Shown: positions 1-64,000 of the stretch, in pieces
How positions within the stretch are numbered: position 1 is the first letter of the stretch
Layout of the letters: each line of letters opens with the position of its first letter
NCBI RefSeq assembly: GCF_014280035.1
Contig: NZ_CP047957.1
Coordinates: 2,294,001 to 2,358,000 of the forward strand
Direction of reading: 5' to 3'
Length of the DNA stretch: 64,000 nt
Origin: Synechococcus sp. A18-25c
GTDB lineage: Bacteria > Cyanobacteriota > Cyanobacteriia > PCC-6307 > Cyanobiaceae
The notes under the pieces: generated by a model
What the model was told of the DNA's origin: nothing
Databases searched by the model: none
What the model saw: only the letters and a program-made list of their open reading frames with translations
Translations under genes and position numbers: made by a program

Positions 1-3000
1 AGCAAATTGACCTTGGCGAGCCAAGGCAGAGAACGGGATCGCTTGCAAACCACGATCTGCAGAAATCAACACAGTGGTTACTTCTTCAGTAGCCAATACA
101 TCTTGTATGGGCTCCAAAAAGAGTGAATACAACTTCGACGCCTCAGACGATGGAAGCGCTGGGTCCAAAGATCGCTGGCTTGTGATTTTGCCGTAAAAGC
201 CACGGAGGAGGTCTGCAAATTCCGCAAGAGAAAGCTCAGTGCGACGTCCTATCACTGTGCCATCGGAGGTGATCAGGGTAAGATCAATAAAACCTTCAGA
301 CGAATCACCAACACCAAGATCAGAATTTTTAGTGAATGAAATATTGAGAAACGCTGGATTAAAAGAGAGATCGCTAAGTTTTGAATCGATGAGTGAAACA
401 TCACTAGAGGGATCACTGGCAACGGTAGCGACTGAGTGATTCAGAGAAGACAAACTAAGTGACTGATATACCTGTCGTGCGTCATTCAAACTCTGTGAAA
501 TTCCTGCAGGAGTCAACTCGCTAGCAGGGGTAGGGGTGAGGTCGTCGAGGCCGAGAACAGAAAGAACCTCAGCAGTATTGGTATCGATTGAATCCCGTAA
601 GTTCGACGTAACAACACCAGCGTCGAGCGTTGAAATCTGAAAGGAAGGGGTTGCTGCATCACCGGATTCGCTGGACGCCGTTGGTCCGGATTGTGAATCA
701 GAAGTGTCATCATTGGAAGCAGTCGAGGAGGCGCTATCATTGCCACCCTCTTCTGAAGAAGTTTGAGACTCGGAAGCTGATTCTGAATCTGAATCTGATT
801 CCGAGCTCGATTCTGATGTTGATTCTGAACTTGCAGAACTATCACCGCTAGATTCACCGTCTGAATCAGCAGAAGCATCATTCGCCACTGAAGTTGTCTC
901 TTGACTCGTGCCTTGAGTCTGAGAGGAACCGGATGTCTGGGTTTGCTCAGAAGAATTTTGACCATTATTATTGACTGAATCAACAACCGAATTACTTTCA
1001 GACTCGGTGGTGGTATTGGATGCAATGGATAATCCGTTCCTGGCATCCATCGAAACATCATCGTTATCACTCATCGAGGATGCCTCAATCAACACTTCAT
1101 TGCCCGCATCAACAACAAATGTATCCGTACCACTAATTGTAGAAGATTCGATCAAAGCATCACCACCTGCATCAACAACGAAAGTATCAGTTCCTCTAAT
1201 TGTCGAAGAATCGATCAAAGCATCACCACCTGCATCAACAACGAAAGTATCAGTTCCTCTAATTGTCGTGGAATCAAAGAAAGCATCGCTACCAACATCA
1301 ACCACAACAAACTCATTACCAGCCAAAGAAGAATCAGCAATCGAGACATCAAAATCTGAAACAAAAGCGACATCTTGATTGTTGAAAAACTCAGAATTCA
1401 AAACGTCAATATTGCCAGTCAGTGCTGCGGCTTCGAACACACTTTTGTCAACATTCGACCCAAAAACAACAACATCACCTTTAGCAGACACAGCGAAAAC
1501 GTCACTATCAAACAGTTCCGAGTCGGCAATCGCTGCATCACCAGTGTCCGATGCAACATCAACCGTAGAATTCACAGCTGTTGAATCCACAATCACCGAA
1601 TCACCATCTTTGGAGACGACAACAACATCCGTGTCGACAAGATCAGAATCAACAATGCCCGCATCACCCGATTCGGAGTCAACATCTAAAACATTGTTGT
1701 CCAAATCGGAGTCAATAATGACAGAGTCACCATCAACAGATGTGGCAACAATAACGTTATCGTTCAGACCTGAACTGGAAATCACTGCGTTCCCCTGCTC
1801 AGCACCAATCACAAGGTCGTTGCCAACCACTGACGTGTCGAAAACATAGGCACTACCCATGGCATATGCATCGATGAACGCATTCCGTAAAAGCAATGAA
1901 CTGGCAATCGTAATATCACCTGTGAGAGACTCCAAATAGGGATAAAGGTTATCGAGAAAATCAGAATTGGTAATCAGAACATCAGACGTCGATGAAACCA
2001 TTGTAAAGGGACCATTGAAATCAATGCTGGAGTCATCAATATCGATCTTGCCTGCGGCATCAATGGTGAAATAAGGCAGCGCACTAACAGTGTCAAAGTC
2101 TGATTGATACTGCACAGATGTATAGGGCAAATTACGAAGAAGCTCGGAACTGAAAAAGACAAAGTCTTGACCAGCGTTAATAGTTATCATCTCATTATCA
2201 TTAAGACTTGAGCGAAAATAACTAAAGTCACCAATGGTGGTAATTAACAGTGAAGTGTTTTGGTTAATCGAGACACCTGAGCTTGAGAGACCAGAAATAC
2301 TATCTACGTTTAAAGCTCCACCGACCGTTATTGTGAGTGCAGTATTGCTATCAAGATTAGCGTTAGCAGCATTTAGATTACCAACAGTATTGATCGTTAC
2401 AGCAGTATTCTCGCTGATTGAAACACCCGTATCAGACGAATTGCTTGGATCTGAAATCCTTAGTATATTTCCTGCATCAATATCAACGGATGAATTACCA
2501 TCAATCGTTGAATCGTAGATAGACAGGTTTCCTTCCGAGTACAACGAGACAGCAGAATTATTATTAATGGTGGAATTCGACACTGTGAGGTCAGCACCGA
2601 CATCGAGTGAAGTTGGCGCACTAATTGTGGAATTAGAAACACTAAGATTCGAATTTGCATGCACATACAACGCGCCGTCGACAGACAGTGTCACTCCGCT
2701 GATCGTGATTGGAGAGGCAGACGAAGAAAGACTGGTCGATGAACGATTGAGGAACGGGGTTCCGGTCAACAATTGAACTTCACTCAGGCTGGAATTAACT
2801 GAAAACTGCCCTGCACCAACCGGCAGTGTGGAGAGATTCGTTAAGGTAAGATCCGTTACATTGGAAAAAGAAGCACCTGTCGACAACGAGATACCATCCG
2901 GTGAGACGATGAACAAGTTACCCGATGAATCAAGGCTCAGCGGTACACTGAGGTTAAAACCATTGGATGATGAAGCGACACCGAGAATCACATTACTCTG

Positions 3001-3282
3001 AGCATCCGTTTCGATCGTCACTCCAGTAATCGAGGATTCAGCGGTCCGATTCGCATCAAACAAAGTAAAGCGATGAAATTTATTACTACCTGCATCCGTT
3101 CCACCGCTAATAGCACAAACACCTGATACGCAAGACTGCGTGCCTGAGCCACTATTAATGGATGTGCCCAGGCGGCCTGACGTTTCAATCTGCGACCTTG
3201 CTGGCTGGACGGTGGAAGCGACAACAACAACACAAGGAAGTCCCAAAGACAGAATAATCTGCTTAACAGAAGAAACAGACAT
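1..3282 (-). CDS. Two-partner-secretion exoprotein with beta-helix and CHAT domain (3' end outside window)
   Basis: The frame opens at an ATG at 3282 and stays open for 1094 codons to the window edge, so the C-terminus is missing. A signal peptide (first ~30 residues, ending near VQPARSQ) is followed by a haemagglutinin-type secretion domain (SGGTDAGSNKFHRFTLFDAN, then LFIVSPDGISLSTGASF). From ~residue 170 to ~730 come short beta-helix repeats rich in Asp/Ser/Val with the recurring pattern D-S-x-[IL]. A low-complexity Ser/Glu/Asp linker follows (about positions 640-1000). The last ~130 residues begin a CHAT caspase-like fold (LYSLFLEPIQDVL, then LQAIPFSALA); the catalytic His and Cys would lie beyond the edge. 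Family knowledge: such proteins cross the outer membrane through a TpsB/ShlB pore, which is not in this window. DUF928 and CHASE2 genes, commonly found with this family in cyanobacteria, are nearby. Adhesin or surface protease role is inference. Confidence 0.85.
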   Translation of the reverse strand, partial: MSVSSVKQIILSLGLPCVVVVASTVQPARSQIETSGRLGTSINSGSGTQSCVSGVCAISGGTDAGSNKFHRFTLFDANRTAESSITGVTIETDAQSNVILGVASSSNGFNLSVPLSLDSSGNLFIVSPDGISLSTGASFSNVTDLTLTNLSTLPVGAGQFSVNSSLSEVQLLTGTPFLNRSSTSLSSSASPITISGVTLSVDGALYVHANSNLSVSNSTISAPTSLDVGADLTVSNSTINNNSAVSLYSEGNLSIYDSTIDGNSSVDIDAGNILRISDPSNSSDTGVSISENTAVTINTVGNLNAANANLDSNTALTITVGGALNVDSISGLSSSGVSINQNTSLLITTIGDFSYFRSSLNDNEMITINAGQDFVFFSSELLRNLPYTSVQYQSDFDTVSALPYFTIDAAGKIDIDDSSIDFNGPFTMVSSTSDVLITNSDFLDNLYPYLESLTGDITIASSLLLRNAFIDAYAMGSAYVFDTSVVGNDLVIGAEQGNAVISSSGLNDNVIVATSVDGDSVIIDSDLDNNVLDVDSESGDAGIVDSDLVDTDVVVVSKDGDSVIVDSTAVNSTVDVASDTGDAAIADSELFDSDVFAVSAKGDVVVFGSNVDKSVFEAAALTGNIDVLNSEFFNNQDVAFVSDFDVSIADSSLAGNEFVVVDVGSDAFFDSTTIRGTDTFVVDAGGDALIDSSTIRGTDTFVVDAGGDALIESSTISGTDTFVVDAGNEVLIEASSMSDNDDVSMDARNGLSIASNTTTESESNSVVDSVNNNGQNSSEQTQTSGSSQTQGTSQETTSVANDASADSDGESSGDSSASSESTSESSSESDSDSESASESQTSSEEGGNDSASSTASNDDTSDSQSGPTASSESGDAATPSFQISTLDAGVVTSNLRDSIDTNTAEVLSVLGLDDLTPTPASELTPAGISQSLNDARQVYQSLSLSSLNHSVATVASDPSSDVSLIDSKLSDLSFNPAFLNISFTKNSDLGVGDSSEGFIDLTLITSDGTVIGRRTELSLAEFADLLRGFYGKITSQRSLDPALPSSEASKLYSLFLEPIQDVLATEEVTTVLISADRGLQAIPFSALARQGQFA
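1150..1330 (-). repeat. 63-bp tandem repeat inside the exoprotein gene
   Basis: Three consecutive 63-bp units (21 codons) start near 1151, 1214 and 1277. The first two are almost identical at DNA level and encode STIRGTDTFVVDAGG-type beta-helix turns; the third has diverged. This is a recent in-frame duplication of one helical coil. Confidence 0.75.
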
Positions 3283-3330
3283 TTGTTTTCGAGCGAATGA
3301 GGGAACGCCCTGAGAGGGCTATTAAGAGTA

Positions 3331-3336
3331 ATTATA
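3331..3336 (-). promoter_or_regulatory. -10 box for the exoprotein gene
   Basis: On the minus strand a perfect TATAAT lies about 50 nt upstream of the ATG at 3282. No good -35 is visible at 17 nt. A small GCCCT/AGGGC hairpin (about 3307-3319) would lie in the 5' leader. The rest of the divergent intergenic region 3283-3680 is A/T-rich and holds no gene that I can support. Confidence 0.45.
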
Positions 3337-3594
3337 CACCAATTGAACTAATTGATCATCAAGCAATCATCGATCGAAGTAATCACCCCAGAAAATAAAC
3401 AACGGATCGCGAAATACTGAGAAAAAGTCGCTCGGCAAAAAGATTCAACGGGAAGACCATCGATCAGCATCAGCACAATCAATGATCTCAATACAAACAA
3501 ACCACAAAAAAAACTGAAAAGGCATTGATCAATGATTCATGATAAAAAATTATAAATAAAAATGCCAATTATAAAAAACATTCAATGGAGATTT

Positions 3595-3600
3595 TATAAT
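3595..3600 (+). promoter_or_regulatory. -10 box for the exporter operon
   Basis: A perfect TATAAT in an A/T-rich stretch, about 80 nt before the first gene of the exporter operon. The -35 region (about 3572-3577) is poor, which would suit an activator-dependent promoter. Predicted leader is about 75 nt. Confidence 0.4.
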
Positions 3601-3680
3601 CCTAAAGGATAAAATCGTCAACAGAGAGAAGGGGACAGACAATTGAGCAAGAAAAACCATCTTCATTCGTTGTCAAAAAG

Positions 3681-4736
3681 GTGGATGTGACTACAATTAA
3701 GAAGGCTCTAGAACCCGATCAAACGGTGTTTGACTTTACAAAAGAGGCAAGCGAGGATCTTCAGTTATGGGTTCGCACCAACGGAACGATTGAGATCAAA
3801 CAGAGCGGAACACAATTGATTGAAGAAGGCATCGTTAGCAACGATGTTGTGATACTGATGAAAGGCACAGTCGCTGTCAATACAACTGATCACAACGGAG
3901 ATTCTCAACGTCTCGCCATTCTCAGCCAAGGAACGATCGTCGGTGAGATGAGTTGGCTAGAGAGACGCCCAGCAGTCGCAGAAATTGTGACAGAAACTGA
4001 AAGCAAAGTTCTGTTCCTAAGCATTGAACAACTGGATAAAATGCGAAGTGATGAACCTAAGCTGGCTGCTGAATGGCAGCAACTGATTGCTCGAAAACTA
4101 GCGTCTCAAATTATAAATCAAAATGCCTGGATCCATCGCTATGAAGGTTCTGGTGCTGAAATAGAACCGTTGAGGAAAGTTCTGGTGATGTTTGCAGAAC
4201 TCAACGACATTGATCTCGATCAGATCGCAACCATGGGATCACTACGTCGAGTTCCAGCTGGTGGAATTCTGCTCAAGCAAGAAGAAGAAGTAGCATCCAT
4301 CTTTTTGATCCTTGCAGGGGAAGCTGAAATTTTGATCAATGTCGACGGGAGCACCAAAAAAGTTGGTACATCCCGACGCGGTGAATTACTTGGAGAACTC
4401 ACCCTCTTAACATCAGAGGCTCAAGGGGCGAGTGCCACAGTGAAAAGCACTAATGGAATGGAACTGCTCGAGCTTGATAAGGTCAAGCTAAAAGAAGCGC
4501 TCAGCGACAAACCCGAATTTGCAGATCGGTTTTTCCGCAGTCTGAACTGCATGTTGTCGCAGAGGAGCCGCGACCAGTTGCTGGCACGGCAACTTGCTGC
4601 TCGAAGTCGAACTGCAGAAGCTGAGGATGATGAAGACGCGCTTGATTTGACGCAACTCGGAAACATTAATCGAGCGGGCCAACGATTTCATGCCCTATGC
4701 CAAAAATTTCAAAATGGGGGAGTCGCAAGGCTGTGA
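3681..4736 (+). CDS. Protein with two cyclic-nucleotide-binding folds, first gene of the NHLM-type exporter operon
   Basis: 351 aa with two CRP-like cyclic-nucleotide-binding folds, about residues 30-140 and 165-285, and no visible DNA-binding helix-turn-helix, so probably not a transcription factor. The phosphate-binding cassettes read GEMSWLERRPAVA and GELTLLTSEAQGASA: the Gly-Glu pair is present in both, but the Arg that normally contacts the cyclic phosphate is Ala. The fold may therefore have lost or altered ligand binding. The start is uncertain: GTG at 3681 sits directly on AAGG, while GTG at 3687 has AAGGTG at normal spacing; no ATG is available upstream. The gene overlaps the next one by 40 nt, implying translational coupling. 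Such proteins accompany NHLM bacteriocin exporters. A regulatory or structural role for the exporter is inference. Confidence 0.8.
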   Translation: MDVTTIKKALEPDQTVFDFTKEASEDLQLWVRTNGTIEIKQSGTQLIEEGIVSNDVVILMKGTVAVNTTDHNGDSQRLAILSQGTIVGEMSWLERRPAVAEIVTETESKVLFLSIEQLDKMRSDEPKLAAEWQQLIARKLASQIINQNAWIHRYEGSGAEIEPLRKVLVMFAELNDIDLDQIATMGSLRRVPAGGILLKQEEEVASIFLILAGEAEILINVDGSTKKVGTSRRGELLGELTLLTSEAQGASATVKSTNGMELLELDKVKLKEALSDKPEFADRFFRSLNCMLSQRSRDQLLARQLAARSRTAEAEDDEDALDLTQLGNINRAGQRFHALCQKFQNGGVARL

Positions 4737-7432
4737 AACTTAAGGCGGGAGAGCGGATCACATGGCCGATCACCAACTTCTTAACCACGCAGGATCACTT
4801 ACTAGGGGCGATGCAGGGAATGCCATTCATTCGCATTAAGGCAAATCTTGCCTTACCAGGTCTTCCAATTGAATGCATTCAAAAACTAAAACTTGAGTTA
4901 ATTGCAACACAAGACAATGACTTTATTGAGAACGTCAATTCAACCACTCCCGATGGAATCCATTGGTTAAATAATGAGATTCTTGTTCAATTGGGTCAAG
5001 TTATTAATTCACCAGTTGGTTCATCAATAGATGACATCTGTGCACTCCTGGAAGAGCTCTTCAATCACGAACAGTCAAAAAACCAGCAGAAGATCAAGAC
5101 CCATCAATCTCTCCGATATCAAGCTGAAGTTGCACTCTTTAACGCAATTGAGGGCAACACGCAAATCGGCGCAGAGACACCAAGGCAAAACAATACTAGT
5201 GAACTCGCTTGCTTAATAGCGATGATCAAAGACATTAATGTCGAAGAAATTATCGATATCAAAATACAGCAATCAAATACGAGAGATCATCTTCAACAAT
5301 TGCTTGAAAACAACGAATTAATTGGCCGAGAGGTACTTATTAATGAAGAAAACCTAAGAAGTGATTGCGGAGATTTAATCGCATTCGCTGAAGAAGGAAG
5401 TCATTCACCCATCCTGCTAAAAAACACATCACGTGGATATGTGATGCTGGACCCGAAAAAGGGGAGTTCAGTTAAGGATATCAATCAATACCCTGAGGCT
5501 CTGAAAAATATTAGCCCGCGAATGATATCAGTAAACCGATCGCTAAGCAAAAAAGACTTAAGTACATTAGGCCTACTGCGATTTGCATTCGGTGAATCAA
5601 AAGATTCTACTCAATACGTAATCTCCGGATTGCTCATCGGATTGGCTGTAGGTTTTCTGCTGTCCATTGGACGAGATATTGGTGCTTCACGTTGGATATT
5701 CACACTTGGCGCCAGTGGGGTTGTTTTAGGTACTGCTTTGGGATTCGTCAGTCAAGGCTTTCGAAGTGGTATTGCCCTGATGTCGGTCGCGACAGGACTC
5801 GCCATGCTGACGCCGACATTCAACACGATCATTACTAACAACGCGCTTCCAGATCAGGATTTAGGGCTCTTACTTCAAATCAGCCTTGTAATGGTCGCAG
5901 CTGGCGTGACTCGCGTAGCTTTGGAGTGGCTCCAAAGCCGAGATGTACTCCTCACCCAACACCAAGGCGCAGCAAAAGTGCAGCTCGCTGGGATGTACCG
6001 GCTTTTAAGCCTTCCAACGGAGTTTTTCCGAGTGCGCAGTATTGGTGATTTACAACTGCGTTTTGGAGCTTTTGAAGATATCAGGCTTGAAATTCAAAGT
6101 CTGATAGAAGGGGGACTTATACGCCTACTTCTTATCAGCACATATGTGCTATTCATGCTCAAGATAAGCGTAAAACTTACGATACTTGCCATCATTTTAT
6201 CAGCATTCATTGCACTTCCAACGATTCTAATCGCCACTCAGTCAAGGAAACTAAAACGCCGTCAGGAGATCACCGAGTCAGAAGCACAGAGTCGTAATCT
6301 TGAGTTAATCAATTCTGTTAGTAAACTACGAATCGCTGGAGCTGAAGCACAAGCAGCACGTTGGTGGGCAGAGCCATACAAGCAAGTAATTAGCTTAGAA
6401 AATGCAATTGATGCAAAAGAAGCAGCTGCAGAGCTTATTAAGAGCGTCATGCCCAATCTTGGGACTTTGATGATTTACATCATGATCACAAAATTAATCG
6501 CTGAAGCGACTTCCTCGACCATAGTCAATGCTCCCAACATTGGCCAACAATTGGGATTCTTTGCTGCATTCAACACCTATATCGGGGGTATCGCGGGATT
6601 AGCCGGTCTCTTGACTGGAGCCTTTGATCTGCCGGTGTTGTACGAGCGAGCAAGACCAATCCTGGATGAAGCACCTGAAGCCAAAGACAACACCAAAGAA
6701 GTCGGTGTCCTGCAAGGCGGTTTCCAATTGGATCGCGTGAGCTACCGCTACAAGCCTGAGATGCCCCTAGTTCTGGATGGAGTCAGCTTTGCAGCCAAGG
6801 CTGGTGAGTATGTAGCCATTGTTGGACCATCTGGATCCGGTAAATCAACGCTAGTGCGCCTTCTCTTGGGTTTTGCCCAACCAGAAAACGGAACGATCCT
6901 TCTCGATGGCAATCCACTATCAGGGCTTGATCCAAAAAGCGTGAGACGCCAAATTGGAACTGTCCTTCAAAGCAATTCTCTTTTCAGCTCCTCGATCATG
7001 GAAGCCATTGCTGGAGGAGCCGTGATCCAGGAAGATGAAGCTTGGCATGCTGCAGAGCTCGCCGGACTCGCCGACGACATCCATGCCATGCCCATGGGGA
7101 TGCACACGATGATTCCTGACGGCGGAGGAACACTCTCAGGTGGTCAGAAACAACGAGTCGCCATTGCTCGAGCCCTGGTACGCAAACCACGATTGCTGAT
7201 TTTTGATGAGGCCACCAGTGCTCTCGATAATCACAGCCAGGCTGTAGTGGCGCAGAGCTTAGACAAACTGTCCGTGACACGGATTGTGATCGCCCATCGG
7301 TTAAGCACGATCCGCCATGCAAACCAAATTATTGTGATGGAACGTGGGCAAGTGAAAGAGAAGGGAACATACGAGACACTCATGGACAAGGGAGGTCTCT
7401 TCAAACGATTAATGGAGCGGCAGGTTCAATGA
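4697..7432 (+). CDS. NHLM-type bacteriocin/peptide ABC exporter (permease-ATPase fusion without C39 peptidase)
   Basis: 911 aa. An N-terminal domain of about 290 residues, characteristic of the NHLM system ATP-binding exporters, precedes a six-helix ABC exporter membrane domain (from about residue 310, YVISGLLIGLAVGFLL) and a C-terminal ATPase. Walker A GPSGSGKST is near residue 709, signature LSGGQKQR near 813, Walker B LLIFDEATSAL near 833, and the switch His is in VIAHRLSTI. There is no C39 peptidase signature; that domain is on the partner exporter three genes on. The gene overlaps the preceding one and ends in an ATGA overlap with the HlyD gene. In NHLM systems two ABC half-exporters and one adaptor are thought to process and export a ribosomal peptide. 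The substrate is unknown here. Confidence 0.9.
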   Translation: MPKISKWGSRKAVKLKAGERITWPITNFLTTQDHLLGAMQGMPFIRIKANLALPGLPIECIQKLKLELIATQDNDFIENVNSTTPDGIHWLNNEILVQLGQVINSPVGSSIDDICALLEELFNHEQSKNQQKIKTHQSLRYQAEVALFNAIEGNTQIGAETPRQNNTSELACLIAMIKDINVEEIIDIKIQQSNTRDHLQQLLENNELIGREVLINEENLRSDCGDLIAFAEEGSHSPILLKNTSRGYVMLDPKKGSSVKDINQYPEALKNISPRMISVNRSLSKKDLSTLGLLRFAFGESKDSTQYVISGLLIGLAVGFLLSIGRDIGASRWIFTLGASGVVLGTALGFVSQGFRSGIALMSVATGLAMLTPTFNTIITNNALPDQDLGLLLQISLVMVAAGVTRVALEWLQSRDVLLTQHQGAAKVQLAGMYRLLSLPTEFFRVRSIGDLQLRFGAFEDIRLEIQSLIEGGLIRLLLISTYVLFMLKISVKLTILAIILSAFIALPTILIATQSRKLKRRQEITESEAQSRNLELINSVSKLRIAGAEAQAARWWAEPYKQVISLENAIDAKEAAAELIKSVMPNLGTLMIYIMITKLIAEATSSTIVNAPNIGQQLGFFAAFNTYIGGIAGLAGLLTGAFDLPVLYERARPILDEAPEAKDNTKEVGVLQGGFQLDRVSYRYKPEMPLVLDGVSFAAKAGEYVAIVGPSGSGKSTLVRLLLGFAQPENGTILLDGNPLSGLDPKSVRRQIGTVLQSNSLFSSSIMEAIAGGAVIQEDEAWHAAELAGLADDIHAMPMGMHTMIPDGGGTLSGGQKQRVAIARALVRKPRLLIFDEATSALDNHSQAVVAQSLDKLSVTRIVIAHRLSTIRHANQIIVMERGQVKEKGTYETLMDKGGLFKRLMERQVQ

Positions 7433-8550
7433 GTCTTTTCAGAAAAACTGCTCTTGATGCACTCTCTACACCAGAACAGCTCAATCAGCCTCTCCAATTG
7501 CTGCGACCGTCCCAGTGGCTGCTTCTGATCTCGCTCGGGAGCTTTAGCCTAACGATCCTGCTGTGGTCAATCCTGGGAAAAATTCCAGTCAGAATCAGCG
7601 GTAAGGGCGTGCTTATTCGACCAAATAGTCTGTCTGTAGTGCAGAGCGAGACCAGCGGCCAAGTGCTTGACGTGCCAACACAAGTTGGCGATTGTCTGGA
7701 AGAAGGCGAGCAAATGGCACGAATTGATCCGGTGAGTCAAGATATCGAAATTAAGGCGGCAAAGACTCGGCTCTATCAAATGATCAGCCAAGACAGTGCT
7801 CAAGATGCCCTTGGAGAAAAACAATTGCAATTATTACAATCTGATGTTGAAAGGATCAGACATTTATCGGACATTGGAGCGATTTCAACTGACGAAATTA
7901 ATCAACGCAATCGCAGACTGACCCAATTGCGATATGACATCAAAGCAGCTAACAATAGACGGGAACAGAACATCCAAGAGCAAAGAAATCAGATCAACTC
8001 CCGGCAAGAGGAAATTGAACGCCTAAGCATCATTCGTGCTCCAATCAGCGGATGTGTTGTCGATCGTGGGATCCACATTGGCGAGGTGGTGCAATCCGGA
8101 AGCACACTGTTCACCATTCAGAACCAAACTGACTCAAAAACTCTCGAGAGTCTGGTTTTTTTTCCAGCACGAGATGCCAAACGTCTACAGATCGGGCAAC
8201 GCGTCAGGGTCAGCCCGACGACGACCAAGCAACAACGGCATGGCGGCATCGAAGGCGAGATCACAAGCATCAACGTTTTACCCATTCGTGATGATGCTGT
8301 GATCAAACGCTTGGGAGTGAGATCCCTACTGGAGTCCGTTCGGGGCCCACAAGCAGCTCCATTGATTGAAGTGGGCACAAGCCTTCAGCGCGACCCCAAC
8401 ACTGTCAGTGGATATGACTGGGGAGGCGGTGAAGGTCCAAACATTCAAATCACAACAGGAACAACAACCAATGTTCGCGTTCTGGTGGAAGAAAGGCGAC
8501 CGATCAGTTATGTGATCCCAATCCTGCGCGATTTAACCGGAATTTATTAA
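7429..8550 (+). CDS. HlyD-family periplasmic adaptor of the NHLM-type exporter
   Basis: 373 aa. One N-terminal membrane helix (about residues 30-50, WLLLISLGSFSLTILLWSIL) is followed by a split biotinyl-lipoyl-like domain (VLIRPNSLSVVQSETSGQVLDV, and RAPISGCVVDRGIHIGEVV) around a helical hairpin of about 90 residues, then a beta-barrel C-terminus. This is the standard membrane-fusion protein layout, somewhat shorter than E. coli HlyD. It starts in an ATGA overlap with the upstream ABC gene and ends 11 nt before the peptidase exporter. It should bridge the inner-membrane exporters to an outer-membrane channel, which is not encoded in this window. Confidence 0.88.
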   Translation: MSLFRKTALDALSTPEQLNQPLQLLRPSQWLLLISLGSFSLTILLWSILGKIPVRISGKGVLIRPNSLSVVQSETSGQVLDVPTQVGDCLEEGEQMARIDPVSQDIEIKAAKTRLYQMISQDSAQDALGEKQLQLLQSDVERIRHLSDIGAISTDEINQRNRRLTQLRYDIKAANNRREQNIQEQRNQINSRQEEIERLSIIRAPISGCVVDRGIHIGEVVQSGSTLFTIQNQTDSKTLESLVFFPARDAKRLQIGQRVRVSPTTTKQQRHGGIEGEITSINVLPIRDDAVIKRLGVRSLLESVRGPQAAPLIEVGTSLQRDPNTVSGYDWGGGEGPNIQITTGTTTNVRVLVEERRPISYVIPILRDLTGIY

Positions 8551-8561
8551 AAACTTCCACC

Positions 8562-10769
8562 ATGCTAATCACGACGCTCAAAACCATTCGAAACAGCCAT
8601 GACGCCAAAACCCAGGGACGTTGGGTTCAGACACCAACGCGGCTGCAAATGGAAAGCACCGAATGTGGAGCCGCTGCCTTGGGTATCATCCTCCAGCATT
8701 ACGGTCGCTACGTTCCCCTAACGCAACTCAGAGAGCGTTGTGGCGTCTCCAGGGATGGAAGCGATGCTGCAAATTTGATCTTGGCAGCTGAAAGCTACGG
8801 ACTCAAAGGAAAGGGTTTTAAAAAAGGAATTAAAGCACTTCGAAAAATCAAACCACCTGCCATTGTCTTCTGGGAATTCAATCACTTTCTTGTTTTCGAA
8901 GGGTTTATTGGCGACAACATCGCTCTCAATGATCCCGCCCTTGGCCCAAGAATGGTCAGCTTTGAAGAGTTTGAAACCAGTTACACGGGGATTGTTCTCA
9001 CTCTGGCCCCTAACGAAAGCTTTGTGCGCGAAGGCCAAGTGCCCACAGTGTGGCCGATTGTTTGGCGACGACTGCTGTCAGAACCTGGTGGAGCAACCTT
9101 CATCTTGATCTGTGGCTTGCTACTGATCCTGCCGCAATTAGTCATGCCGGTGTATGCACAGATCTACATCGATGAAGTGATTAACAATGGCATGCAGAGC
9201 TGGCTGAAACCGATGCTCTGGGCCATGGCCATCACCATCGGTCTGCAAACCGCGCTTCAGTATTTACAACTCCTGGGAACACGCACCTTGGAACGACGCC
9301 TGACACGTCGCTTCAGCGTGCGTTTTGAGCATCAGATGCTGTCTCTACCAGAGCGTTTCTACAGCCAACGCTATGCATCCGACATTGCCAGCCGTATGGA
9401 TGCCAACGCGAGCATTGCTGCATTCATCGGCAGTCGCATGATTCCAATGGCAACGTCAGTGGTGTTGCTGATGTTTTACCTAATTCTCACCATTCTCTAC
9501 AGCCCCTGGCTCGGTCTTTTGGTGATGACGACAACAGTAGTGAATGCAGCCGTTGTGAAAGCCAATCTTAGAATTCAAAAAGATTCCAATCTCACCTTAC
9601 AAAAAGATAGCGCCAAAGCAATGGCAACCACAATTGCTGCCATCAGCAGCATTGAAACAGTCAAGGCTTCAGCACTTGAGAACGATATTTTTCGCCGTTA
9701 CTCGGGCTATCAAAGCCGGCTATTGAACACCTTTCAGCGTTTGCAATTACGCAATGCTCAAATCCGAGTCATCCCCAATGCACTCACAACACTGAACGAG
9801 GTTGCAATTTTCATCCTTGGTTTCTTTCTGGTCATTCAAGGAGAACTCACACTTGGCATGCTGCTTGCTGCTCAAACCATCGCCCTGTCGCTAAAGACAC
9901 AAATCGACAGTGTCATAACCTTCGTTCAGCAACTACCAACCTTTGAAGCCGAAGTACTGCGCTTAGAAGATGTACTTGAGCAGCCCCATGACCCACTGAT
10001 CAGCCAAGAGCAAAGCCTCGAGTGGAACCAAAGCAGCAACCGATTGAGCGGAGAGATTGTTCTCAACAATGTGAGCTTCGGCTTTACCGCAATCAAAGAG
10101 CCTCTCATCCAAAATTTCAGTCTCACCATTCATCCAGGGCAACGCATTGCTTTGATTGGTGGTAGCGGAAGCGGGAAAAGCACATTAGCCAAGTTAATTG
10201 TTGGCCTTCATCAACCCTCAGACGGTGAAATTCTGTTTGACGGCGCATCACTCGTCAATATCCCGAGGGCCATCAGCACCACATCACTTGCGATGGTTCA
10301 ACAAGACGTTCAACTGTATGGATGTTCAGTTCAGGACAATTTATCCCTTTGGAATCCTTCCATCAGTCGATCGGACCTCCAGAGGGCCTGTGAAGATGCA
10401 GAAATCGCTGAGGTGATTCAATCGCTTCCTGAAGGTCTCAATTCCGTGCTGAGTGAAGGAGGAAGCAACCTGTCAGGCGGGCAAAAGCAGCGACTTGAAC
10501 TCGCCCGTGCCTTAGCTCAAGATCCGAGTGTTTTGGTAATGGATGAGGCCACATCGGCACTCGATGCTGAAACCGAGCACCACGTGATTGAAAATCTGAG
10601 GCGTCGTGGCTGCACCCAGATCATCGTGGCGCACCGACTCAGCACGATCCGCGATGCCGATCTGATTCTCGTTTTAGATCGAGGTCAGGTGGTCCAACAA
10701 GGACAACACCACACCATGATTCAGGAACCTGACAGTCCCTATGCACGCCTTCTGCAGGAGAGCGCATGA
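8562..10769 (+). CDS. C39 peptidase-containing ABC exporter (NHLM type)
   Basis: 735 aa. The N-terminal C39 cysteine protease domain keeps its catalytic residues: Cys35 in MESTECGAAAL, His108 in FWEFNHFLVFEGF and Asp124 in LNDPALGPR. A six-helix exporter domain follows (about 160-450), then an ATPase with Walker A GGSGSGKST near residue 533, LSGGQKQR and Walker B VLVMDEATSALD. Family knowledge: C39 domains cut peptide precursors after a double-glycine-type leader during export. No obvious precursor gene is adjacent. The stop overlaps the start of a tiny downstream ORF (ATGA at 10766), so the cyclase gene may be translationally coupled to this one. Confidence 0.93.
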   Translation: MLITTLKTIRNSHDAKTQGRWVQTPTRLQMESTECGAAALGIILQHYGRYVPLTQLRERCGVSRDGSDAANLILAAESYGLKGKGFKKGIKALRKIKPPAIVFWEFNHFLVFEGFIGDNIALNDPALGPRMVSFEEFETSYTGIVLTLAPNESFVREGQVPTVWPIVWRRLLSEPGGATFILICGLLLILPQLVMPVYAQIYIDEVINNGMQSWLKPMLWAMAITIGLQTALQYLQLLGTRTLERRLTRRFSVRFEHQMLSLPERFYSQRYASDIASRMDANASIAAFIGSRMIPMATSVVLLMFYLILTILYSPWLGLLVMTTTVVNAAVVKANLRIQKDSNLTLQKDSAKAMATTIAAISSIETVKASALENDIFRRYSGYQSRLLNTFQRLQLRNAQIRVIPNALTTLNEVAIFILGFFLVIQGELTLGMLLAAQTIALSLKTQIDSVITFVQQLPTFEAEVLRLEDVLEQPHDPLISQEQSLEWNQSSNRLSGEIVLNNVSFGFTAIKEPLIQNFSLTIHPGQRIALIGGSGSGKSTLAKLIVGLHQPSDGEILFDGASLVNIPRAISTTSLAMVQQDVQLYGCSVQDNLSLWNPSISRSDLQRACEDAEIAEVIQSLPEGLNSVLSEGGSNLSGGQKQRLELARALAQDPSVLVMDEATSALDAETEHHVIENLRRRGCTQIIVAHRLSTIRDADLILVLDRGQVVQQGQHHTMIQEPDSPYARLLQESA

Positions 10770-10878
10770 ATCGTCACGATGGAGAGATCAGGCTTCCAAC
10801 GTTTCAGGTCAACGTCAGGGGGCCGTTCTGCAACACACATCAAACCAATCTGGGGCCCGTCAGGCTCATCCAGGGGTG
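10766..10878 (+). CDS. Small coupled ORF between exporter and adenylate cyclase
   Basis: 36 codons plus stop, starting in an ATGA overlap with the exporter stop, with GCAGGAG at good ribosome-binding distance. It ends 8 nt before the best cyclase start, and the cyclase ribosome-binding site (AGGGG) overlaps its stop codon. The peptide begins MNRHDGEIRLPTF and ends GPVRLIQG. I recognise no family. It could be a coupling ORF that carries ribosomes to the cyclase start, or the remains of a longer gene. Confidence 0.4.
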
Positions 10879-10886
10879 AAACGGCG

Positions 10887-12764
10887 ATGAAACACGTCCG
10901 CCATCTGATGCAATCCACCGGGCCCTACCTAGCGGCCTTAGGAATCCTGGTACTGCTGCGCAGCACCGGCCTTGCACAAACTCTTGATCTGGTGGTCTAC
11001 GACCTGATCACCAGTCAACGATCCGAGGGATCTGGGCAAGACCAACCGATCACCCTGGTGGGGATTGATGAAAGCGACATCCAGCGCTTTGGATGGCCCA
11101 TTGATGACGGCATCTTTTGTGATGCCTTCGATGAACTCAACGCCAAAGGCGTGACCGCTATTGGCTTCGACATCTATAGAGACCAAGGCGTAGGAGCCGA
11201 GCAGCAATGCCTGCGTGATCGCTTCCGTGGTCAGCCCACCTTGGTGTCCATTTTCAATGTGGCTGCAGGAATTGCAGCAGTACCGGGCACACCCATCGAA
11301 CGTCAGTCGTACAACGACCTCAGCCTGGATGCTGATGGAGTTGTGCGTCGTGACCTGGTGCATGTCACCGGACAAGACGAAGCCACAGTGGCATTCCCCT
11401 TGCGCGTACTGGAAGTCGCCACCGGTGATCGATCCTTACGGGACTCCCTGGATGCGGGCACGAATCCAGGTCCATGGTTATCGGCGGATGGTGGGGGCTA
11501 CCACAACGAAATCGATGCAGGACTCGGGCTGCAGCGGTTGCTGCGCTTTCGCGAACCGCGCAGTTACGCGACCTACACCCTCGCTGAAGTGGTCGATGGT
11601 GCCGTGCCCGAAGACGTCCTTCGAGATCGTGTCGTGTTGATCGGCAGCACAGCACCCTCCCTACGCGATCTTTTCGAGGTGCCTCACACGCGATTCGATC
11701 GTGGTGAAAGCCTGTTCACCATTTCGGGGGTGGAGGTGCATGCCAATCGGCTTGCCAGCCTGATGGATGAACGCAGCGGAAGCTTTCAACCAGGTTGGCT
11801 GATGCCTGGCTGGGGCAATCTGCTGATGGTGATTGGCTTCGCCGGCACAGGACTGCTATTCGGGGAGCGCATCCCCAAACAACGAATCAGCATCCTTGTT
11901 GTAGGCCTTGTGGCCACTGGAGCTGCTGCAGGGCTCGGAGCGCTGCTCTGGAACCACATCTGGATCGGTATGGCCATGCCGCTGACAGGGCTATTGAGTT
12001 TCAGCGGTGCAGCTTGGCTGCGCCGTGGGATGGAAAGCCAACAACACACCCAACAGATTCAACAACTACTCGGCCAGACCACCTCGCCAGCGGTGGCGCA
12101 ACAACTGTGGGAACAACGCGACTCTTTACTCAGTGATGGGCGTTTCCAAGGGCAACAACTCCCGATTACCACGCTATTCACAGACACGGCCTCATTCACC
12201 AGCGTGTCGGAAGGCATGAGTCCACGGGAATTGATGAACTGGCTAAACCGCGGCATGGAGATCTGTGTGCCCGCAGTCACTGAACGAAATGGCATGGTGA
12301 ACAAGTTCACCGGCGACGGAATGCTGGCCGTGTTCGGTGTTCCATTGCTAGGAGATCCATCCGCAGAAGCCCAGGCAGCAGTTGAAGCCGCATTCCAAAT
12401 CAAAGAGGGGCTGGTGACACTCAACGAACAGCTCAAAATTGAAAGTAAACCCATCATGCGCGTGCGCATGGGCATTCACTCCGGCGAAGCACTGGTGGGT
12501 TCGATGGGCAGTGCAGAGCGGATTGAATATGCCGTGATCGGCGATGCTGTGAACTGCGCATCGCGCCTAGAGAGTTATGACAAGAATCGCCATGAAGGAG
12601 TGCTGAGAGTTCTGCTCTCAAGTACCACATTGAAACTCCTGCCAACAGTGTTCCGCGAATCGTTGAACTTGAACCACTGGGGACCGGTCCACGTGAAAGG
12701 TCGCGAAGAGCCACTGGATGTCAGTGAGTTGAAGTTTGACACCAAACAAAATGAAGGCTTTTAA
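10887..12764 (+). CDS. CHASE2-domain class III adenylate cyclase
   Basis: 625 aa from the ATG at 10887, preferred over 10779 because AGGGG sits 10 nt upstream. An N-terminal helix leads into an extracytoplasmic CHASE2 sensor (about 30-290, with ITLVGIDESDIQRFGWP and RVVLIGSTAPSLRDLFEVP), then two to three membrane helices (about 305-390) and a class III cyclase domain (about 425-600). Metal ligands are Asp433 (LFTDTASFT) and Asp477 (FTGDGMLAVFG). Lys473 and Asp553 (VIGDAVN) match adenine specificity, and Asn556 and Arg560 are the transition-state residues. The enzyme should make cAMP from ATP. The CHASE2 ligand is unknown. Placement directly after the exporter genes suggests that export and cAMP signalling are expressed together. 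Confidence 0.92.
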   Translation: MKHVRHLMQSTGPYLAALGILVLLRSTGLAQTLDLVVYDLITSQRSEGSGQDQPITLVGIDESDIQRFGWPIDDGIFCDAFDELNAKGVTAIGFDIYRDQGVGAEQQCLRDRFRGQPTLVSIFNVAAGIAAVPGTPIERQSYNDLSLDADGVVRRDLVHVTGQDEATVAFPLRVLEVATGDRSLRDSLDAGTNPGPWLSADGGGYHNEIDAGLGLQRLLRFREPRSYATYTLAEVVDGAVPEDVLRDRVVLIGSTAPSLRDLFEVPHTRFDRGESLFTISGVEVHANRLASLMDERSGSFQPGWLMPGWGNLLMVIGFAGTGLLFGERIPKQRISILVVGLVATGAAAGLGALLWNHIWIGMAMPLTGLLSFSGAAWLRRGMESQQHTQQIQQLLGQTTSPAVAQQLWEQRDSLLSDGRFQGQQLPITTLFTDTASFTSVSEGMSPRELMNWLNRGMEICVPAVTERNGMVNKFTGDGMLAVFGVPLLGDPSAEAQAAVEAAFQIKEGLVTLNEQLKIESKPIMRVRMGIHSGEALVGSMGSAERIEYAVIGDAVNCASRLESYDKNRHEGVLRVLLSSTTLKLLPTVFRESLNLNHWGPVHVKGREEPLDVSELKFDTKQNEGF

Positions 12765-13216
12765 AAAGTGGGGATTAGCAAACCTTCAAACGTAGAATAT
12801 GGCACTGCAGAATCCTGTAATCCTGGAGAAACTTGAGTAAAGACGTCAAAGCCAAAGTCATTAGATATTGATACTCGCCGGCAATATGAATAACATTCCA
12901 ATTAATACAAGAGCCTCCGATGATTCTACACCGTTGAGTCCTCTGGCTGCTCTCAAGCGATGGCTGAACTCCAAAAGAACAAAGGGGCGATAGGGATACT
13001 TCAATCAAGACTCAAGAGATTCTAAGAAGCTCAATTATCACACCTCAAAATCATTATCTCTGGCAAATCTAGAAGAGAATAAAAGCATAACTGAAGTTTT
13101 ACAGCATAACGCTAAGCGAAGAGAGGACAATTCAATGATTCATACAATATTGACAAATAAGGTTTCACAACTTAGAGGCCAATATGACGGCGAATTAAAT
13201 AAAGATGTTTCAACGT
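12765..13216. other. 452-bp intergenic region with two candidate peptide ORFs
   Basis: A/T-rich gap between the plus-strand cyclase and the minus-strand DUF928 gene. I see no clear intrinsic terminator and no RNA gene. Two short plus-strand ORFs (12886-12993 and 13135-13248) are listed separately because a peptide exporter lies just upstream. A 77-codon minus-strand frame (12775-13008) looks like chance. Confidence 0.5.
12886..12993 (+). CDS. Candidate 35-aa peptide
   Basis: ATG to TAG, 35 aa, beginning MNNIPINTRASDD and ending ALKRWLNSKRTKGR: a polar start with a basic C-terminal half. Only a weak ribosome-binding site is visible. There is no double-glycine cleavage motif. Kept as a candidate because it lies downstream of an exporter for ribosomal peptides. 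Chance ORF is the main alternative. Confidence 0.2.
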   Translation: MNNIPINTRASDDSTPLSPLAALKRWLNSKRTKGR

Positions 13217-13248
13217 TCACGAGTCACAACGAATCGGTAGCGTCTTAG
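13135..13248 (+). CDS. Candidate 37-aa peptide with a strong ribosome-binding site
   Basis: ATG preceded by AGAGAGGA at ideal spacing, which is better than for most genes in the window. The product begins MIHTILTNKVSQLRGQYDG and ends HNESVAS. It overlaps the 3' end of the convergent DUF928 gene by 32 nt. No family recognised and no GG cleavage site. The strong initiation signal is the only support. Confidence 0.3.
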   Translation: MIHTILTNKVSQLRGQYDGELNKDVSTFTSHNESVAS

Positions 13249-13867
13249 GCCAAGCCTCCGTGACCAAATCTGCAAATCCAAATTGAGACATGGTCTCTGC
13301 AGTTGACACATTGGATCCACACTTGGCGAGCAGGCCTCTTAACAGTGCTTGCAATGACTGATCGGTGGGCTCAGCATCCGACACCAACAAACTCAATGCC
13401 GGAGGGGAGGATGATTGGACAAAGGCCATGGGGTCGGGGCTATCTCCCTCGTCTCCAGACTCGCAATTGAAACTCGTTTCCCAAACAACAGGACGCGTCC
13501 CTTCCACATCAAACAGCACGACGCTTGCCGGACCTGCAGCAAGGGTGCGGGTGCTTTCGGTAGTGCCGTCCTCAGGCTTCAGGATGACCTGCAGGCTCAC
13601 TGGACGATCAGATGGACCCTGCAGAATGCCCACAAGACCCGACGCATCGGGCGCGTAGACACTGGTCTCAGGAACCAGATGAATCAGGGAACGAGCGCTA
13701 CACTCGCCGCGGGTCCCTCCGCCCACACGCCGCCCAGGGAAGGTGCTGCGCGGATCGGGTTGAGCTTCCACCATCACTGCAAAGCCGCTACTGATCACCA
13801 AACCAGCAACAGCTGAGAGCAACATTGATTGGGCTGAAAAGCGGCCCATATTCCGAGGGGTGTCCAC
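13217..13867 (-). CDS. DUF928-like secreted protein
   Basis: 216 aa. GTG at 13867 has GGAGAG upstream; ATG at 13849 is the alternative. A signal peptide (LLSAVAGLVISSGFAVMVEAQ) precedes PGRRVGGGTRGEC, the N-terminal signature of the cyanobacterial DUF928 family, and a predicted all-beta domain with few further landmarks. Two Cys residues lie in the C-terminal third. In cyanobacteria DUF928 genes often lie near CHAT/two-partner-secretion exoproteins and CHASE2 proteins, and both occur in this window. Function is unknown; a periplasmic role connected with the exoprotein is inference. Confidence 0.7.
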   Translation of the reverse strand: MDTPRNMGRFSAQSMLLSAVAGLVISSGFAVMVEAQPDPRSTFPGRRVGGGTRGECSARSLIHLVPETSVYAPDASGLVGILQGPSDRPVSLQVILKPEDGTTESTRTLAAGPASVVLFDVEGTRPVVWETSFNCESGDEGDSPDPMAFVQSSSPPALSLLVSDAEPTDQSLQALLRGLLAKCGSNVSTAETMSQFGFADLVTEAWPKTLPIRCDS

Positions 13868-13942
13868 TATCTCTCCAGCCTGGCAACAATCCTGTCAACT
13901 GTCCAAAACGAAATCTGAAACACCAACGAAATTGATGTTGTG

Positions 13943-15442
13943 TCAGCTTGCTGAGAACAGTCGAGCAAAGGTCTTGCGCATGCGCTCAATTAAATCAAGC
14001 TCAAAGGTCTGGGTCTGGTCCAGCGAGAATTCGCGGCGGCGTGATTCACGATTCGCCATGACAGCTGCGAAAGCTTCCATGGCATCACCGTTTTTCAAGA
14101 ACTGATCATTGATTGTGCGCTGACTAATTTTCTGAACCATCACATGCCCCTTAGCCAATACTGATGCCTTGCGAGGCTCATCAGTGAGAGCAGCCATTTC
14201 ACCAAAAACAGCTCCCTGACACAATTCGGCTAGCTGTATCTGCCCCTGTTGGGCACCACTCGCCTTCACATGTACAGAACATGTCCCCTCGAGGACGACG
14301 TACATCGAACCACCCACATCGCCTTCACGAACAATCGTCTCAGCATCACCAAACGACAGAACTGGATCGTGTACGACAATGTCCCTGATTTGAGCATCGT
14401 TAAGCGACTCAAACAGCAGCTCACTCCGCAGAACAGCAAAACTCTCATCTTGCAATTGCTGTTCAAGCTCCCCCTCTCTCCGTTCGGTATCAGCAAACGT
14501 TCTGGTATCCTCAACCGGATATGGGAATGAGTAACCCGCACGATGCACAGCATACCAAGCATCAGCAAAAAGACTTGACTTAATAACAGCCCTTTGCATG
14601 TAGTCTTCAATGAAAAACCATAATCGATAGTTAATCGATGAATCACTAAATTCTTCGACCAAAATGTACGAATCTTGCGCATCTACAACACTAGGGTGTT
14701 GATCTAAAACAGCCGATAAAATTGCAATAATCTTCCCAGGCGGCGCCTCGTAGGGAAGGCCCATAACGATGTCTAGTTGATAACGACGTGCAGTGGGCCT
14801 GGAAAAATTAATCACTTTTCCAGTGTCAATCACAGAGTTCGGAAGAATGATCATCCGATCTCGCGCGTTGTCATAGAGGTAGGCACTGTTCCATGACACA
14901 GTCTCAACACGGCCAACACAACCATCAATCTCCACCCAATCGCCAACTGAAAATTGCCGCTCCACCTGAAATGTGAGAGCAGAAGAAATATTGCTGATCT
15001 GCGAGGCGGTGCCGGGACCCACAACAAAAGCCAGGCCTCCCAAAACTGCTGCTGAACCAAGGGTGGTCAACAATCCTTGGCTTTGAAGCTGAGCTGCTAC
15101 CACCACCATTACCGCCCCAACAAGAAGCAGATCCTTCAAAATCCTTGGAGGCGCAACTTTGCGCCGACTGAATCTGGCGAGTACGATCCAAAAAAAATCA
15201 AGGACAACCTCAACGAGGGCGACATAGAGCGCACCGATCTCAACCAATCGGAGCCAGATCAGTGCCTCACCCTGCTGCTCGAACAACAGCACCAAACGAC
15301 TCAAAATTGCAGCCGTCAATGACACCCGAAAAAACAACATCCCGGGGATCCAACGTCCATACCGAAACGAATGCGATCGACGAGCACGACCCAACACAAA
15401 GGTCAGCAGCCATAGCAACACCAACAAAAACAAGGGCATCAC
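13943..15442 (-). CDS. MscS-type mechanosensitive channel with C-terminal cyclic-nucleotide-binding domain
   Basis: 499 aa (start GTG 15442 or ATG 15439). Four predicted membrane helices in the first ~160 residues end in the pore-lining helix (LGGLAFVVGPGTASQ). The MscS beta-domain follows (QFSVGDWVEIDGCVGRVE, then ILPNSVIDTGKVINFSRP). From about residue 365 a CRP-like domain carries an intact phosphate-binding cassette, GEMAALTDEPRKASV, with both Glu and Arg. It is therefore the best candidate in the window for real cAMP binding. Proteins of this layout are known as cyclic-nucleotide-gated MscS relatives (bCNG family), some of which respond weakly or not at all to tension. It lies 24 nt downstream of the DUF3307 gene, so probably one operon. 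It may be an effector of the nearby cyclase. Confidence 0.9.
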   Translation of the reverse strand: MMPLFLLVLLWLLTFVLGRARRSHSFRYGRWIPGMLFFRVSLTAAILSRLVLLFEQQGEALIWLRLVEIGALYVALVEVVLDFFWIVLARFSRRKVAPPRILKDLLLVGAVMVVVAAQLQSQGLLTTLGSAAVLGGLAFVVGPGTASQISNISSALTFQVERQFSVGDWVEIDGCVGRVETVSWNSAYLYDNARDRMIILPNSVIDTGKVINFSRPTARRYQLDIVMGLPYEAPPGKIIAILSAVLDQHPSVVDAQDSYILVEEFSDSSINYRLWFFIEDYMQRAVIKSSLFADAWYAVHRAGYSFPYPVEDTRTFADTERREGELEQQLQDESFAVLRSELLFESLNDAQIRDIVVHDPVLSFGDAETIVREGDVGGSMYVVLEGTCSVHVKASGAQQGQIQLAELCQGAVFGEMAALTDEPRKASVLAKGHVMVQKISQRTINDQFLKNGDAMEAFAAVMANRESRRREFSLDQTQTFELDLIERMRKTFARLFSAS

Positions 15443-15466
15443 AGCACTTCAGGCATCATCAACGTC

Positions 15467-15817
15467 TTACAGCCACTCTGTCAGAACCATGACCCAAAGC
15501 ACCTTGCAGGCCCCATGCATCAGCTGATCAGCAGCAAGGGTGTATCGGAAACGACACTTGCCATAATCAATAACGGCATGGAAGAACATTTCCGCTAAGC
15601 CAAGAATCGGAACACCCGTCAGCAAAGCGACCACAAAACCGTGGGTTCCCGCGTGGGCAGACAACCACCAACGCCAATCCAAAACAACATCTTTCCCTGG
15701 ACACTTTTCAACTGCCATCCGATCCCCTTGGAGGGGAAAGTCAGCAACAAAATGCCCAAGAATGAGCAAGATCAGCAGTTGAAAGGGTTGATCCGCAGGA
15801 AAGGCTATCTCAAGCAT
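15467..15817 (-). CDS. DUF3307 membrane protein
   Basis: 116 aa. It matches the DUF3307 pattern, with LILGHFVADFPLQGDRMAVEK near the N-terminus and HAGTHGFVVALL in the middle, and three to four hydrophobic segments. Function of the family is unknown. It lies directly upstream of the MscS-like gene on the same strand. Confidence 0.75.
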   Translation of the reverse strand: MLEIAFPADQPFQLLILLILGHFVADFPLQGDRMAVEKCPGKDVVLDWRWWLSAHAGTHGFVVALLTGVPILGLAEMFFHAVIDYGKCRFRYTLAADQLMHGACKVLWVMVLTEWL

Positions 15818-16244
15818 CTGCGGAAAGCGACCATCACCCTTTTATCGTGACTCATCCGCAAAAGATTTCAACAGAACAACGTGAGCCGTTACGTGCAAGA
15901 AGGAAAGGGCTGGCATGGGGCAATCTGCAATCAACACGTCACAGCCATACTCTTGTGCAACAACGCCGTGCGATGGATTCCATTGCTCTCCAGCTGAACG
16001 AGCGCAAAAGCAAAGGGCCTGAAAACTCCGTCATCAACCCTGCAACGACGTCTTCCTCTTAGACCTCAGGCGCCAGGTTCGGCCGACAACCACCATCCCA
16101 CCGTTAACAAGCAGCTCAAAGTCGCCCAACGCAGAAGAAACCGACATCAGCGATGAACGATCTAACAGCACAGCGAAGCGCCTGATGAATGACCTCGAAG
16201 GCAGTCAGCGGCAGACCACCTACCTCGAAGACCAACGCCGCTGC
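15818..16244. other. 427-bp intergenic region without a supported gene
   Basis: Lies between the minus-strand genes for DUF3307 and the polyferredoxin. Several short plus-strand frames exist (for example 15847-16062, 71 codons from GTG), but none has a convincing ribosome-binding site or family resemblance, and coding-like stretches switch frame. It may hold remains of a decayed gene. No tRNA and no terminator with a T-tract are visible. Confidence 0.5.
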
Positions 16245-18824
16245 TTAAAACGACCCACTCATCGGTGTTTCGTCTGATCGCTTCAGACGCTTGGCCAGTT
16301 GACGCAGCAAGCCGTGCGTGAAATGGCTCGAGCGCTGCATCAACTCATCAAAGGCGTGAACAGGAAACACAAAAACGGTAAGGCCATCGGAGCAAGCCTG
16401 AAGCTGGCTCATGGATGGCTCTCCGGTAATCACCTCCATTGCACCGATGACGGAGCCAACGCCATGCTGCAGGAGTTGGCCACCATCGGTTATTTCGGTT
16501 GCACCACCACGAAGAATCAACAGGATTAAATTCTTGAGGTTCACAGCATCACTGGCTGACCACGATTTCAACCAACCATTCTCAGCAACCCATAGCAATC
16601 CAGACGGCAACAAATCACCGAACAAGCTTGAATTTGCTAAGCAAGGAAATTCATCGAGATCACGATGCTTTTGACCCTTGATCTGACTCTCCAAAAACAT
16701 TGATGTCCCAAGCTCAAGTCGACCGGACTGCAATCTCAATGCAACAACCTCAGGCCGAATGAGTCGCTCGACCATCAAGACCCAACCAGCTGTATCGGGG
16801 TCAGGATCCATCCATAGCGTCTCAAGCGCTTGATCCAAAGAAGCGCTCTGGTCTGGTTGTTGCTGCAACTCCTTTTCCAATACATCAGGAGGAAAAACCT
16901 CAGCAATTCCATTCAAACGCTGCTCCATCGCTAACGCCAAAGGATGCAGCAACACCTGATCGGTTGCATGCTCTTGCAAAACCAACAAGTAGGCGCGCTC
17001 TTGCTTGAATTGCTGCAGGCGTGTCTGCATCCTCAACCGTGCCAAATCACCCGTGCTACTGAATCGGCCAAGCACGCGCTCAGCATCAGCATCCTCCAAA
17101 CCTGAATCCAACTTCAACCGTTCCAGGCGAGACTGCAATTGCGCAGGGAGAGCAGCGACTTCAAGAGTCTGCAAGCTTGATATGACCAGAAAATCCTCAA
17201 TGACTTCAGCAAAAGCTTCTTCACGTAATTGCTGAAGCTGCAGAGTTCGCTCATCCAGCTGCAACAACGACGGTTCCTCGACCGCTAAAACGCGGATGGC
17301 GGCATGGTGATCCTCTTCGGAAAGCTTCAAACTTTGACGCAACTCTTCTAAGTCCGCTAACGCAACGGCTCGATCAAGAGAGCCCTTACCAATCAAATCA
17401 CGAATGACTCCTTGATAAATCTCACGGGCCTGTCCACGAACAGCAACAGGAAGTGCCTTGGCCAAAGTAAAAATCTCTTGGGCCGACAAGTCCTGCAATC
17501 TTCGTCCATCCAATGCGATATCGAGATCAGGAAGTTGCTTCAGTTGTCTTCTCAAACTATCGCTTGTGCTCTCACGACGATACGTGGATTGGTCACGCGA
17601 CCAAGAACGGAATAAAACAATCGCCGAGACCGCTAATACCAACGAGCGCATCCATTGACCCCCATGGGGACCAAACGTGCCCTGACTGGGATCAACGAAC
17701 CAGAAAAAAAAGTTAACTGAAAAAAAAGTGGCTAGTAAACGCGTCCGACTAACCGCTAACTCTGCAGCGGTAGGCAACCCTAGTTTTTCGTATCGATGCA
17801 AAAAGATGCGCTCCATGCCTTGAAAGACAGCAAAAGAGGCCCAGCCAGCTAAGGCCAAAAGCAGGGGGATTACCACAATCCTTGGAAACGGAAGCCATCC
17901 ACCCAAAGGATCAAAAGCTCGCGCAGGTAATGTTGCATCAAAAGCCCAGTGGCCTTCGCGCAAATAAGTGAGTTCTGAATCTTTGGGTGCCACATGAGCC
18001 TCAATAGCCATCATCAACTCAAAGAACATCAGAATCAGACCTGGATAGGAATACCAGGCCCAAGCCAATCCACGCTTACCCCAGAGAGACTTCCAATAAT
18101 GGCGTTCAGAATCAATATCAATGCAAGAGACTTGGCAAGCCACACAGGCACTTTTCTCCTGACCTGAATCAGCAATGGAGCGACACATCGACTGAGTGAT
18201 CTTGGTTGTACTACCGATATGAGCAGCTCCCCCAAGAGCACCGCGCTGACCCGTCAAAATCGTTTGAACTGGACCCATTGGACAGATATATTGACACCAG
18301 GCTTTTCCGGCATAGAACCAACCAACGAATGCTGCTGCTGCCAGAGTAAAAATCATTAGCGATGCCAGGCCTATTGGACTGGAATTAACAACCAACAGAC
18401 GAAGACAAAGTCCAGCAATCAGAAGCGTCCATTGCAATTGCACGTGATGACGCGCGAGCCATGAGTCTGGATTGACCTTAACGGGCTCAAGACGACCTCT
18501 TTTATTCTCAACTTTGCGCTGAATCCCAAGTGAGCGAGCAGCCTGAGAGACAAATGCCAATGGACAAATTCGGCGCCAAAATTCGTGGCTTCCAACAACC
18601 AAAATCAACAAACCAGATGGAACAACGACTCCCCAAAACAAACGATTCCCTGGCTGGCGATGCATCACGCACTCAATAGCGTTGGGTTCACAACCTGGAG
18701 CCAATGACGGTGGCAATGCCAACACTGGAATAAGCAGTGAGAGGATCAATAAACACCAACCAGTCAATAAAATCCAGCGCACTACCCGTGCCTGATGTTC
18801 TGGCCATTGGCTGAACCAACGCAT
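16245..18824 (-). CDS. Membrane polyferredoxin (NapH/NosR-like) with C-terminal cyclic-nucleotide-binding fold
   Basis: 859 aa. The N-terminal ~420 residues hold about eight membrane helices and iron-sulfur ligands of the NapH/NosR/RdxA type: RRICPLAF, then WCQYICPMGPVQ and a later cluster, CRSIADSGQEKSACVACQVSC. A long helical, Leu/Glu/Gln-rich region (about 430-720) follows, then a CRP-like domain (about 730-850). Its phosphate-binding cassette reads GAMEVITGEPSMSQ, with both the usual Glu and Arg replaced, so cyclic-nucleotide binding is doubtful. Family knowledge supports electron transfer through the membrane. The redox partner is unknown. The combination of polyferredoxin, helical arm and cyclic-nucleotide fold is unusual. 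Confidence 0.8.
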   Translation of the reverse strand: MRWFSQWPEHQARVVRWILLTGWCLLILSLLIPVLALPPSLAPGCEPNAIECVMHRQPGNRLFWGVVVPSGLLILVVGSHEFWRRICPLAFVSQAARSLGIQRKVENKRGRLEPVKVNPDSWLARHHVQLQWTLLIAGLCLRLLVVNSSPIGLASLMIFTLAAAAFVGWFYAGKAWCQYICPMGPVQTILTGQRGALGGAAHIGSTTKITQSMCRSIADSGQEKSACVACQVSCIDIDSERHYWKSLWGKRGLAWAWYSYPGLILMFFELMMAIEAHVAPKDSELTYLREGHWAFDATLPARAFDPLGGWLPFPRIVVIPLLLALAGWASFAVFQGMERIFLHRYEKLGLPTAAELAVSRTRLLATFFSVNFFFWFVDPSQGTFGPHGGQWMRSLVLAVSAIVLFRSWSRDQSTYRRESTSDSLRRQLKQLPDLDIALDGRRLQDLSAQEIFTLAKALPVAVRGQAREIYQGVIRDLIGKGSLDRAVALADLEELRQSLKLSEEDHHAAIRVLAVEEPSLLQLDERTLQLQQLREEAFAEVIEDFLVISSLQTLEVAALPAQLQSRLERLKLDSGLEDADAERVLGRFSSTGDLARLRMQTRLQQFKQERAYLLVLQEHATDQVLLHPLALAMEQRLNGIAEVFPPDVLEKELQQQPDQSASLDQALETLWMDPDPDTAGWVLMVERLIRPEVVALRLQSGRLELGTSMFLESQIKGQKHRDLDEFPCLANSSLFGDLLPSGLLWVAENGWLKSWSASDAVNLKNLILLILRGGATEITDGGQLLQHGVGSVIGAMEVITGEPSMSQLQACSDGLTVFVFPVHAFDELMQRSSHFTHGLLRQLAKRLKRSDETPMSGSF

Positions 18825-19210
18825 GCTGAATCGCGCTCAAACATCACCTTAACCTGGCCAAAATGACCTTTGAACGTCAATCAGAAGGTTGCATCCCAGC
18901 GCCCAAGCCAAAGATGAAAAGCATCAGGGCCATGTGGGTCGAACACCACAACTGGAAGCCTTGCGCTAGTGGCTGAAAGTGCTGCTAGCGGCTCAAAAGC
19001 AAGATCTGAGCTCGCAGGAGATCACCGATGAAGCAGGCACGATGGTGTTCCGCCGACGGGAGCATTGCAAACCTTGAAGGTGCTGAAAACAGTGCTAAGG
19101 CCATCAATCTCCCCCAAGAGCCAGGATGCACACACTCGCCGAGATTGAGTCGGTGGCATCCAAATCCAAGTCTGCTTGGGAGAACCAATGACCAGCCCGT
19201 GGACGGCTGA
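18825..19210. other. 386-bp intergenic region without a supported gene
   Basis: Lies between the start of the polyferredoxin gene and the stop of alaS, both on minus. One plus-strand 60-codon frame (19028-19210) has AGGAG at good spacing but an unconvincing composition and no recognised family. The minus-strand promoter of the polyferredoxin should lie at about 18830-18900, but I see no strong boxes. Confidence 0.45.
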
Positions 19211-21892
19211 TTACCCCTGCAGCTCTTGCCGCAACATGGTTTTGGCCTGCTCCAAGGCACCATCCAGGGCAGCCCCATCACGCCCTCCAGCCTGAGCCAG
19301 GTTGGGCCGGCCACCGCCACCACCGCCACAGAGCTTGGCGATGCCAGCGATGAATTGGCCGGCCTGGAGCTTGGCAGCAATCACCGACGTGCCGAAGGCC
19401 GCCACCAGGATCACTTTGCCCTGATCGGCTGGGTCCGGCAGTCCACCGATCACGACCGCAGCACCATCCCCCATCTGATCAGCCAGGTTCTGCGCGGCCC
19501 CCTGCAGACCCGCGCCATCCACGCCATCGAGTCGTTCCACCAGCAGCTGGAAGTCGCCCACCGCAACAGCCTTCAAGGCCAGCGCTGCTGACTTGGCCAC
19601 CGCCAGTTCAGCCTGCGCCGCGGCCAGCGCCTTGCCAGTGGCTTTCAGCTCGTCTTGCAGGGCAATGACCCGGTCGACGATCTCCGCAGGCTGCGCCTTG
19701 AAGCGCTCACCCAGCCGCTTCACCACCGCATCCCGTTCATTGAGATAGGGCAGCACTGCTGCACCAGCGACGGCTTCGATGCGGCGAATGCCAGCAGCGA
19801 CACCGCTCTCACTCACGATCTTGAACAGCCCGATTTCCGCCGTGTTGCCCACATGGGTGCCACCGCAGAGCTCCATCGATACGCCTGGCACATCCACCAC
19901 ACGCACCACATCGGCATATTTCTCACCGAACATCGCCACCGCTCCAGCGGCCTTGGCCTGCTCGATCGCCATCTCCTGCACCTCGAGCGCATGAGCATCG
20001 GCAATCCAACCATTGATCAAGCTCTCAATACGTTCCAGTTCCTCTGCGGTGACCGCCCGCGGGCAGTGGAAATCGAAACGCAGGCGATCAAAACTCACCA
20101 AGGAGCCGGCCTGACCGATACCGGAATCCACCACCTGTTTAAGCGCTGCTTGCAACAGGTGGGTAGCGGTGTGATTGGCCTGCGCACGACGACGGCAAGC
20201 ACGATCCACCCGGCCGTACACCACATCACCCACCGACAGACCACCGCGCTCCACACGACCGCTGTGCACGAACACACTGCGGTTGCGACTCACGGACTCG
20301 ACGATCACGATCAGGCCATCACCGGCCTGGCCATCCGCCACCAGCGTGCCCCGATCACCGATCTGGCCGCCCCCTTCGCCATAGAACGGCGTGACATCCA
20401 GCACCACCTGAACGGCATCTCCAGCGACAGCGGTCTTCGCCGGCTCACCGTTCACCACCAGGGCCTGGATGCTGCTGCTTTGTTCCAGCTGCTCATAACC
20501 CCGAAACTCAGTGTCTTGCAGTCCTGCAGCCACCTGGTCGATCGCGTCTTGCAGCGTGAGGTCAATGCTCACTGCAGCTGCTTTCGCCCGCTGGCGCTGC
20601 TGCTCCATCGCCGTCTCAAAGCCGTCGACATCCACAGCAAGGCCATGCTCCTCAGCGATCTCCTGGGTGAGCTCCAAGGGGAATCCATAGGTGTCATAGA
20701 GCTCAAAGGCCTGCTCACCATTGATCTGCGACGGCTTGGCCGCGAGCACATCAGCGAGCAACTTCTCGCCGCGTTCCAAGGTCTCCAGGAAGCGAGCTTC
20801 TTCCCGTTGCAGTTCCGCAAGGATCACCTCCCGCCGCTCTAGCAACTGCGGATGCACTGATTGCATCAGGGCGATGGAAGCCTCACCCATGGCCTGGAGA
20901 AACGGCTGATCGATGCCGAGAAGACGGCCATGGCGCACCACCCGGCGCAGCAGGCGCCGCAGGATGTAGCCGCGGCCGAGGTTGCTAGCGGTGACGCCAT
21001 CGCTGATCAGCTGGGTGATCGCACGGCTGTGATCACCGATCACCTTGAGCGACGTTTGGCCCTTGTCATCGAGCTGGTGGTAGTCAACACCAGCCTGCTC
21101 AGCAGCCGCCTGAATCAGCGGAAAGATCAGATCGGTCTCGTAATTGTTGGGAACCTTCTGCAGAATCTGCGCCATTCGCTCCAGACCCATGCCGGTGTCA
21201 ATGTTGCGGTTCGCGAGCGGCGTGAGCATTCCCTCCGCGTCGCGGTTCGACTGCATGAACACCAGGTTGTAGAACTCGATGAAGCGGTCGTCGTCGTCCA
21301 GATCGATGCCGTCATCGCCCAGTTCAGGCTTGAAGTCGTAGTAGATCTCCGAACAGGGCCCACACGGCCCAGTGGGACCAGAGGCCCAGAAGTTGTCGGC
21401 CTCATCCATACGGATGATCCGCTTGGGGTTCACCCCCACCACCTCACGCCAAATCTGCTCCGCTTCGTCGTCATCACGGAAGACACTCACCACCAAATTT
21501 TTGGGATCCAGACCGAACACCTGCGTGCTTAGCTCCCAGGCCCACTCGATCGCCTGCCGCTTGAAGTAGTCCCCAAACGAAAAGTTGCCGAGCATCTCGA
21601 AAAAGGTGTGGTGCCTAGCAGTCCGGCCCACGTTCTCAATGTCGTTGGTGCGGATGCACTTCTGGGAACTGGTGGCACAGGGGGCTGGACGCTCCTGCTG
21701 TCCAAGGAAAATCGGCTTGAACGGCAGCATCCCAGCAATGGTGAGCAACACCGTGGGGTCGTCAGGCACCAGGGAAGCGCTGGCCATGCGTTTGTGGCCG
21801 CGCTCCTCGAAAAAAGCCAGAAACGCTTCTCGGATCTCCGCACCCGTGCGGGGACGCGCTGCATCGGTTCGCGACGATCGTGCAACAGCCAT
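19211..21892 (-). CDS. alaS: Alanyl-tRNA synthetase
   Basis: 893 aa from ATG 21892, where the family N-terminus (RTGAEIREAFLAFFEERGH) begins; a longer frame opens at 21949 but would add residues not typical of the family. Class II catalytic domain with the FFEMLGNFSFGDYFKRQAIEWAWE motif, GPTGPCGPCSE, and the RYILRRLLRRVVRHGR-like helical region. The editing domain carries the zinc ligands NHTATHLL and ELCGGTHVGNT. The C-Ala domain at the end has the Gly-rich stretch GGGGGGRPNLAQAGG. It charges tRNA-Ala and clears mischarged Ser and Gly. Divergent from the small membrane-protein gene at 21928, with only 35 nt between starts. Confidence 0.97.
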   Translation of the reverse strand: MAVARSSRTDAARPRTGAEIREAFLAFFEERGHKRMASASLVPDDPTVLLTIAGMLPFKPIFLGQQERPAPCATSSQKCIRTNDIENVGRTARHHTFFEMLGNFSFGDYFKRQAIEWAWELSTQVFGLDPKNLVVSVFRDDDEAEQIWREVVGVNPKRIIRMDEADNFWASGPTGPCGPCSEIYYDFKPELGDDGIDLDDDDRFIEFYNLVFMQSNRDAEGMLTPLANRNIDTGMGLERMAQILQKVPNNYETDLIFPLIQAAAEQAGVDYHQLDDKGQTSLKVIGDHSRAITQLISDGVTASNLGRGYILRRLLRRVVRHGRLLGIDQPFLQAMGEASIALMQSVHPQLLERREVILAELQREEARFLETLERGEKLLADVLAAKPSQINGEQAFELYDTYGFPLELTQEIAEEHGLAVDVDGFETAMEQQRQRAKAAAVSIDLTLQDAIDQVAAGLQDTEFRGYEQLEQSSSIQALVVNGEPAKTAVAGDAVQVVLDVTPFYGEGGGQIGDRGTLVADGQAGDGLIVIVESVSRNRSVFVHSGRVERGGLSVGDVVYGRVDRACRRRAQANHTATHLLQAALKQVVDSGIGQAGSLVSFDRLRFDFHCPRAVTAEELERIESLINGWIADAHALEVQEMAIEQAKAAGAVAMFGEKYADVVRVVDVPGVSMELCGGTHVGNTAEIGLFKIVSESGVAAGIRRIEAVAGAAVLPYLNERDAVVKRLGERFKAQPAEIVDRVIALQDELKATGKALAAAQAELAVAKSAALALKAVAVGDFQLLVERLDGVDGAGLQGAAQNLADQMGDGAAVVIGGLPDPADQGKVILVAAFGTSVIAAKLQAGQFIAGIAKLCGGGGGGRPNLAQAGGRDGAALDGALEQAKTMLRQELQG

Positions 21893-21927
21893 GGCGAGTT
21901 CGAGCTCGAAAAGCGGGTCCAGCAGCC

Positions 21928-22337
21928 ATGATCGCCTTTGAGCCGCCACCGACGTTGGCTGACAGCACTGCCGAGCCGAGCCGCGCGTCCCTCAGGCTGC
22001 GCTCCCTGAGCTGGGCCCTGATTGCCGGGGTCACTGCAGGGCTGATCAGCCTGCCCTTCGGGATCGACCAGGCTGTGAGATCCACCGGCTGCGGATTGTT
22101 TTACGGCCTGCTGGCATTCCATTTGGAACGCGTCGATCCTGAGGATTCCCATCTCCAAGCAGGACTGGTGGGGGCCATCTGCGGCGTACGCACTTTGGGA
22201 ATGTCCCTGGCCTCCCCTTGGGATGGAGCAGACGCCCTGGCATCATTAGTGAAGGATTTCGTCATGGGGTGGCTGCCGTTGATCGGCAGTTCGCTCTTGC
22301 TCCACGGGTTCCAACGCATGTTGTCTGCGTCGCGGCC

Positions 22338-22341
<4 letters not shown>
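21928..22341 (+). CDS. Small membrane protein upstream of SNF2 helicase
   Basis: 137 aa from ATG 21928. Two or three hydrophobic segments (ALIAGVTAGLISLPFGI, GCGLFYGLLAF, MGWLPLIGSSLLLHGF). I recognise no named family. It ends in an ATGA overlap with the SNF2 gene, so the two are translationally coupled. Start chosen because it lies downstream of the alaS start region; a longer frame from 21880 would overlap alaS. Confidence 0.6.
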
Positions 22342-25538
<3,197 letters not shown>

Positions 25539-25542
25539 AACC

Positions 25543-26448
25543 ATGAGCATTACTCCCAACGGCATCAACACCTCCCTCGGCGATGAAGGGCTCGGCCAGC
25601 AGCCGTGGTGGGTGGAGCAGTGGATGGAGTTGATCAACTCCTACCGCTTCAAGAAACGCCTGGAGCGCGCCTGGACCTACGCCCGAGAAGGGCACGTCAC
25701 CTCGATCCGTTTTGAAGGCCGCCGCGTCCACGCCCGGGTGCAAGGCACCGGTGAAGACCCCTACAAGGTGAAACTCTGGCTGGATGTGCTGAATGACGAA
25801 GACTGGGGCTACGTGCTGGAGGCCCTCACTCAGAAAGCCCGCTGGTCAGCTCAGCTGCTGGCCGGAATCATGCCAGCCGACATCGAGCGGGCCTTCGCTG
25901 CTAGTGGCCGTCGCCTTTTTCCCTTCAAGCTCCAGGAGGTGCGCAGCGAATGCAGCTGCCCTGACAAAGCGAATCCTTGCAAGCACATCAGTGCGGTCTA
26001 TTTCCTGATGGGGGAACGCTTCAGCGAAGATCCCTTCGTGCTGTTCCAGCTCAGAGGCCGCACCCGAGCCAAGCTGCTGGAAGACCTTGCCGAACACCGG
26101 CTCAAAGCCCTTCAGGCCAGGGTCGCCAAACAATCCGCCGCCACCGATGACTCTGCGGCGTCGGACGCTGGCGCTGAACCAGACATCCCTGGACCAGTGA
26201 CGCCTCCCCACCCGGCGGTGCTGGACCCAACGCTGTGGTGGCGTTACGACGCCAGCCTGGACGGTGATCTGGTGGTTATCACACCCGCCATGGACGGAGA
26301 CACGGGCCTGGACTCCGCAGGTGAACTGCCCCTGGCCGAGGAACCACGCTTTCCAGAAGCCAAGCCACGCTTCATTCAGCATCTACGCGATCAGGGACAG
26401 GCTCTGGCGCAGCGGGCCATGCTGGAAGCAATGGCCACCGGTGGCTGA
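25543..26448 (+). CDS. SWIM zinc-finger protein
   Basis: 301 aa, ATG at 25543. The SWIM motif CSCPDKANPCKHISAVYFLMG (C-x-C...C-x-H) lies at about residues 138-155. Predicted to bind zinc and nucleic acid or protein. It is the usual partner of the adjacent SNF2 ATPase. The C-terminal ~100 residues are acidic/proline-rich and probably flexible. The stop overlaps the GTG start of the next gene (GTGGCTGA). Confidence 0.85.
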   Translation: MSITPNGINTSLGDEGLGQQPWWVEQWMELINSYRFKKRLERAWTYAREGHVTSIRFEGRRVHARVQGTGEDPYKVKLWLDVLNDEDWGYVLEALTQKARWSAQLLAGIMPADIERAFAASGRRLFPFKLQEVRSECSCPDKANPCKHISAVYFLMGERFSEDPFVLFQLRGRTRAKLLEDLAEHRLKALQARVAKQSAATDDSAASDAGAEPDIPGPVTPPHPAVLDPTLWWRYDASLDGDLVVITPAMDGDTGLDSAGELPLAEEPRFPEAKPRFIQHLRDQGQALAQRAMLEAMATGG

Positions 26449-26926
26449 GACAGCACCCTGGCTGACGCAGGAGAGTCAGGGGCTCACCTCCATTCTGCTG
26501 CGCTCGCATCAACGGGCCTTCGGAAGAGCGCTGCTCGCATGCGACCGTCCTGGCACCTCAAGACGACTGACCAACCAAGAGCTGTTCAGCAGCGCCGTTG
26601 CTGTTCTCGCCCACGACAACAGCAACGATCCGCGCTTGATCTATGCCAACGCCATGGCTTTGCGGCTCTGGCAACGCTCCTGGCCAGAGATGATCGGCAT
26701 GCCATCGCGCTACACCGCTGAGGAAGGGGCACGACGGGAGCGCGCCTCTGCCCTTCAGCAGGCACAGCGCCAAGACGCGTTCGAGGGCTACCGAGGCATT
26801 CGCATCAGCGGAAATGGACGCCGATTCATGATCAACAACGCCAGGATTTGGACTCTTTGGGATGAAGAAAACCGCAGCTGTGGACAGGCAGCTGCTTTCT
26901 CCAACTGGTATTGGATTGAGCCCTGA
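26441..26926 (+). CDS. MEKHLA-domain protein
   Basis: 161 aa from GTG 26441, which overlaps the upstream stop. Characteristic MEKHLA (PAS-like) signatures are DPRLIYANAMALRLWQRSW, MPSRYTAEEGARRERA, YRGIRISGNGRRFMI and WTLWDEE. The domain also occurs in plant HD-ZIP III proteins and is thought to sense light or redox state. Here it stands alone, without an output domain. Being in the SNF2-SWIM operon may be incidental. Confidence 0.8.
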   Translation: MAETAPWLTQESQGLTSILLRSHQRAFGRALLACDRPGTSRRLTNQELFSSAVAVLAHDNSNDPRLIYANAMALRLWQRSWPEMIGMPSRYTAEEGARRERASALQQAQRQDAFEGYRGIRISGNGRRFMINNARIWTLWDEENRSCGQAAAFSNWYWIEP

Positions 26927-27095
26927 GAGACAACGGTACGGCTCCCACGGCAATGCTGTCGCAACAACCGAACTAGGTGGTCTTGACCGAACCAAATCGG
27001 GCGGTTCTCCACCTCTTCAGATTCAATCAAACGGCGCAGATTGTTCTCGTGGGTGATGCCAACACCCCATCAACATCACTCCTGAGGAGTTCATC

Positions 27096-27509
27096 ATGAT
27101 CACCCTTCGCCAATCCCCTTTCGACCTGTTCGAGCGCCTCGACCAGCAGTTGTCCCAAGCAGAGCGCGTTCCTGCCGCCGAGATTTACGAAACCGCCGAC
27201 CACTACACCGTGCGCCTGGAACTCCCGGGTGTCGCCCGTGACTCAATCGACGTGAAAGCCACCGACCGCAGCTTGAGCGTCACCGCCGAGCGGCAATCTC
27301 TGCAGCCTGAACCAACGAACGAAGCCGCTGACTCCGCCGAGACCGCCCTGCTGAGCGAATTCCGCTACGGCACCTGGAGCCGCAGCTTCCGCTTTGGCCA
27401 AGGCCTGAACCGAGAGGCCATCACCGCCAACTACCGAGACGGCGTGCTGGAAATCACGGCAGGGAAAACCCAGAGTCACACCAGCGTCACGGTGGCTGTG
27501 GACGCCTGA
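27096..27509 (+). CDS. Small heat-shock protein (Hsp20/alpha-crystallin family)
   Basis: 137 aa. ATG preceded by TGAGGAG at ideal spacing. The alpha-crystallin domain runs from about residue 30 (PAAEIYETADHYTVRLELPGVARDSIDV) to the end; the conserved A-x-x-x-n-GvL motif appears as ITANYRDGVLEITAGK. ATP-independent chaperone that holds unfolding proteins. No CIRCE element (TTAGCACTC inverted repeat) is visible in the 170-bp upstream region, so HrcA control is not supported. Confidence 0.93.
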   Translation: MITLRQSPFDLFERLDQQLSQAERVPAAEIYETADHYTVRLELPGVARDSIDVKATDRSLSVTAERQSLQPEPTNEAADSAETALLSEFRYGTWSRSFRFGQGLNREAITANYRDGVLEITAGKTQSHTSVTVAVDA

Positions 27510-27558
27510 GCGTCAGCCTCCCCGTAACCATGACCCACAGTGAAGAGAACGCAATCTG

Positions 27559-27585
27559 GCCCTCGCCTCCCAGCGAGGGCTTTTT
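27559..27585 (+). terminator. Intrinsic terminator after the hsp20 gene
   Basis: Perfect 8-bp stem GCCCTCGC / GCGAGGGC with a 6-nt loop, followed by five T. The T-run is on the plus side only, so it ends hsp20 transcription facing the convergent Nramp-like gene. Confidence 0.9.
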
Positions 27586-27608
27586 CATAGGGAGCGGCCC
27601 TCTGCGCA

Positions 27609-28913
27609 TCAACGCGTCAGCGACCAGCCGATGAACAAGAGACTGACGCCCACCAAAAACACCAGACCGAACCAACTGAGCGCCCGCATGGCCAGGCCAT
27701 CGCGATGCTGAGGCTCCACCAAGGGACTGTTCATGGTGTCCATCGCCATCCAGGCGAACACCGGCGCCGTCAGAAAACTGCCCGTCATGGCACCAAACAC
27801 GAAATCCTTCACGGTGACGCCACCGCTGTAGGCCCAGAGCAGTGCCACCAGCGCCGCCAAAAGATGCAGCAGAATCCACAGCCCCAGTCGCCGCCGCTGG
27901 GGACCGGGCGCCGAGTCGCCGCGATCCACACCCTGGAGCAAACCCTGAATAGCGGAGATGCTGCGCGGATAAGCATCGAGGCAGGTCAGCGTGGTGCTGA
28001 ACATGGCAGCAAAGGCCGCTGGAACGATGATCCAGGCCGCCCAGGTGCCCATCGCATCGGTGTAGATGCGGATGAGGTTCTGGGCAAAGGCGACGCCAGA
28101 GCCCTGCATCATCCCGTCGCCGGTGCCGTACATCGTGTAAGCACCAAGGATCACGAAGAACAGGGCGGTGACCACCGTGACGCCGTAACCGAGATTGAAA
28201 TCGGTCTCGGCCTCCTTGAGCGATGCCGTGTGATCACTGTCGCGGGCACGGGAGAACATCCAAAGCGATGGCCACACGCACATCTCCACGGGCCCCGGCA
28301 TCCAGCCCATCAACGGAATCAGAAAGCCAAGGTCGGCCAGCTGCCAGGGAGAGGGATCGGCCGCAAGCCACGTGGAGGCCACATCTCCGGCGGGACCGCG
28401 AATCAGCAAGGACGCCGCAGCCACCCCGGTGAGCAAGGTGAGCAATGCCACCAGCAGCTTCGACAACCGATCCAGGGCTCGGTAGTGACCGAACAGAAGA
28501 ATCAGACCACAGGCCGCCAGAACAGCGATCGACAGGCCAAAACGGTTGGTCTCAGCCAACAAAGGAATGTTCGTGAGCAACAGCCCAGCGACGAAGCTGA
28601 CCGCCGCGATCGTGAACGTCCCGGTGAACAAACTGACCAGCAGGTAAAGAGGCAGATAGGTCTTGCTGCGCTTCTGAAAACCCTCCAGCAAGGACAGTCC
28701 TGTGGCGGCCGTGAAGCGGCTGCCCACTCGCAGAAAGGGGTATTTCACCAAGTTGGTGAGCAAGATCAGGCCCACCAGGGCAAACCCGAAACGGGCACCG
28801 GCCGTGGTGGACGACATCAGGTGGGAGCCACCGATGCAGGCACCGGCCAACAGGATGCCCGGCCCGAGGCTGCGTCGCACTCCTGAGATCGCCTTAACGG
28901 CGCTGGATGACAT
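27609..28913 (-). CDS. Nramp-superfamily transporter, non-canonical
   Basis: 434 aa from ATG 28913 (GTG 28928 possible). About eleven membrane helices. It has Nramp architecture, but helix 1 reads GPGILLAGACIGGSHLMSS where classical metal transporters have DPGN, and the helix 6 region reads GWMPGPVEM instead of the MPH metal motif. It therefore belongs to a divergent bacterial Nramp-like group whose substrate is not established. Transition-metal transport should not be assumed. Divergent from flv3. Confidence 0.8.
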   Translation of the reverse strand: MSSSAVKAISGVRRSLGPGILLAGACIGGSHLMSSTTAGARFGFALVGLILLTNLVKYPFLRVGSRFTAATGLSLLEGFQKRSKTYLPLYLLVSLFTGTFTIAAVSFVAGLLLTNIPLLAETNRFGLSIAVLAACGLILLFGHYRALDRLSKLLVALLTLLTGVAAASLLIRGPAGDVASTWLAADPSPWQLADLGFLIPLMGWMPGPVEMCVWPSLWMFSRARDSDHTASLKEAETDFNLGYGVTVVTALFFVILGAYTMYGTGDGMMQGSGVAFAQNLIRIYTDAMGTWAAWIIVPAAFAAMFSTTLTCLDAYPRSISAIQGLLQGVDRGDSAPGPQRRRLGLWILLHLLAALVALLWAYSGGVTVKDFVFGAMTGSFLTAPVFAWMAMDTMNSPLVEPQHRDGLAMRALSWFGLVFLVGVSLLFIGWSLTR

Positions 28914-28985
28914 AACAGCTGATCGCACTGCAAGCCATCTTCCAACCCACTCTTCTTAAAGTTGATTTCCGTCGCATTTCCCGAC

Positions 28986-30740
28986 ATGGTCGTCGCCGCC
29001 CCGACCGTCACCGGACGTCTGAGTCTTCAGTGCGAGGCGATTGCGTCCGACAGCTGCACCATCCGTTCCCTCGACTGGGAGCGCAGCCGCTTCGACATTG
29101 AATTCGGACTGCGCAACGGAACCACCTACAACAGCTTTTTGGTGCGCGGGGAACGCACCGCTCTGATTGACACCAGCCACGCCAAGTTCCGTGACACTTG
29201 GATCCCGCTGCTGCAGGAGCAGATCGATCCACAAACGATCGATCTTCTGATCGTCAGTCACACCGAACCCGATCACTCCGGCCTGATCGGCGACCTCCTG
29301 GATCTGAATCCTGAGATCGAGATCGTGGGATCCAAGGTTGCGATTCAGTTCCTGGAGAACCAGGTGCATAGGCCGTTCAAATCTCGGGCGGTGAAAAGTG
29401 GCGACGAACTGGATCTCGGCACGAATCGTGACAGCGGCGTGAGCCATCGCTTTGAGTTCCTCAGCGCTCCCAACCTGCACTGGCCGGACACAATCTTTTC
29501 CTTCGATCACGGCACGGGCGTTCTCTACACCTGTGATGCCTTCGGATTGCACTACTGCTCCGACGACGTCTTCGATTGCGACCCGGGAGCGATCGCTCCC
29601 GATTTCCGCTTTTACTACGACTGCCTCATGGGCCCGAACGCCCGCAGCGTTCTGCAGGCGCTCAAACGCATGGATGCGCTGCCTGAGATCAACACCATTG
29701 CCGTGGGCCATGGACCCTTACTGCGTGAGCATCTGCAGCATTGGATCGATGATTACCGCACATGGAGCGGTCAGCGCAGCAAAGGCGAAAGCTACGCCGC
29801 TGTTTGCTACTTGAGCCAATACGGGTTTTCCGATCGCATCAGTCAGGCGATTGCCCATGGCATCGGCAAAGCGGAAGCCCAGGTGCAACTTGTGGACCTG
29901 CGCGCCACCGATCCGCAGGAACTGACGGCACTGATTGGCGATGCCAAGGCCGTGGTGGTGCCCACCTGGCCCGCGGAACCCGATAGCGATCTGCAGGCCG
30001 CCATTGGCACCCTTCTGGCCGCCCTCGGACCCAAACAAACAGTCGGGGTCTACGACGCCTTCGGCGGCAACGACGAACCCATCGATGCGGTCGCCAGCCA
30101 GTTGCGCAGCCAAGGACAGAAGGAAGCCTTCGCGCCGCTGCGCATCCGTCAGCTCCCCTCCGGTGCCGACTACCAGCGTTGCGAAGAAGCCGGAACGGAC
30201 CTCGGTCAGCTGTTGACACGTGCCAAAACCATCGCCGCCATGAAGAGCCTCGATGGTGACCTCGACAAAGCACTCGGACGACTCAGCGGTGGCCTGTACG
30301 TGGTGACCGCCAGCCAGGGCGAAGGCGAAGCGCAACGGCGCAGTGCCATGGTGGCCAGCTGGGTCAGCCAGGCCAGCTTTGCCCCCCCGGGTCTCACGGT
30401 GGCCGTCGCCAAGGACCGCGCGATCGAAACACTGATGCAGGTGGGAGACCGGTTTGTGCTCAACGTGCTGCGAAACGACAACCATCAAGAGTTGATGCGT
30501 CACTTCCTCAAGCGCTTTCGTCCCGGTGCCGATCGCTTTGAAGGTGTGAACGTTCTAGAGGGCGTTGCTGACGGCGGTCCCGTGCTCGGAGATGCTCTGG
30601 CCTACCTCGGCTGCCGGGTGGAGCAGCGGATGGAAGGGCCTGATCACTGGATCATCTATGCCGTTGTGGAACAGGGCAACGTGGCCGATACCGAAGCCAT
30701 GACCGCCGTGCATCACCGCAAAGTGGGGAATCACTATTAA
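28986..30740 (+). CDS. flv3: Class C flavodiiron protein with canonical di-iron ligands (Flv3-type)
   Basis: 584 aa from ATG 28986. An N-terminal beta-lactamase-like di-iron domain keeps the canonical ligands (HTEPDHSGL, later Asp in YTCDAFG and His in AVGHGPLL). A flavodoxin domain (about 260-400) and a C-terminal flavin-reductase domain (LYVVTASQGEGEAQRRSAMVASWVSQASF) follow, the three-domain class C layout restricted to oxygenic phototrophs. Flv1 and Flv3 cooperate in light-driven reduction of O2 to water downstream of photosystem I. Assigned Flv3 rather than Flv4 because it is paired with a ligand-altered partner and no Flv2-Sll0218-Flv4 organisation is seen. Confidence 0.9.
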   Translation: MVVAAPTVTGRLSLQCEAIASDSCTIRSLDWERSRFDIEFGLRNGTTYNSFLVRGERTALIDTSHAKFRDTWIPLLQEQIDPQTIDLLIVSHTEPDHSGLIGDLLDLNPEIEIVGSKVAIQFLENQVHRPFKSRAVKSGDELDLGTNRDSGVSHRFEFLSAPNLHWPDTIFSFDHGTGVLYTCDAFGLHYCSDDVFDCDPGAIAPDFRFYYDCLMGPNARSVLQALKRMDALPEINTIAVGHGPLLREHLQHWIDDYRTWSGQRSKGESYAAVCYLSQYGFSDRISQAIAHGIGKAEAQVQLVDLRATDPQELTALIGDAKAVVVPTWPAEPDSDLQAAIGTLLAALGPKQTVGVYDAFGGNDEPIDAVASQLRSQGQKEAFAPLRIRQLPSGADYQRCEEAGTDLGQLLTRAKTIAAMKSLDGDLDKALGRLSGGLYVVTASQGEGEAQRRSAMVASWVSQASFAPPGLTVAVAKDRAIETLMQVGDRFVLNVLRNDNHQELMRHFLKRFRPGADRFEGVNVLEGVADGGPVLGDALAYLGCRVEQRMEGPDHWIIYAVVEQGNVADTEAMTAVHHRKVGNHY

Positions 30741-32569
30741 TGACTGTGACGTCACCCCCGACCGCACCCGCCAGCCAACGGGACGTGATCACACTGCCCA
30801 TCAGCCCAGGGCTGGTGTGCCTGCGTGGCCTCAGCCCGCAGCGACTCCGCTTCGAGCTGGAATACGCACTGGAGCGCGGCAGCACCGCCAACAGTTTCCT
30901 GTTCGAGGCTGGCCTTGCGGTTGATGGCCTGCCCAGCCCAGCCCTGCTTGTGCACCCCCCCGGAGCGGCCTATGCAGAGGTGTTCTTGCCCGCCCTCGCG
31001 GCGGCTCTTCCCCACGGCTGTGATGAGCTGCTGGTGGTGGTGGGTCATGTGAATCCCAACCGGGTGGCTCTGTTGCGCTCCTTGGCGGAGATCTACCCCA
31101 TGATCACGCTGATCTGCTCCAACCCTGGGGCCAAATTGCTGCAGGAGCTCTGGATGCAGCGCAAGCCCTTGCCACCCGGAGAACCGGACAATCGACCGCC
31201 GCTGCCCTCCCTGCCAGAGCTGATGGTGATCCGCCAGGAGCAGAGCTTGTCCCTCAGCCATGGCCACACCCTGGAGCTTCTGCCGGCACCCACCCCGCGC
31301 TGGCCCGGCGGCCTGCTGGCGTTTGAAGACAGCGAAGGGCTGTTGATGAGTGACAAGCTCTTCTCTGCCCATGTCTGCACCCCTGACTGGGCCGAAAGCA
31401 ACCGCACCGCCACCGAAGAGGAACGACGGCACTTCTACGACTCACTGATGGCGCCGATGGCCAGTCAAGTGGATGCCGTCGTTGGACGGCTCGAAGAACT
31501 CGACATCCGCACGATCGCGCCGGGTCATGGTCCCGCCATTGAAGCCAGCTGGCGCAGCCTGCTCAATGACTACCGGCGCTGGGGCGAAAGCCATCAAAAC
31601 GCCACGCTGAATGTGGCCTTGCTGTTCGCCAGCGCCTACGGCAACACCGCCGCCATCGCTGATGCCTTGGCCCGCGGCGTTAGCCGCACGGGGGTCGCCG
31701 TGTGCAGCCTCAATTGCGAATTCACCCCCAGCGATGAACTGCTGAAAACGATCCGCGCCTCCGACGCCATCTTGATGGGCTCGCCAACGTTGGGTGGCCA
31801 CGCGCCCACACCGATCGTTTCGGCTCTGGGAACCGTGCTGGCGGAAGGCGACCGCAGCAAACCCGTGGGGGTGTTCGGCAGCTTTGGCTGGAGCGGAGAA
31901 GCGGTGGATCTGCTGGAAAACAAGCTGCGGGATGGCGGCTTCAGCTTCGGCTTTGACCCGATCCGCATCAAGTTCAGCCCAGACCGCACCAAAGTGAAGG
32001 AACTGGAGGAAACCGGCACCCGCTTCGCCAGGCAACTGCTGCGCACGGAGCAGCGAGCGCAGAGACGTAGTGCCGGTGGCATGAGCGAAAGCCGCAGCGA
32101 TCCCGCGGTGCTCGCACTGGGACGTGTGGTGGGATCCCTTTGCGTTCTCACCACGCGCAAGGCCGAGCTCAGTGGAGCGATGGTGGCCAGTTGGGTCAGC
32201 CAGGCCAGCTTTTCTCCTCCAGGGCTCACCATTGCCGTGGCCAAAGATCGCGCCGTGGAAGCGCTGCTGCATAAGGGCGATCGCTTTGCGCTCAACGTGC
32301 TGGCCGAAGGACGTGAAACCGCCCCGATGAAACAGTTTCTGCAACCCTTTGAGCCAGGGGCGGACCGCTTCGAGGGACTCGCGCTGGAGACCAGTCCTTC
32401 CGAGCAACCGCTGCTACCGGAGGCTCTGGCCTGGATGGAGTGCGAAGTGAAGCAGCGGATGGAATGCGGAGACCACTGGCTGATCTATGCCGAGGTGCTG
32501 CACGGTGGCCTCTTTGACACGGAGGGCAGCACAGCCGTGCATCAGCGCCGCAGCGGAGCGAACTATTAA
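30740..32569 (+). CDS. flv1: Class C flavodiiron protein with altered di-iron site (Flv1-type)
   Basis: 609 aa, start overlapping the flv3 stop by one base (TAATG). Same three domains as its partner, but the metal motif H-x-E-x-D-H is replaced by HVNPNR (VVVGHVNPNRVALL), the hallmark of the B-type subunit. It should act with Flv3 in a hetero-oligomer. The C-terminal flavin-reductase domain is conserved (LCVLTTRKAELSGAMVASWVSQASF). Confidence 0.9.
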   Translation: MTVTSPPTAPASQRDVITLPISPGLVCLRGLSPQRLRFELEYALERGSTANSFLFEAGLAVDGLPSPALLVHPPGAAYAEVFLPALAAALPHGCDELLVVVGHVNPNRVALLRSLAEIYPMITLICSNPGAKLLQELWMQRKPLPPGEPDNRPPLPSLPELMVIRQEQSLSLSHGHTLELLPAPTPRWPGGLLAFEDSEGLLMSDKLFSAHVCTPDWAESNRTATEEERRHFYDSLMAPMASQVDAVVGRLEELDIRTIAPGHGPAIEASWRSLLNDYRRWGESHQNATLNVALLFASAYGNTAAIADALARGVSRTGVAVCSLNCEFTPSDELLKTIRASDAILMGSPTLGGHAPTPIVSALGTVLAEGDRSKPVGVFGSFGWSGEAVDLLENKLRDGGFSFGFDPIRIKFSPDRTKVKELEETGTRFARQLLRTEQRAQRRSAGGMSESRSDPAVLALGRVVGSLCVLTTRKAELSGAMVASWVSQASFSPPGLTIAVAKDRAVEALLHKGDRFALNVLAEGRETAPMKQFLQPFEPGADRFEGLALETSPSEQPLLPEALAWMECEVKQRMECGDHWLIYAEVLHGGLFDTEGSTAVHQRRSGANY

Positions 32570-32618
32570 CAACGACTCCCCAATAGAGGAGCGCATCCAA
32601 CCGACAACACGTCCACGC

Positions 32619-32639
32619 AACTCATAGTCGCTATGAGTT
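32619..32639. promoter_or_regulatory. Inverted repeat upstream of rubrerythrin, candidate operator
   Basis: Perfect 9-bp arms AACTCATAG and CTATGAGTT separated by TCG, ending 33 nt before the rubrerythrin ATG. A -10-like TAAACT lies just downstream (about 32645), so a bound protein would occlude RNA polymerase. PerR/Fur-family control is a guess based on the gene's function, not on a box match. Confidence 0.55.
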
Positions 32640-32672
32640 AGGGCTAAACTGGATGTCATTTGATACCGAGAC

Positions 32673-33386
32673 ATGGATCTCTCTAAACCCAATACACAAG
32701 CCAATCTCGAGGCCGCTTTTGGTGGTGAGAGCATGGCCAACCGCAAATATCTGTTCTTCGCTGATGTAGCCAAAGCACTGGGCCACAAAGAGCTCGCCAA
32801 GTTGTTCCGCGACACGGCTGCCCAGGAAACGGAACATGCCTTTGCCCATTTCCGCCTGCTGCATCCCGAGCTGGTGGTCGACGATCCAGCAACTCTGAGC
32901 GATGAGCAGAAACAGACCATGCTCACCCGTTGCCTCGAGCTCGCCATCGAGGGCGAGACCTACGAGTACACCACCATGTATCCGGAATTCACGGCCCAGG
33001 CACAGACAGACCGAGACGGCGGCGCAGCGGAGGAATTCGCCGAGCAAACCGAAGAATCAGCCACCCATGCCGACTGCTTCCGCACCGCAGCCAAGAACTT
33101 CGGACTGCTGACGCCGATTGAAAAGCATCACGCCGAAACCTATGGCGTCGCCCTTGAGGCACTGAAAGGCAAGGGAACGGCAGGTCAGGCCGAGCAACCC
33201 ATCACGGGCCAATGGATCTGCAAGCAGTGCTCGATGATCTACGACCCAGTGGCCGGAGATCCGGATTCCGGCATTGCCCCAGGCACTCCGTTTGAAGCGA
33301 TTCCGGACGACTGGGAATGCCCAATCTGCGGTGCCCACAAAGCCAGCTTCGTGCCCTACAGGGAAGCGGAATTGAAAGCAGCCTGA
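32673..33386 (+). CDS. Rubrerythrin (peroxide reductase) with C-terminal rubredoxin domain
   Basis: 237 aa. The N-terminal ferritin-like four-helix domain has the di-iron ligands in [29 protein letters not shown] and ESATHADCF. The C-terminal rubredoxin domain has CKQC (about residue 188) and CPIC (about 221). Such proteins reduce hydrogen peroxide using electrons passed through the rubredoxin iron. Located between the flavodiiron pair and an FMN reductase, which suggests a shared oxygen/peroxide-handling role. Confidence 0.92.
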
Positions 33387-33403
33387 AGCGAGGAGCCATC
33401 ACA

Positions 33404-33436
33404 ATGAAGTGTCTGCCGTGGAAGGTGCGCCCATGA
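33404..33436 (+). CDS. 10-codon leader ORF before FMN reductase
   Basis: ATG with CGAGGAG at ideal spacing encodes MKCLPWKVRP and stops in an ATGA overlap with the FMN-reductase start at 33433. This is the only well-placed ribosome-binding site here, so the reductase may be translated by coupling. Could be chance. Confidence 0.3.
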   Translation: MKCLPWKVRP

Positions 33437-33960
33437 GCTCACCCATCAGTCCTGATGTGCTCGTCATCGCCGCAAGCAATGGCCAGAACCTGACCCTGGC
33501 GCAGCGGTTTGTGGACCAGGTGCGCAGCCTGGGCCAGCGCGCTGAGCTGCTGGATCTCACCAGCCTCGACCTGCCTTTGTTCACACCACAGGTGAAAGAG
33601 CAGGGCATGCCTGCTGGCGTGGGACCACTGCACAAACAACTGATGGCGGCTCCCCGCTGGGTGATCTGTGCACCGGAATACAACGGCTCCATCCCACCAG
33701 TGCTTACCAGTGCCATCGCCTGGCTATCGGTGCAGGGGGATGACTTCCGCGAGCTGTTCAACGGCCGACCTGTGGCGATGGCCACCGTCTCCGGAGGAGC
33801 TGGCATCGAACTGCTGACGGTGCTGCGCATCCAGTTGACCCATCTCGGCGCGCAGGTGGTGGGACGCACGCTGGCTGGGAATCAGGCACGGCCAGCCAAA
33901 GACAGCTCCATCCAAGAGCTGCTCAAGCGTCTGCTGCAGATGTCACCCCTAAGCCTTTGA
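33433..33960 (+). CDS. NADPH-dependent FMN reductase family protein
   Basis: 175 aa from ATG 33433 (GGAAGGTG upstream); GTG 33409 is an alternative start. Flavodoxin-like fold with the FMN-binding start VLVIAASNGQNLTLAQRF and the typical PRWVICAPEYNGSIPPVL motif. Catalyses NAD(P)H-dependent reduction of flavin or quinone-like acceptors. It may supply reduced flavin or electrons to the neighbouring rubrerythrin/flavodiiron group. Confidence 0.85.
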   Translation: MSSPISPDVLVIAASNGQNLTLAQRFVDQVRSLGQRAELLDLTSLDLPLFTPQVKEQGMPAGVGPLHKQLMAAPRWVICAPEYNGSIPPVLTSAIAWLSVQGDDFRELFNGRPVAMATVSGGAGIELLTVLRIQLTHLGAQVVGRTLAGNQARPAKDSSIQELLKRLLQMSPLSL

Positions 33961-33977
33961 GCCACCCCAGCGAGCCA

Positions 33978-34724
33978 ATGCCTGACCTCTCCGCAGACGC
34001 CCACCAGCAGGAAGCTGTCATCCTGCGGCGCCCAGGCCCCGAGCGCTTTCACACCCAAACCGAGTGGCTTGACTCATTTCATAGCTTCTCCTTCGCAGGC
34101 CACTACTCCCCCGACTGGATGGGCTTCGGGCCCTTGCGAGTGATCAATGACGACGTCATTGCCGCAGGTCGCGGATTCGGGATGCACTCCCACCGCGACA
34201 TGGAAATCATCACCGTGATGGTGGAAGGTGAACTCACCCATCGCGACTCGCTCGGGAACAGCGGCTTGCTGCAGGCCGGAGAAGTGCAGCGCATGAGCGC
34301 TGGCACAGGCATCGTGCACAGCGAGATGAATGAGGCAAACGAGCGCTGCAGGCTCTTGCAGATCTGGATTGAACCCAGCGAGGACGGTCTCACTCCCAGC
34401 TATGAACAGCGGGCGGTGCACCTCTACGCCAACACCTGGACACCGGTGCTTAATCCCATAGACCCCCATGCCATGGCCATCCAGCGCCCCGTTCACCTGT
34501 GGCGAGCCAACGTGGCCAAGGGGAAGACTCTGGACCTGCCGAGCATTGAGGCATCGCACCGCTGGCTTCAGGTCATTGATGGAGAAATCGAACTGAGCGG
34601 CCTTAGCGGCAGCAACACACTCCGGCGAGGCGATGGCCTGGGATTCCGCGGTCGTCCGACTGACTTAGAGACCCTCAAAAGCCATTGCGATCACAGCGAT
34701 CTGCTCCTGTTCGCCTTGAACTAA
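33978..34724 (+). CDS. Pirin-family bicupin protein
   Basis: 248 aa from ATG 33978 (a TTG at 33957 overlapping the upstream stop is possible). The N-terminal cupin has the metal-binding pirin motif MHSHRDMEIITVMVEGELTH and GEVQRMSAGTGIVHSEMN. Homologues such as YhaK and quercetinase-type pirins bind Fe or similar metals; substrates are usually unknown. It is the last gene of the redox run, 17 nt after the FMN reductase stop. Confidence 0.9.
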   Translation: MPDLSADAHQQEAVILRRPGPERFHTQTEWLDSFHSFSFAGHYSPDWMGFGPLRVINDDVIAAGRGFGMHSHRDMEIITVMVEGELTHRDSLGNSGLLQAGEVQRMSAGTGIVHSEMNEANERCRLLQIWIEPSEDGLTPSYEQRAVHLYANTWTPVLNPIDPHAMAIQRPVHLWRANVAKGKTLDLPSIEASHRWLQVIDGEIELSGLSGSNTLRRGDGLGFRGRPTDLETLKSHCDHSDLLLFALN

Positions 34725-34753
34725 ACCGCAACCAGTGCGGAGTCACCCACATC

Positions 34754-34775
34754 AATCCCGAAGAGTTTCGGGATT
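34754..34775 (+). terminator. Hairpin after the pirin gene
   Basis: Perfect 9-bp stem AATCCCGAA / TTCGGGATT with a 4-nt loop, 30 nt after the pirin stop and 30 nt before the next ATG. There is no T-run after it, so it could be a weak terminator, an mRNA-stabilising hairpin or an operator for the next gene. Confidence 0.45.
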
Positions 34776-34805
34776 TGCGCCACACACCACATCTGGCGCC
34801 CTGAA

Positions 34806-35066
34806 ATGACAGTGTCACCACACAGCACCATTCAACGAATGGGTATCAATCCAGATCCTCAGTACGCGGTTCGCTATCGCGGTTTTGTTTTGCTGCAACA
34901 AAACAATCACAGCTGGCTGGTCAGGCCAGAGCGCAGTCCAATGACCTTGCTGCCGTTTCGCACGCCCACCTGCTCGCTGGCAGACGTGAAAGCATTAGTG
35001 GATTGGCGACTGGAACAGGAGCAAACTCTGCTGTCTGCCGCCAAGAGCCTGGCTCAGGCTGCTTGA
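34806..35066 (+). CDS. Hypothetical protein, 86 aa
   Basis: No named family. Mixed sequence with Y-R-G-F-V-L-L (residues about 23-29) and a C-terminal helix (LADVKALVDWRLEQEQTLL). It resembles small picocyanobacterial conserved hypotheticals. Its 3' end overlaps the convergent gene by 13 nt. Confidence 0.6.
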   Translation: MTVSPHSTIQRMGINPDPQYAVRYRGFVLLQQNNHSWLVRPERSPMTLLPFRTPTCSLADVKALVDWRLEQEQTLLSAAKSLAQAA

Positions 35067-35314
35067 GGAGGAGGAGTGGGTGATCCCTGGGACTGAATGG
35101 GGATCACCAGCGTGGCCCAGCGCTCAGGGCGCTCAGGGCGCTGGCGTCGGGCCTGGCGGACGCCAAAAGGAACACGAAGCACGTTGGTGCCTTCAATCGG
35201 CAAGGTGTGGCCACGGCCTAGAGCGGCTTGAAGACACTCAGGAATCTCAGGCAATTGCAGCGAATCGGCGCTCAGGGCCTTGGATTCGGAGGGGTGGTTC
35301 ATGTCGCGACTCAT
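35054..35314 (-). CDS. Hypothetical protein, 86 aa
   Basis: ATG with AAGAGGG at good spacing. The sequence contains LPEIPECLQAALGRGHTLPI and RWATLVIPIQS and ends in a Pro/Gln tail. No named family, probably soluble. A 17-bp palindrome 40 nt upstream may be its operator. Tail-to-tail overlap with the plus-strand neighbour. Confidence 0.6.
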   Translation of the reverse strand: MSRDMNHPSESKALSADSLQLPEIPECLQAALGRGHTLPIEGTNVLRVPFGVRQARRQRPERPERWATLVIPIQSQGSPTPPPQAA

Positions 35315-35353
35315 TGATTCCCTCTTTGCGACTGGTGAATGCTGTGCAGTGTG

Positions 35354-35370
35354 GAGAACAAATTGTTCTC
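35354..35370. promoter_or_regulatory. 17-bp palindrome GAGAACAAATTGTTCTC
   Basis: Perfect 8-bp arms around a central A, 40 nt upstream of the minus-strand gene starting at 35314. The GAAC...GTTC halves recall LexA-type boxes of other phyla, but the spacing differs and cyanobacterial LexA sites look different, so the binding protein is unknown. Confidence 0.5.
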
Positions 35371-35375
35371 ACGAT

Positions 35376-35401
35376 GAAAAATCGAAGCTTAATTTTCGAT
35401 T
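35376..35401 (-). terminator. Intrinsic terminator of the glycine-cleavage genes
   Basis: Read on the minus strand, AATCGAA / TTCGATT forms a 7-bp stem with an 8-nt loop, directly followed by a run of five T counting the stem end. It lies just after the gcvP stop. The stem is A/T-rich, so strength is moderate. Confidence 0.55.
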
Positions 35402-35411
35402 CTCGTGAAAT

Positions 35412-38348
35412 TTATCGCACAGGTTGAACAGAAGCCAGCTCTTCCACGCTCGGACAAGTGCAGACGAGGTTGCGGTCACCATGCGCGTTATCGATGCGCG
35501 CCACTGCCGGCCAAAACTTGCTGAATCGCTGATCCGGGAGGGGGAAGGCCGCCTGCTCACGGCTGTAGGGACGATCCCATCGATCTGCTGTCACCGCCGC
35601 CAAGGTGTGCGGCGCCCGGCGCAGCGGGTTGTTGTCAGGGTCACTGGCGCCTGCCTCGATCGCAGCCGCTTCAGCGCGGATCGCGATCATGGCGTCGCAG
35701 AAACGATCCAGCTCCTCAAGACTTTCACTCTCCGTGGGTTCCACCATCACCGTGCCCGCCACTGGCCAGCTCACCGTCGGAGCATGGAACCCGTAGTCCA
35801 TCAATCGCTTGGCCAAGTCATCCACCTCAAGGCCAGCGCTGCGGCGGAGCCCGCGCAAATCAAGAATGCATTCATGGGCCACCAGGCCGCCTTCCCCCTT
35901 GAACAACACCGGGTAGTGGGGATCCAAACGCTGAGCCAGATAGTTGGCCGACAGCAGTGCAACCGCCGTTGCCTGACGCAATCCCGCAGCCCCCATCAAG
36001 CGCAAGTACATCCAACTGATCGGAAGAATGCCGGCGCTTCCCAGGGGCGCCGCGGACACTGCGGAGATTGCTTGCGCACCGCCGCAGGCCATCAGGGGAT
36101 GACCCGGCAGAAAAGGCAGTAGATGCTCGGCCACGCCGATGGGACCAACACCCGGGCCACCCCCGCCGTGGGGGATGCAGAACGTTTTGTGCAGATTGAG
36201 GTGGCAAACGTCGGCGCCGAACGCGCCCGGGCGGCACAAGCCCACCTGGGCGTTGAGGTTGGCCCCATCGAGATACACCTGGCCGCCGTGGTCGTGGACC
36301 AGGTTGCAAATCTCCCGGATACGGGTCTCGAAGACCCCATGGGTTGAGGGGTAGGTGACCATCAGAGCCGCCAGGGACTCGGCGTGATCCTTGAGCTTTA
36401 GGCGCAGGTCATCCACATCCACATTGCCCTGTGCATCGCAAGCCACCGCCACCACGCGCATGCCGGCCATCACGGCACTGGCGGGGTTGGTGCCATGGGC
36501 ACTGGTGGGGATCAAACACACATCGCGGTGTCCCTGGCCGCGGGCTTGATGCCAGGCACGGATCACCAACAGACCTGCAAACTCCCCTTGAGAACCTGCG
36601 TTTGGCTGCAGGGACACCCCTGCAAATCCAGTCAGTGACGCCAACCAGCGCTCCAAATCCCGCGCCATTCGCTCATTGCCCTGCAGTTGATCCGCTGGAG
36701 CGAACGGATGGATGGCGCCAAATTCCCGCCAACTGACCGGCGCCAGCTCTGCCGCAGCATTGAGCTTCATGGTGCAACTGCCCAGCGGGATCATGCCGTG
36801 CACCAGCGAGAGGTCTTTGCTGACCAGCCGTTGGATGTAGCGCAGCAGCTCTGTTTCGCTGCGATAGCGGTGAAACACCGGTTGCTGCAGCCAGGGAGCC
36901 GATCGCAACGGCACGCCAGACAACATTTGATCGGCAGCCCCAAGACCTACCTGTGCAGGCAGGTCAGCCTCCAGCGCCTCCGCCACGACCGTCAGCAGCC
37001 GCCGCACCTCGGCTTCATCGCTGTGCTCATCGAGACTGATGCCGAACCCTTCAGATGCCTCGATCGCAGCGCCATCGGGCAGACAGCGCAGGTTGAAGCC
37101 CTCCTGCAAGGCCAGGCGGTGAATCTCCGGAGCCTGAGGACAGACCACATCAACACTGTCGAAGCGGCAGCCATCGGGCAGGCTCAACCCCAACGCCTTC
37201 AGACCTTGCTCCAGCTGCGAACGCAGCGTCACCACACGACGCGCGATCCTGGCCAGTCCTTCGGGGCCGTGATGAATGGCGTAGAAGGACGCCATCACCG
37301 CCAACAGCACCTGCGCCGTACAGATGTTGCTGGTGGCCTTGTCGCGGCGAATGTGTTGCTCACGCGTCTGCAGCGCCAGCCTTAAAGCAGGACGCCCTTC
37401 AGCGTCGCGGGACTGGCCGACGATGCGGCCTGGTAACTGGCGCCGATAGGTCTCACGGGTTGCGAAAAAGGCAGCATGGGGACCACCGCCGCCCATCGGC
37501 ACACCGAAACGCTGAGAGCTGCCCACCGCGATGTCAGCCCCGAGGCTGCCCACAGGTTCCACCAGCACCTGAGCCAAGGGATCAATGGCCACGGTGACCA
37601 ACGCACCCTGTACATGGGCCTGCGCGATGCAAGCGCGCGGATCCCAGAGGATTCCGCTGCGCCCAGGCAGCTGCAGCAGCACTCCAAACACATCCGATCC
37701 CCACTGGAACCGCTCGGGGTCAGCCACATCAAGCTCAACCCCGAGGGGCTGAGCCCTGGTGCGCAGCACCGCCAGAGTTTGGGGCAACACCGCTGCATCC
37801 ACCAGAAAACGCTGGGCGTCGGATCGCTTACAGACTCCAAAGCTCATGGACATCGCTTCCGCGGCGGCGGTGGCTTCATCCAAGAGCGAGGCATTGGCGA
37901 TAGGCAGCCCGGTGAGCTCACTGATCAGCGTCTGGAAATTGAGCAAGGCCTCCAGCCGGCCCTGGGCAATCTCCGCCTGATACGGGGTGTAGGCGGTGTA
38001 CCAAGCGGGGTTTTCCAGCACCTGACGCTGGATGAGAGCGGGCGTCACCGTGCCGTAGTAACCCAGGCCGATCAGGGAGCGCATCACGCGGTTGGACTGC
38101 GCTAGCTGCTGCAGTTCCACTAGTGCCTGGGCTTCGTCGGCGCCGGCGGGCAGCACCCCCCGCGGGGGCTCAGCATCCAGGATGTCCCGGGGCACGACAG
38201 CCCGTACGAAAGCCTCGAGGTCAGCAAAGCCAAGCTTGGCGAGCATGACCTGGATTGCCGTGTCGCTGGGTCCGATGTGGCGCTGAACAAACGGTGAACG
38301 ACTGTCGTCGGAACCCGTCTCCACCATGCGCTGGTCCAGCAGGGTCAT
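35412..38348 (-). CDS. gcvP: Glycine dehydrogenase (decarboxylating), P-protein
   Basis: 978 aa, the usual length for the single-chain P-protein. The PLP-binding lysine is in [16 protein letters not shown] (C-terminal half). The N-terminal half carries FIGQGYYGT-like [12 protein letters not shown] and [16 protein letters not shown]. It decarboxylates glycine and passes the aminomethyl group to lipoyl-GcvH; in cyanobacteria it takes part in photorespiratory glycolate metabolism and one-carbon supply. Directly downstream of gcvH (56 nt). gcvT is not in the window. Confidence 0.97.
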
Positions 38349-38404
38349 GGTGCGCGAGCGTTCTTAAAGATCGTAGGCAACCCGGCGGAGCAGTCGCAGC
38401 AGGG

Positions 38405-38794
38405 TTATGCCGCTGCAACCTTGGTGGCATAGGTGGCCGCATCCATGAGCTGCTCGAATTGATCCGGATCGCTGGGCCGGATCACCAACAACCAGCCCTG
38501 GCCATGGGGATCGTTCTGGAGCTGCTCAGGGTCATCCAGAACCGCTTCATTCCGAGTGAGCACCTCACCGCTGAGAGGGGCATACATCTCCTCAACTGCT
38601 TTGACGGATTCCACAGTTCCGAACCCACCACCACGGTTGAGCTCCGTACCCACATCTGGAAGATCAACGAACACGATGTCGCCGAGCTGATCAACGGCAT
38701 AGGCACTCAAGCCAATCCGCACTGACCCATCGTCCTGCCAGGCGTATTCATGGCTGTCGGCGTAGCGGTAGTTGGCAGGAAAGTCGAAAGCCAT
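38405..38794 (-). CDS. gcvH: Glycine cleavage system H protein
   Basis: 129 aa, normal length. The lipoylation lysine is Lys65 in GTVESVKAVEEMYAPLSGEV. It shuttles the aminomethyl intermediate among P, T and L proteins. First of the gcvH-gcvP pair; the upstream gene stops 21 nt before its ATG, so all three may be co-transcribed. Confidence 0.97.
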   Translation of the reverse strand: MAFDFPANYRYADSHEYAWQDDGSVRIGLSAYAVDQLGDIVFVDLPDVGTELNRGGGFGTVESVKAVEEMYAPLSGEVLTRNEAVLDDPEQLQNDPHGQGWLLVIRPSDPDQFEQLMDAATYATKVAAA

Positions 38795-38815
38795 TGAGCC
38801 GGAGGTCGGCGGAGT

Positions 38816-40141
38816 TCACCCAGTCTGGGCCAGATCCAAGTGTCCTGCTGCTGCCAAGGCCGCCAGCGCCTTGATCAGCGCCAACTCCACATGGGCACGA
38901 TGGGTCCCTCCCTGTACGTAGAGATTGAACGGCTCTCGCAACGGCGCATCGGCGGAGAACTCACTGGTGCTGCCATCAATGAAAGTGCCACCGGCCATGA
39001 CCAGATCACTGGCATACCCCGGCATGGCGGCGGGCACCGGATCCAAATAAGAACCCACCGGTGAACAGGCCTGGAACGCTCTGCAGATCAACTTGAGAGG
39101 CTCAGGACGACCCAGCTGCACCGCCTGAATCAGATCACCACGCTGGGCACCGGCGACGGGCTGCACGGCATAGCCCAGTTCCGCGAACACACCGGCCACC
39201 AAATCCGCACCGATCAAGGCTTCCGTCACCATCTGTGGCGCCAGAAACAGCCCCTGCAGCAGCAAGCGGTGCAGGTCGAAGCCCGTGCCACCCTCACTGC
39301 CGATCCCCGGCGCGGTCAGCCGGCAGCAGGCCTGTTCCACCAGATCAGCCCGGCCGGCCACATAACCGCCGGCGGGCGCAATCGTGCCGCCGAGGTTCTT
39401 GATCAACGAACCGGCCACCAAATCCGCCCCCACATCACAAGGTTCCTGCGGCTCCACCAACTCGCCATAGCAGTTGTCCACGAAACACACACAGTCGGGC
39501 TGACGCGCATGAATGCGTGCACAGAGCTGCCCGATTACCTCCACGGTCAGAGAAGGACGCCAGCTGTAGCCACAGCTGCGTTGGATCAGGATCAGACGGC
39601 GCGGTTGCTCCAGAGCCTGATCGAGTGCCTGGAGATCCACGGCACCATCTTCGGTGAGCAGCAGTTCGTCGTAAGCGACGCCGAACTCCTTCAACGACCC
39701 CTGTCCCTCGCCGCGCAAACCGATCACTTCCTCCAGCGTGTCGTAGGGACGCCCGGTGATCGACAACATCCGATCACCGGGCCGCAGCACGCCAAACAAT
39801 GCAGCGGCAATGGCATGGGTGCCACTGACGAATTGCAGCCGCACCGCTGCCGCTTCAGCCCCCAGGACGCGAGCGAACACACGGTCGATCACCTCACGCC
39901 CCTGGTCGCCGTGGCCATAACCACTCACGGAAGCAAAGTGCTGCGTGCCCACTCGCTCGGCAGCCAACGCATCCAGAATCTTCTGCAGACGCAGCGTCAC
40001 CTCCGCCGTGCGCTCACGGGCCAGGGGCTCCAAACGGTCTCGTACCGCCAGCACATGACGCTGGGCAAATGCCTCTGCCTCGCTGGGATCCATCCGCATG
40101 GCAGCGGTGTTGACGCCCTGCCCTCCAGAAACCTGTGCCAT
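38816..40141 (-). CDS. Methionine gamma-lyase-family / aluminium-resistance-like PLP enzyme
   Basis: 441 aa from ATG 40141; the open frame continues upstream to 40384 but that part lacks similarity and overlaps the divergent desaturase. Fold-type I PLP enzyme with a candidate Schiff-base lysine in LVAGSLIKNLGGTIAP, and FVDNCYGELVEP as the cofactor-contact strand. Family members are annotated as methionine gamma-lyase-like or aluminium-resistance proteins; the true substrate is not established. Its adjacency to gcvH is probably co-transcription without a known pathway link. Confidence 0.85.
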   Translation of the reverse strand: MAQVSGGQGVNTAAMRMDPSEAEAFAQRHVLAVRDRLEPLARERTAEVTLRLQKILDALAAERVGTQHFASVSGYGHGDQGREVIDRVFARVLGAEAAAVRLQFVSGTHAIAAALFGVLRPGDRMLSITGRPYDTLEEVIGLRGEGQGSLKEFGVAYDELLLTEDGAVDLQALDQALEQPRRLILIQRSCGYSWRPSLTVEVIGQLCARIHARQPDCVCFVDNCYGELVEPQEPCDVGADLVAGSLIKNLGGTIAPAGGYVAGRADLVEQACCRLTAPGIGSEGGTGFDLHRLLLQGLFLAPQMVTEALIGADLVAGVFAELGYAVQPVAGAQRGDLIQAVQLGRPEPLKLICRAFQACSPVGSYLDPVPAAMPGYASDLVMAGGTFIDGSTSEFSADAPLREPFNLYVQGGTHRAHVELALIKALAALAAAGHLDLAQTG

Positions 40142-40256
40142 CAAAAAGCCGCGATTTACCTGCTGCGTTCTCTTACATTCACATTTCCAACCGATTTGCC
40201 AAAGTCCCGGCTGTCGCCGTTCCGACCGCAGCAAAACCGGTTCAAGGAGAAACTTC

Positions 40257-41168
40257 TTGGTTATCAGCACTCCGGCAGACACAAGCTCCACCCGCGAATT
40301 GCGCATGCGCGCTGCGGTGATGTCGCCCCGTGAACGCCTTCCCCGCCGACAGCGCAAGTTCAAGGGCGGCACCACCTCCTTCATGGTGGTGATGCACGTG
40401 CTCGCAACCGTGGCTCTGCTGCCGCGCTTCTGGAGCTGGCAAGGGGTGATCGCCTTCGGCGTTCTTTACTGGGCGACCGTGCTGGGCGTCACCCTCGGCC
40501 TGCATCGCCTGGTGGCACACCGCAGTTTTGAGGTTCCCCGCTGGTTGGAACGCGTGCTGGTGGTGATGGGCACACTCGCCTGTCAGAGCGGACCGATCGA
40601 TTGGGTGGCGCTGCATCGCCATCACCACAAATATTCAGATCAACCCAACGACCACCACGATGCTGGACGCGGTCTGTGGTGGAGCCACAGCGAATGGATG
40701 CTTCACGACATTCCCGCGTTGGAGCACAAGGAACGCTTTGGCGGCGATCTGATCAACGATCGCTTCTACGTGTGGCTGGATCGCTGGTTCTTGCTGTTGC
40801 AGATTCCCATCGGCCTGGCGCTCTATTGGTACGGCAATGCTGCGGGCGTTCACGGCGGTGGCCTCGGCCTGGTGCTTTGGGCCATCCCCCTGCGCCTGGT
40901 GGTCGTGTATCACGTCACCTGGTTGGTGAATTCCGCCACACACGCTTTCGGCTATCGCAATTTCGATTGCCCCGACCTGTCGCGCAACTGCTGGTGGGTG
41001 GCGGTGCTGTCGTTTGGAGAGGGTTGGCACAACAACCATCACGCCTTTCCCGCCAGCGCACGTCACGGCCTGCGCCCGTTTGAGATCGACATCACCTGGT
41101 TGCACATCCGCCTGCTGCAGAAACTTGGCCTCACCCGTCGGGTGCGTCAGGCGCGCTACCCCGGCTGA
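40257..41168 (+). CDS. Acyl-lipid delta-9-type fatty acid desaturase, first copy
   Basis: 303 aa from TTG 40257, chosen because AAGGAGA lies 6 nt upstream; the first ATG is 40305, without such a site. Membrane desaturase with all three histidine boxes: HRLVAHRSF, HRHHHKYSD and WHNNHHAF. Four predicted membrane helices. Introduces a double bond into membrane lipid acyl chains, using ferredoxin in cyanobacteria. A paralogue lies at 41937-42869; the region between them holds one opposing gene. Low-temperature or light acclimation is the known role of the family. Confidence 0.92.
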   Translation: MVISTPADTSSTRELRMRAAVMSPRERLPRRQRKFKGGTTSFMVVMHVLATVALLPRFWSWQGVIAFGVLYWATVLGVTLGLHRLVAHRSFEVPRWLERVLVVMGTLACQSGPIDWVALHRHHHKYSDQPNDHHDAGRGLWWSHSEWMLHDIPALEHKERFGGDLINDRFYVWLDRWFLLLQIPIGLALYWYGNAAGVHGGGLGLVLWAIPLRLVVVYHVTWLVNSATHAFGYRNFDCPDLSRNCWWVAVLSFGEGWHNNHHAFPASARHGLRPFEIDITWLHIRLLQKLGLTRRVRQARYPG

Positions 41169-41881
41169 GCCGCAGCCCGCAACTCTCCTAAAAATGCTTC
41201 GGCGGTCTGGCCCTTGTTCCCCTCCAGGGCCAGGTGCGTGGCATAGAGATCGAGGAATTCACCGTCGAGTTCTTCAGCGCTGTATTCCCTGAGGCCGGCC
41301 ATCACCTCCGCAAAACGCTCGCGACGCTGGGGCTTGGTGACGGGATAGGCCTCCATCACCGCATCACGACACTGCCGCCAGGCCTGCCCGCGGCAAAGAC
41401 TGTCGGCCATCGCAGCACTCAGTTGGGCCGCTTCACCAGCGTCGATGCGCCAGTCGAAACCGGGGGGCAGGGGTCCGAGGCCCACAAAGATTTCCAAAAA
41501 ATCACCGGCACCCAGAGGCTCCCCATCGACCCCTAGCAAGGGAACTGCGCTGTCACTGAGCACCCGCAGCAGATCGGGATGGACTTCAGCCAGGTGGGCG
41601 TGGATCGGCTCAACCCCTTGATGTAGCACTGCATTGGCCTGCCCCAGAGCCAGGAAGAGTTCAGGGCCTGGAGATGAAAGCTTGCCGTTGCGCAGGTTGG
41701 AGATCTGGGAGTTATGCACTCGACCCAGGTCCAGCGCATCGGCTAAGGCTGGCAAAACCTTATGGGACCAACCATTGCGCTCGTGCCACACATGGATCAA
41801 GTGGGCCATGGCCTGACGCCCTTCCTCGAGGCGCTGCCGGTAACCCTTGGTCACATGATCAGAACCACTCACGCTGCTCAT
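41156..41881 (-). CDS. Conserved cyanobacterial hypothetical with HTH-like N-terminus
   Basis: 241 aa. The region about 25-70 (HKVLPALADALDLGRVHNSQISNLRNGKLSSPGPE) resembles an Xre-type helix-turn-helix, followed by a helical domain without a recognised family. Overlaps the end of the first desaturase by 13 nt (convergent) and is divergent from the second. A regulatory role over the desaturases is possible but untested; a palindrome lies in its promoter region. Confidence 0.65.
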   Translation of the reverse strand: MSSVSGSDHVTKGYRQRLEEGRQAMAHLIHVWHERNGWSHKVLPALADALDLGRVHNSQISNLRNGKLSSPGPELFLALGQANAVLHQGVEPIHAHLAEVHPDLLRVLSDSAVPLLGVDGEPLGAGDFLEIFVGLGPLPPGFDWRIDAGEAAQLSAAMADSLCRGQAWRQCRDAVMEAYPVTKPQRRERFAEVMAGLREYSAEELDGEFLDLYATHLALEGNKGQTAEAFLGELRAAAQPG

Positions 41882-41886
41882 TGCTT

Positions 41887-41902
41887 GATACGGATCCGTA
41901 TC
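41887..41902. promoter_or_regulatory. 16-bp perfect palindrome GATACGGATCCGTATC in a divergent promoter
   Basis: Six bases upstream of the ATG of the minus-strand HTH-like gene, and 35 nt upstream of the desaturase ATG at 41937. On the plus strand it sits between TTGATA/TTGCTT and a TGTAAT -10-like box, so binding would block the desaturase promoter. Candidate operator, perhaps for the product of the divergent gene. Confidence 0.55.
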
Positions 41903-41936
41903 GGATGTAATGTTTGGGCATCTAACGGATCAGACC

Positions 41937-42869
41937 ATGGTTTCCAGCGTGATTGACACGCCGTCACCGCCCAGTCGCCCTGCAGCCTCGCACCGTGCTC
42001 TGCAGCTGGCAACCCTGTTGCACCAACCACGCAAGGGCGAACAGCCCGTGCCCGCAGAGCGTGGCAAAAACTGGCTCACAATCGGATTCATGATCGTGAT
42101 TCACGCCCTGAGCCTGTTGGCCCTGGCTCATACCTTTTGGAGCTGGCAAGCCGTGGCCAGCATGCTGATTCTCTACTGGGTGACCGCCTGCCTCGGCGTC
42201 ACCATCGGCTATCACCGTCTGCTGTCCCACCGCTCCTTCCAGTTGCCGCAATGGCTGGAACGCTTCTTCGCCACCTGCGGTGCCCTGAGCTGCCAGCACG
42301 GCCCGATCGACTGGGTGGGGCTGCATCGCCATCACCACAAGTTCTCCGATACGGATGCGGATCACCACAACAGCCATCGCGGCTTCTGGTGGAGCCACAT
42401 GGGCTGGATGTTCGAGGCGATCCCGGCCATGCAGGCCGTGCCCCGCATGACCGGTGACCTGGCCAAGGACCCGTACTACCGCTGGCTGAACAACTGGTTC
42501 CTGGCGCTTCAACTGCCCCTGGCTGGGCTGCTGTTCTGGATCGGCACCACCACCGGCGCCGGCGGCTGGGGGCTGGTGCTCTGGGGCATCCCCCTACGCC
42601 TGGTGCTCGTCTATCACGTCACTTGGCTCGTAAACTCCGCCACCCACTGCTGGGGCACCGTGGCCCATGACAGCGGCGACGCCTCTCGCAATAACAAGTG
42701 GGTGGCAGCGCTGACCTTTGGCGAGGGCTGGCACAACAACCACCACGCCTTCCCCCACTCCGCACGTCACGGTCTTCAGCCGGGCCAAATCGACCTCACC
42801 TGGGAGCACATCCGTCTGATGCGCGCCCTTGGCCTGGCCAAGAAAGTACGCCTGCCGGCGGCGTCGTAA
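41937..42869 (+). CDS. Acyl-lipid delta-9-type fatty acid desaturase, second copy
   Basis: 310 aa from ATG 41937 (in-frame ATG 41910 is less likely because it lies in the promoter). Histidine boxes [18 protein letters not shown] and WHNNHHAF; clearly paralogous to the first desaturase, with an extra hydrophilic N-terminus. Same reaction expected; regiospecificity or chain preference may differ. Followed 41 nt later by rplI. Confidence 0.92.
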
Positions 42870-42910
42870 AGTTACCGACTGCTAATTCGACGTCGTCGGG
42901 ATCGTTCTCC

Positions 42911-43369
42911 ATGGCCAAGCGCGTACAAGTCGTCCTGAACGAGGACGTTCTCAGCCTCGGCCGTGACGGCGATCTGGTGGACGTTGCTCCCGGCTACGCC
43001 CGCAACTTCCTGCTGCCCTTCGGCAAAGCCGTTCCTGTCACTCCCGCAGTGATGAAGCAGGTGGAACACCGCCGAGCCAAGGAAGCCGAGCGTCAGGCCG
43101 CCTTGAAGCAGGAAGCGGTTGCCTTCCGCACCGCTCTCGACACCATCGGCCGCTTCACCGTCAAGAAGCAGACCGGTGATGACGACGTGCTGTTCGGCAC
43201 CGTCACCAACGGCGATGTGGCCGAAGTGATCGAGGAGGCCACCAAGAAAGAAGTGGATCGTCGCGACATCACCGTTCCCGACATTCATCGCACCGGCAAC
43301 TACAAGGTGCAGGTAAAGCTTCACAGCGAAGTGACCGCTGAGATCAACCTGGAAGTGGTCAGCTACTGA
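42911..43369 (+). CDS. rplI: Large-subunit ribosomal protein bL9
   Basis: 152 aa. The typical bL9 start [23 protein letters not shown] and [13 protein letters not shown] are present, followed by the long helix and the C-terminal domain ([16 protein letters not shown]). Followed by dnaB, as in many cyanobacteria. Confidence 0.97.
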
Positions 43370-43445
43370 TCGCGACCGCGCACACACTCTGACGTGACCG
43401 GTGAAGGTGCGTCAGAGTGTTGATCATCTTCGAGCAGCTGCCGCC

Positions 43446-44864
43446 ATGGTGAGCGTTCCCATGCCTGGTCCTGGCGGCGAGTCCGCCGAGGGGGGACGCC
43501 GCGGTTTCGGCAAGGGTCGCCAACGAGACGAGCCCAGCTTTGAAGCCCTGCCTGACTCGATTCCTCCCCAGAATCTGGAAGCTGAGGAAGCCGTTCTTGG
43601 CGGAATCCTGCTCGACCCCGATGCCATCGGCCGTGTGGCGGATGTGCTGCAGCCGGAAGCGTTCTATCTCAATGCCCACCGGGAGATTTTCCGCACGGCG
43701 GTGATGCTCCACAGCCAGGGCAAACCCACCGACCTTACGGCGATGACGGCCTGGCTGGCCGATACAGGTGCGCTCGAGAAAGTTGGCGGCAGCAGCCGGC
43801 TGGTGGAGCTGGTCGAACGCGTGGCCTCCACCGCGTCGATCGAGCAGGTGGCCCGACTGGTGATGGACAAGTTCCTGCGCCGCCAGCTGATCCGCTCCGG
43901 CAACGAGGTGATTCAACTGGGCTTTGATCAGAGCCTGCCGATGGAGCAGGTGCTCGACAAAGCCGAGCAGACGATCTTTGCCATCAGCCAGGAAAAACCA
44001 TCGAAAGGTCTCACCCCCACGGCGGAGATTCTCACCAGCACCTTCAACGAAATCGAAAGCCGCTCCCTGGGCACCTCCGTGGCGGGCATCCCGGTGAACT
44101 TCTACGACCTGGATGCCATGACCCAGGGCCTGCAACGCAGTGACCTGATCATCGTGGCCGGACGTCCCGCCATGGGAAAAACCTCGATCGTGCTCAACCT
44201 GGCCAAGAACGTGGCGCAGCTGCATGACCTGCCGGTTTGCGTGTTCTCCCTGGAAATGAGCAAGGAGCAGCTCACTTACAGGCTGCTGTCGATGGAGGTG
44301 GGCATCGAAGCCGGTCGGCTGCGCACCGGTCGGCTGCAACAGGACGAGTGGCCGCTCCTGGGGCAAGGCATCAACACACTCGGCCAGCTGCCGATCTACA
44401 TCGACGACAAACCGAATTCAGGCGTGCTGGAAATGCGCTCGCTCTGCCGCAGGCTGATGGCAGAACAGGGCAAGGAGCTAGGCCTGGTGGTGATCGACTA
44501 CTTGCAGCTGATGGAAGGATCGAGCCCTGACAACCGCGTGCAGGAAATTTCGCGGATCACCCGTGCCCTCAAACAGATGGCCCGGGAGCTGAACGTGCCG
44601 GTCATCGCGCTCTCCCAGCTGAGCCGTGGCGTGGAGTCACGCACCAACAAACGACCGATGCTCAGCGACCTGAGGGAATCCGGCTCGATCGAGCAGGACG
44701 CCGACCTGGTGCTGATGATCTACCGCGACGAGTACTACAACCCGGAAACACCCGACCGCGGCATCACCGAAGTGATCGTGACCAAGCACCGCAACGGTCC
44801 GGTGGGCACCGTGAAGCTGTTGTTCGAGCCCCAGTTCACCCGCTTCCGCAACCTGGCGGCTTGA
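43446..44864 (+). CDS. dnaB: Replicative DNA helicase DnaB
   Basis: 472 aa from ATG 43446 (GTG 43401 possible). N-terminal primase-interacting domain (PQNLEAEEAVLGGILLDPDA), then the RecA-like motor with Walker A GRPAMGKTSIVLNLA, Walker B VVIDYLQLM and the SQLSRGVE motif. The motor is uninterrupted: no intein, unlike some cyanobacterial DnaB. Hexameric helicase at the replication fork. Confidence 0.97.
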   Translation: MVSVPMPGPGGESAEGGRRGFGKGRQRDEPSFEALPDSIPPQNLEAEEAVLGGILLDPDAIGRVADVLQPEAFYLNAHREIFRTAVMLHSQGKPTDLTAMTAWLADTGALEKVGGSSRLVELVERVASTASIEQVARLVMDKFLRRQLIRSGNEVIQLGFDQSLPMEQVLDKAEQTIFAISQEKPSKGLTPTAEILTSTFNEIESRSLGTSVAGIPVNFYDLDAMTQGLQRSDLIIVAGRPAMGKTSIVLNLAKNVAQLHDLPVCVFSLEMSKEQLTYRLLSMEVGIEAGRLRTGRLQQDEWPLLGQGINTLGQLPIYIDDKPNSGVLEMRSLCRRLMAEQGKELGLVVIDYLQLMEGSSPDNRVQEISRITRALKQMARELNVPVIALSQLSRGVESRTNKRPMLSDLRESGSIEQDADLVLMIYRDEYYNPETPDRGITEVIVTKHRNGPVGTVKLLFEPQFTRFRNLAA

Positions 44865-44879
44865 ACCAAGAACCCGCGC

Positions 44880-45089
44880 ATGTGGATCGGTCGGATTCTG
44901 CTCCTGGGTGTTGGCTCGTCCTACCTCGCGCGCTGGGTTCTCAGTCCACAGCGCCATCGCGACTATGTGGCCGGATGGTTGAAGGCCTTGCGCAACACCA
45001 CCCGCTGGCTGCCGCGGGGGCGCCACAGGGTTCGCCGCTTCGGTCGACGCACCTTTATCGCGACCCTCAGTCGCTCGAACCGGCGCTGA
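44880..45089 (+). CDS. Small basic protein downstream of dnaB
   Basis: 69 aa, begins with a short hydrophobic stretch (WIGRILLLGVGSSYLARWVL), then strongly basic (many Arg). No clear ribosome-binding site. No recognised family; a membrane-anchored basic peptide by appearance. Confidence 0.5.
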   Translation: MWIGRILLLGVGSSYLARWVLSPQRHRDYVAGWLKALRNTTRWLPRGRHRVRRFGRRTFIATLSRSNRR

Positions 45090-45095
45090 TGCGGC

Positions 45096-45983
45096 TCAGT
45101 TGGGAAAGAGGATCTGCCACTGGGTGCGGATCGTCCAGTCACCCAGCAACTCCTCACCCAACACCTGAGGCTTCACCGCGTTGTAGTAGCCCTCCACCGA
45201 CACCTGCATGGGCTGACCGGCCAGCCGGAACGAGCGACCCACACCGCCGCCAACCGGCACGACCCAGCCTTTGCCATCCGGCTGGGTCCAATCGGCGGCA
45301 ATGATCGGAGAGGAAATCAGATACCAGTCGGGATTCAATTGGTAGCGCAACAGTCCACGCACCACCATGCGGTTGACGTCGTCGCGATCGGACTGGCCAC
45401 CCACCGACCACACATTGCGCATGCGCGCCCCCACGACCCAGGAGCCGCGATGAAAAAAGGCCAGAAGTGCAGGACCGACGGACAACTTGCCGCTGTCTAT
45501 CGCGCCATCACCGACAGGCACCACCAGCGATGAGCCCAGGCCGATGGTTAAGTCAGGGCCGAGATCCGGAACCAGAAAGGCGGTGGGACTGATGTCGGCC
45601 AGGCCGGCCTGACTGCGCTGATCCCAGCCCAGCAGTGCGGGCCCACCTGCTGGCGACAGCCCAATCAGGGGATCCGCCGTGGGCAAGGAGATGAAGCGAA
45701 AGATCGTGCGCGTCAGCACGGTCCAGTCGTCGTTCAGTCGGAAAGGAACGACGGGCTGAAATTTGAAGATCTGGATCGAGCGATCGGGCTGCGCCGATGG
45801 ATCGACAGCCTTGGGAGCCCATTGCGTGTTCGGGACCACATCCCACTCACCCCACAGTCGCGTGAAGGACGTGATCGGATTGCGCTGGGCGGCAACCGGC
45901 TCGGCGATCAACAAGCTCGCCGCAAGGCCAGCGAGCAGAGAACGAACCACCACTGACAACAACCAGCGCGCGAAAAACGACAC
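45096..45983 (-). CDS. Outer-membrane beta-barrel-like protein
   Basis: 295 aa. Signal peptide (LLAGLAASLLIAEPVAAQ), then alternating hydrophobic/polar strands with frequent Gly/aromatic girdle residues (KFQPVVPFRLNDDWTVLTRTIFRFISL, GDWTIRTQWQILFPN at the end). It resembles the bacterial neuromedin U/MetA-pathway-like outer-membrane group. It is divergent from the AraC-type gene and shares a 143-bp intergenic region containing the 19-bp motif found before the giant genes, so it may belong to the same regulon. Confidence 0.7.
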   Translation of the reverse strand: MSFFARWLLSVVVRSLLAGLAASLLIAEPVAAQRNPITSFTRLWGEWDVVPNTQWAPKAVDPSAQPDRSIQIFKFQPVVPFRLNDDWTVLTRTIFRFISLPTADPLIGLSPAGGPALLGWDQRSQAGLADISPTAFLVPDLGPDLTIGLGSSLVVPVGDGAIDSGKLSVGPALLAFFHRGSWVVGARMRNVWSVGGQSDRDDVNRMVVRGLLRYQLNPDWYLISSPIIAADWTQPDGKGWVVPVGGGVGRSFRLAGQPMQVSVEGYYNAVKPQVLGEELLGDWTIRTQWQILFPN

Positions 45984-46049
45984 CAGTGTCCGACCAAACC
46001 GTCAACAGCAGCCTCGACCACGCAGCCGCCATCCAGGAATGAACACAAT

Positions 46050-46068
46050 CGCGTACGCATCGGCTCAC
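46050..46068 (+). promoter_or_regulatory. 19-bp motif copy 1, candidate AraC-type operator (divergent region)
   Basis: CGCGTACGCATCGGCTCAC, matching 15 of 19 positions of the copies before the two giant genes. It lies 59 nt before the GTG of the AraC-type gene and 67 nt from the start of the divergent barrel gene, a suitable place for autoregulation. Weaker than the other two copies. Confidence 0.4.
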
Positions 46069-46126
46069 CATCGCGAACGATCGGGCGCACGAACAGCAAC
46101 AGTTCCAGTACGACTTCGGCCCGTCG

Positions 46127-47095
46127 GTGATTCAGTTCGACAGCACATTTTCCAGCTGCCAAGGCCTGCAGGAGCTCTTCAGTCCACTCTCACCTGATCT
46201 TGTAGCGCTGCAGATGAGCCGCGGGCCGCTCCAGGGCCGACTGCGCATCTTTCACCTCGGCGCGATTCGCTTCAATCTGCTGGAAACCAATCAAAGCCTT
46301 TTTCTCAGCGGAACCCGGCGGCCGAAACCATGCACTGTGGCCATCCCTCTGGAGGAGCCCAAGGCGTCATCGCCCTATCGGGCGCAAGGCATTCCCGTGG
46401 CATGGCCAGCCTTGATGGGATACAACCGCCACCTCACCGACTTCGACCTGAGGATCCCAGCTGGTGCCCGGCTGGCCACCATCGTGATTGGCAAAGAAAT
46501 CCTGATGGAGCAGCTGGACCGACGGGGAGGCAGCGAGCGCACCCTGGAACGCTGGGAGAGCACCAATCAACTGGAACTACAGCCTGAACTTCAGCAGACT
46601 TTGCGGGATCAGCTCAACAACCGAATTGCACGGGGTGAGCAGCGGTGGACCCCCGAAGAACCCGACCAGCTGCTGGACACCGTAATTCGCTGTTTTGAAC
46701 AGCCCAAGGCACGCACCTCACTGGTGGCCAAGCGTGAAGCACGCCATGAAGCCGCCATCGACCTGCTGCATTGGTGCGCCAGGCGCCCGACGGCAATCGT
46801 CACCGCTGACGAACTCAGCGCCGAGCTGTTCCAATCGCGTACGTCGTTGTTCCGGGGATCCAGGGAACATTTCGAACGCACACCCCTGGAACTGCAACGC
46901 TCGATCCGCATGGATCGCGTCAGGCAACTGCTGCTAGACCCGGCCCGCCGAGCGAGCCAAGGCCTGACCGGTGTTGGCGACAGCGCAGCATCGATGGGCT
47001 TCACCAGCCGCAGCCACTTCGCCCGTCACTATCAAGAGCAGTACGGGGAGCAACCGCAGGAGACGCTCACCAACGGACTGCAAGCCACAAGCTGA
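46127..47095 (+). CDS. AraC-family transcriptional regulator
   Basis: 322 aa from GTG 46127. The C-terminal ~100 residues hold the two helix-turn-helix units (LSAELFQSRTSLFRGSREHFERTP and SAASMGFTSRSHFARHYQEQYGEQP). The N-terminal ~200 residues form an effector-type domain without a recognised ligand. The frame stays open upstream to 46043 and reads naturally (HEQQQFQYDFGPS just before the GTG), but offers no ATG, GTG or TTG, so the true N-terminus may be longer through a rare start or a frameshift. Its position between the barrel gene and the first giant gene suggests that it controls this block. Confidence 0.8.
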   Translation: MIQFDSTFSSCQGLQELFSPLSPDLVALQMSRGPLQGRLRIFHLGAIRFNLLETNQSLFLSGTRRPKPCTVAIPLEEPKASSPYRAQGIPVAWPALMGYNRHLTDFDLRIPAGARLATIVIGKEILMEQLDRRGGSERTLERWESTNQLELQPELQQTLRDQLNNRIARGEQRWTPEEPDQLLDTVIRCFEQPKARTSLVAKREARHEAAIDLLHWCARRPTAIVTADELSAELFQSRTSLFRGSREHFERTPLELQRSIRMDRVRQLLLDPARRASQGLTGVGDSAASMGFTSRSHFARHYQEQYGEQPQETLTNGLQATS

Positions 47096-47110
47096 TCAGC
47101 CGACAACAAG

Positions 47111-47129
47111 CGCGTACGAACAGGCTCAG
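47111..47129 (+). promoter_or_regulatory. 19-bp motif copy 2, upstream of giant gene 1
   Basis: CGCGTACGAACAGGCTCAG, followed by ACCC. It differs from the copy before giant gene 2 at one position in 19. It starts 16 nt after the AraC stop and lies 65 nt before the micro-ORF. Likely a protein-binding site; the adjacent AraC-type protein is the natural candidate. Confidence 0.5.
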
Positions 47130-47194
47130 ACCCCCCTTGGAGAAAGGTTCACCCTTCCCAAAAGTGGATGAGAGTTTCCTGAGATGTTCCGCGC

Positions 47195-47254
47195 ATGCGC
47201 GTGATCACCAATCACTGGGTGACGCATCAAGGCGGATCGTTTCGCCTGGCTTGA
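47195..47254 (+). CDS. 19-aa leader micro-ORF before giant gene 1
   Basis: ATG to TGA encoding MRVITNHWVTHQGGSFRLA. The micro-ORF before giant gene 2 encodes a near-match (V-I-[TS]-N-x-W-[VI]-T-H-Q-x-x-S-F-R-L-[AS]) at exactly the same distance, 11 nt, from its gene. Differences are mostly conservative (V/I, T/S, A/S), which argues for translation. Its stop overlaps the GAGG of the giant gene's ribosome-binding site, as in translational attenuators. No strong ribosome-binding site of its own. Confidence 0.5.
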   Translation: MRVITNHWVTHQGGSFRLA

Positions 47255-47265
47255 GGCAGGGCGCG

Positions 47266-50200
47266 ATGTCTGAGCTCAGTGAACAAGCAAGCAACGCACC
47301 TGCAGCAAGCTTCAGCGCACAGACAGCTGCTGCCGCTGAAGCCACACCGATTGAAGCAGCAGGCGCTTCGGTGTCCACGTCGGTGTCCGAACAGAGCAGC
47401 GCCATCAGCACCAGCGCACCTGAGACCGGCAGTGAACCAACCAGCCTGACCAGCGACGCCGGCAACGAGAGAACCGAGAGCACGTCTCCAGCATCGAGCG
47501 ACGCAACGGAGCTCAACCCGCTCAATTCGAACGCAGCACAGCCCACTGACTCCACTGCAGCAGAGCCCAGCCCCACGCCAGCTGAACCGCCGATCACCCC
47601 AGAGTCATTGCAGCAGCTTTGGCATCCGCAGCTGCAGGAATGGGCGTCAGAGGGCGAGCTTCTGACGGCAGCCAGCACGGCGCTACATCTCGACTCCAAC
47701 CACCCCCCAGAACAGCTCAAAACCCTGATTGCCAATCTGGCAGCGGGCGAAACCAGCGATATTCCCCCGATTGAGCTACTTCAGCAAGCCGCCATGTCGG
47801 GCGCCGCTGGCGCCTACGCCGAGAGTACTGGCACGATCTATCTCAATAAAAGCTGGCTCAGCAGAGGAACAAACAAGCAAACAATCAGTGTCCTAACAGA
47901 AGAGTTTGGCCACCACTTAGATCACATCATTAACAAGAGAGATACACCAGGCGACGAGGGCCTGACCTTCTCAAACCATCTCACCCAACAAACCGCAGAG
48001 ATTGATACAAACGATCGACACGTTTCGACGGGTCTAATTTTTGTCGAAGGAACGTGGATTAAAGCGGAATTCAGTTTCACAGGGTTCACCGGATTTGGTG
48101 GCAACCTCATACAGCCAAACCAAATCCAACTCACTGAAGACGCACTGATTCAATACAACACCCTGCTTTCACAGGGTCAGGAGTTGACGTATAGCTACGG
48201 GGGGATTCCGCCCACGGTTGGCATTCTCAGTGCTGAGGGCCAATCAATTCTCGACAACTTAGGGACCAACTCACTCGGCACAGCGGGTTACAACTTCGCC
48301 GAGACCTCCCCTTGGGACCTCCGCTACGTCAGCTTCGGCGGATGGATTGGTGGCACTGGCACCAAGCATGCCCTGGTTGGTTGGACGGACAACAGCACCC
48401 AACCCGGCAATGAGGGGACCCTTAAGGGTGGTGAGTTCCGGCTTAGCTACGGCACCGACGGCTACATCCGCCTCTACTACCAAGATGTGCTGAAGCTGAC
48501 TTCGGCCTCGACGTTCACGGGCGATCAGACCCTCACTCTGGTGGGGTTCGACGACCAGCAGCAAACCAACGTCTACATCCCCAGCAACTGGACCCTTGCT
48601 CCCATCATCGCCCTGACAGCCGATGTCTCATCGCTGAGCGCCGGAGAGACGGCCACCCTCACATTCACCCTCTCAGAAGCCTCCACCGATTTCACTGTTG
48701 ACGATGTCACCGTTTCTGGTGGCACCCTCTCCAACTTCTCCGGATCCGGCACCTCCTATTCCGCAACATTCACGCCAACAGCAGACAGCACAACAGACGG
48801 TGTCATTTCTGTTGGATCTGGAGTCTTCTCCAATTCAAGCGGCGCCACCAATGCTGATGGCTCGGATGCCAACAATTCCGTCACCCTCTCCGTCGACACC
48901 GTCAGGCCAACCATTGCCGTCACATCCGATGTCTCATCCCTGAGCTCCGGAGAAACGGCCACCCTGACCTTCACTCTCTCGGAATCATCCACGGATTTCG
49001 TTGAGGCCGATGTCTCCATAACCGGTGGCAGCCTCTCCAACTTCTCCGGTTCCGGCAGCTCCTATTCCGCCACCTTCACACCAGACACCAGCAGCGACAC
49101 CAATGAGGTGATCTCCATTGCCTCCGGCGTCTTCGCTGATGCAGCTGGCAACACCAACCAAGACGGGACCGATAGCAATAACTCCGTCACCCTCACCGTC
49201 GACACGGTCTCAGCGCCACCATTCACCCGGCTCGGCAACGACATCGATGGCGAAGCCGCTGGTGATGAAAGCGGTTCCGTTGCTCTCTCCAGCGATGGAA
49301 CCATTCTGGCCATCGGTGCGCACTACAACGACGGCGGTGGCAACAGACGAGGCCGCACGCGTATCTATGCGTGGAATTCAGGAACCAGGCGCTGGGATCA
49401 ACGCGGCGACGACATCAATGGAGAGTGGAATACGGACTACTCAGGCAGTGCCGTCTCCATTTCGGACGATGGGTCCGTCGTTGCGATTGGGGCCATTAGT
49501 AACAATGGCAATGGCAATGAATCAGGCCACACCCGCATCTACGCCTGGGATGGCAGCGCCTGGGTGCAGCGCGGCGGCGACATCAATGGTGAAGCTTCGA
49601 ATGACAACAGCGGTGGTGCTGTCTCCCTATCGAGCGATGGCAGCGTTGTTGCCATCGGTGCCAAATACAACGACAACGCTTCCGGCGAAAACGCCGGCCA
49701 AACCCGCGTCTACGCCTGGAATGGCACGGCTTGGGTGCAACGCGGCAGTGACATCGATGGAGAGTCTGCCCAAGACCTCAGTGGCTGCTCAGTCTCGCTC
49801 TCAAGCGATGGCAACACGCTGGCGATTGGCGCGCAACAAAACAGCGGTGGCGGCAACAAGTCGGGCCACACGCGCATCTACACCTGGGATGGCAGCACCT
49901 GGGTGCAACGCGGCAGTGATATCAATGGCGAAAGCGGGGGCGATCAGAGCGGCCTCTCCGTTTCCCTCTCCACCGACGGCAACGTTGTCGCCATCGGCGG
50001 TAAGTACAACGACGGCAACGGCAGCGACTCAGGCCACACCCGCATTTACTCCTGGGATGGCACCGCTTGGGTCAAGCGCGGCAACGACATTGATGGAGAG
50101 AGCGCTGGCGACCGCAGTGGCGCCAAGGTTTCCCTTTCCGGTGATGGCAACGTTGTCGCCATCGGGGCACCGCAAAACGCTGCCAACGGCACGAATTCTG

Positions 50201-51696
50201 GCCACACCCGCATCTACCAGTGGGATGGCACGGCCTGGAATCACATCGGCAGCGACATCGATGGAGAAGCGGCCGATGACTACAGCGGAGGCCAGATCTC
50301 CCTATCGCGCGATGGCAGCACCGTTGCCATCGGCTCCATTTTTAACGACGACAACGGATCGAGTGCTGGGCATGTGCGCGTCTTCCGGCTGACGGACCTC
50401 ACGGCGCCCACCATTGCCGTCACCGATGACGATGCTGATAACTCCCTGAGTTCTGGTGATACATCAACACTCACCTTCACCCTCTCAGAAGCTGCCACAG
50501 ATTTCGTCGAATCCGATGTCGCCGTTTCCGGTGGATCCCTCTCCAATTGGACTGCTGTCTCCAGCACCGTTTACACCGCAACCTTTACACCCACATCTGA
50601 CAGCACCACCGATGGTGTGATCTCAGTTGCCAGTTCGAAATTTTCTGATGCCGCCGGCAACACCAACAACGATGGGGCCGATGCCGACAACTCCGTCAAC
50701 TTCTCAATCGATACGCGCAATCAATCATCAGGATCTTCAGCCGCTTTTGCCTCTTCACCACAAGAAAGTGAAAGTGTCGATCTCCCATCAAGACCGCCTC
50801 TTTCCGGCAGCCAACTCATCGTCGCGTCTAATAGGAAACAACTTCAAGTCACTGAAGGAGAAGGTCTTTGGATTCAACTCGAAGCGACAGGAGCAGTAAC
50901 AGAACACCATAACGTGCTTGAAGTCACTGATAACAAAGGCAACACTCTAGGAAGCGTTGGAGCTACAAAGTGGTCGACCAATCTTGGCTGGCATGAGTTT
51001 TACGCCAGGGGAGGAACCACTTTTTCATTCCATAGCCACCAGAACCAAAACACCTTTTCTGAATTCCCGGAGATTAATTTTTTTCAGGAAAGCGACTCAA
51101 TCAGTGCAAGACTAAATGACAATCCAAGCATCGACGAGGACAGTGACGACCTGCAATTACGCATTACCAGCTCCCAGGAAGCTTCAAGACCCGTAGCGGC
51201 ATTACTGGCATCTCAACAAAAGAATGTCGAAGACACTATCTTAAACTTTACAGAGATTAAAGACAATTCGCAGATCAAACTTTCCATCAACAGCGAATGC
51301 GATGACACCAACCAATTCGCACTGATCAAAATAGACGATTTCAACGACAACGAAATCATCGTGAATGGCATTTCAAGCCAATCAAAAGAGGCCTTTCGAA
51401 CCGCGATTGAAGACGAACTTATTCACCCAGACCAAGGCAAGCTTGTAACAAGCGGGTCAGGAACACAAACAGCGAGCTTGACACTTAACCAAAGCGATCA
51501 AGGCTTTTACGCACCCGTTTTCATCAACCAAACCACCAATCAACTGTTCACAGCAGGGTTTTCAAGCGCTTCGGAAAGCTGGACACAAGTTAGAACGCTG
51601 GGCAGAAACTTCTTCGGCTACGAGGACACCCACGACTCCAATCAGAGCGACTGGGACTTCAACGACATGACCGTGAATGTGGAGTTAATCACTTGA
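47266..51696 (+). CDS. Giant secreted-type protein 1: metallopeptidase-like N-module, Ig-like and beta-propeller repeats, DUF4114 C-terminus
   Basis: 1476 aa from ATG 47266 (GAGGCAGGG upstream). Order: Ala/Ser/Thr-rich start; conserved module about 105-250 with LQQLWHPQLQEWASEGELL and VLTEEFGHHLD (EExxGHH-type motif, Glu212-His217) and DTPGDEGLTF; a short beta-rich unit; two bacterial Ig-like domains (about 450-650); seven ~54-residue repeats (about 652-1044); a third Ig-like domain; and a C-terminal module of ~330 residues ending in FFGYEDTHDSNQSDWDFNDM (DUF4114-like) and a short hydrophobic tail. There is no N-terminal signal peptide, which with the tail fits type I secretion. Cell-surface or extracellular location is inference. 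Ends and layout match giant protein 2. Confidence 0.85.
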   Translation: MSELSEQASNAPAASFSAQTAAAAEATPIEAAGASVSTSVSEQSSAISTSAPETGSEPTSLTSDAGNERTESTSPASSDATELNPLNSNAAQPTDSTAAEPSPTPAEPPITPESLQQLWHPQLQEWASEGELLTAASTALHLDSNHPPEQLKTLIANLAAGETSDIPPIELLQQAAMSGAAGAYAESTGTIYLNKSWLSRGTNKQTISVLTEEFGHHLDHIINKRDTPGDEGLTFSNHLTQQTAEIDTNDRHVSTGLIFVEGTWIKAEFSFTGFTGFGGNLIQPNQIQLTEDALIQYNTLLSQGQELTYSYGGIPPTVGILSAEGQSILDNLGTNSLGTAGYNFAETSPWDLRYVSFGGWIGGTGTKHALVGWTDNSTQPGNEGTLKGGEFRLSYGTDGYIRLYYQDVLKLTSASTFTGDQTLTLVGFDDQQQTNVYIPSNWTLAPIIALTADVSSLSAGETATLTFTLSEASTDFTVDDVTVSGGTLSNFSGSGTSYSATFTPTADSTTDGVISVGSGVFSNSSGATNADGSDANNSVTLSVDTVRPTIAVTSDVSSLSSGETATLTFTLSESSTDFVEADVSITGGSLSNFSGSGSSYSATFTPDTSSDTNEVISIASGVFADAAGNTNQDGTDSNNSVTLTVDTVSAPPFTRLGNDIDGEAAGDESGSVALSSDGTILAIGAHYNDGGGNRRGRTRIYAWNSGTRRWDQRGDDINGEWNTDYSGSAVSISDDGSVVAIGAISNNGNGNESGHTRIYAWDGSAWVQRGGDINGEASNDNSGGAVSLSSDGSVVAIGAKYNDNASGENAGQTRVYAWNGTAWVQRGSDIDGESAQDLSGCSVSLSSDGNTLAIGAQQNSGGGNKSGHTRIYTWDGSTWVQRGSDINGESGGDQSGLSVSLSTDGNVVAIGGKYNDGNGSDSGHTRIYSWDGTAWVKRGNDIDGESAGDRSGAKVSLSGDGNVVAIGAPQNAANGTNSGHTRIYQWDGTAWNHIGSDIDGEAADDYSGGQISLSRDGSTVAIGSIFNDDNGSSAGHVRVFRLTDLTAPTIAVTDDDADNSLSSGDTSTLTFTLSEAATDFVESDVAVSGGSLSNWTAVSSTVYTATFTPTSDSTTDGVISVASSKFSDAAGNTNNDGADADNSVNFSIDTRNQSSGSSAAFASSPQESESVDLPSRPPLSGSQLIVASNRKQLQVTEGEGLWIQLEATGAVTEHHNVLEVTDNKGNTLGSVGATKWSTNLGWHEFYARGGTTFSFHSHQNQNTFSEFPEINFFQESDSISARLNDNPSIDEDSDDLQLRITSSQEASRPVAALLASQQKNVEDTILNFTEIKDNSQIKLSINSECDDTNQFALIKIDDFNDNEIIVNGISSQSKEAFRTAIEDELIHPDQGKLVTSGSGTQTASLTLNQSDQGFYAPVFINQTTNQLFTAGFSSASESWTQVRTLGRNFFGYEDTHDSNQSDWDFNDMTVNVELIT
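49221..50397 (+). repeat. Seven ~54-codon beta-propeller-like repeats in giant gene 1
   Basis: Each unit follows R-G-x-D-I-[DN]-G-E...SG..VSLS.DG..VAIGA..N....SGHTRIY.W.G.AWVQ. Seven units in a row suit a seven-bladed propeller. DNA similarity between units is high in the middle copies, indicating recent duplication. Confidence 0.75.
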
Positions 51697-51799
51697 ATGT
51701 AGCTTTTTTGCTCGCCACTGTTCAGAACAAGGCTGGGAACCACTGCTAAACACCCTCTCCAACAGAGCCCGAACCTGAAGCTGATCAAGCAGCGGCGGT

Positions 51800-51818
51800 C
51801 GCGTACTAACAGGCTCAG
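51800..51818 (+). promoter_or_regulatory. 19-bp motif copy 3, upstream of giant gene 2
   Basis: CGCGTACTAACAGGCTCAG, 66 nt before the second micro-ORF (65 nt in copy 2). AAGCTGATCA also precedes both copies. The stretch 51697-51884 otherwise holds no gene; a TAGAAT box at 51854 may be the -10. Confidence 0.5.
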
Positions 51819-51884
51819 ACCCTTGTTGCCACACGTTTTCTTTTCTCTAAGAATAGAATGAGAAATGTCTGAGTTGACCCGTGA

Positions 51885-51944
51885 ATGCACGTGATCAGCA
51901 ATGACTGGATCACACACCAAGTCAGGTCGTTTCGCCTGAGTTGA
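51885..51944 (+). CDS. 19-aa leader micro-ORF before giant gene 2
   Basis: ATG to TGA encoding MHVISNDWITHQVRSFRLS, paralogous to the leader at 47195. Twelve of nineteen residues are identical and several others conservative. It ends 11 nt before the giant-gene ATG, as in copy 1, and the purine-rich GAAGCAAG used for initiation of the giant gene overlaps its stop. Confidence 0.5.
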   Translation: MHVISNDWITHQVRSFRLS

Positions 51945-51955
51945 AGCAAGACGTG

Positions 51956-54900
51956 ATGTCAGAACCTGGCGAACAGGCGACCCATGCAGCCGCTGAAAGC
52001 ATCAGCGCACAGATAGCCCCTGCAGCAAAATCCACACCCATCGAAGCTGTAGACGCGTCGTTGTCGGATTCGGTCACCCAACAAAACAACAGGCGCACGA
52101 CCAGCGACATCAACAACGACAGCACGTCTCCAACACCAAGCACTTCGACAAACCTCAACTCACTCGATTCCAACGAAGCACAGACCACTGACTGTTCAGC
52201 AGAAGAGCTCGATCATGCGACAGCAGAACCGCGGATCACCACAGAATCACTGCAGCAGCTTTGGCATCCCCAGCTGCAGGAGTGGGCGTCAGAGGGTGAG
52301 CTTCTGACGGCAGCCAACACAGCGCTGCACCTCGACTCCAACAACCCCCCAGAACTTCTTACCGGAATCGTGGAGCGCCTGAGCCAAGGTCTCTCCAGCG
52401 ACATTCCCCCGATTGAATTCCTTCAGCAAGCCTCCATGGTGGGTGCCGCTGGAGCTTATGCAGCATCAGAGCAAACCATCTACCTCAACCATGACTGGGT
52501 CAAGGCCGCCAGCGAAACTGACACTATCAAGGTTCTCACCGAAGAGTATGGCCACCACCTTGATGCACTGATTCACACCACAGACACGCCTGGAGATGAG
52601 GGTCTATATTTTGCAGATTTACTGACTGAAAGCGGCAACATCGAGGATCCAAACCATTACCTTGAACTCAAGGATCTTGGGCACATTACCGTTAACAACG
52701 AACAAATTGACGTAGAGTTTTCACAACAAAATAACTCACTCGAATGGATACAAGTTGGCAATGAGATTAATGGCTCCTCAATTTCTGCAAAAGCCGGGTA
52801 CGCAGTCAGTCTTTCACAAGATGGAACAATCCTTGCGGTTGGAGCACCTTTTGACGACGTCAACAGCAGCTTTACGCAAACAAACGAAGGCAGTGTCACC
52901 GTCTATCAAGACGTAAATGGCAGCTGGCAACAATTAGGCAGCGAAATCGAGGGTGCTAGCGCCGAAGAACAATTCGGATACTCGGTCAGCCTTTCAAATG
53001 ATGGAACAAAGCTTGCTGTTGCTGCATTGTTTGCCAACACAGCGAATGGAACAAAGACCGGGAGAGTCAATGTTTACAGCTTTACTAATGGAGATTGGAG
53101 TGAGCTACAAACCGGCGGCATCGCAGGGCCTGTCGAGAAAGGACGCATCGAAAATGTTGCTCTCTCTGGAGATGGAAACTACGTCATTTTGGGCTCATCC
53201 AAAATGCAGACAGGCAGAGCCCAGATCTACCAATTTAGCAATAACCAATGGGCGCAAATTGGCACAACGCTCTCTGGAACAAAAAACAATGACCGATATG
53301 GATACGCGGTTGATATATCCGATGATGGCAGCATCATCGCAGTGGGCTCATTTGGAGCTGACGCAACCAACGCCAGCAATTCAGGCGCCGTTAATGTATA
53401 CGAATTAATCGACAACCAATGGAATGAGATAACAGAAATCAAAGGTGAAAAACGTACTGACAACCTCGGCTATTCGGTTGCGCTCTCATCAGACGGTACT
53501 TATCTTGCCGTAGGAGCAAGAAATCACGATACCGGGGGCAACACATCATCCAACGAAGGCTACGCTCAGGTCTATAAAAGAAATGGCTCTTCTTACGCAC
53601 AAATTGGACAGACACTAGTTGGCAATCAAGCCGGGGAAAAAGCAGGAACAAAGGTCAGCATTTCTGATGACGGATCTCGGTTAGCGATAGGATCGGGATT
53701 TTATAACTCTGATAAAAATAATGTTGGCCAAGCCAGACTTTATGAGCTTCAATCAGACACTTGGATCCAGATTGGATCAGACATTAATGGTCAAAACACA
53801 AACGACCTTGCCGCAAGATGGCACGGATTAAGTCTGAATGGAGGTGGAACAAGAGTCGCTGTTGGGGCCCATAACAATGACAACAACGCAAGAAATTCCG
53901 GCCAAGTTCGGATCTTTGACAGTTCTGGAATCACCATTGCTCAGACCAGCACTCCCCTGGTCACTACAGAAGGAGGCACGTCCGCCTCTTTCACCGTCGT
54001 CCTCGACGCCCAGCCCACAGACACCGTCACCGTCGCCATTTCCGGCGACGACAGCACAGAGCATGAGCTCAGCGCCTCATCGCTCACCTTCACCACCGCC
54101 AACTGGGACACACCCCAGACCATCACCGTCACCGGCGTTGACGACAGCCTCGTCGATGGCGATATCACCACCACAATCACCGCCACCGCGTCCAACACCG
54201 GCGGGTACGCAGGCACTGAAACGGCTATAGCAACGCTCCAAACCAGCGACGACGACACCGCCGGCATCACCATCGCTCAGGGAATCACGCCGCTCGTCAC
54301 CTCAGAAACCGGCACCACTGCTTCATTCACCGTCGTCCTCGACGCCCAGCCCACAGACACCGTCACCGTCGCCATTTCCGGCGACGACAGCACAGAGCAT
54401 GAGCTCAGCGCCTCATCGCTCACCTTCACCACCGCCAACTGGGACACACCCCAGACCATCACCGTCACCGGCGTTGACGACAGCCTCGTCGATGGCGATA
54501 TCACCACCACAATCACCGCCACCGCTTCCAACACCGGCAGTTACGCAGGCACTGAAACGGCCACAGCAACGCTCCAAACCACCGACGACGACACCGACGA
54601 TGGCAGCAACGGCGTCACCATCACCCAAGGCGCCAACAAAGAAGGCGCTGATCTGCTCACTTCAGAGGCCGGCATCACATCCACATTCACAGTCGTTCTC
54701 GATGCTCAGCCCACAGACACCGTCACCGTCTCCATCACAGGCATCGACGCCACTGAAAACTCACTGAGCGGCTCCACCCTCAGCATTTCAAACACTCTCA
54801 CCTTCACAACCGCCAACTGGGACACAGCCCAGACCATCACGGTCACCGGTGTCGACGACAGTTTCGTCGATGGCGATATCACAACCACAATTACCGCCAC

Positions 54901-57900
54901 CGCTTCCAACACCGGCGGTTACGCAGGCACTGAATCCGCCTCCACCACCATCAAGAACTCTGACGACGAGGTTGCCGGCATCACCATTGCCCAGGCCAGC
55001 ACTCCCCTCGTCACCACAGAAGCCGGCTCCACCGCCACATTCACCGTCGTCCTCGATGCCCAGCCCACAGACACTGTCACCGTCGCCATTACAGGCAACG
55101 ACACCAGTGAAAACTCACTGAGCGGCTCCACCCTCAGCTCTTCAAACACTCTCACCTTCACAACCTCCGATTGGAATACACCTCAAACCGTCACCATCGC
55201 CGGTGTCGACGATGGGCTCATTGACGGCGATATCACCACCACTCTCACTGCCACGGCATCCAATACCGGTGGGTACGCAGGAACCGAATCCGCAACAACA
55301 ACAGTCAAAAACGACGACAACGACAATCCTCCTGCACTCTCAAATCAAAACATCTACGTCCTTGAGACCGTTGCCGATGGCAGTGAACTCATCGATCTAG
55401 CAGATAGCAATACAAGCAATGACACCGATCAGGATGATGATCCCATCAGCTATTCCATTCTCGATGGAAACGACACAAAGCTCTTTACCATTGATTCAGA
55501 AACGGGAAAAATTTATCTCGCGACAAATAAAACACTGAATTACACAACAAGCGATCGTCATGAGTTGCAAATCAAAGCATCTTCAACAGGTGGAACATCA
55601 ACAGCGACAATCACTATCTACGTACAAAATGTGAACAGTACCCCGGTCGCAGAGGACGACAGCGGTTCGCTCAACGAAAACGAAGCACTAAGCAAGACAG
55701 AGGTCGAAGGCCTGATCGCAAACGACTCTGATGAAGATGTGAATGACACTCTTTCGATTAGCAATTTTCACGCTGGTTTAAGTGATACAGATTCACCAAG
55801 AATCGGCCAGTTTAATACTGCACTCGATGGCATCTATGGCCAGCTCACACTCCAAACCAATGGATCTTATACATATACAGCCAACAAGACCAGCGCAGAT
55901 GCACTCAACGCTGGTGAAACAGGGACAGACACGTTCAGCTACACACTGAGTGACAGCGAAGATACAGATCAAGCCGAACTTACAATTACAATCGCAGGCA
56001 TTAATGACATTCCATTTCTTGTTGATGCAATCAAAACTAAGAAGTATATTGAGGGTCAAGGCAATGTCATTGTCATTGACGGAAGCCTTGATATCCGCGA
56101 TGTCGACGACGAGAATATTGAAAGCGCAACAGTCTCAATCAGCAATGGCACATACGTCAGCACGGAAGATCAGCTGGCATTCAGCGATGCCTATGGAATC
56201 ACGGGCAACTGGAATTCCAGCACGGGAATATTAACTCTCAGCGGCACAACAACCAAGACTAATTACATAAGTGCACTACAAACTGTCACTTATACAAACA
56301 CCAACAACGCCAATCCAGTCATCGGAACAAGAACCATTGATTGGCTAGTTAATGATGGAGATAGCAATTCAACCAGCATTCAATCAAGCATCATTGTAGG
56401 TGGGCGCAATGATGCACCTTTAGCAGTCAACGATTCAGCCAGTGTGGATGGGGGATCAACAGTCTCGACCAGCACAGCAGACAACCTTTTGGTCAATGAT
56501 ACGGACCCAGAAAGTCACTCGCTAACGATCAAATCTTTTCGCATAGGCAGTGAACAATCATCAAACCCTGAATTTCTTGCTGGGAATACCCTGACAGGGT
56601 CCTACGGTCAGATGACCATCGCTTCGGATGGGACATACAGTTATACAGCACAAGAAACTGCTAGTTATAAACTCCTGGAGGGAGAAACAGCAACCGAAAC
56701 TTTTACGTACACAATCACAGACAATCAAACAACTGACGAAGGATTCGACACCGGTGAGATAACGATCACAATTAGTGGTGTTAACGACGCCCCAAACGCA
56801 ATTGACGACTCAGTCGATGTCGACGAAGACAGCTCCAAACAATTTGCTGACTTTCTAGGCATCTTAAAAAACGATACTGATATTGATGGTGATCAGCTTT
56901 TCGTCAAAGGGGTCATCGCAGGAGCTTCAACAAGCAATTTTCAAGCAAGACGCCTGGAATCGAGCAGTCTCAGCACAGAGTTACAGGGAACTTACGGCGT
57001 CTTGATTGTCAATTCCAATGGATCTTTTCGCTACACAGCAAGCTTGGCTGATGCTCTTGATGCAGGCGACAAAGAAATGGATCGATTTACCTATACCCTA
57101 ACTGACCTCACGAATGATGACAGCGGAGTCATCGCAATCGAAGTCACCGGGATTAATGATACGCCTTTATTGTCAAGCATCACAACCGGAACAATTAGCG
57201 ATCAAACCAATTCTTCCTCCCTGCAGACAAGCAACATTTCCGGTCAACTGTCAGCAACTGATGCTGATGCTTCCGCTGTACTGACCTATGGCATCAGTGG
57301 AGCGAGCGGGTCCACAGCGTCAGGAACTTATGGCACTTTGGCACTAAACAGCACAACTGGGGCTTATCAATACTCACCGAATAGCTCGGTCATTGAGGCA
57401 CTTAATGCAGGAGAAAGCGTTTCTGATTCTTTTGAGATCTACGTCAGTGATGGCAGTCAGTCAACGGCCAAGACCTTTCAGATCAACATCACCGGTGCAA
57501 ATGACGCCAGCACTACAGGATCAAACACCAGCAATAAGTCCACTGAAAGTCAAACCTACGGTCTAACCATTGTTGCCAGTGGAATCATCAATCGTGCTGG
57601 CCAACTCATCACAACCGAAGAAGGAACCTCTTCCTCCTTCAGCGTTGTCCTCAATCGACAACCCAGTGCTGATGTTGACGTGCTGATCTCTGGGCTGGAT
57701 TCAACGGAAGGACGTCTCAACAAAAACATACTCAGATTCACACCCTCTAACTGGAACGTGCCACAGACCGTCACCGTGACGGGCATCAACGACAGGTTCA
57801 CAGATGGCGATACCACCTACAACCTCACTGCAACTGCCAATGAGGCAGGCGGTTATTCCGGCAACGAAGCAGCGACCATCACAATCAAGAATGTTGATCA

Positions 57901-58804
57901 TTCCAATCCGCAACCAAGTCAATTAGTGATGAACAGTGATGACGAAGGTTTGCGGACAACTGGCGACACTGGACTTTGGGTTCAACTTGAAGTTCTGCAG
58001 GCCAATGCTGATTTACACAACAGCCTACAAATCATTAACGATCAAGAAGAAGCCATCGGATCCATCGGGGCCACTCGCAACTCCACAAACATGGGAAAAC
58101 AAGAATTCTTTCTTAGTGGTGGAAGAGAGTTGTTCTTTCATCAGTTGAGTCATGACTCGAAACTTGATAAATCACCAAGTCTTCGAATTAACTCATCAAT
58201 TAATGATTTTATTCTTAACCTTGATGACAGCAAAGAAGGAGACAATGACCACGATGATCTATCAATCAAAATCACCACCTCTCAAAGCGCAAAAAATCCA
58301 ACTGCTGCCATACTCGCTTCAGAACAAAAAAATATTTACGACTCAATCCTGAACCTTTCTGAGATCAACACTCCAACAGCAAAACTAAGGATCACCATTC
58401 AAAGTAATTGCGCTGATGTCAACAAGGTAGGCCTCGTGAAAATCATAAGCAATGAAAACAATGAATTTTCAGTCAATGGAGTTGCCTCGACAGCCGGGGA
58501 ATCTTTTGATCAAGCGATTCGCGACAACCTGGTCAACCCCGACGGATCTGAGCTCTTGATCAATGGTCTAAGCACACGCCAAGTCGAATGGAACATCAAT
58601 CAAGGTGAGGAAGGATTTTATGCACCTGTTTTTATTAATCAAAACACTAACGATCTCTTCACCTTTGGGGCCACAAGCGCAGCCGACAATCAAATCCACG
58701 TTAAAAACTTAGGTAGTAATTTCTTTGGCTATGAAGATACTCTTTCATCTCAAAATTCAGACTGGGACTTCAATGACATCACCATGTTAGTGGAAATGAT
58801 CTGA
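51956..58804 (+). CDS. Giant secreted-type protein 2: metallopeptidase-like N-module, propeller, Calx-beta-like, cadherin/VCBS repeats, DUF4114 C-terminus
   Basis: 2282 aa from ATG 51956. The N-module matches giant 1 (LQQLWHPQLQEWASEGELL; VLTEEYGHHLD with Glu196-His201; DTPGDEGLYF). Then seven propeller-type repeats (about 262-658, diverged), four Calx-beta-like repeats (about 658-1120, pattern FTVVLDAQPTDTVTVAISG...FTTANWDTPQTITVTGVDD), a cadherin-like domain, about five VCBS-type domains (GxYGQLTLxxNGSYTYTA...LNAGE), one more Calx-beta-like unit and the shared C-module ending FFGYEDTLSSQNSDWDFND and LVEMI. Asp/Asn-rich loops predict Ca2+ binding. No signal peptide; type I secretion and an adhesive role are inferred from family resemblance. 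Confidence 0.85.
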   Translation: MSEPGEQATHAAAESISAQIAPAAKSTPIEAVDASLSDSVTQQNNRRTTSDINNDSTSPTPSTSTNLNSLDSNEAQTTDCSAEELDHATAEPRITTESLQQLWHPQLQEWASEGELLTAANTALHLDSNNPPELLTGIVERLSQGLSSDIPPIEFLQQASMVGAAGAYAASEQTIYLNHDWVKAASETDTIKVLTEEYGHHLDALIHTTDTPGDEGLYFADLLTESGNIEDPNHYLELKDLGHITVNNEQIDVEFSQQNNSLEWIQVGNEINGSSISAKAGYAVSLSQDGTILAVGAPFDDVNSSFTQTNEGSVTVYQDVNGSWQQLGSEIEGASAEEQFGYSVSLSNDGTKLAVAALFANTANGTKTGRVNVYSFTNGDWSELQTGGIAGPVEKGRIENVALSGDGNYVILGSSKMQTGRAQIYQFSNNQWAQIGTTLSGTKNNDRYGYAVDISDDGSIIAVGSFGADATNASNSGAVNVYELIDNQWNEITEIKGEKRTDNLGYSVALSSDGTYLAVGARNHDTGGNTSSNEGYAQVYKRNGSSYAQIGQTLVGNQAGEKAGTKVSISDDGSRLAIGSGFYNSDKNNVGQARLYELQSDTWIQIGSDINGQNTNDLAARWHGLSLNGGGTRVAVGAHNNDNNARNSGQVRIFDSSGITIAQTSTPLVTTEGGTSASFTVVLDAQPTDTVTVAISGDDSTEHELSASSLTFTTANWDTPQTITVTGVDDSLVDGDITTTITATASNTGGYAGTETAIATLQTSDDDTAGITIAQGITPLVTSETGTTASFTVVLDAQPTDTVTVAISGDDSTEHELSASSLTFTTANWDTPQTITVTGVDDSLVDGDITTTITATASNTGSYAGTETATATLQTTDDDTDDGSNGVTITQGANKEGADLLTSEAGITSTFTVVLDAQPTDTVTVSITGIDATENSLSGSTLSISNTLTFTTANWDTAQTITVTGVDDSFVDGDITTTITATASNTGGYAGTESASTTIKNSDDEVAGITIAQASTPLVTTEAGSTATFTVVLDAQPTDTVTVAITGNDTSENSLSGSTLSSSNTLTFTTSDWNTPQTVTIAGVDDGLIDGDITTTLTATASNTGGYAGTESATTTVKNDDNDNPPALSNQNIYVLETVADGSELIDLADSNTSNDTDQDDDPISYSILDGNDTKLFTIDSETGKIYLATNKTLNYTTSDRHELQIKASSTGGTSTATITIYVQNVNSTPVAEDDSGSLNENEALSKTEVEGLIANDSDEDVNDTLSISNFHAGLSDTDSPRIGQFNTALDGIYGQLTLQTNGSYTYTANKTSADALNAGETGTDTFSYTLSDSEDTDQAELTITIAGINDIPFLVDAIKTKKYIEGQGNVIVIDGSLDIRDVDDENIESATVSISNGTYVSTEDQLAFSDAYGITGNWNSSTGILTLSGTTTKTNYISALQTVTYTNTNNANPVIGTRTIDWLVNDGDSNSTSIQSSIIVGGRNDAPLAVNDSASVDGGSTVSTSTADNLLVNDTDPESHSLTIKSFRIGSEQSSNPEFLAGNTLTGSYGQMTIASDGTYSYTAQETASYKLLEGETATETFTYTITDNQTTDEGFDTGEITITISGVNDAPNAIDDSVDVDEDSSKQFADFLGILKNDTDIDGDQLFVKGVIAGASTSNFQARRLESSSLSTELQGTYGVLIVNSNGSFRYTASLADALDAGDKEMDRFTYTLTDLTNDDSGVIAIEVTGINDTPLLSSITTGTISDQTNSSSLQTSNISGQLSATDADASAVLTYGISGASGSTASGTYGTLALNSTTGAYQYSPNSSVIEALNAGESVSDSFEIYVSDGSQSTAKTFQINITGANDASTTGSNTSNKSTESQTYGLTIVASGIINRAGQLITTEEGTSSSFSVVLNRQPSADVDVLISGLDSTEGRLNKNILRFTPSNWNVPQTVTVTGINDRFTDGDTTYNLTATANEAGGYSGNEAATITIKNVDHSNPQPSQLVMNSDDEGLRTTGDTGLWVQLEVLQANADLHNSLQIINDQEEAIGSIGATRNSTNMGKQEFFLSGGRELFFHQLSHDSKLDKSPSLRINSSINDFILNLDDSKEGDNDHDDLSIKITTSQSAKNPTAAILASEQKNIYDSILNLSEINTPTAKLRITIQSNCADVNKVGLVKIISNENNEFSVNGVASTAGESFDQAIRDNLVNPDGSELLINGLSTRQVEWNINQGEEGFYAPVFINQNTNDLFTFGATSAADNQIHVKNLGSNFFGYEDTLSSQNSDWDFNDITMLVEMI
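53931..55320 (+). repeat. Four Calx-beta-like repeats, two nearly identical at DNA level
   Basis: Units start near 53931, 54267, 54610 and 54978. The first two have a period of exactly 336 bp (112 codons), and over about 250 bp (53990 onward against 54326 onward) they differ at only a few bases. A fifth, diverged unit lies at about 57555-57900. Confidence 0.8.
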
Positions 58805-58846
58805 GAGCTTTCGACAAACAAACCTGTGGCATTGGAGAATGAAGGC

Positions 58847-60823
58847 ATGACCGCCTCCACAGCCCCCACGGAAGTTTTCGACGTGATCGTCGTCGGTGGC
58901 GGCCACGCGGGCTGTGAAGCCGCCATCACCAGTGCTCGCCTGGGGATGAACACCGCACTATTCACACTCAACCTGGATCGCATCGCCTGGCAGCCCTGCA
59001 ATCCAGCTGTGGGCGGCCCCGCCAAAAGCCAACTGGTGCATGAGGTCGATGCCCTTGGCGGCGTGATCGGGCGCCTCGCCGACGCCACCGCCATCCAGAA
59101 ACGAATCCTCAATGCCAGCCGCGGCCCTGCGGTCTGGGCCCTGCGTGCACAGACCGATAAGCGGCAGTATTCACGCCAGATGTTGCAGCTGCTGCAGCAC
59201 ACCCCCAACCTGGCACTGCGCGAGGCGATGGTCACAGGGCTGGAGATCGAAGGGGATCCCAGTGGCGGTGGAACCTCCTGGGACCCAAGCCAAGGTCCAG
59301 CCGCAAGCATCACCGGCGTGCGCACCTATTTCGGCAGCCTTTACGGAGCCAAAGCCGTCGTGCTCACCGCCGGCACCTTCCTCGGTGGGCGCATCTGGGT
59401 GGGCCACCAGTCGATGGCGGCAGGACGGGCCGGCGAGCAGGCCGCCGAAGGGCTTACGGAAGCCCTGCATCAGCTCGGGTTCCACACCGACCGACTGAAA
59501 ACCGGCACCCCAGCGCGGGTGGATCGGCGCAGCATCACCCTCGATCAATTGGAGGAGCAACCCAGCGACGCGGCAGACCGGTTCTTCTCGTTTGACCCCG
59601 CCGCCTGGAGCAGCGGCGAACAGATGAGCTGCCACATCACCCGCACCACAGCAGCAACCCATCAACTGATCAAAGACAACCTGCATCTCACCGCGATCTA
59701 TGGCGGCGTGATTGACAGCAAGGGGCCGCGCTACTGCCCCTCGATCGAAGACAAGATCGTGCGCTTTGCCGACAAGGACAGCCACCAAATCTTCCTGGAG
59801 CCCGAAGGGCGCGACACGCCGGAGATCTACGTGCAGGGCTTCTCCACCGGCCTGCCCGAACCGATCCAGTTGCAACTGCTGCGCAGCCTGCCTGGCCTGG
59901 AACAAGCTGTGATGCTGCGGCCGGCCTACTCCGTGGATTACGACTATCTGCCGGCCACACAACTGCTGCCATCGCTGGAAACCAAACGCGTGCAAGGGCT
60001 ATTCAGCGCTGGTCAGCTGAACGGCACCACGGGCTACGAGGAAGCCGCGGCCCAGGGATTGGTGGCTGGACTGAATGCCGCAAGGCGCATCCGCGCTGAA
60101 GAGGCGGTGCACTTCCCTCGAGAAGGCAGCTACATCGGGACCATGATCGACGACCTGGTGAGCAAAGATCTGCGCGAGCCCTATCGGGTGCTCACCAGTC
60201 GTAGTGAATACCGGCTCGTGCTGCGCGGCGACAACGCTGACCGTCGCCTCACCCCCCTGGGCCGGGAACTCGGACTGATTGATGACCGTCGCTGGCAATT
60301 GTTTGAGCAGAAGCTCAAGGCCATGGACCAGGAAAAACGGCGGCTGGAACAGCAGCGACTGAAGGTGAGCGATCCCGCCGCCCCCGCTGTGGAGGAGGAG
60401 ACCGGGGCCCCCATCAAAGGCTCCATCACCCTGGCCGACCTCTTGCGCAGACCAGGCATGCACGCCGCCGACCTGGTACGCCATGGCTTGGCTGATGGGG
60501 ACCTGCCGCTACCGGTGCGCGAAGGCGCTGAAATCGACATCAAATACAGCGGTTATCTGGCCCGCCAACAGCAACAGATCGACCAGGTGAAACGTCAAGG
60601 TCAGCGCAAGCTGCCTGCGGAGATTGCCTACGCAAGCATTGGCACCCTCTCGCGGGAAGCCAGGGAAAAGCTGGCGGCCGTCCGCCCACTCACTCTTGGC
60701 CAAGCCAGCCAGATCCCTGGTGTCAGCCAGGCGGACCTCACTGCTCTGCTGATGTGGCTGGAGTTGCAGCAACGGCGCGATCCTTCCGCAGCGGCCCTCG
60801 CTTCCAACGCCAACGCTCGATAG
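58847..60823 (+). CDS. mnmG: tRNA uridine-5-carboxymethylaminomethyl modification enzyme MnmG (GidA)
   Basis: 658 aa from ATG 58847 (GTG 58826 is in frame). N-terminal FAD-binding [14 protein letters not shown], the conserved [21 protein letters not shown] and [32 protein letters not shown], and [20 protein letters not shown]. With MnmE it installs the 5-carboxymethylaminomethyl group at the wobble uridine of several tRNAs. Starts 42 nt after giant gene 2 and resumes core-genome base composition. Confidence 0.97.
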
Positions 60824-60829
60824 CGTTGG
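60810..60829 (+). promoter_or_regulatory. Hairpin over the mnmG stop codon
   Basis: Perfect 8-bp stem CCAACGCT / AGCGTTGG with loop CGAT; the TAG stop lies in the loop/right arm. No T-run follows, and the next GTG is 18 nt away, so it is more likely an mRNA structure affecting stability or coupling than a terminator. Confidence 0.4.
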
Positions 60830-60847
60830 GCGACTGAACAGGCTCTG

Positions 60848-61585
60848 GTGCCACCTCGCCTCTCCACTTCAAACGCCTACTGGAACCTGCGTGCGGAACA
60901 GGTAATGGATCGCGTCTTCACCGATGAGGACCTAACGCTCGAAGCCGTGCAAGTGCAGGTGGAGCCAACGGCTTCAGCACCAACAGCCCGCACCCCAACG
61001 AGCCAGATCAGATCCTTGACATGGCCGCAGGTGTGCTTAGCAGCGGTTGGCGTGGTGGCCGTGCTGGGAAGCGCAAGCCTCACGCTGAACTGGCGACACA
61101 GCCAACAGGTTCTGGAACGCGACCGCAACCTTGCTCTGATCGAGCGATTGCAACAGCCGCCATCCACAACAACAGACGCCAGCACCATCGCTAGCCAGCC
61201 AAGCGTCGGGAAGCTCCCTGACGCTTCGACCAGCGACGCTGACGTCGATCCTGAACACGCCCAGAGCAGCCTCACCATCACTCCCCTGCCCGGTACGCCA
61301 CGGGCTCAGTTGGAGCCCATTACGCTCCCCATTCCAGTGGCTGCACTCGCGCCATCGACAACCGAGCCAGCGCCCATCGCCACAGAACCACTACTCGTCG
61401 GCGTCGTCCACAGTGGCAATGGCGGCGGATCAGCCATTTTTCAACTTGGAGACCTCTCGGTCTCGTCCTTCCCCGGCGAACCCATTGGCAACAGTGGCTG
61501 GACCCTGCGCAGCGTTAATGCCAATGGCGTTGTGATGGAACGCGAGGGATCCCAACGTTCCCTGAGTATTGGAGGTGCCTTCTGA
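60848..61585 (+). CDS. Single-pass membrane protein with GspC/PilP-like C-terminus
   Basis: 245 aa from GTG 60848. One membrane helix (about 58-76, VCLAAVGVVAVLGSASLTL), a Pro/Thr/Ser-rich linker, and a compact C-terminal ~65-residue domain (LLVGVVHSGNGGGSAIFQLGD...VVMEREGSQRSLSIGG) that resembles the homology region of GspC/PilP secretion and pilus proteins. Assignment to a pilus or secretion machine is inference. The stop overlaps the likely start of the next gene. Confidence 0.6.
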   Translation: MPPRLSTSNAYWNLRAEQVMDRVFTDEDLTLEAVQVQVEPTASAPTARTPTSQIRSLTWPQVCLAAVGVVAVLGSASLTLNWRHSQQVLERDRNLALIERLQQPPSTTTDASTIASQPSVGKLPDASTSDADVDPEHAQSSLTITPLPGTPRAQLEPITLPIPVAALAPSTTEPAPIATEPLLVGVVHSGNGGGSAIFQLGDLSVSSFPGEPIGNSGWTLRSVNANGVVMEREGSQRSLSIGGAF

Positions 61586-62193
61586 GCCGTTCGAGCACGC
61601 TGACGCCATCACCAACCATCCTCTGGGAAGCACCCACGGCCTCGGTGCTGGCAGGAGAAGAACCGGGATGGCTGCCGGGACCGTGGCGATTGATGCTGCT
61701 CGGGGATGGCAGCCCGACGCGTCACCTGCGCCTGCTCACCGGGCACAGCGTGCAGGTGCGCCTCGTGGCCATGGCTGCAGACAACACAAGCGACGCAACG
61801 ATCGGTGGCGCACGACCCATGGAAGTGCAGGAACTGAACCCACCGCTGCTGCGCCGTCAGGTCTGGTTGGACTGCGGCGGCACCACCCTGGCCTGGGCCG
61901 AAAGCTGGTGGAATCAAGCCGAAGCCGAACAGAATCTGCGCAACAAAGAACAGCCCATCTGGCTGAGCCTCACCCAGGGCCGCTCAGAACTGTTTCGAGA
62001 AGTGGATGGATTAGCGCTTGTGAACGATCCCTGGCTGGAGGAAGGCTTCGGGGAACGCGGACCGTTCTGGAGCCGCCACTACCGCTTTTTCCGCCAAGGC
62101 CGCGAACTCACCGTGATCCGCGAGGTGTTCAGTCCGGCGCTAGAGCGCTGGCTGGGGGAAGCGCCGAGACGGCCGCTTCATGCAGCGTCATGA
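61582..62193 (+). CDS. Chorismate-lyase-like protein (UbiC/DUF98 type)
   Basis: About 203 aa from CTG 61582, which overlaps the upstream TGA and has GGAGGT 5 nt upstream; the first conventional start is GTG 61645, but the family-like sequence (ILWEAPTASVLAGEEPGW) begins before it. Recognisable features are GPWRLMLLGDGSPTRHL, RRQVWLDCGGTTLAWAESWW and RSELFREVDGLALV. Cyanobacterial homologues release 4-hydroxybenzoate from chorismate for plastoquinone synthesis. A CTG start would be unusual and should be treated as provisional. Confidence 0.75.
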   Translation: MSRSSTLTPSPTILWEAPTASVLAGEEPGWLPGPWRLMLLGDGSPTRHLRLLTGHSVQVRLVAMAADNTSDATIGGARPMEVQELNPPLLRRQVWLDCGGTTLAWAESWWNQAEAEQNLRNKEQPIWLSLTQGRSELFREVDGLALVNDPWLEEGFGERGPFWSRHYRFFRQGRELTVIREVFSPALERWLGEAPRRPLHAAS

Positions 62194-62223
62194 AGAAAAC
62201 CAGCATTTGATGCGGATTCGCAC

Positions 62224-62229
62224 TTGACA
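62224..62229 (+). promoter_or_regulatory. -35 box TTGACA
   Basis: Perfect -35 hexamer 52 nt before the ATG at 62281. The -10 is poor (TCTAGC at 18-nt spacing). Confidence 0.35.
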
Positions 62230-62280
62230 GCTTGCGGGGTGTTGTGCTCTAGCAATCATGATCGCATCGGCAACGGTTCT

Positions 62281-62712
62281 ATGGCGAACTCCACCTGGGT
62301 GACCCTCCACGATTTGGGCCGCCGTTTCGGCATCTCTTCAATCCAATGCGGACGCACTCTCGAGCAGGAAGGCTGGAGAGACCGGCACGGCCAACCGACA
62401 CCCGCAGCCCTTTTGGCCGGCGCGGTCGAACAGCGCACACCCCACAGCTACGGGCGCAGCTTCCTCTGGAATGCCGACGTCTGCGCACTGGCACTAGAGA
62501 GGCGTGGCTATCAGCCTGTGCCTCGCGCCGAGCACGTGGGGCAGTGGGTCGACTTGTTGGAGGCGATGGACCATGGGTCTCCGTCCATCACTACGACCGC
62601 TGATCAGATGGCGGAGGAGCTGCCACAGGAGCTGGTGGAGGACGTCAACCGTCAACTGAGCCGCCGCGGTTGCCGCTACCAGGTGAACCGGCCGCTCAGC
62701 AGCAGGCACTGA
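62281..62712 (+). CDS. Conserved hypothetical protein, 143 aa
   Basis: ATG 62281, chosen over TTG 62224, which is the -35 box. Residues about 5-45 (VTLHDLGRRFGISSIQCGRTLEQEGWRD) look like a winged or helix-turn-helix fold of the kind seen in phage-type anti-repressors, and the rest is helical. No named family; a nucleic-acid-binding role is possible. Ends convergently 30 nt from a minus-strand gene. Confidence 0.6.
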   Translation: MANSTWVTLHDLGRRFGISSIQCGRTLEQEGWRDRHGQPTPAALLAGAVEQRTPHSYGRSFLWNADVCALALERRGYQPVPRAEHVGQWVDLLEAMDHGSPSITTTADQMAEELPQELVEDVNRQLSRRGCRYQVNRPLSSRH

Positions 62713-62742
62713 GAGGGATCAGCACAAGCACTATCAGCCCAA

Positions 62743-62946
62743 TCACAGGTCTTCTGCCTGCTTGCGCACCCGCTTTAGCTGCTGTTTGAGCGTCTCTTCA
62801 TCCCGATGACTGAGCTTCATCTGGATCAGCCGGGGGTGGGGTGCGTGAGGGCGCACCTCCTGGGCCTCTTCCACCGTGGGGGATCCCCCCACCAACCTGT
62901 AGTGGGGGGTGTTGCAGACAGCCGAGTTGAGCCAACAGCCGATCAG
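62743..62946 (-). CDS. Candidate 67-aa helical protein with a non-ATG start
   Basis: Reads CWLNSAVCNTPHYRLVGG, VEEAQEVRPHAPHPRLIQ and a charged C-terminal helix (SHRDEETLKQQLKRVRKQ), with natural coding character. It has no ATG, GTG or TTG at its beginning; the best start is CTG 62946, overlapping the stop of the preceding gene (CTGA). It could instead be a C-terminal part of that gene after a frameshift. No family recognised. Confidence 0.4.
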   Translation of the reverse strand: MIGCWLNSAVCNTPHYRLVGGSPTVEEAQEVRPHAPHPRLIQMKLSHRDEETLKQQLKRVRKQAEDL

Positions 62947-63551
62947 TCGCGGCGACGGCTGGAGCGCGGCAACGGTCGCCGGGCAGTGGTGCGTGGCGAA
63001 GCCGGAGACGCAGGGTCAGCCGACGCTGGACCCGATGGTCCGCGCCCCGAGCGCTTCCAGCGATCCACGCGGAAACTGTCATCGTCCGGCCAGGCATCAT
63101 CCGCCTCGACCGGGACTGGATCAACGGGATCGGGCTCCATCCTTGGTGCAGGCTCCACTGCTGGCGGTGGTGGGAGCACAGGCTGCCGTCGCGAAAGGGC
63201 CTCGAGAGGACGCTTGCGGCCATCAGCCACGGGCCGCTCCATTCGACTGGAAGACGCCGACCTGGCCGACACAGATGGGCGCGATGGCGGCCGTGGGCTG
63301 TCCCAGCGCGAGGAAGGTTCGGGCGGTTCCCGCCAGTCGTCGTCTTCGTCCAACAACCAATCGATGCGGTCACCCACCCAGCGACCCACCGCATCCAATC
63401 GAGAGGCTCCATCAAAACGATCGACACTGCGTCGTCCAGGGCGAGCCCCAGACACGCCATCAACAAGCTGGCGGCCCGTGTCCAGCCATCGATCCAAGCG
63501 TCGATCGAAGGGATCAGGACTGCGCTGTGAGCGTGGTCGACGTGAATCCAT
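62943..63551 (-). CDS. Arg/Pro/Ser-rich, mostly disordered hypothetical protein
   Basis: 202 aa. The N-terminal ~70 residues contain amphipathic pieces (DPFDRRLDRWLDTGRQLVDGV, VGDRIDWLLDEDDDW); the remainder is low-complexity Pro/Arg/Ser/Asp. No family recognised. Lies in a minus-strand run after the SprT-like gene and the 31-aa membrane peptide. Confidence 0.55.
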   Translation of the reverse strand: MDSRRPRSQRSPDPFDRRLDRWLDTGRQLVDGVSGARPGRRSVDRFDGASRLDAVGRWVGDRIDWLLDEDDDWREPPEPSSRWDSPRPPSRPSVSARSASSSRMERPVADGRKRPLEALSRRQPVLPPPPAVEPAPRMEPDPVDPVPVEADDAWPDDDSFRVDRWKRSGRGPSGPASADPASPASPRTTARRPLPRSSRRRD

Positions 63552-63560
63552 GGACCGACG

Positions 63561-63656
63561 TTACCGACGCCTGTGCTGCAGCCAACGCTCCCGTTGCAGG
63601 CCGATCAAAACGATCGAGACTCCACCCAACTCCAGCACCCAGAAAAAAACCTCCAT
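63561..63656 (-). CDS. 31-aa single-pass membrane peptide
   Basis: ATG 63656 starts 5 nt after the SprT-like stop. The product MEVFFWVLELGGVSIVLIG... has one hydrophobic segment and a basic tail (LQRERWLQHRRR), a membrane peptide with the C-terminus in the cytoplasm by the positive-inside rule. Too short for most gene finders. Position and composition are the only evidence. Confidence 0.5.
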   Translation of the reverse strand: MEVFFWVLELGGVSIVLIGLQRERWLQHRRR

Positions 63657-63661
63657 CGGGC

Positions 63662-64000
63662 TCAGCTCTGCTCCGGTGCCGGCTCGTAGCGAAGCAGACA
63701 ACTGGCATGCCATCGACCCCCATGGTGCTGATTGCAACAGGTGCGGCATGCCGCCTGTCGCATCCGGCGGCGATAGGGCGTCCGCTTGCCGCATGAGGGG
63801 CAGACAGCCACCCAACGCGGGGGGCTCTGCGGCACTGGAAAGCGGTGGCGCACGCTCACTTCAAAACGCGACTGCGATGCGTTGATCGCTGCCATCCGCT
63901 CTCTGAAATGAGGACCATGCCCCTCGTCACGTTGGAGCACCAGATCCACCCAGGCATGAATCATTTCGTGGCACAGCGTGCTTTCTGTGGCTTCCCGGGG
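63662..64000 (-). CDS. SprT-like zinc metallopeptidase-domain protein (N-terminus outside window)
   Basis: The last 113 codons are visible; the gene continues beyond 64000. Active-site motif CHEMIHAWVDL (HExxH) with HGPHFRERMAAIN as the third-ligand helix, then a zinc-ribbon-like tail (CPSCGKRTPYRRRM, CRTCCN, residues about 58-83 of the visible part). SprT/Spartan-like proteins may act on DNA-protein crosslinks; the bacterial function is not established. Confidence 0.85.
   Translation of the reverse strand, partial: PREATESTLCHEMIHAWVDLVLQRDEGHGPHFRERMAAINASQSRFEVSVRHRFPVPQSPPRWVAVCPSCGKRTPYRRRMRQAACRTCCNQHHGGRWHASCLLRYEPAPEQS

Follow-up and report, generated by a model that had tools for sequence, protein, structure and literature searches.

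Recurring mini-ORFs and a probable AraC-linked promoter module precede two giant genes of Synechococcus sp. A18-25c

Two giant genes in the window (the whole 64,000-nucleotide stretch analysed here) are each preceded by a 19-codon mini-ORF. Comparison with relatives indicates that what is truly conserved in front of the giant genes is an AraC-linked promoter module and, weakly, the position of the mini-ORF start codon. The encoded peptide is not conserved, and its conserved look appears to be mainly a product of the joint duplication of gene and promoter.

Results

Both giant genes of the host genome (2.51 Mb, a single contig, coded G000 in our comparisons) lie in a variable slot, bounded by dnaB (43401-44864) and mnmG/gidA (58826-60823), where they follow an araC-type regulator gene (Table 1). 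They encode multi-domain surface-type proteins with Big_12, FG-GAP and cadherin-like domains, and the C-terminus of giant 1 shows a weak match to DUF4114. Orthologs of the araC gene were found in 20-odd genomes at 47-83% identity, many of them directly 5' of a giant gene. In two genomes (G210, L173; G296, L170) mnmG directly follows the araC ortholog, without a giant gene between them. In G016 (L126/L127) araC-giant modules are repeated about 20 kb apart, and the N-terminal copies of the first giant contain an internal TAA.

Giant gene 2, together with its promoter, is best read as a tandem duplicate of the giant 1 unit, because the similarity of the leader DNA runs from the last bases of araC through the promoter and the leader into the giant N-terminus. 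The two leaders are 72% alike over 164 nt. By this reading the duplication carried promoter and leader along with the giant gene; thus the equal position and length of the two mini-ORFs would be inherited, and do not count as independent evidence.

Table 1. Coordinates of the features discussed, in window positions
Feature	Position	Strand	Details
araC-type regulator gene	46127..47095	+	Pfam HTH_18, E 6.9e-12
Element A, copy 1	47113..47127	+	CGTACGAACAGGCTC; kept in five leaders, also in the second genus
Element B, copy 1 (promoter/leader)	47169..47183	+	TGAGAGTTTCCTGAG; kept 54-57 nt after A in two genera
Mini-ORF 1	47195..47254	+	19 codons, ATG..TGA, peptide MRVITNHWVTHQGGSFRLA
Giant gene 1	47266..51696	+	1476 aa
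Element A, copy 2	51802..51816	+	CGTACTAACAGGCTC
Sigma-70-like hexamers, copy 2	51826..51854	+	TTGCCA-17-AAGAAT; consensus match only
Element B, copy 2 (promoter/leader)	51859..51873	+	TGAGAAATGTCTGAG
Mini-ORF 2	51885..51944	+	19 codons, ATG..TGA, peptide MHVISNDWITHQVRSFRLS; 48/60 nt same as mini-ORF 1
Giant gene 2	51956..58804	+	2282 aa

An earlier note on this DNA had described the mini-ORFs as a conserved regulatory leader peptide. Their coordinates, their equal length and the 11-nt gap between each stop and the giant ATG (47266 and 51956) are borne out. The further statement that the stop lies over the downstream ribosome-binding region holds for copy 1, where it overlaps GAGG, and fails for copy 2, where the equivalent stretch reads only GAAG. 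Upstream of the mini-ORF there is no good SD, only GAG 11 nt 5' of it.

The region between araC and the giant gene contains, in two genera, a promoter module of two elements: A (CGYACNANCRGGC), followed 54-57 nt later by B (TGAGNNNTTNCTGAG). With the spacing anchored on CGYAC, the A-to-B start distance falls within this range in nine modules: 56 and 57 nt for the first and second window copies, 56 nt for G010, G016a, G024a, G128 and G007, 57 nt for G256, and 54 nt for G337. The exceptions are G246 (79 nt), G008 (about 45 nt, with a degenerate B), and G016b/G024b, for which A is uncertain. The exact element A occurs at three sites of the host genome, two at the giants (47113, 51802) and one elsewhere. 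Box B alone was rejected as a marker: the other host-genome matches examined lie in coding sequence or have no giant gene after them. Several matches fall in genes for Nif11-like precursor peptides (MSEEQLKAFLEKVK...), which were met near 596036, 790053-801623 and 1112000 (L193, L195-L198).

Conserved sites are thus linked to the regulator, with A and B following araC in two genera as in an AraC-controlled promoter, and going by this linkage only, AraC probably acts at the A/B promoter. A site that differs from element A by one mismatch (CGAACGATCGGGCGC, 46074-46088) lies 53 nt 5' of the araC start and could mediate autoregulation. Transcription starting near B would fit the promoter-like hexamers found 5' of B in copy 2 (Table 1); copy 1 shows none at the threshold used for copy 2.

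The 12 nucleotide differences between the two mini-ORFs are distributed evenly over the three codon positions (4/4/4). Their peptides are identical at 12 of 19 residues, where random placement of 12 substitutions averages 11.6 (P=0.52), and their BLOSUM score is equalled or bettered in 21% of stop-free random trials (P=0.21). The substitutions, described earlier as conservative, are therefore indistinguishable from random ones, and three of the residue differences (H/D, G/V, G/R) are non-conservative. By Nei-Gojobori counts, pS is 0.284 and pN 0.19 for the mini-ORF pair, on only 12 synonymous sites, and the first 36 giant codons give pS 0.60 and pN 0.17. Compared by frame, dN/dS of the mini-ORF pair is lowest in frame 0 (0.62 vs 1.49 and 2.43), on few sites.

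To the eye of a segment-by-segment comparison, identity between the copies is 22/26 in the element A region, 14/34 (41%) in the A-B spacer, 12/16 in the box B region and 48/60 (80%) in the mini-ORF, with 6/11 and 7/11 in the 11-nt stretches that flank it. Element A aside, the 60-nt ORF interval is the best-conserved leader stretch between the copies. At third positions 4/20 differ in the mini-ORF vs 16/36 in the giant (20/36, or 56%, identical). On these counts the ORF interval is clearly slowed and blind to codon position, indicating constraint at the nucleotide level; the slowed 60 nt fits a lineage-specific nucleotide element or a short gene-conversion tract equally well.

We queried three sets of genomes with the giant N-terminal domain and the AraC protein: 31 from the genus, 400 sampled from the family, and those of a second genus. 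For the two genera that carry the module, all genomes available to the analysis were covered. The same leader type was found within the host's own genus in G010, G016 and G024. The ORF in the mini-ORF slot is MSIRHAELAAFALRSLTQG in G010, with its stop 10 nt 5' of the giant's GTG start, and MPIAAAGYVVIIRSLLRLNRGKVQ (24 codons) in G016/G024, where stop and giant ATG overlap in an ATGA. The bodies of these ORFs match the window ORFs at 18-21 of 54 nt, where shifted controls average about 13. Compared with the relatives, the copy 1 peptide shows no significant similarity (P=0.15) and that of copy 2 a marginal one (P=0.02), matched by an equally marginal nucleotide similarity (P=0.03). Between G016 and G024 the 24-codon ORF shows 2 silent and 0 replacement changes, too few to weigh. 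The second module of these two genomes has a 111-codon ORF in the slot, with a GTG start at the same 11-nt offset after B; its pS is 0.186 and its pN 0.229, with 0.255 and 0.031 for the adjoining giant, and by this measure the 111-codon ORF evolves without peptide constraint. In both G016 and G024 (L163) it is in frame with the next giant, with a single TAA between.

Conservation of the leader peptide is thus not supported, with amino-acid identity at the random level between the copies and unrelated peptides in the relatives. The earlier note had itself named nucleotide rather than amino-acid conservation as the outcome that would speak against its reading, and this is essentially what was observed: amino-acid conservation does not reach significance in the further copies, and nucleotide conservation within the window pair is blind to codon position.

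In four genomes of the second genus (G256, G128, G337, G246) and in G007, the giant seemingly starts 2-6 nt after box B, without leader or uORF. A blastn search of the leader in 99 relatives gave weak short matches only; the best, in G016 (E 0.0036), was discarded, as it falls in an ABC-transporter-like coding region. No leader match was found in phage and plasmid collections, and a box profile scan of distant relatives of the N-terminal domain, taken from a contig scan that included Synechococcus and Cyanobium, yielded no further strong leader.

The layout of the ORF recurs where its sequence does not. In five leaders (both window copies, G010, G016 and G024), the uORF ATG follows B by 10-11 nt and precedes the giant start by 70-71 nt, the stop lies at +11, +11, +10, -4 and -4 nt relative to the giant start, and the aligned uORFs contain no indel. 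The three lineages share only about 35% identity in the leader body and still keep both the ATG position and the open frame. Shuffling a single leader yields an ATG ORF of 15-25 codons that ends beside the start in 9-23% of cases; the joint chance in three lineages is about 0.3% if they are independent, which they are not fully, and the feature was chosen after inspection. What goes beyond easy chance is that three diverged lineages place the start codon at the same position. All five stops lie near or over the downstream start, as translational coupling requires, and spacings of -4 to +11 nt are within the range reported for coupling (PMC12548453). Of the regulatory leader proposed earlier, the coupling geometry is therefore upheld in all five leaders of the genus, and the sequence-specific stalling or sensing peptide is not.

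An Rfam scan of 46000-60000 returned two sub-threshold snoRNA matches only, and no family. None of four leaders has a significant RNA fold (z -0.36, -0.85, -0.69 and 0.03), and no terminator-like site was found at the two window leaders. For stalling or attenuation, we thus found neither a stable or switching RNA or terminator nor a peptide conserved beyond nucleotide expectation.

Discussion

Our tentative preference, which falls somewhat short of even confidence, is for an arrangement in which araC, the A/B promoter and the duplicated giants are joined by a translated coupling uORF that is indifferent to its peptide. The regulator would act at the two-element promoter A + B; transcription would start at B or just 5' of B; and the mini-ORF would sit in a leader of roughly 90 nt, with its start codon 10-11 nt after B. 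Ribosomes would enter close to the 5' end and translate about 20 codons; termination beside or over the giant start would then raise local re-initiation at the giant. We infer AraC binding, the transcription start, uORF translation and coupling from the sequence. The coupling uORF is favoured over a signal-bearing peptide because of the fixed start position and the stop-to-start spacing. Against it weigh the poor SD of the uORF, the shuffle rate per leader, the restriction to three diverged lineages and the post hoc recognition of the ATG position. Moreover, the giants of G010 and G016 carry good SDs themselves, so that coupling would not be needed there, and a peptide-blind coupling model leaves the 60-nt conservation between the window copies unaccounted for.

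A doubtful but serious competitor is that the mini-ORF is incidental, an untranslated open stretch whose likeness between copies comes from tandem duplication and from constraint on leader and promoter. The even spread of differences, the random level of amino-acid identity, the relatives with unrelated peptides or without a leader, the unconstrained 111-codon ORF in the same slot and the chance level per leader all agree with it, but it does not explain why ATG position and open frame are kept in three lineages at such low leader-body identity, with no indel inside the ORF. We regard it as improbable that the 60 nt are a lineage-specific nucleotide element, such as an RNA or DNA binding site, with the ORF secondary; short gene conversion would give the same pattern. 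The high identity of the ORF interval relative to the A-B spacer and to giant third positions, and the few differences at its own third positions, point that way, but the two window leaders show no significant fold and no Rfam family, and the 60 nt are not conserved in G010/G016. Its stricter form, in which every position of the lineage-specific 60 nt is constrained and the element controls both giants, whether as a translated leader in which both codons and residues matter or as an RNA/DNA-binding site, is rated lower still.

We consider it highly improbable that giant synthesis is gated by a leader peptide that stalls or senses through its specific sequence, because significant amino-acid conservation is missing and the nucleotide conservation is blind to codon position. 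The low dN/dS of frame 0 (on few sites), the two exclusively silent changes between G016 and G024, and the marginal similarity of copy 2 to its relatives would favour such a peptide, but nucleotide similarity is just as marginal, the similarity of copy 1 is not significant, the peptides of relatives are unrelated, and the residue differences between the copies include non-conservative ones. Scarcely credible, finally, is the mini-ORF as the real giant N-terminus, reached by frameshifting: in copy 1 no stop interrupts the giant frame within the leader, but in copy 2 that frame is closed upstream, and the offset between the two starts varies by lineage (70 nt in G010, 71 nt in G000 and G016/G024). 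On these grounds frameshifting from uORF to giant was rejected.

In leader peptides of the TrpL, TnaC and SecM types, critical codons or residues are conserved, and an RNA switch is usually present. The mini-ORFs resemble them as short ORFs in a 5' leader and differ in that neither conserved critical residues nor an RNA switch was found here. The module itself resembles promoters linked to AraC-family (HTH_18) regulators in having a linked regulator gene and paired conserved sites 5' of the target, with binding here putative; no description of the A/B module was found in the literature searched. For the coupling uORF, the closest reviewed system is translational coupling by termination-reinitiation between closely spaced ORFs (PMC12548453), which is matched by an ORF that ends -4 to +11 nt from the downstream start, with the ATGA overlap in G016/G024. 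Unlike in that system, the upstream ORF here is no gene, being non-conserved and roughly 20 codons long, and the coupling is only putative. Among bacterial regulatory uORFs, a small ORF in the intergenic region ahead of a Salmonella Mg2+ transporter gene is reported to have an experimentally shown function (PMC8092293); the likeness lies in a short leader ORF just 5' of a large gene, and the difference in the peptide, which is not conserved here.

On balance the observation is real, its novelty is modest, and a coupling uORF is plausible from the layout. The case illustrates that a leader ORF can come to resemble a conserved peptide through tandem duplication. The firmer result is an AraC-linked promoter module conserved at giant genes, and it points to a regulator that can be tested and to candidate sites. 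If the uORF does couple translation, it would provide simple access to the way in which picocyanobacteria ration the synthesis of very large surface proteins.
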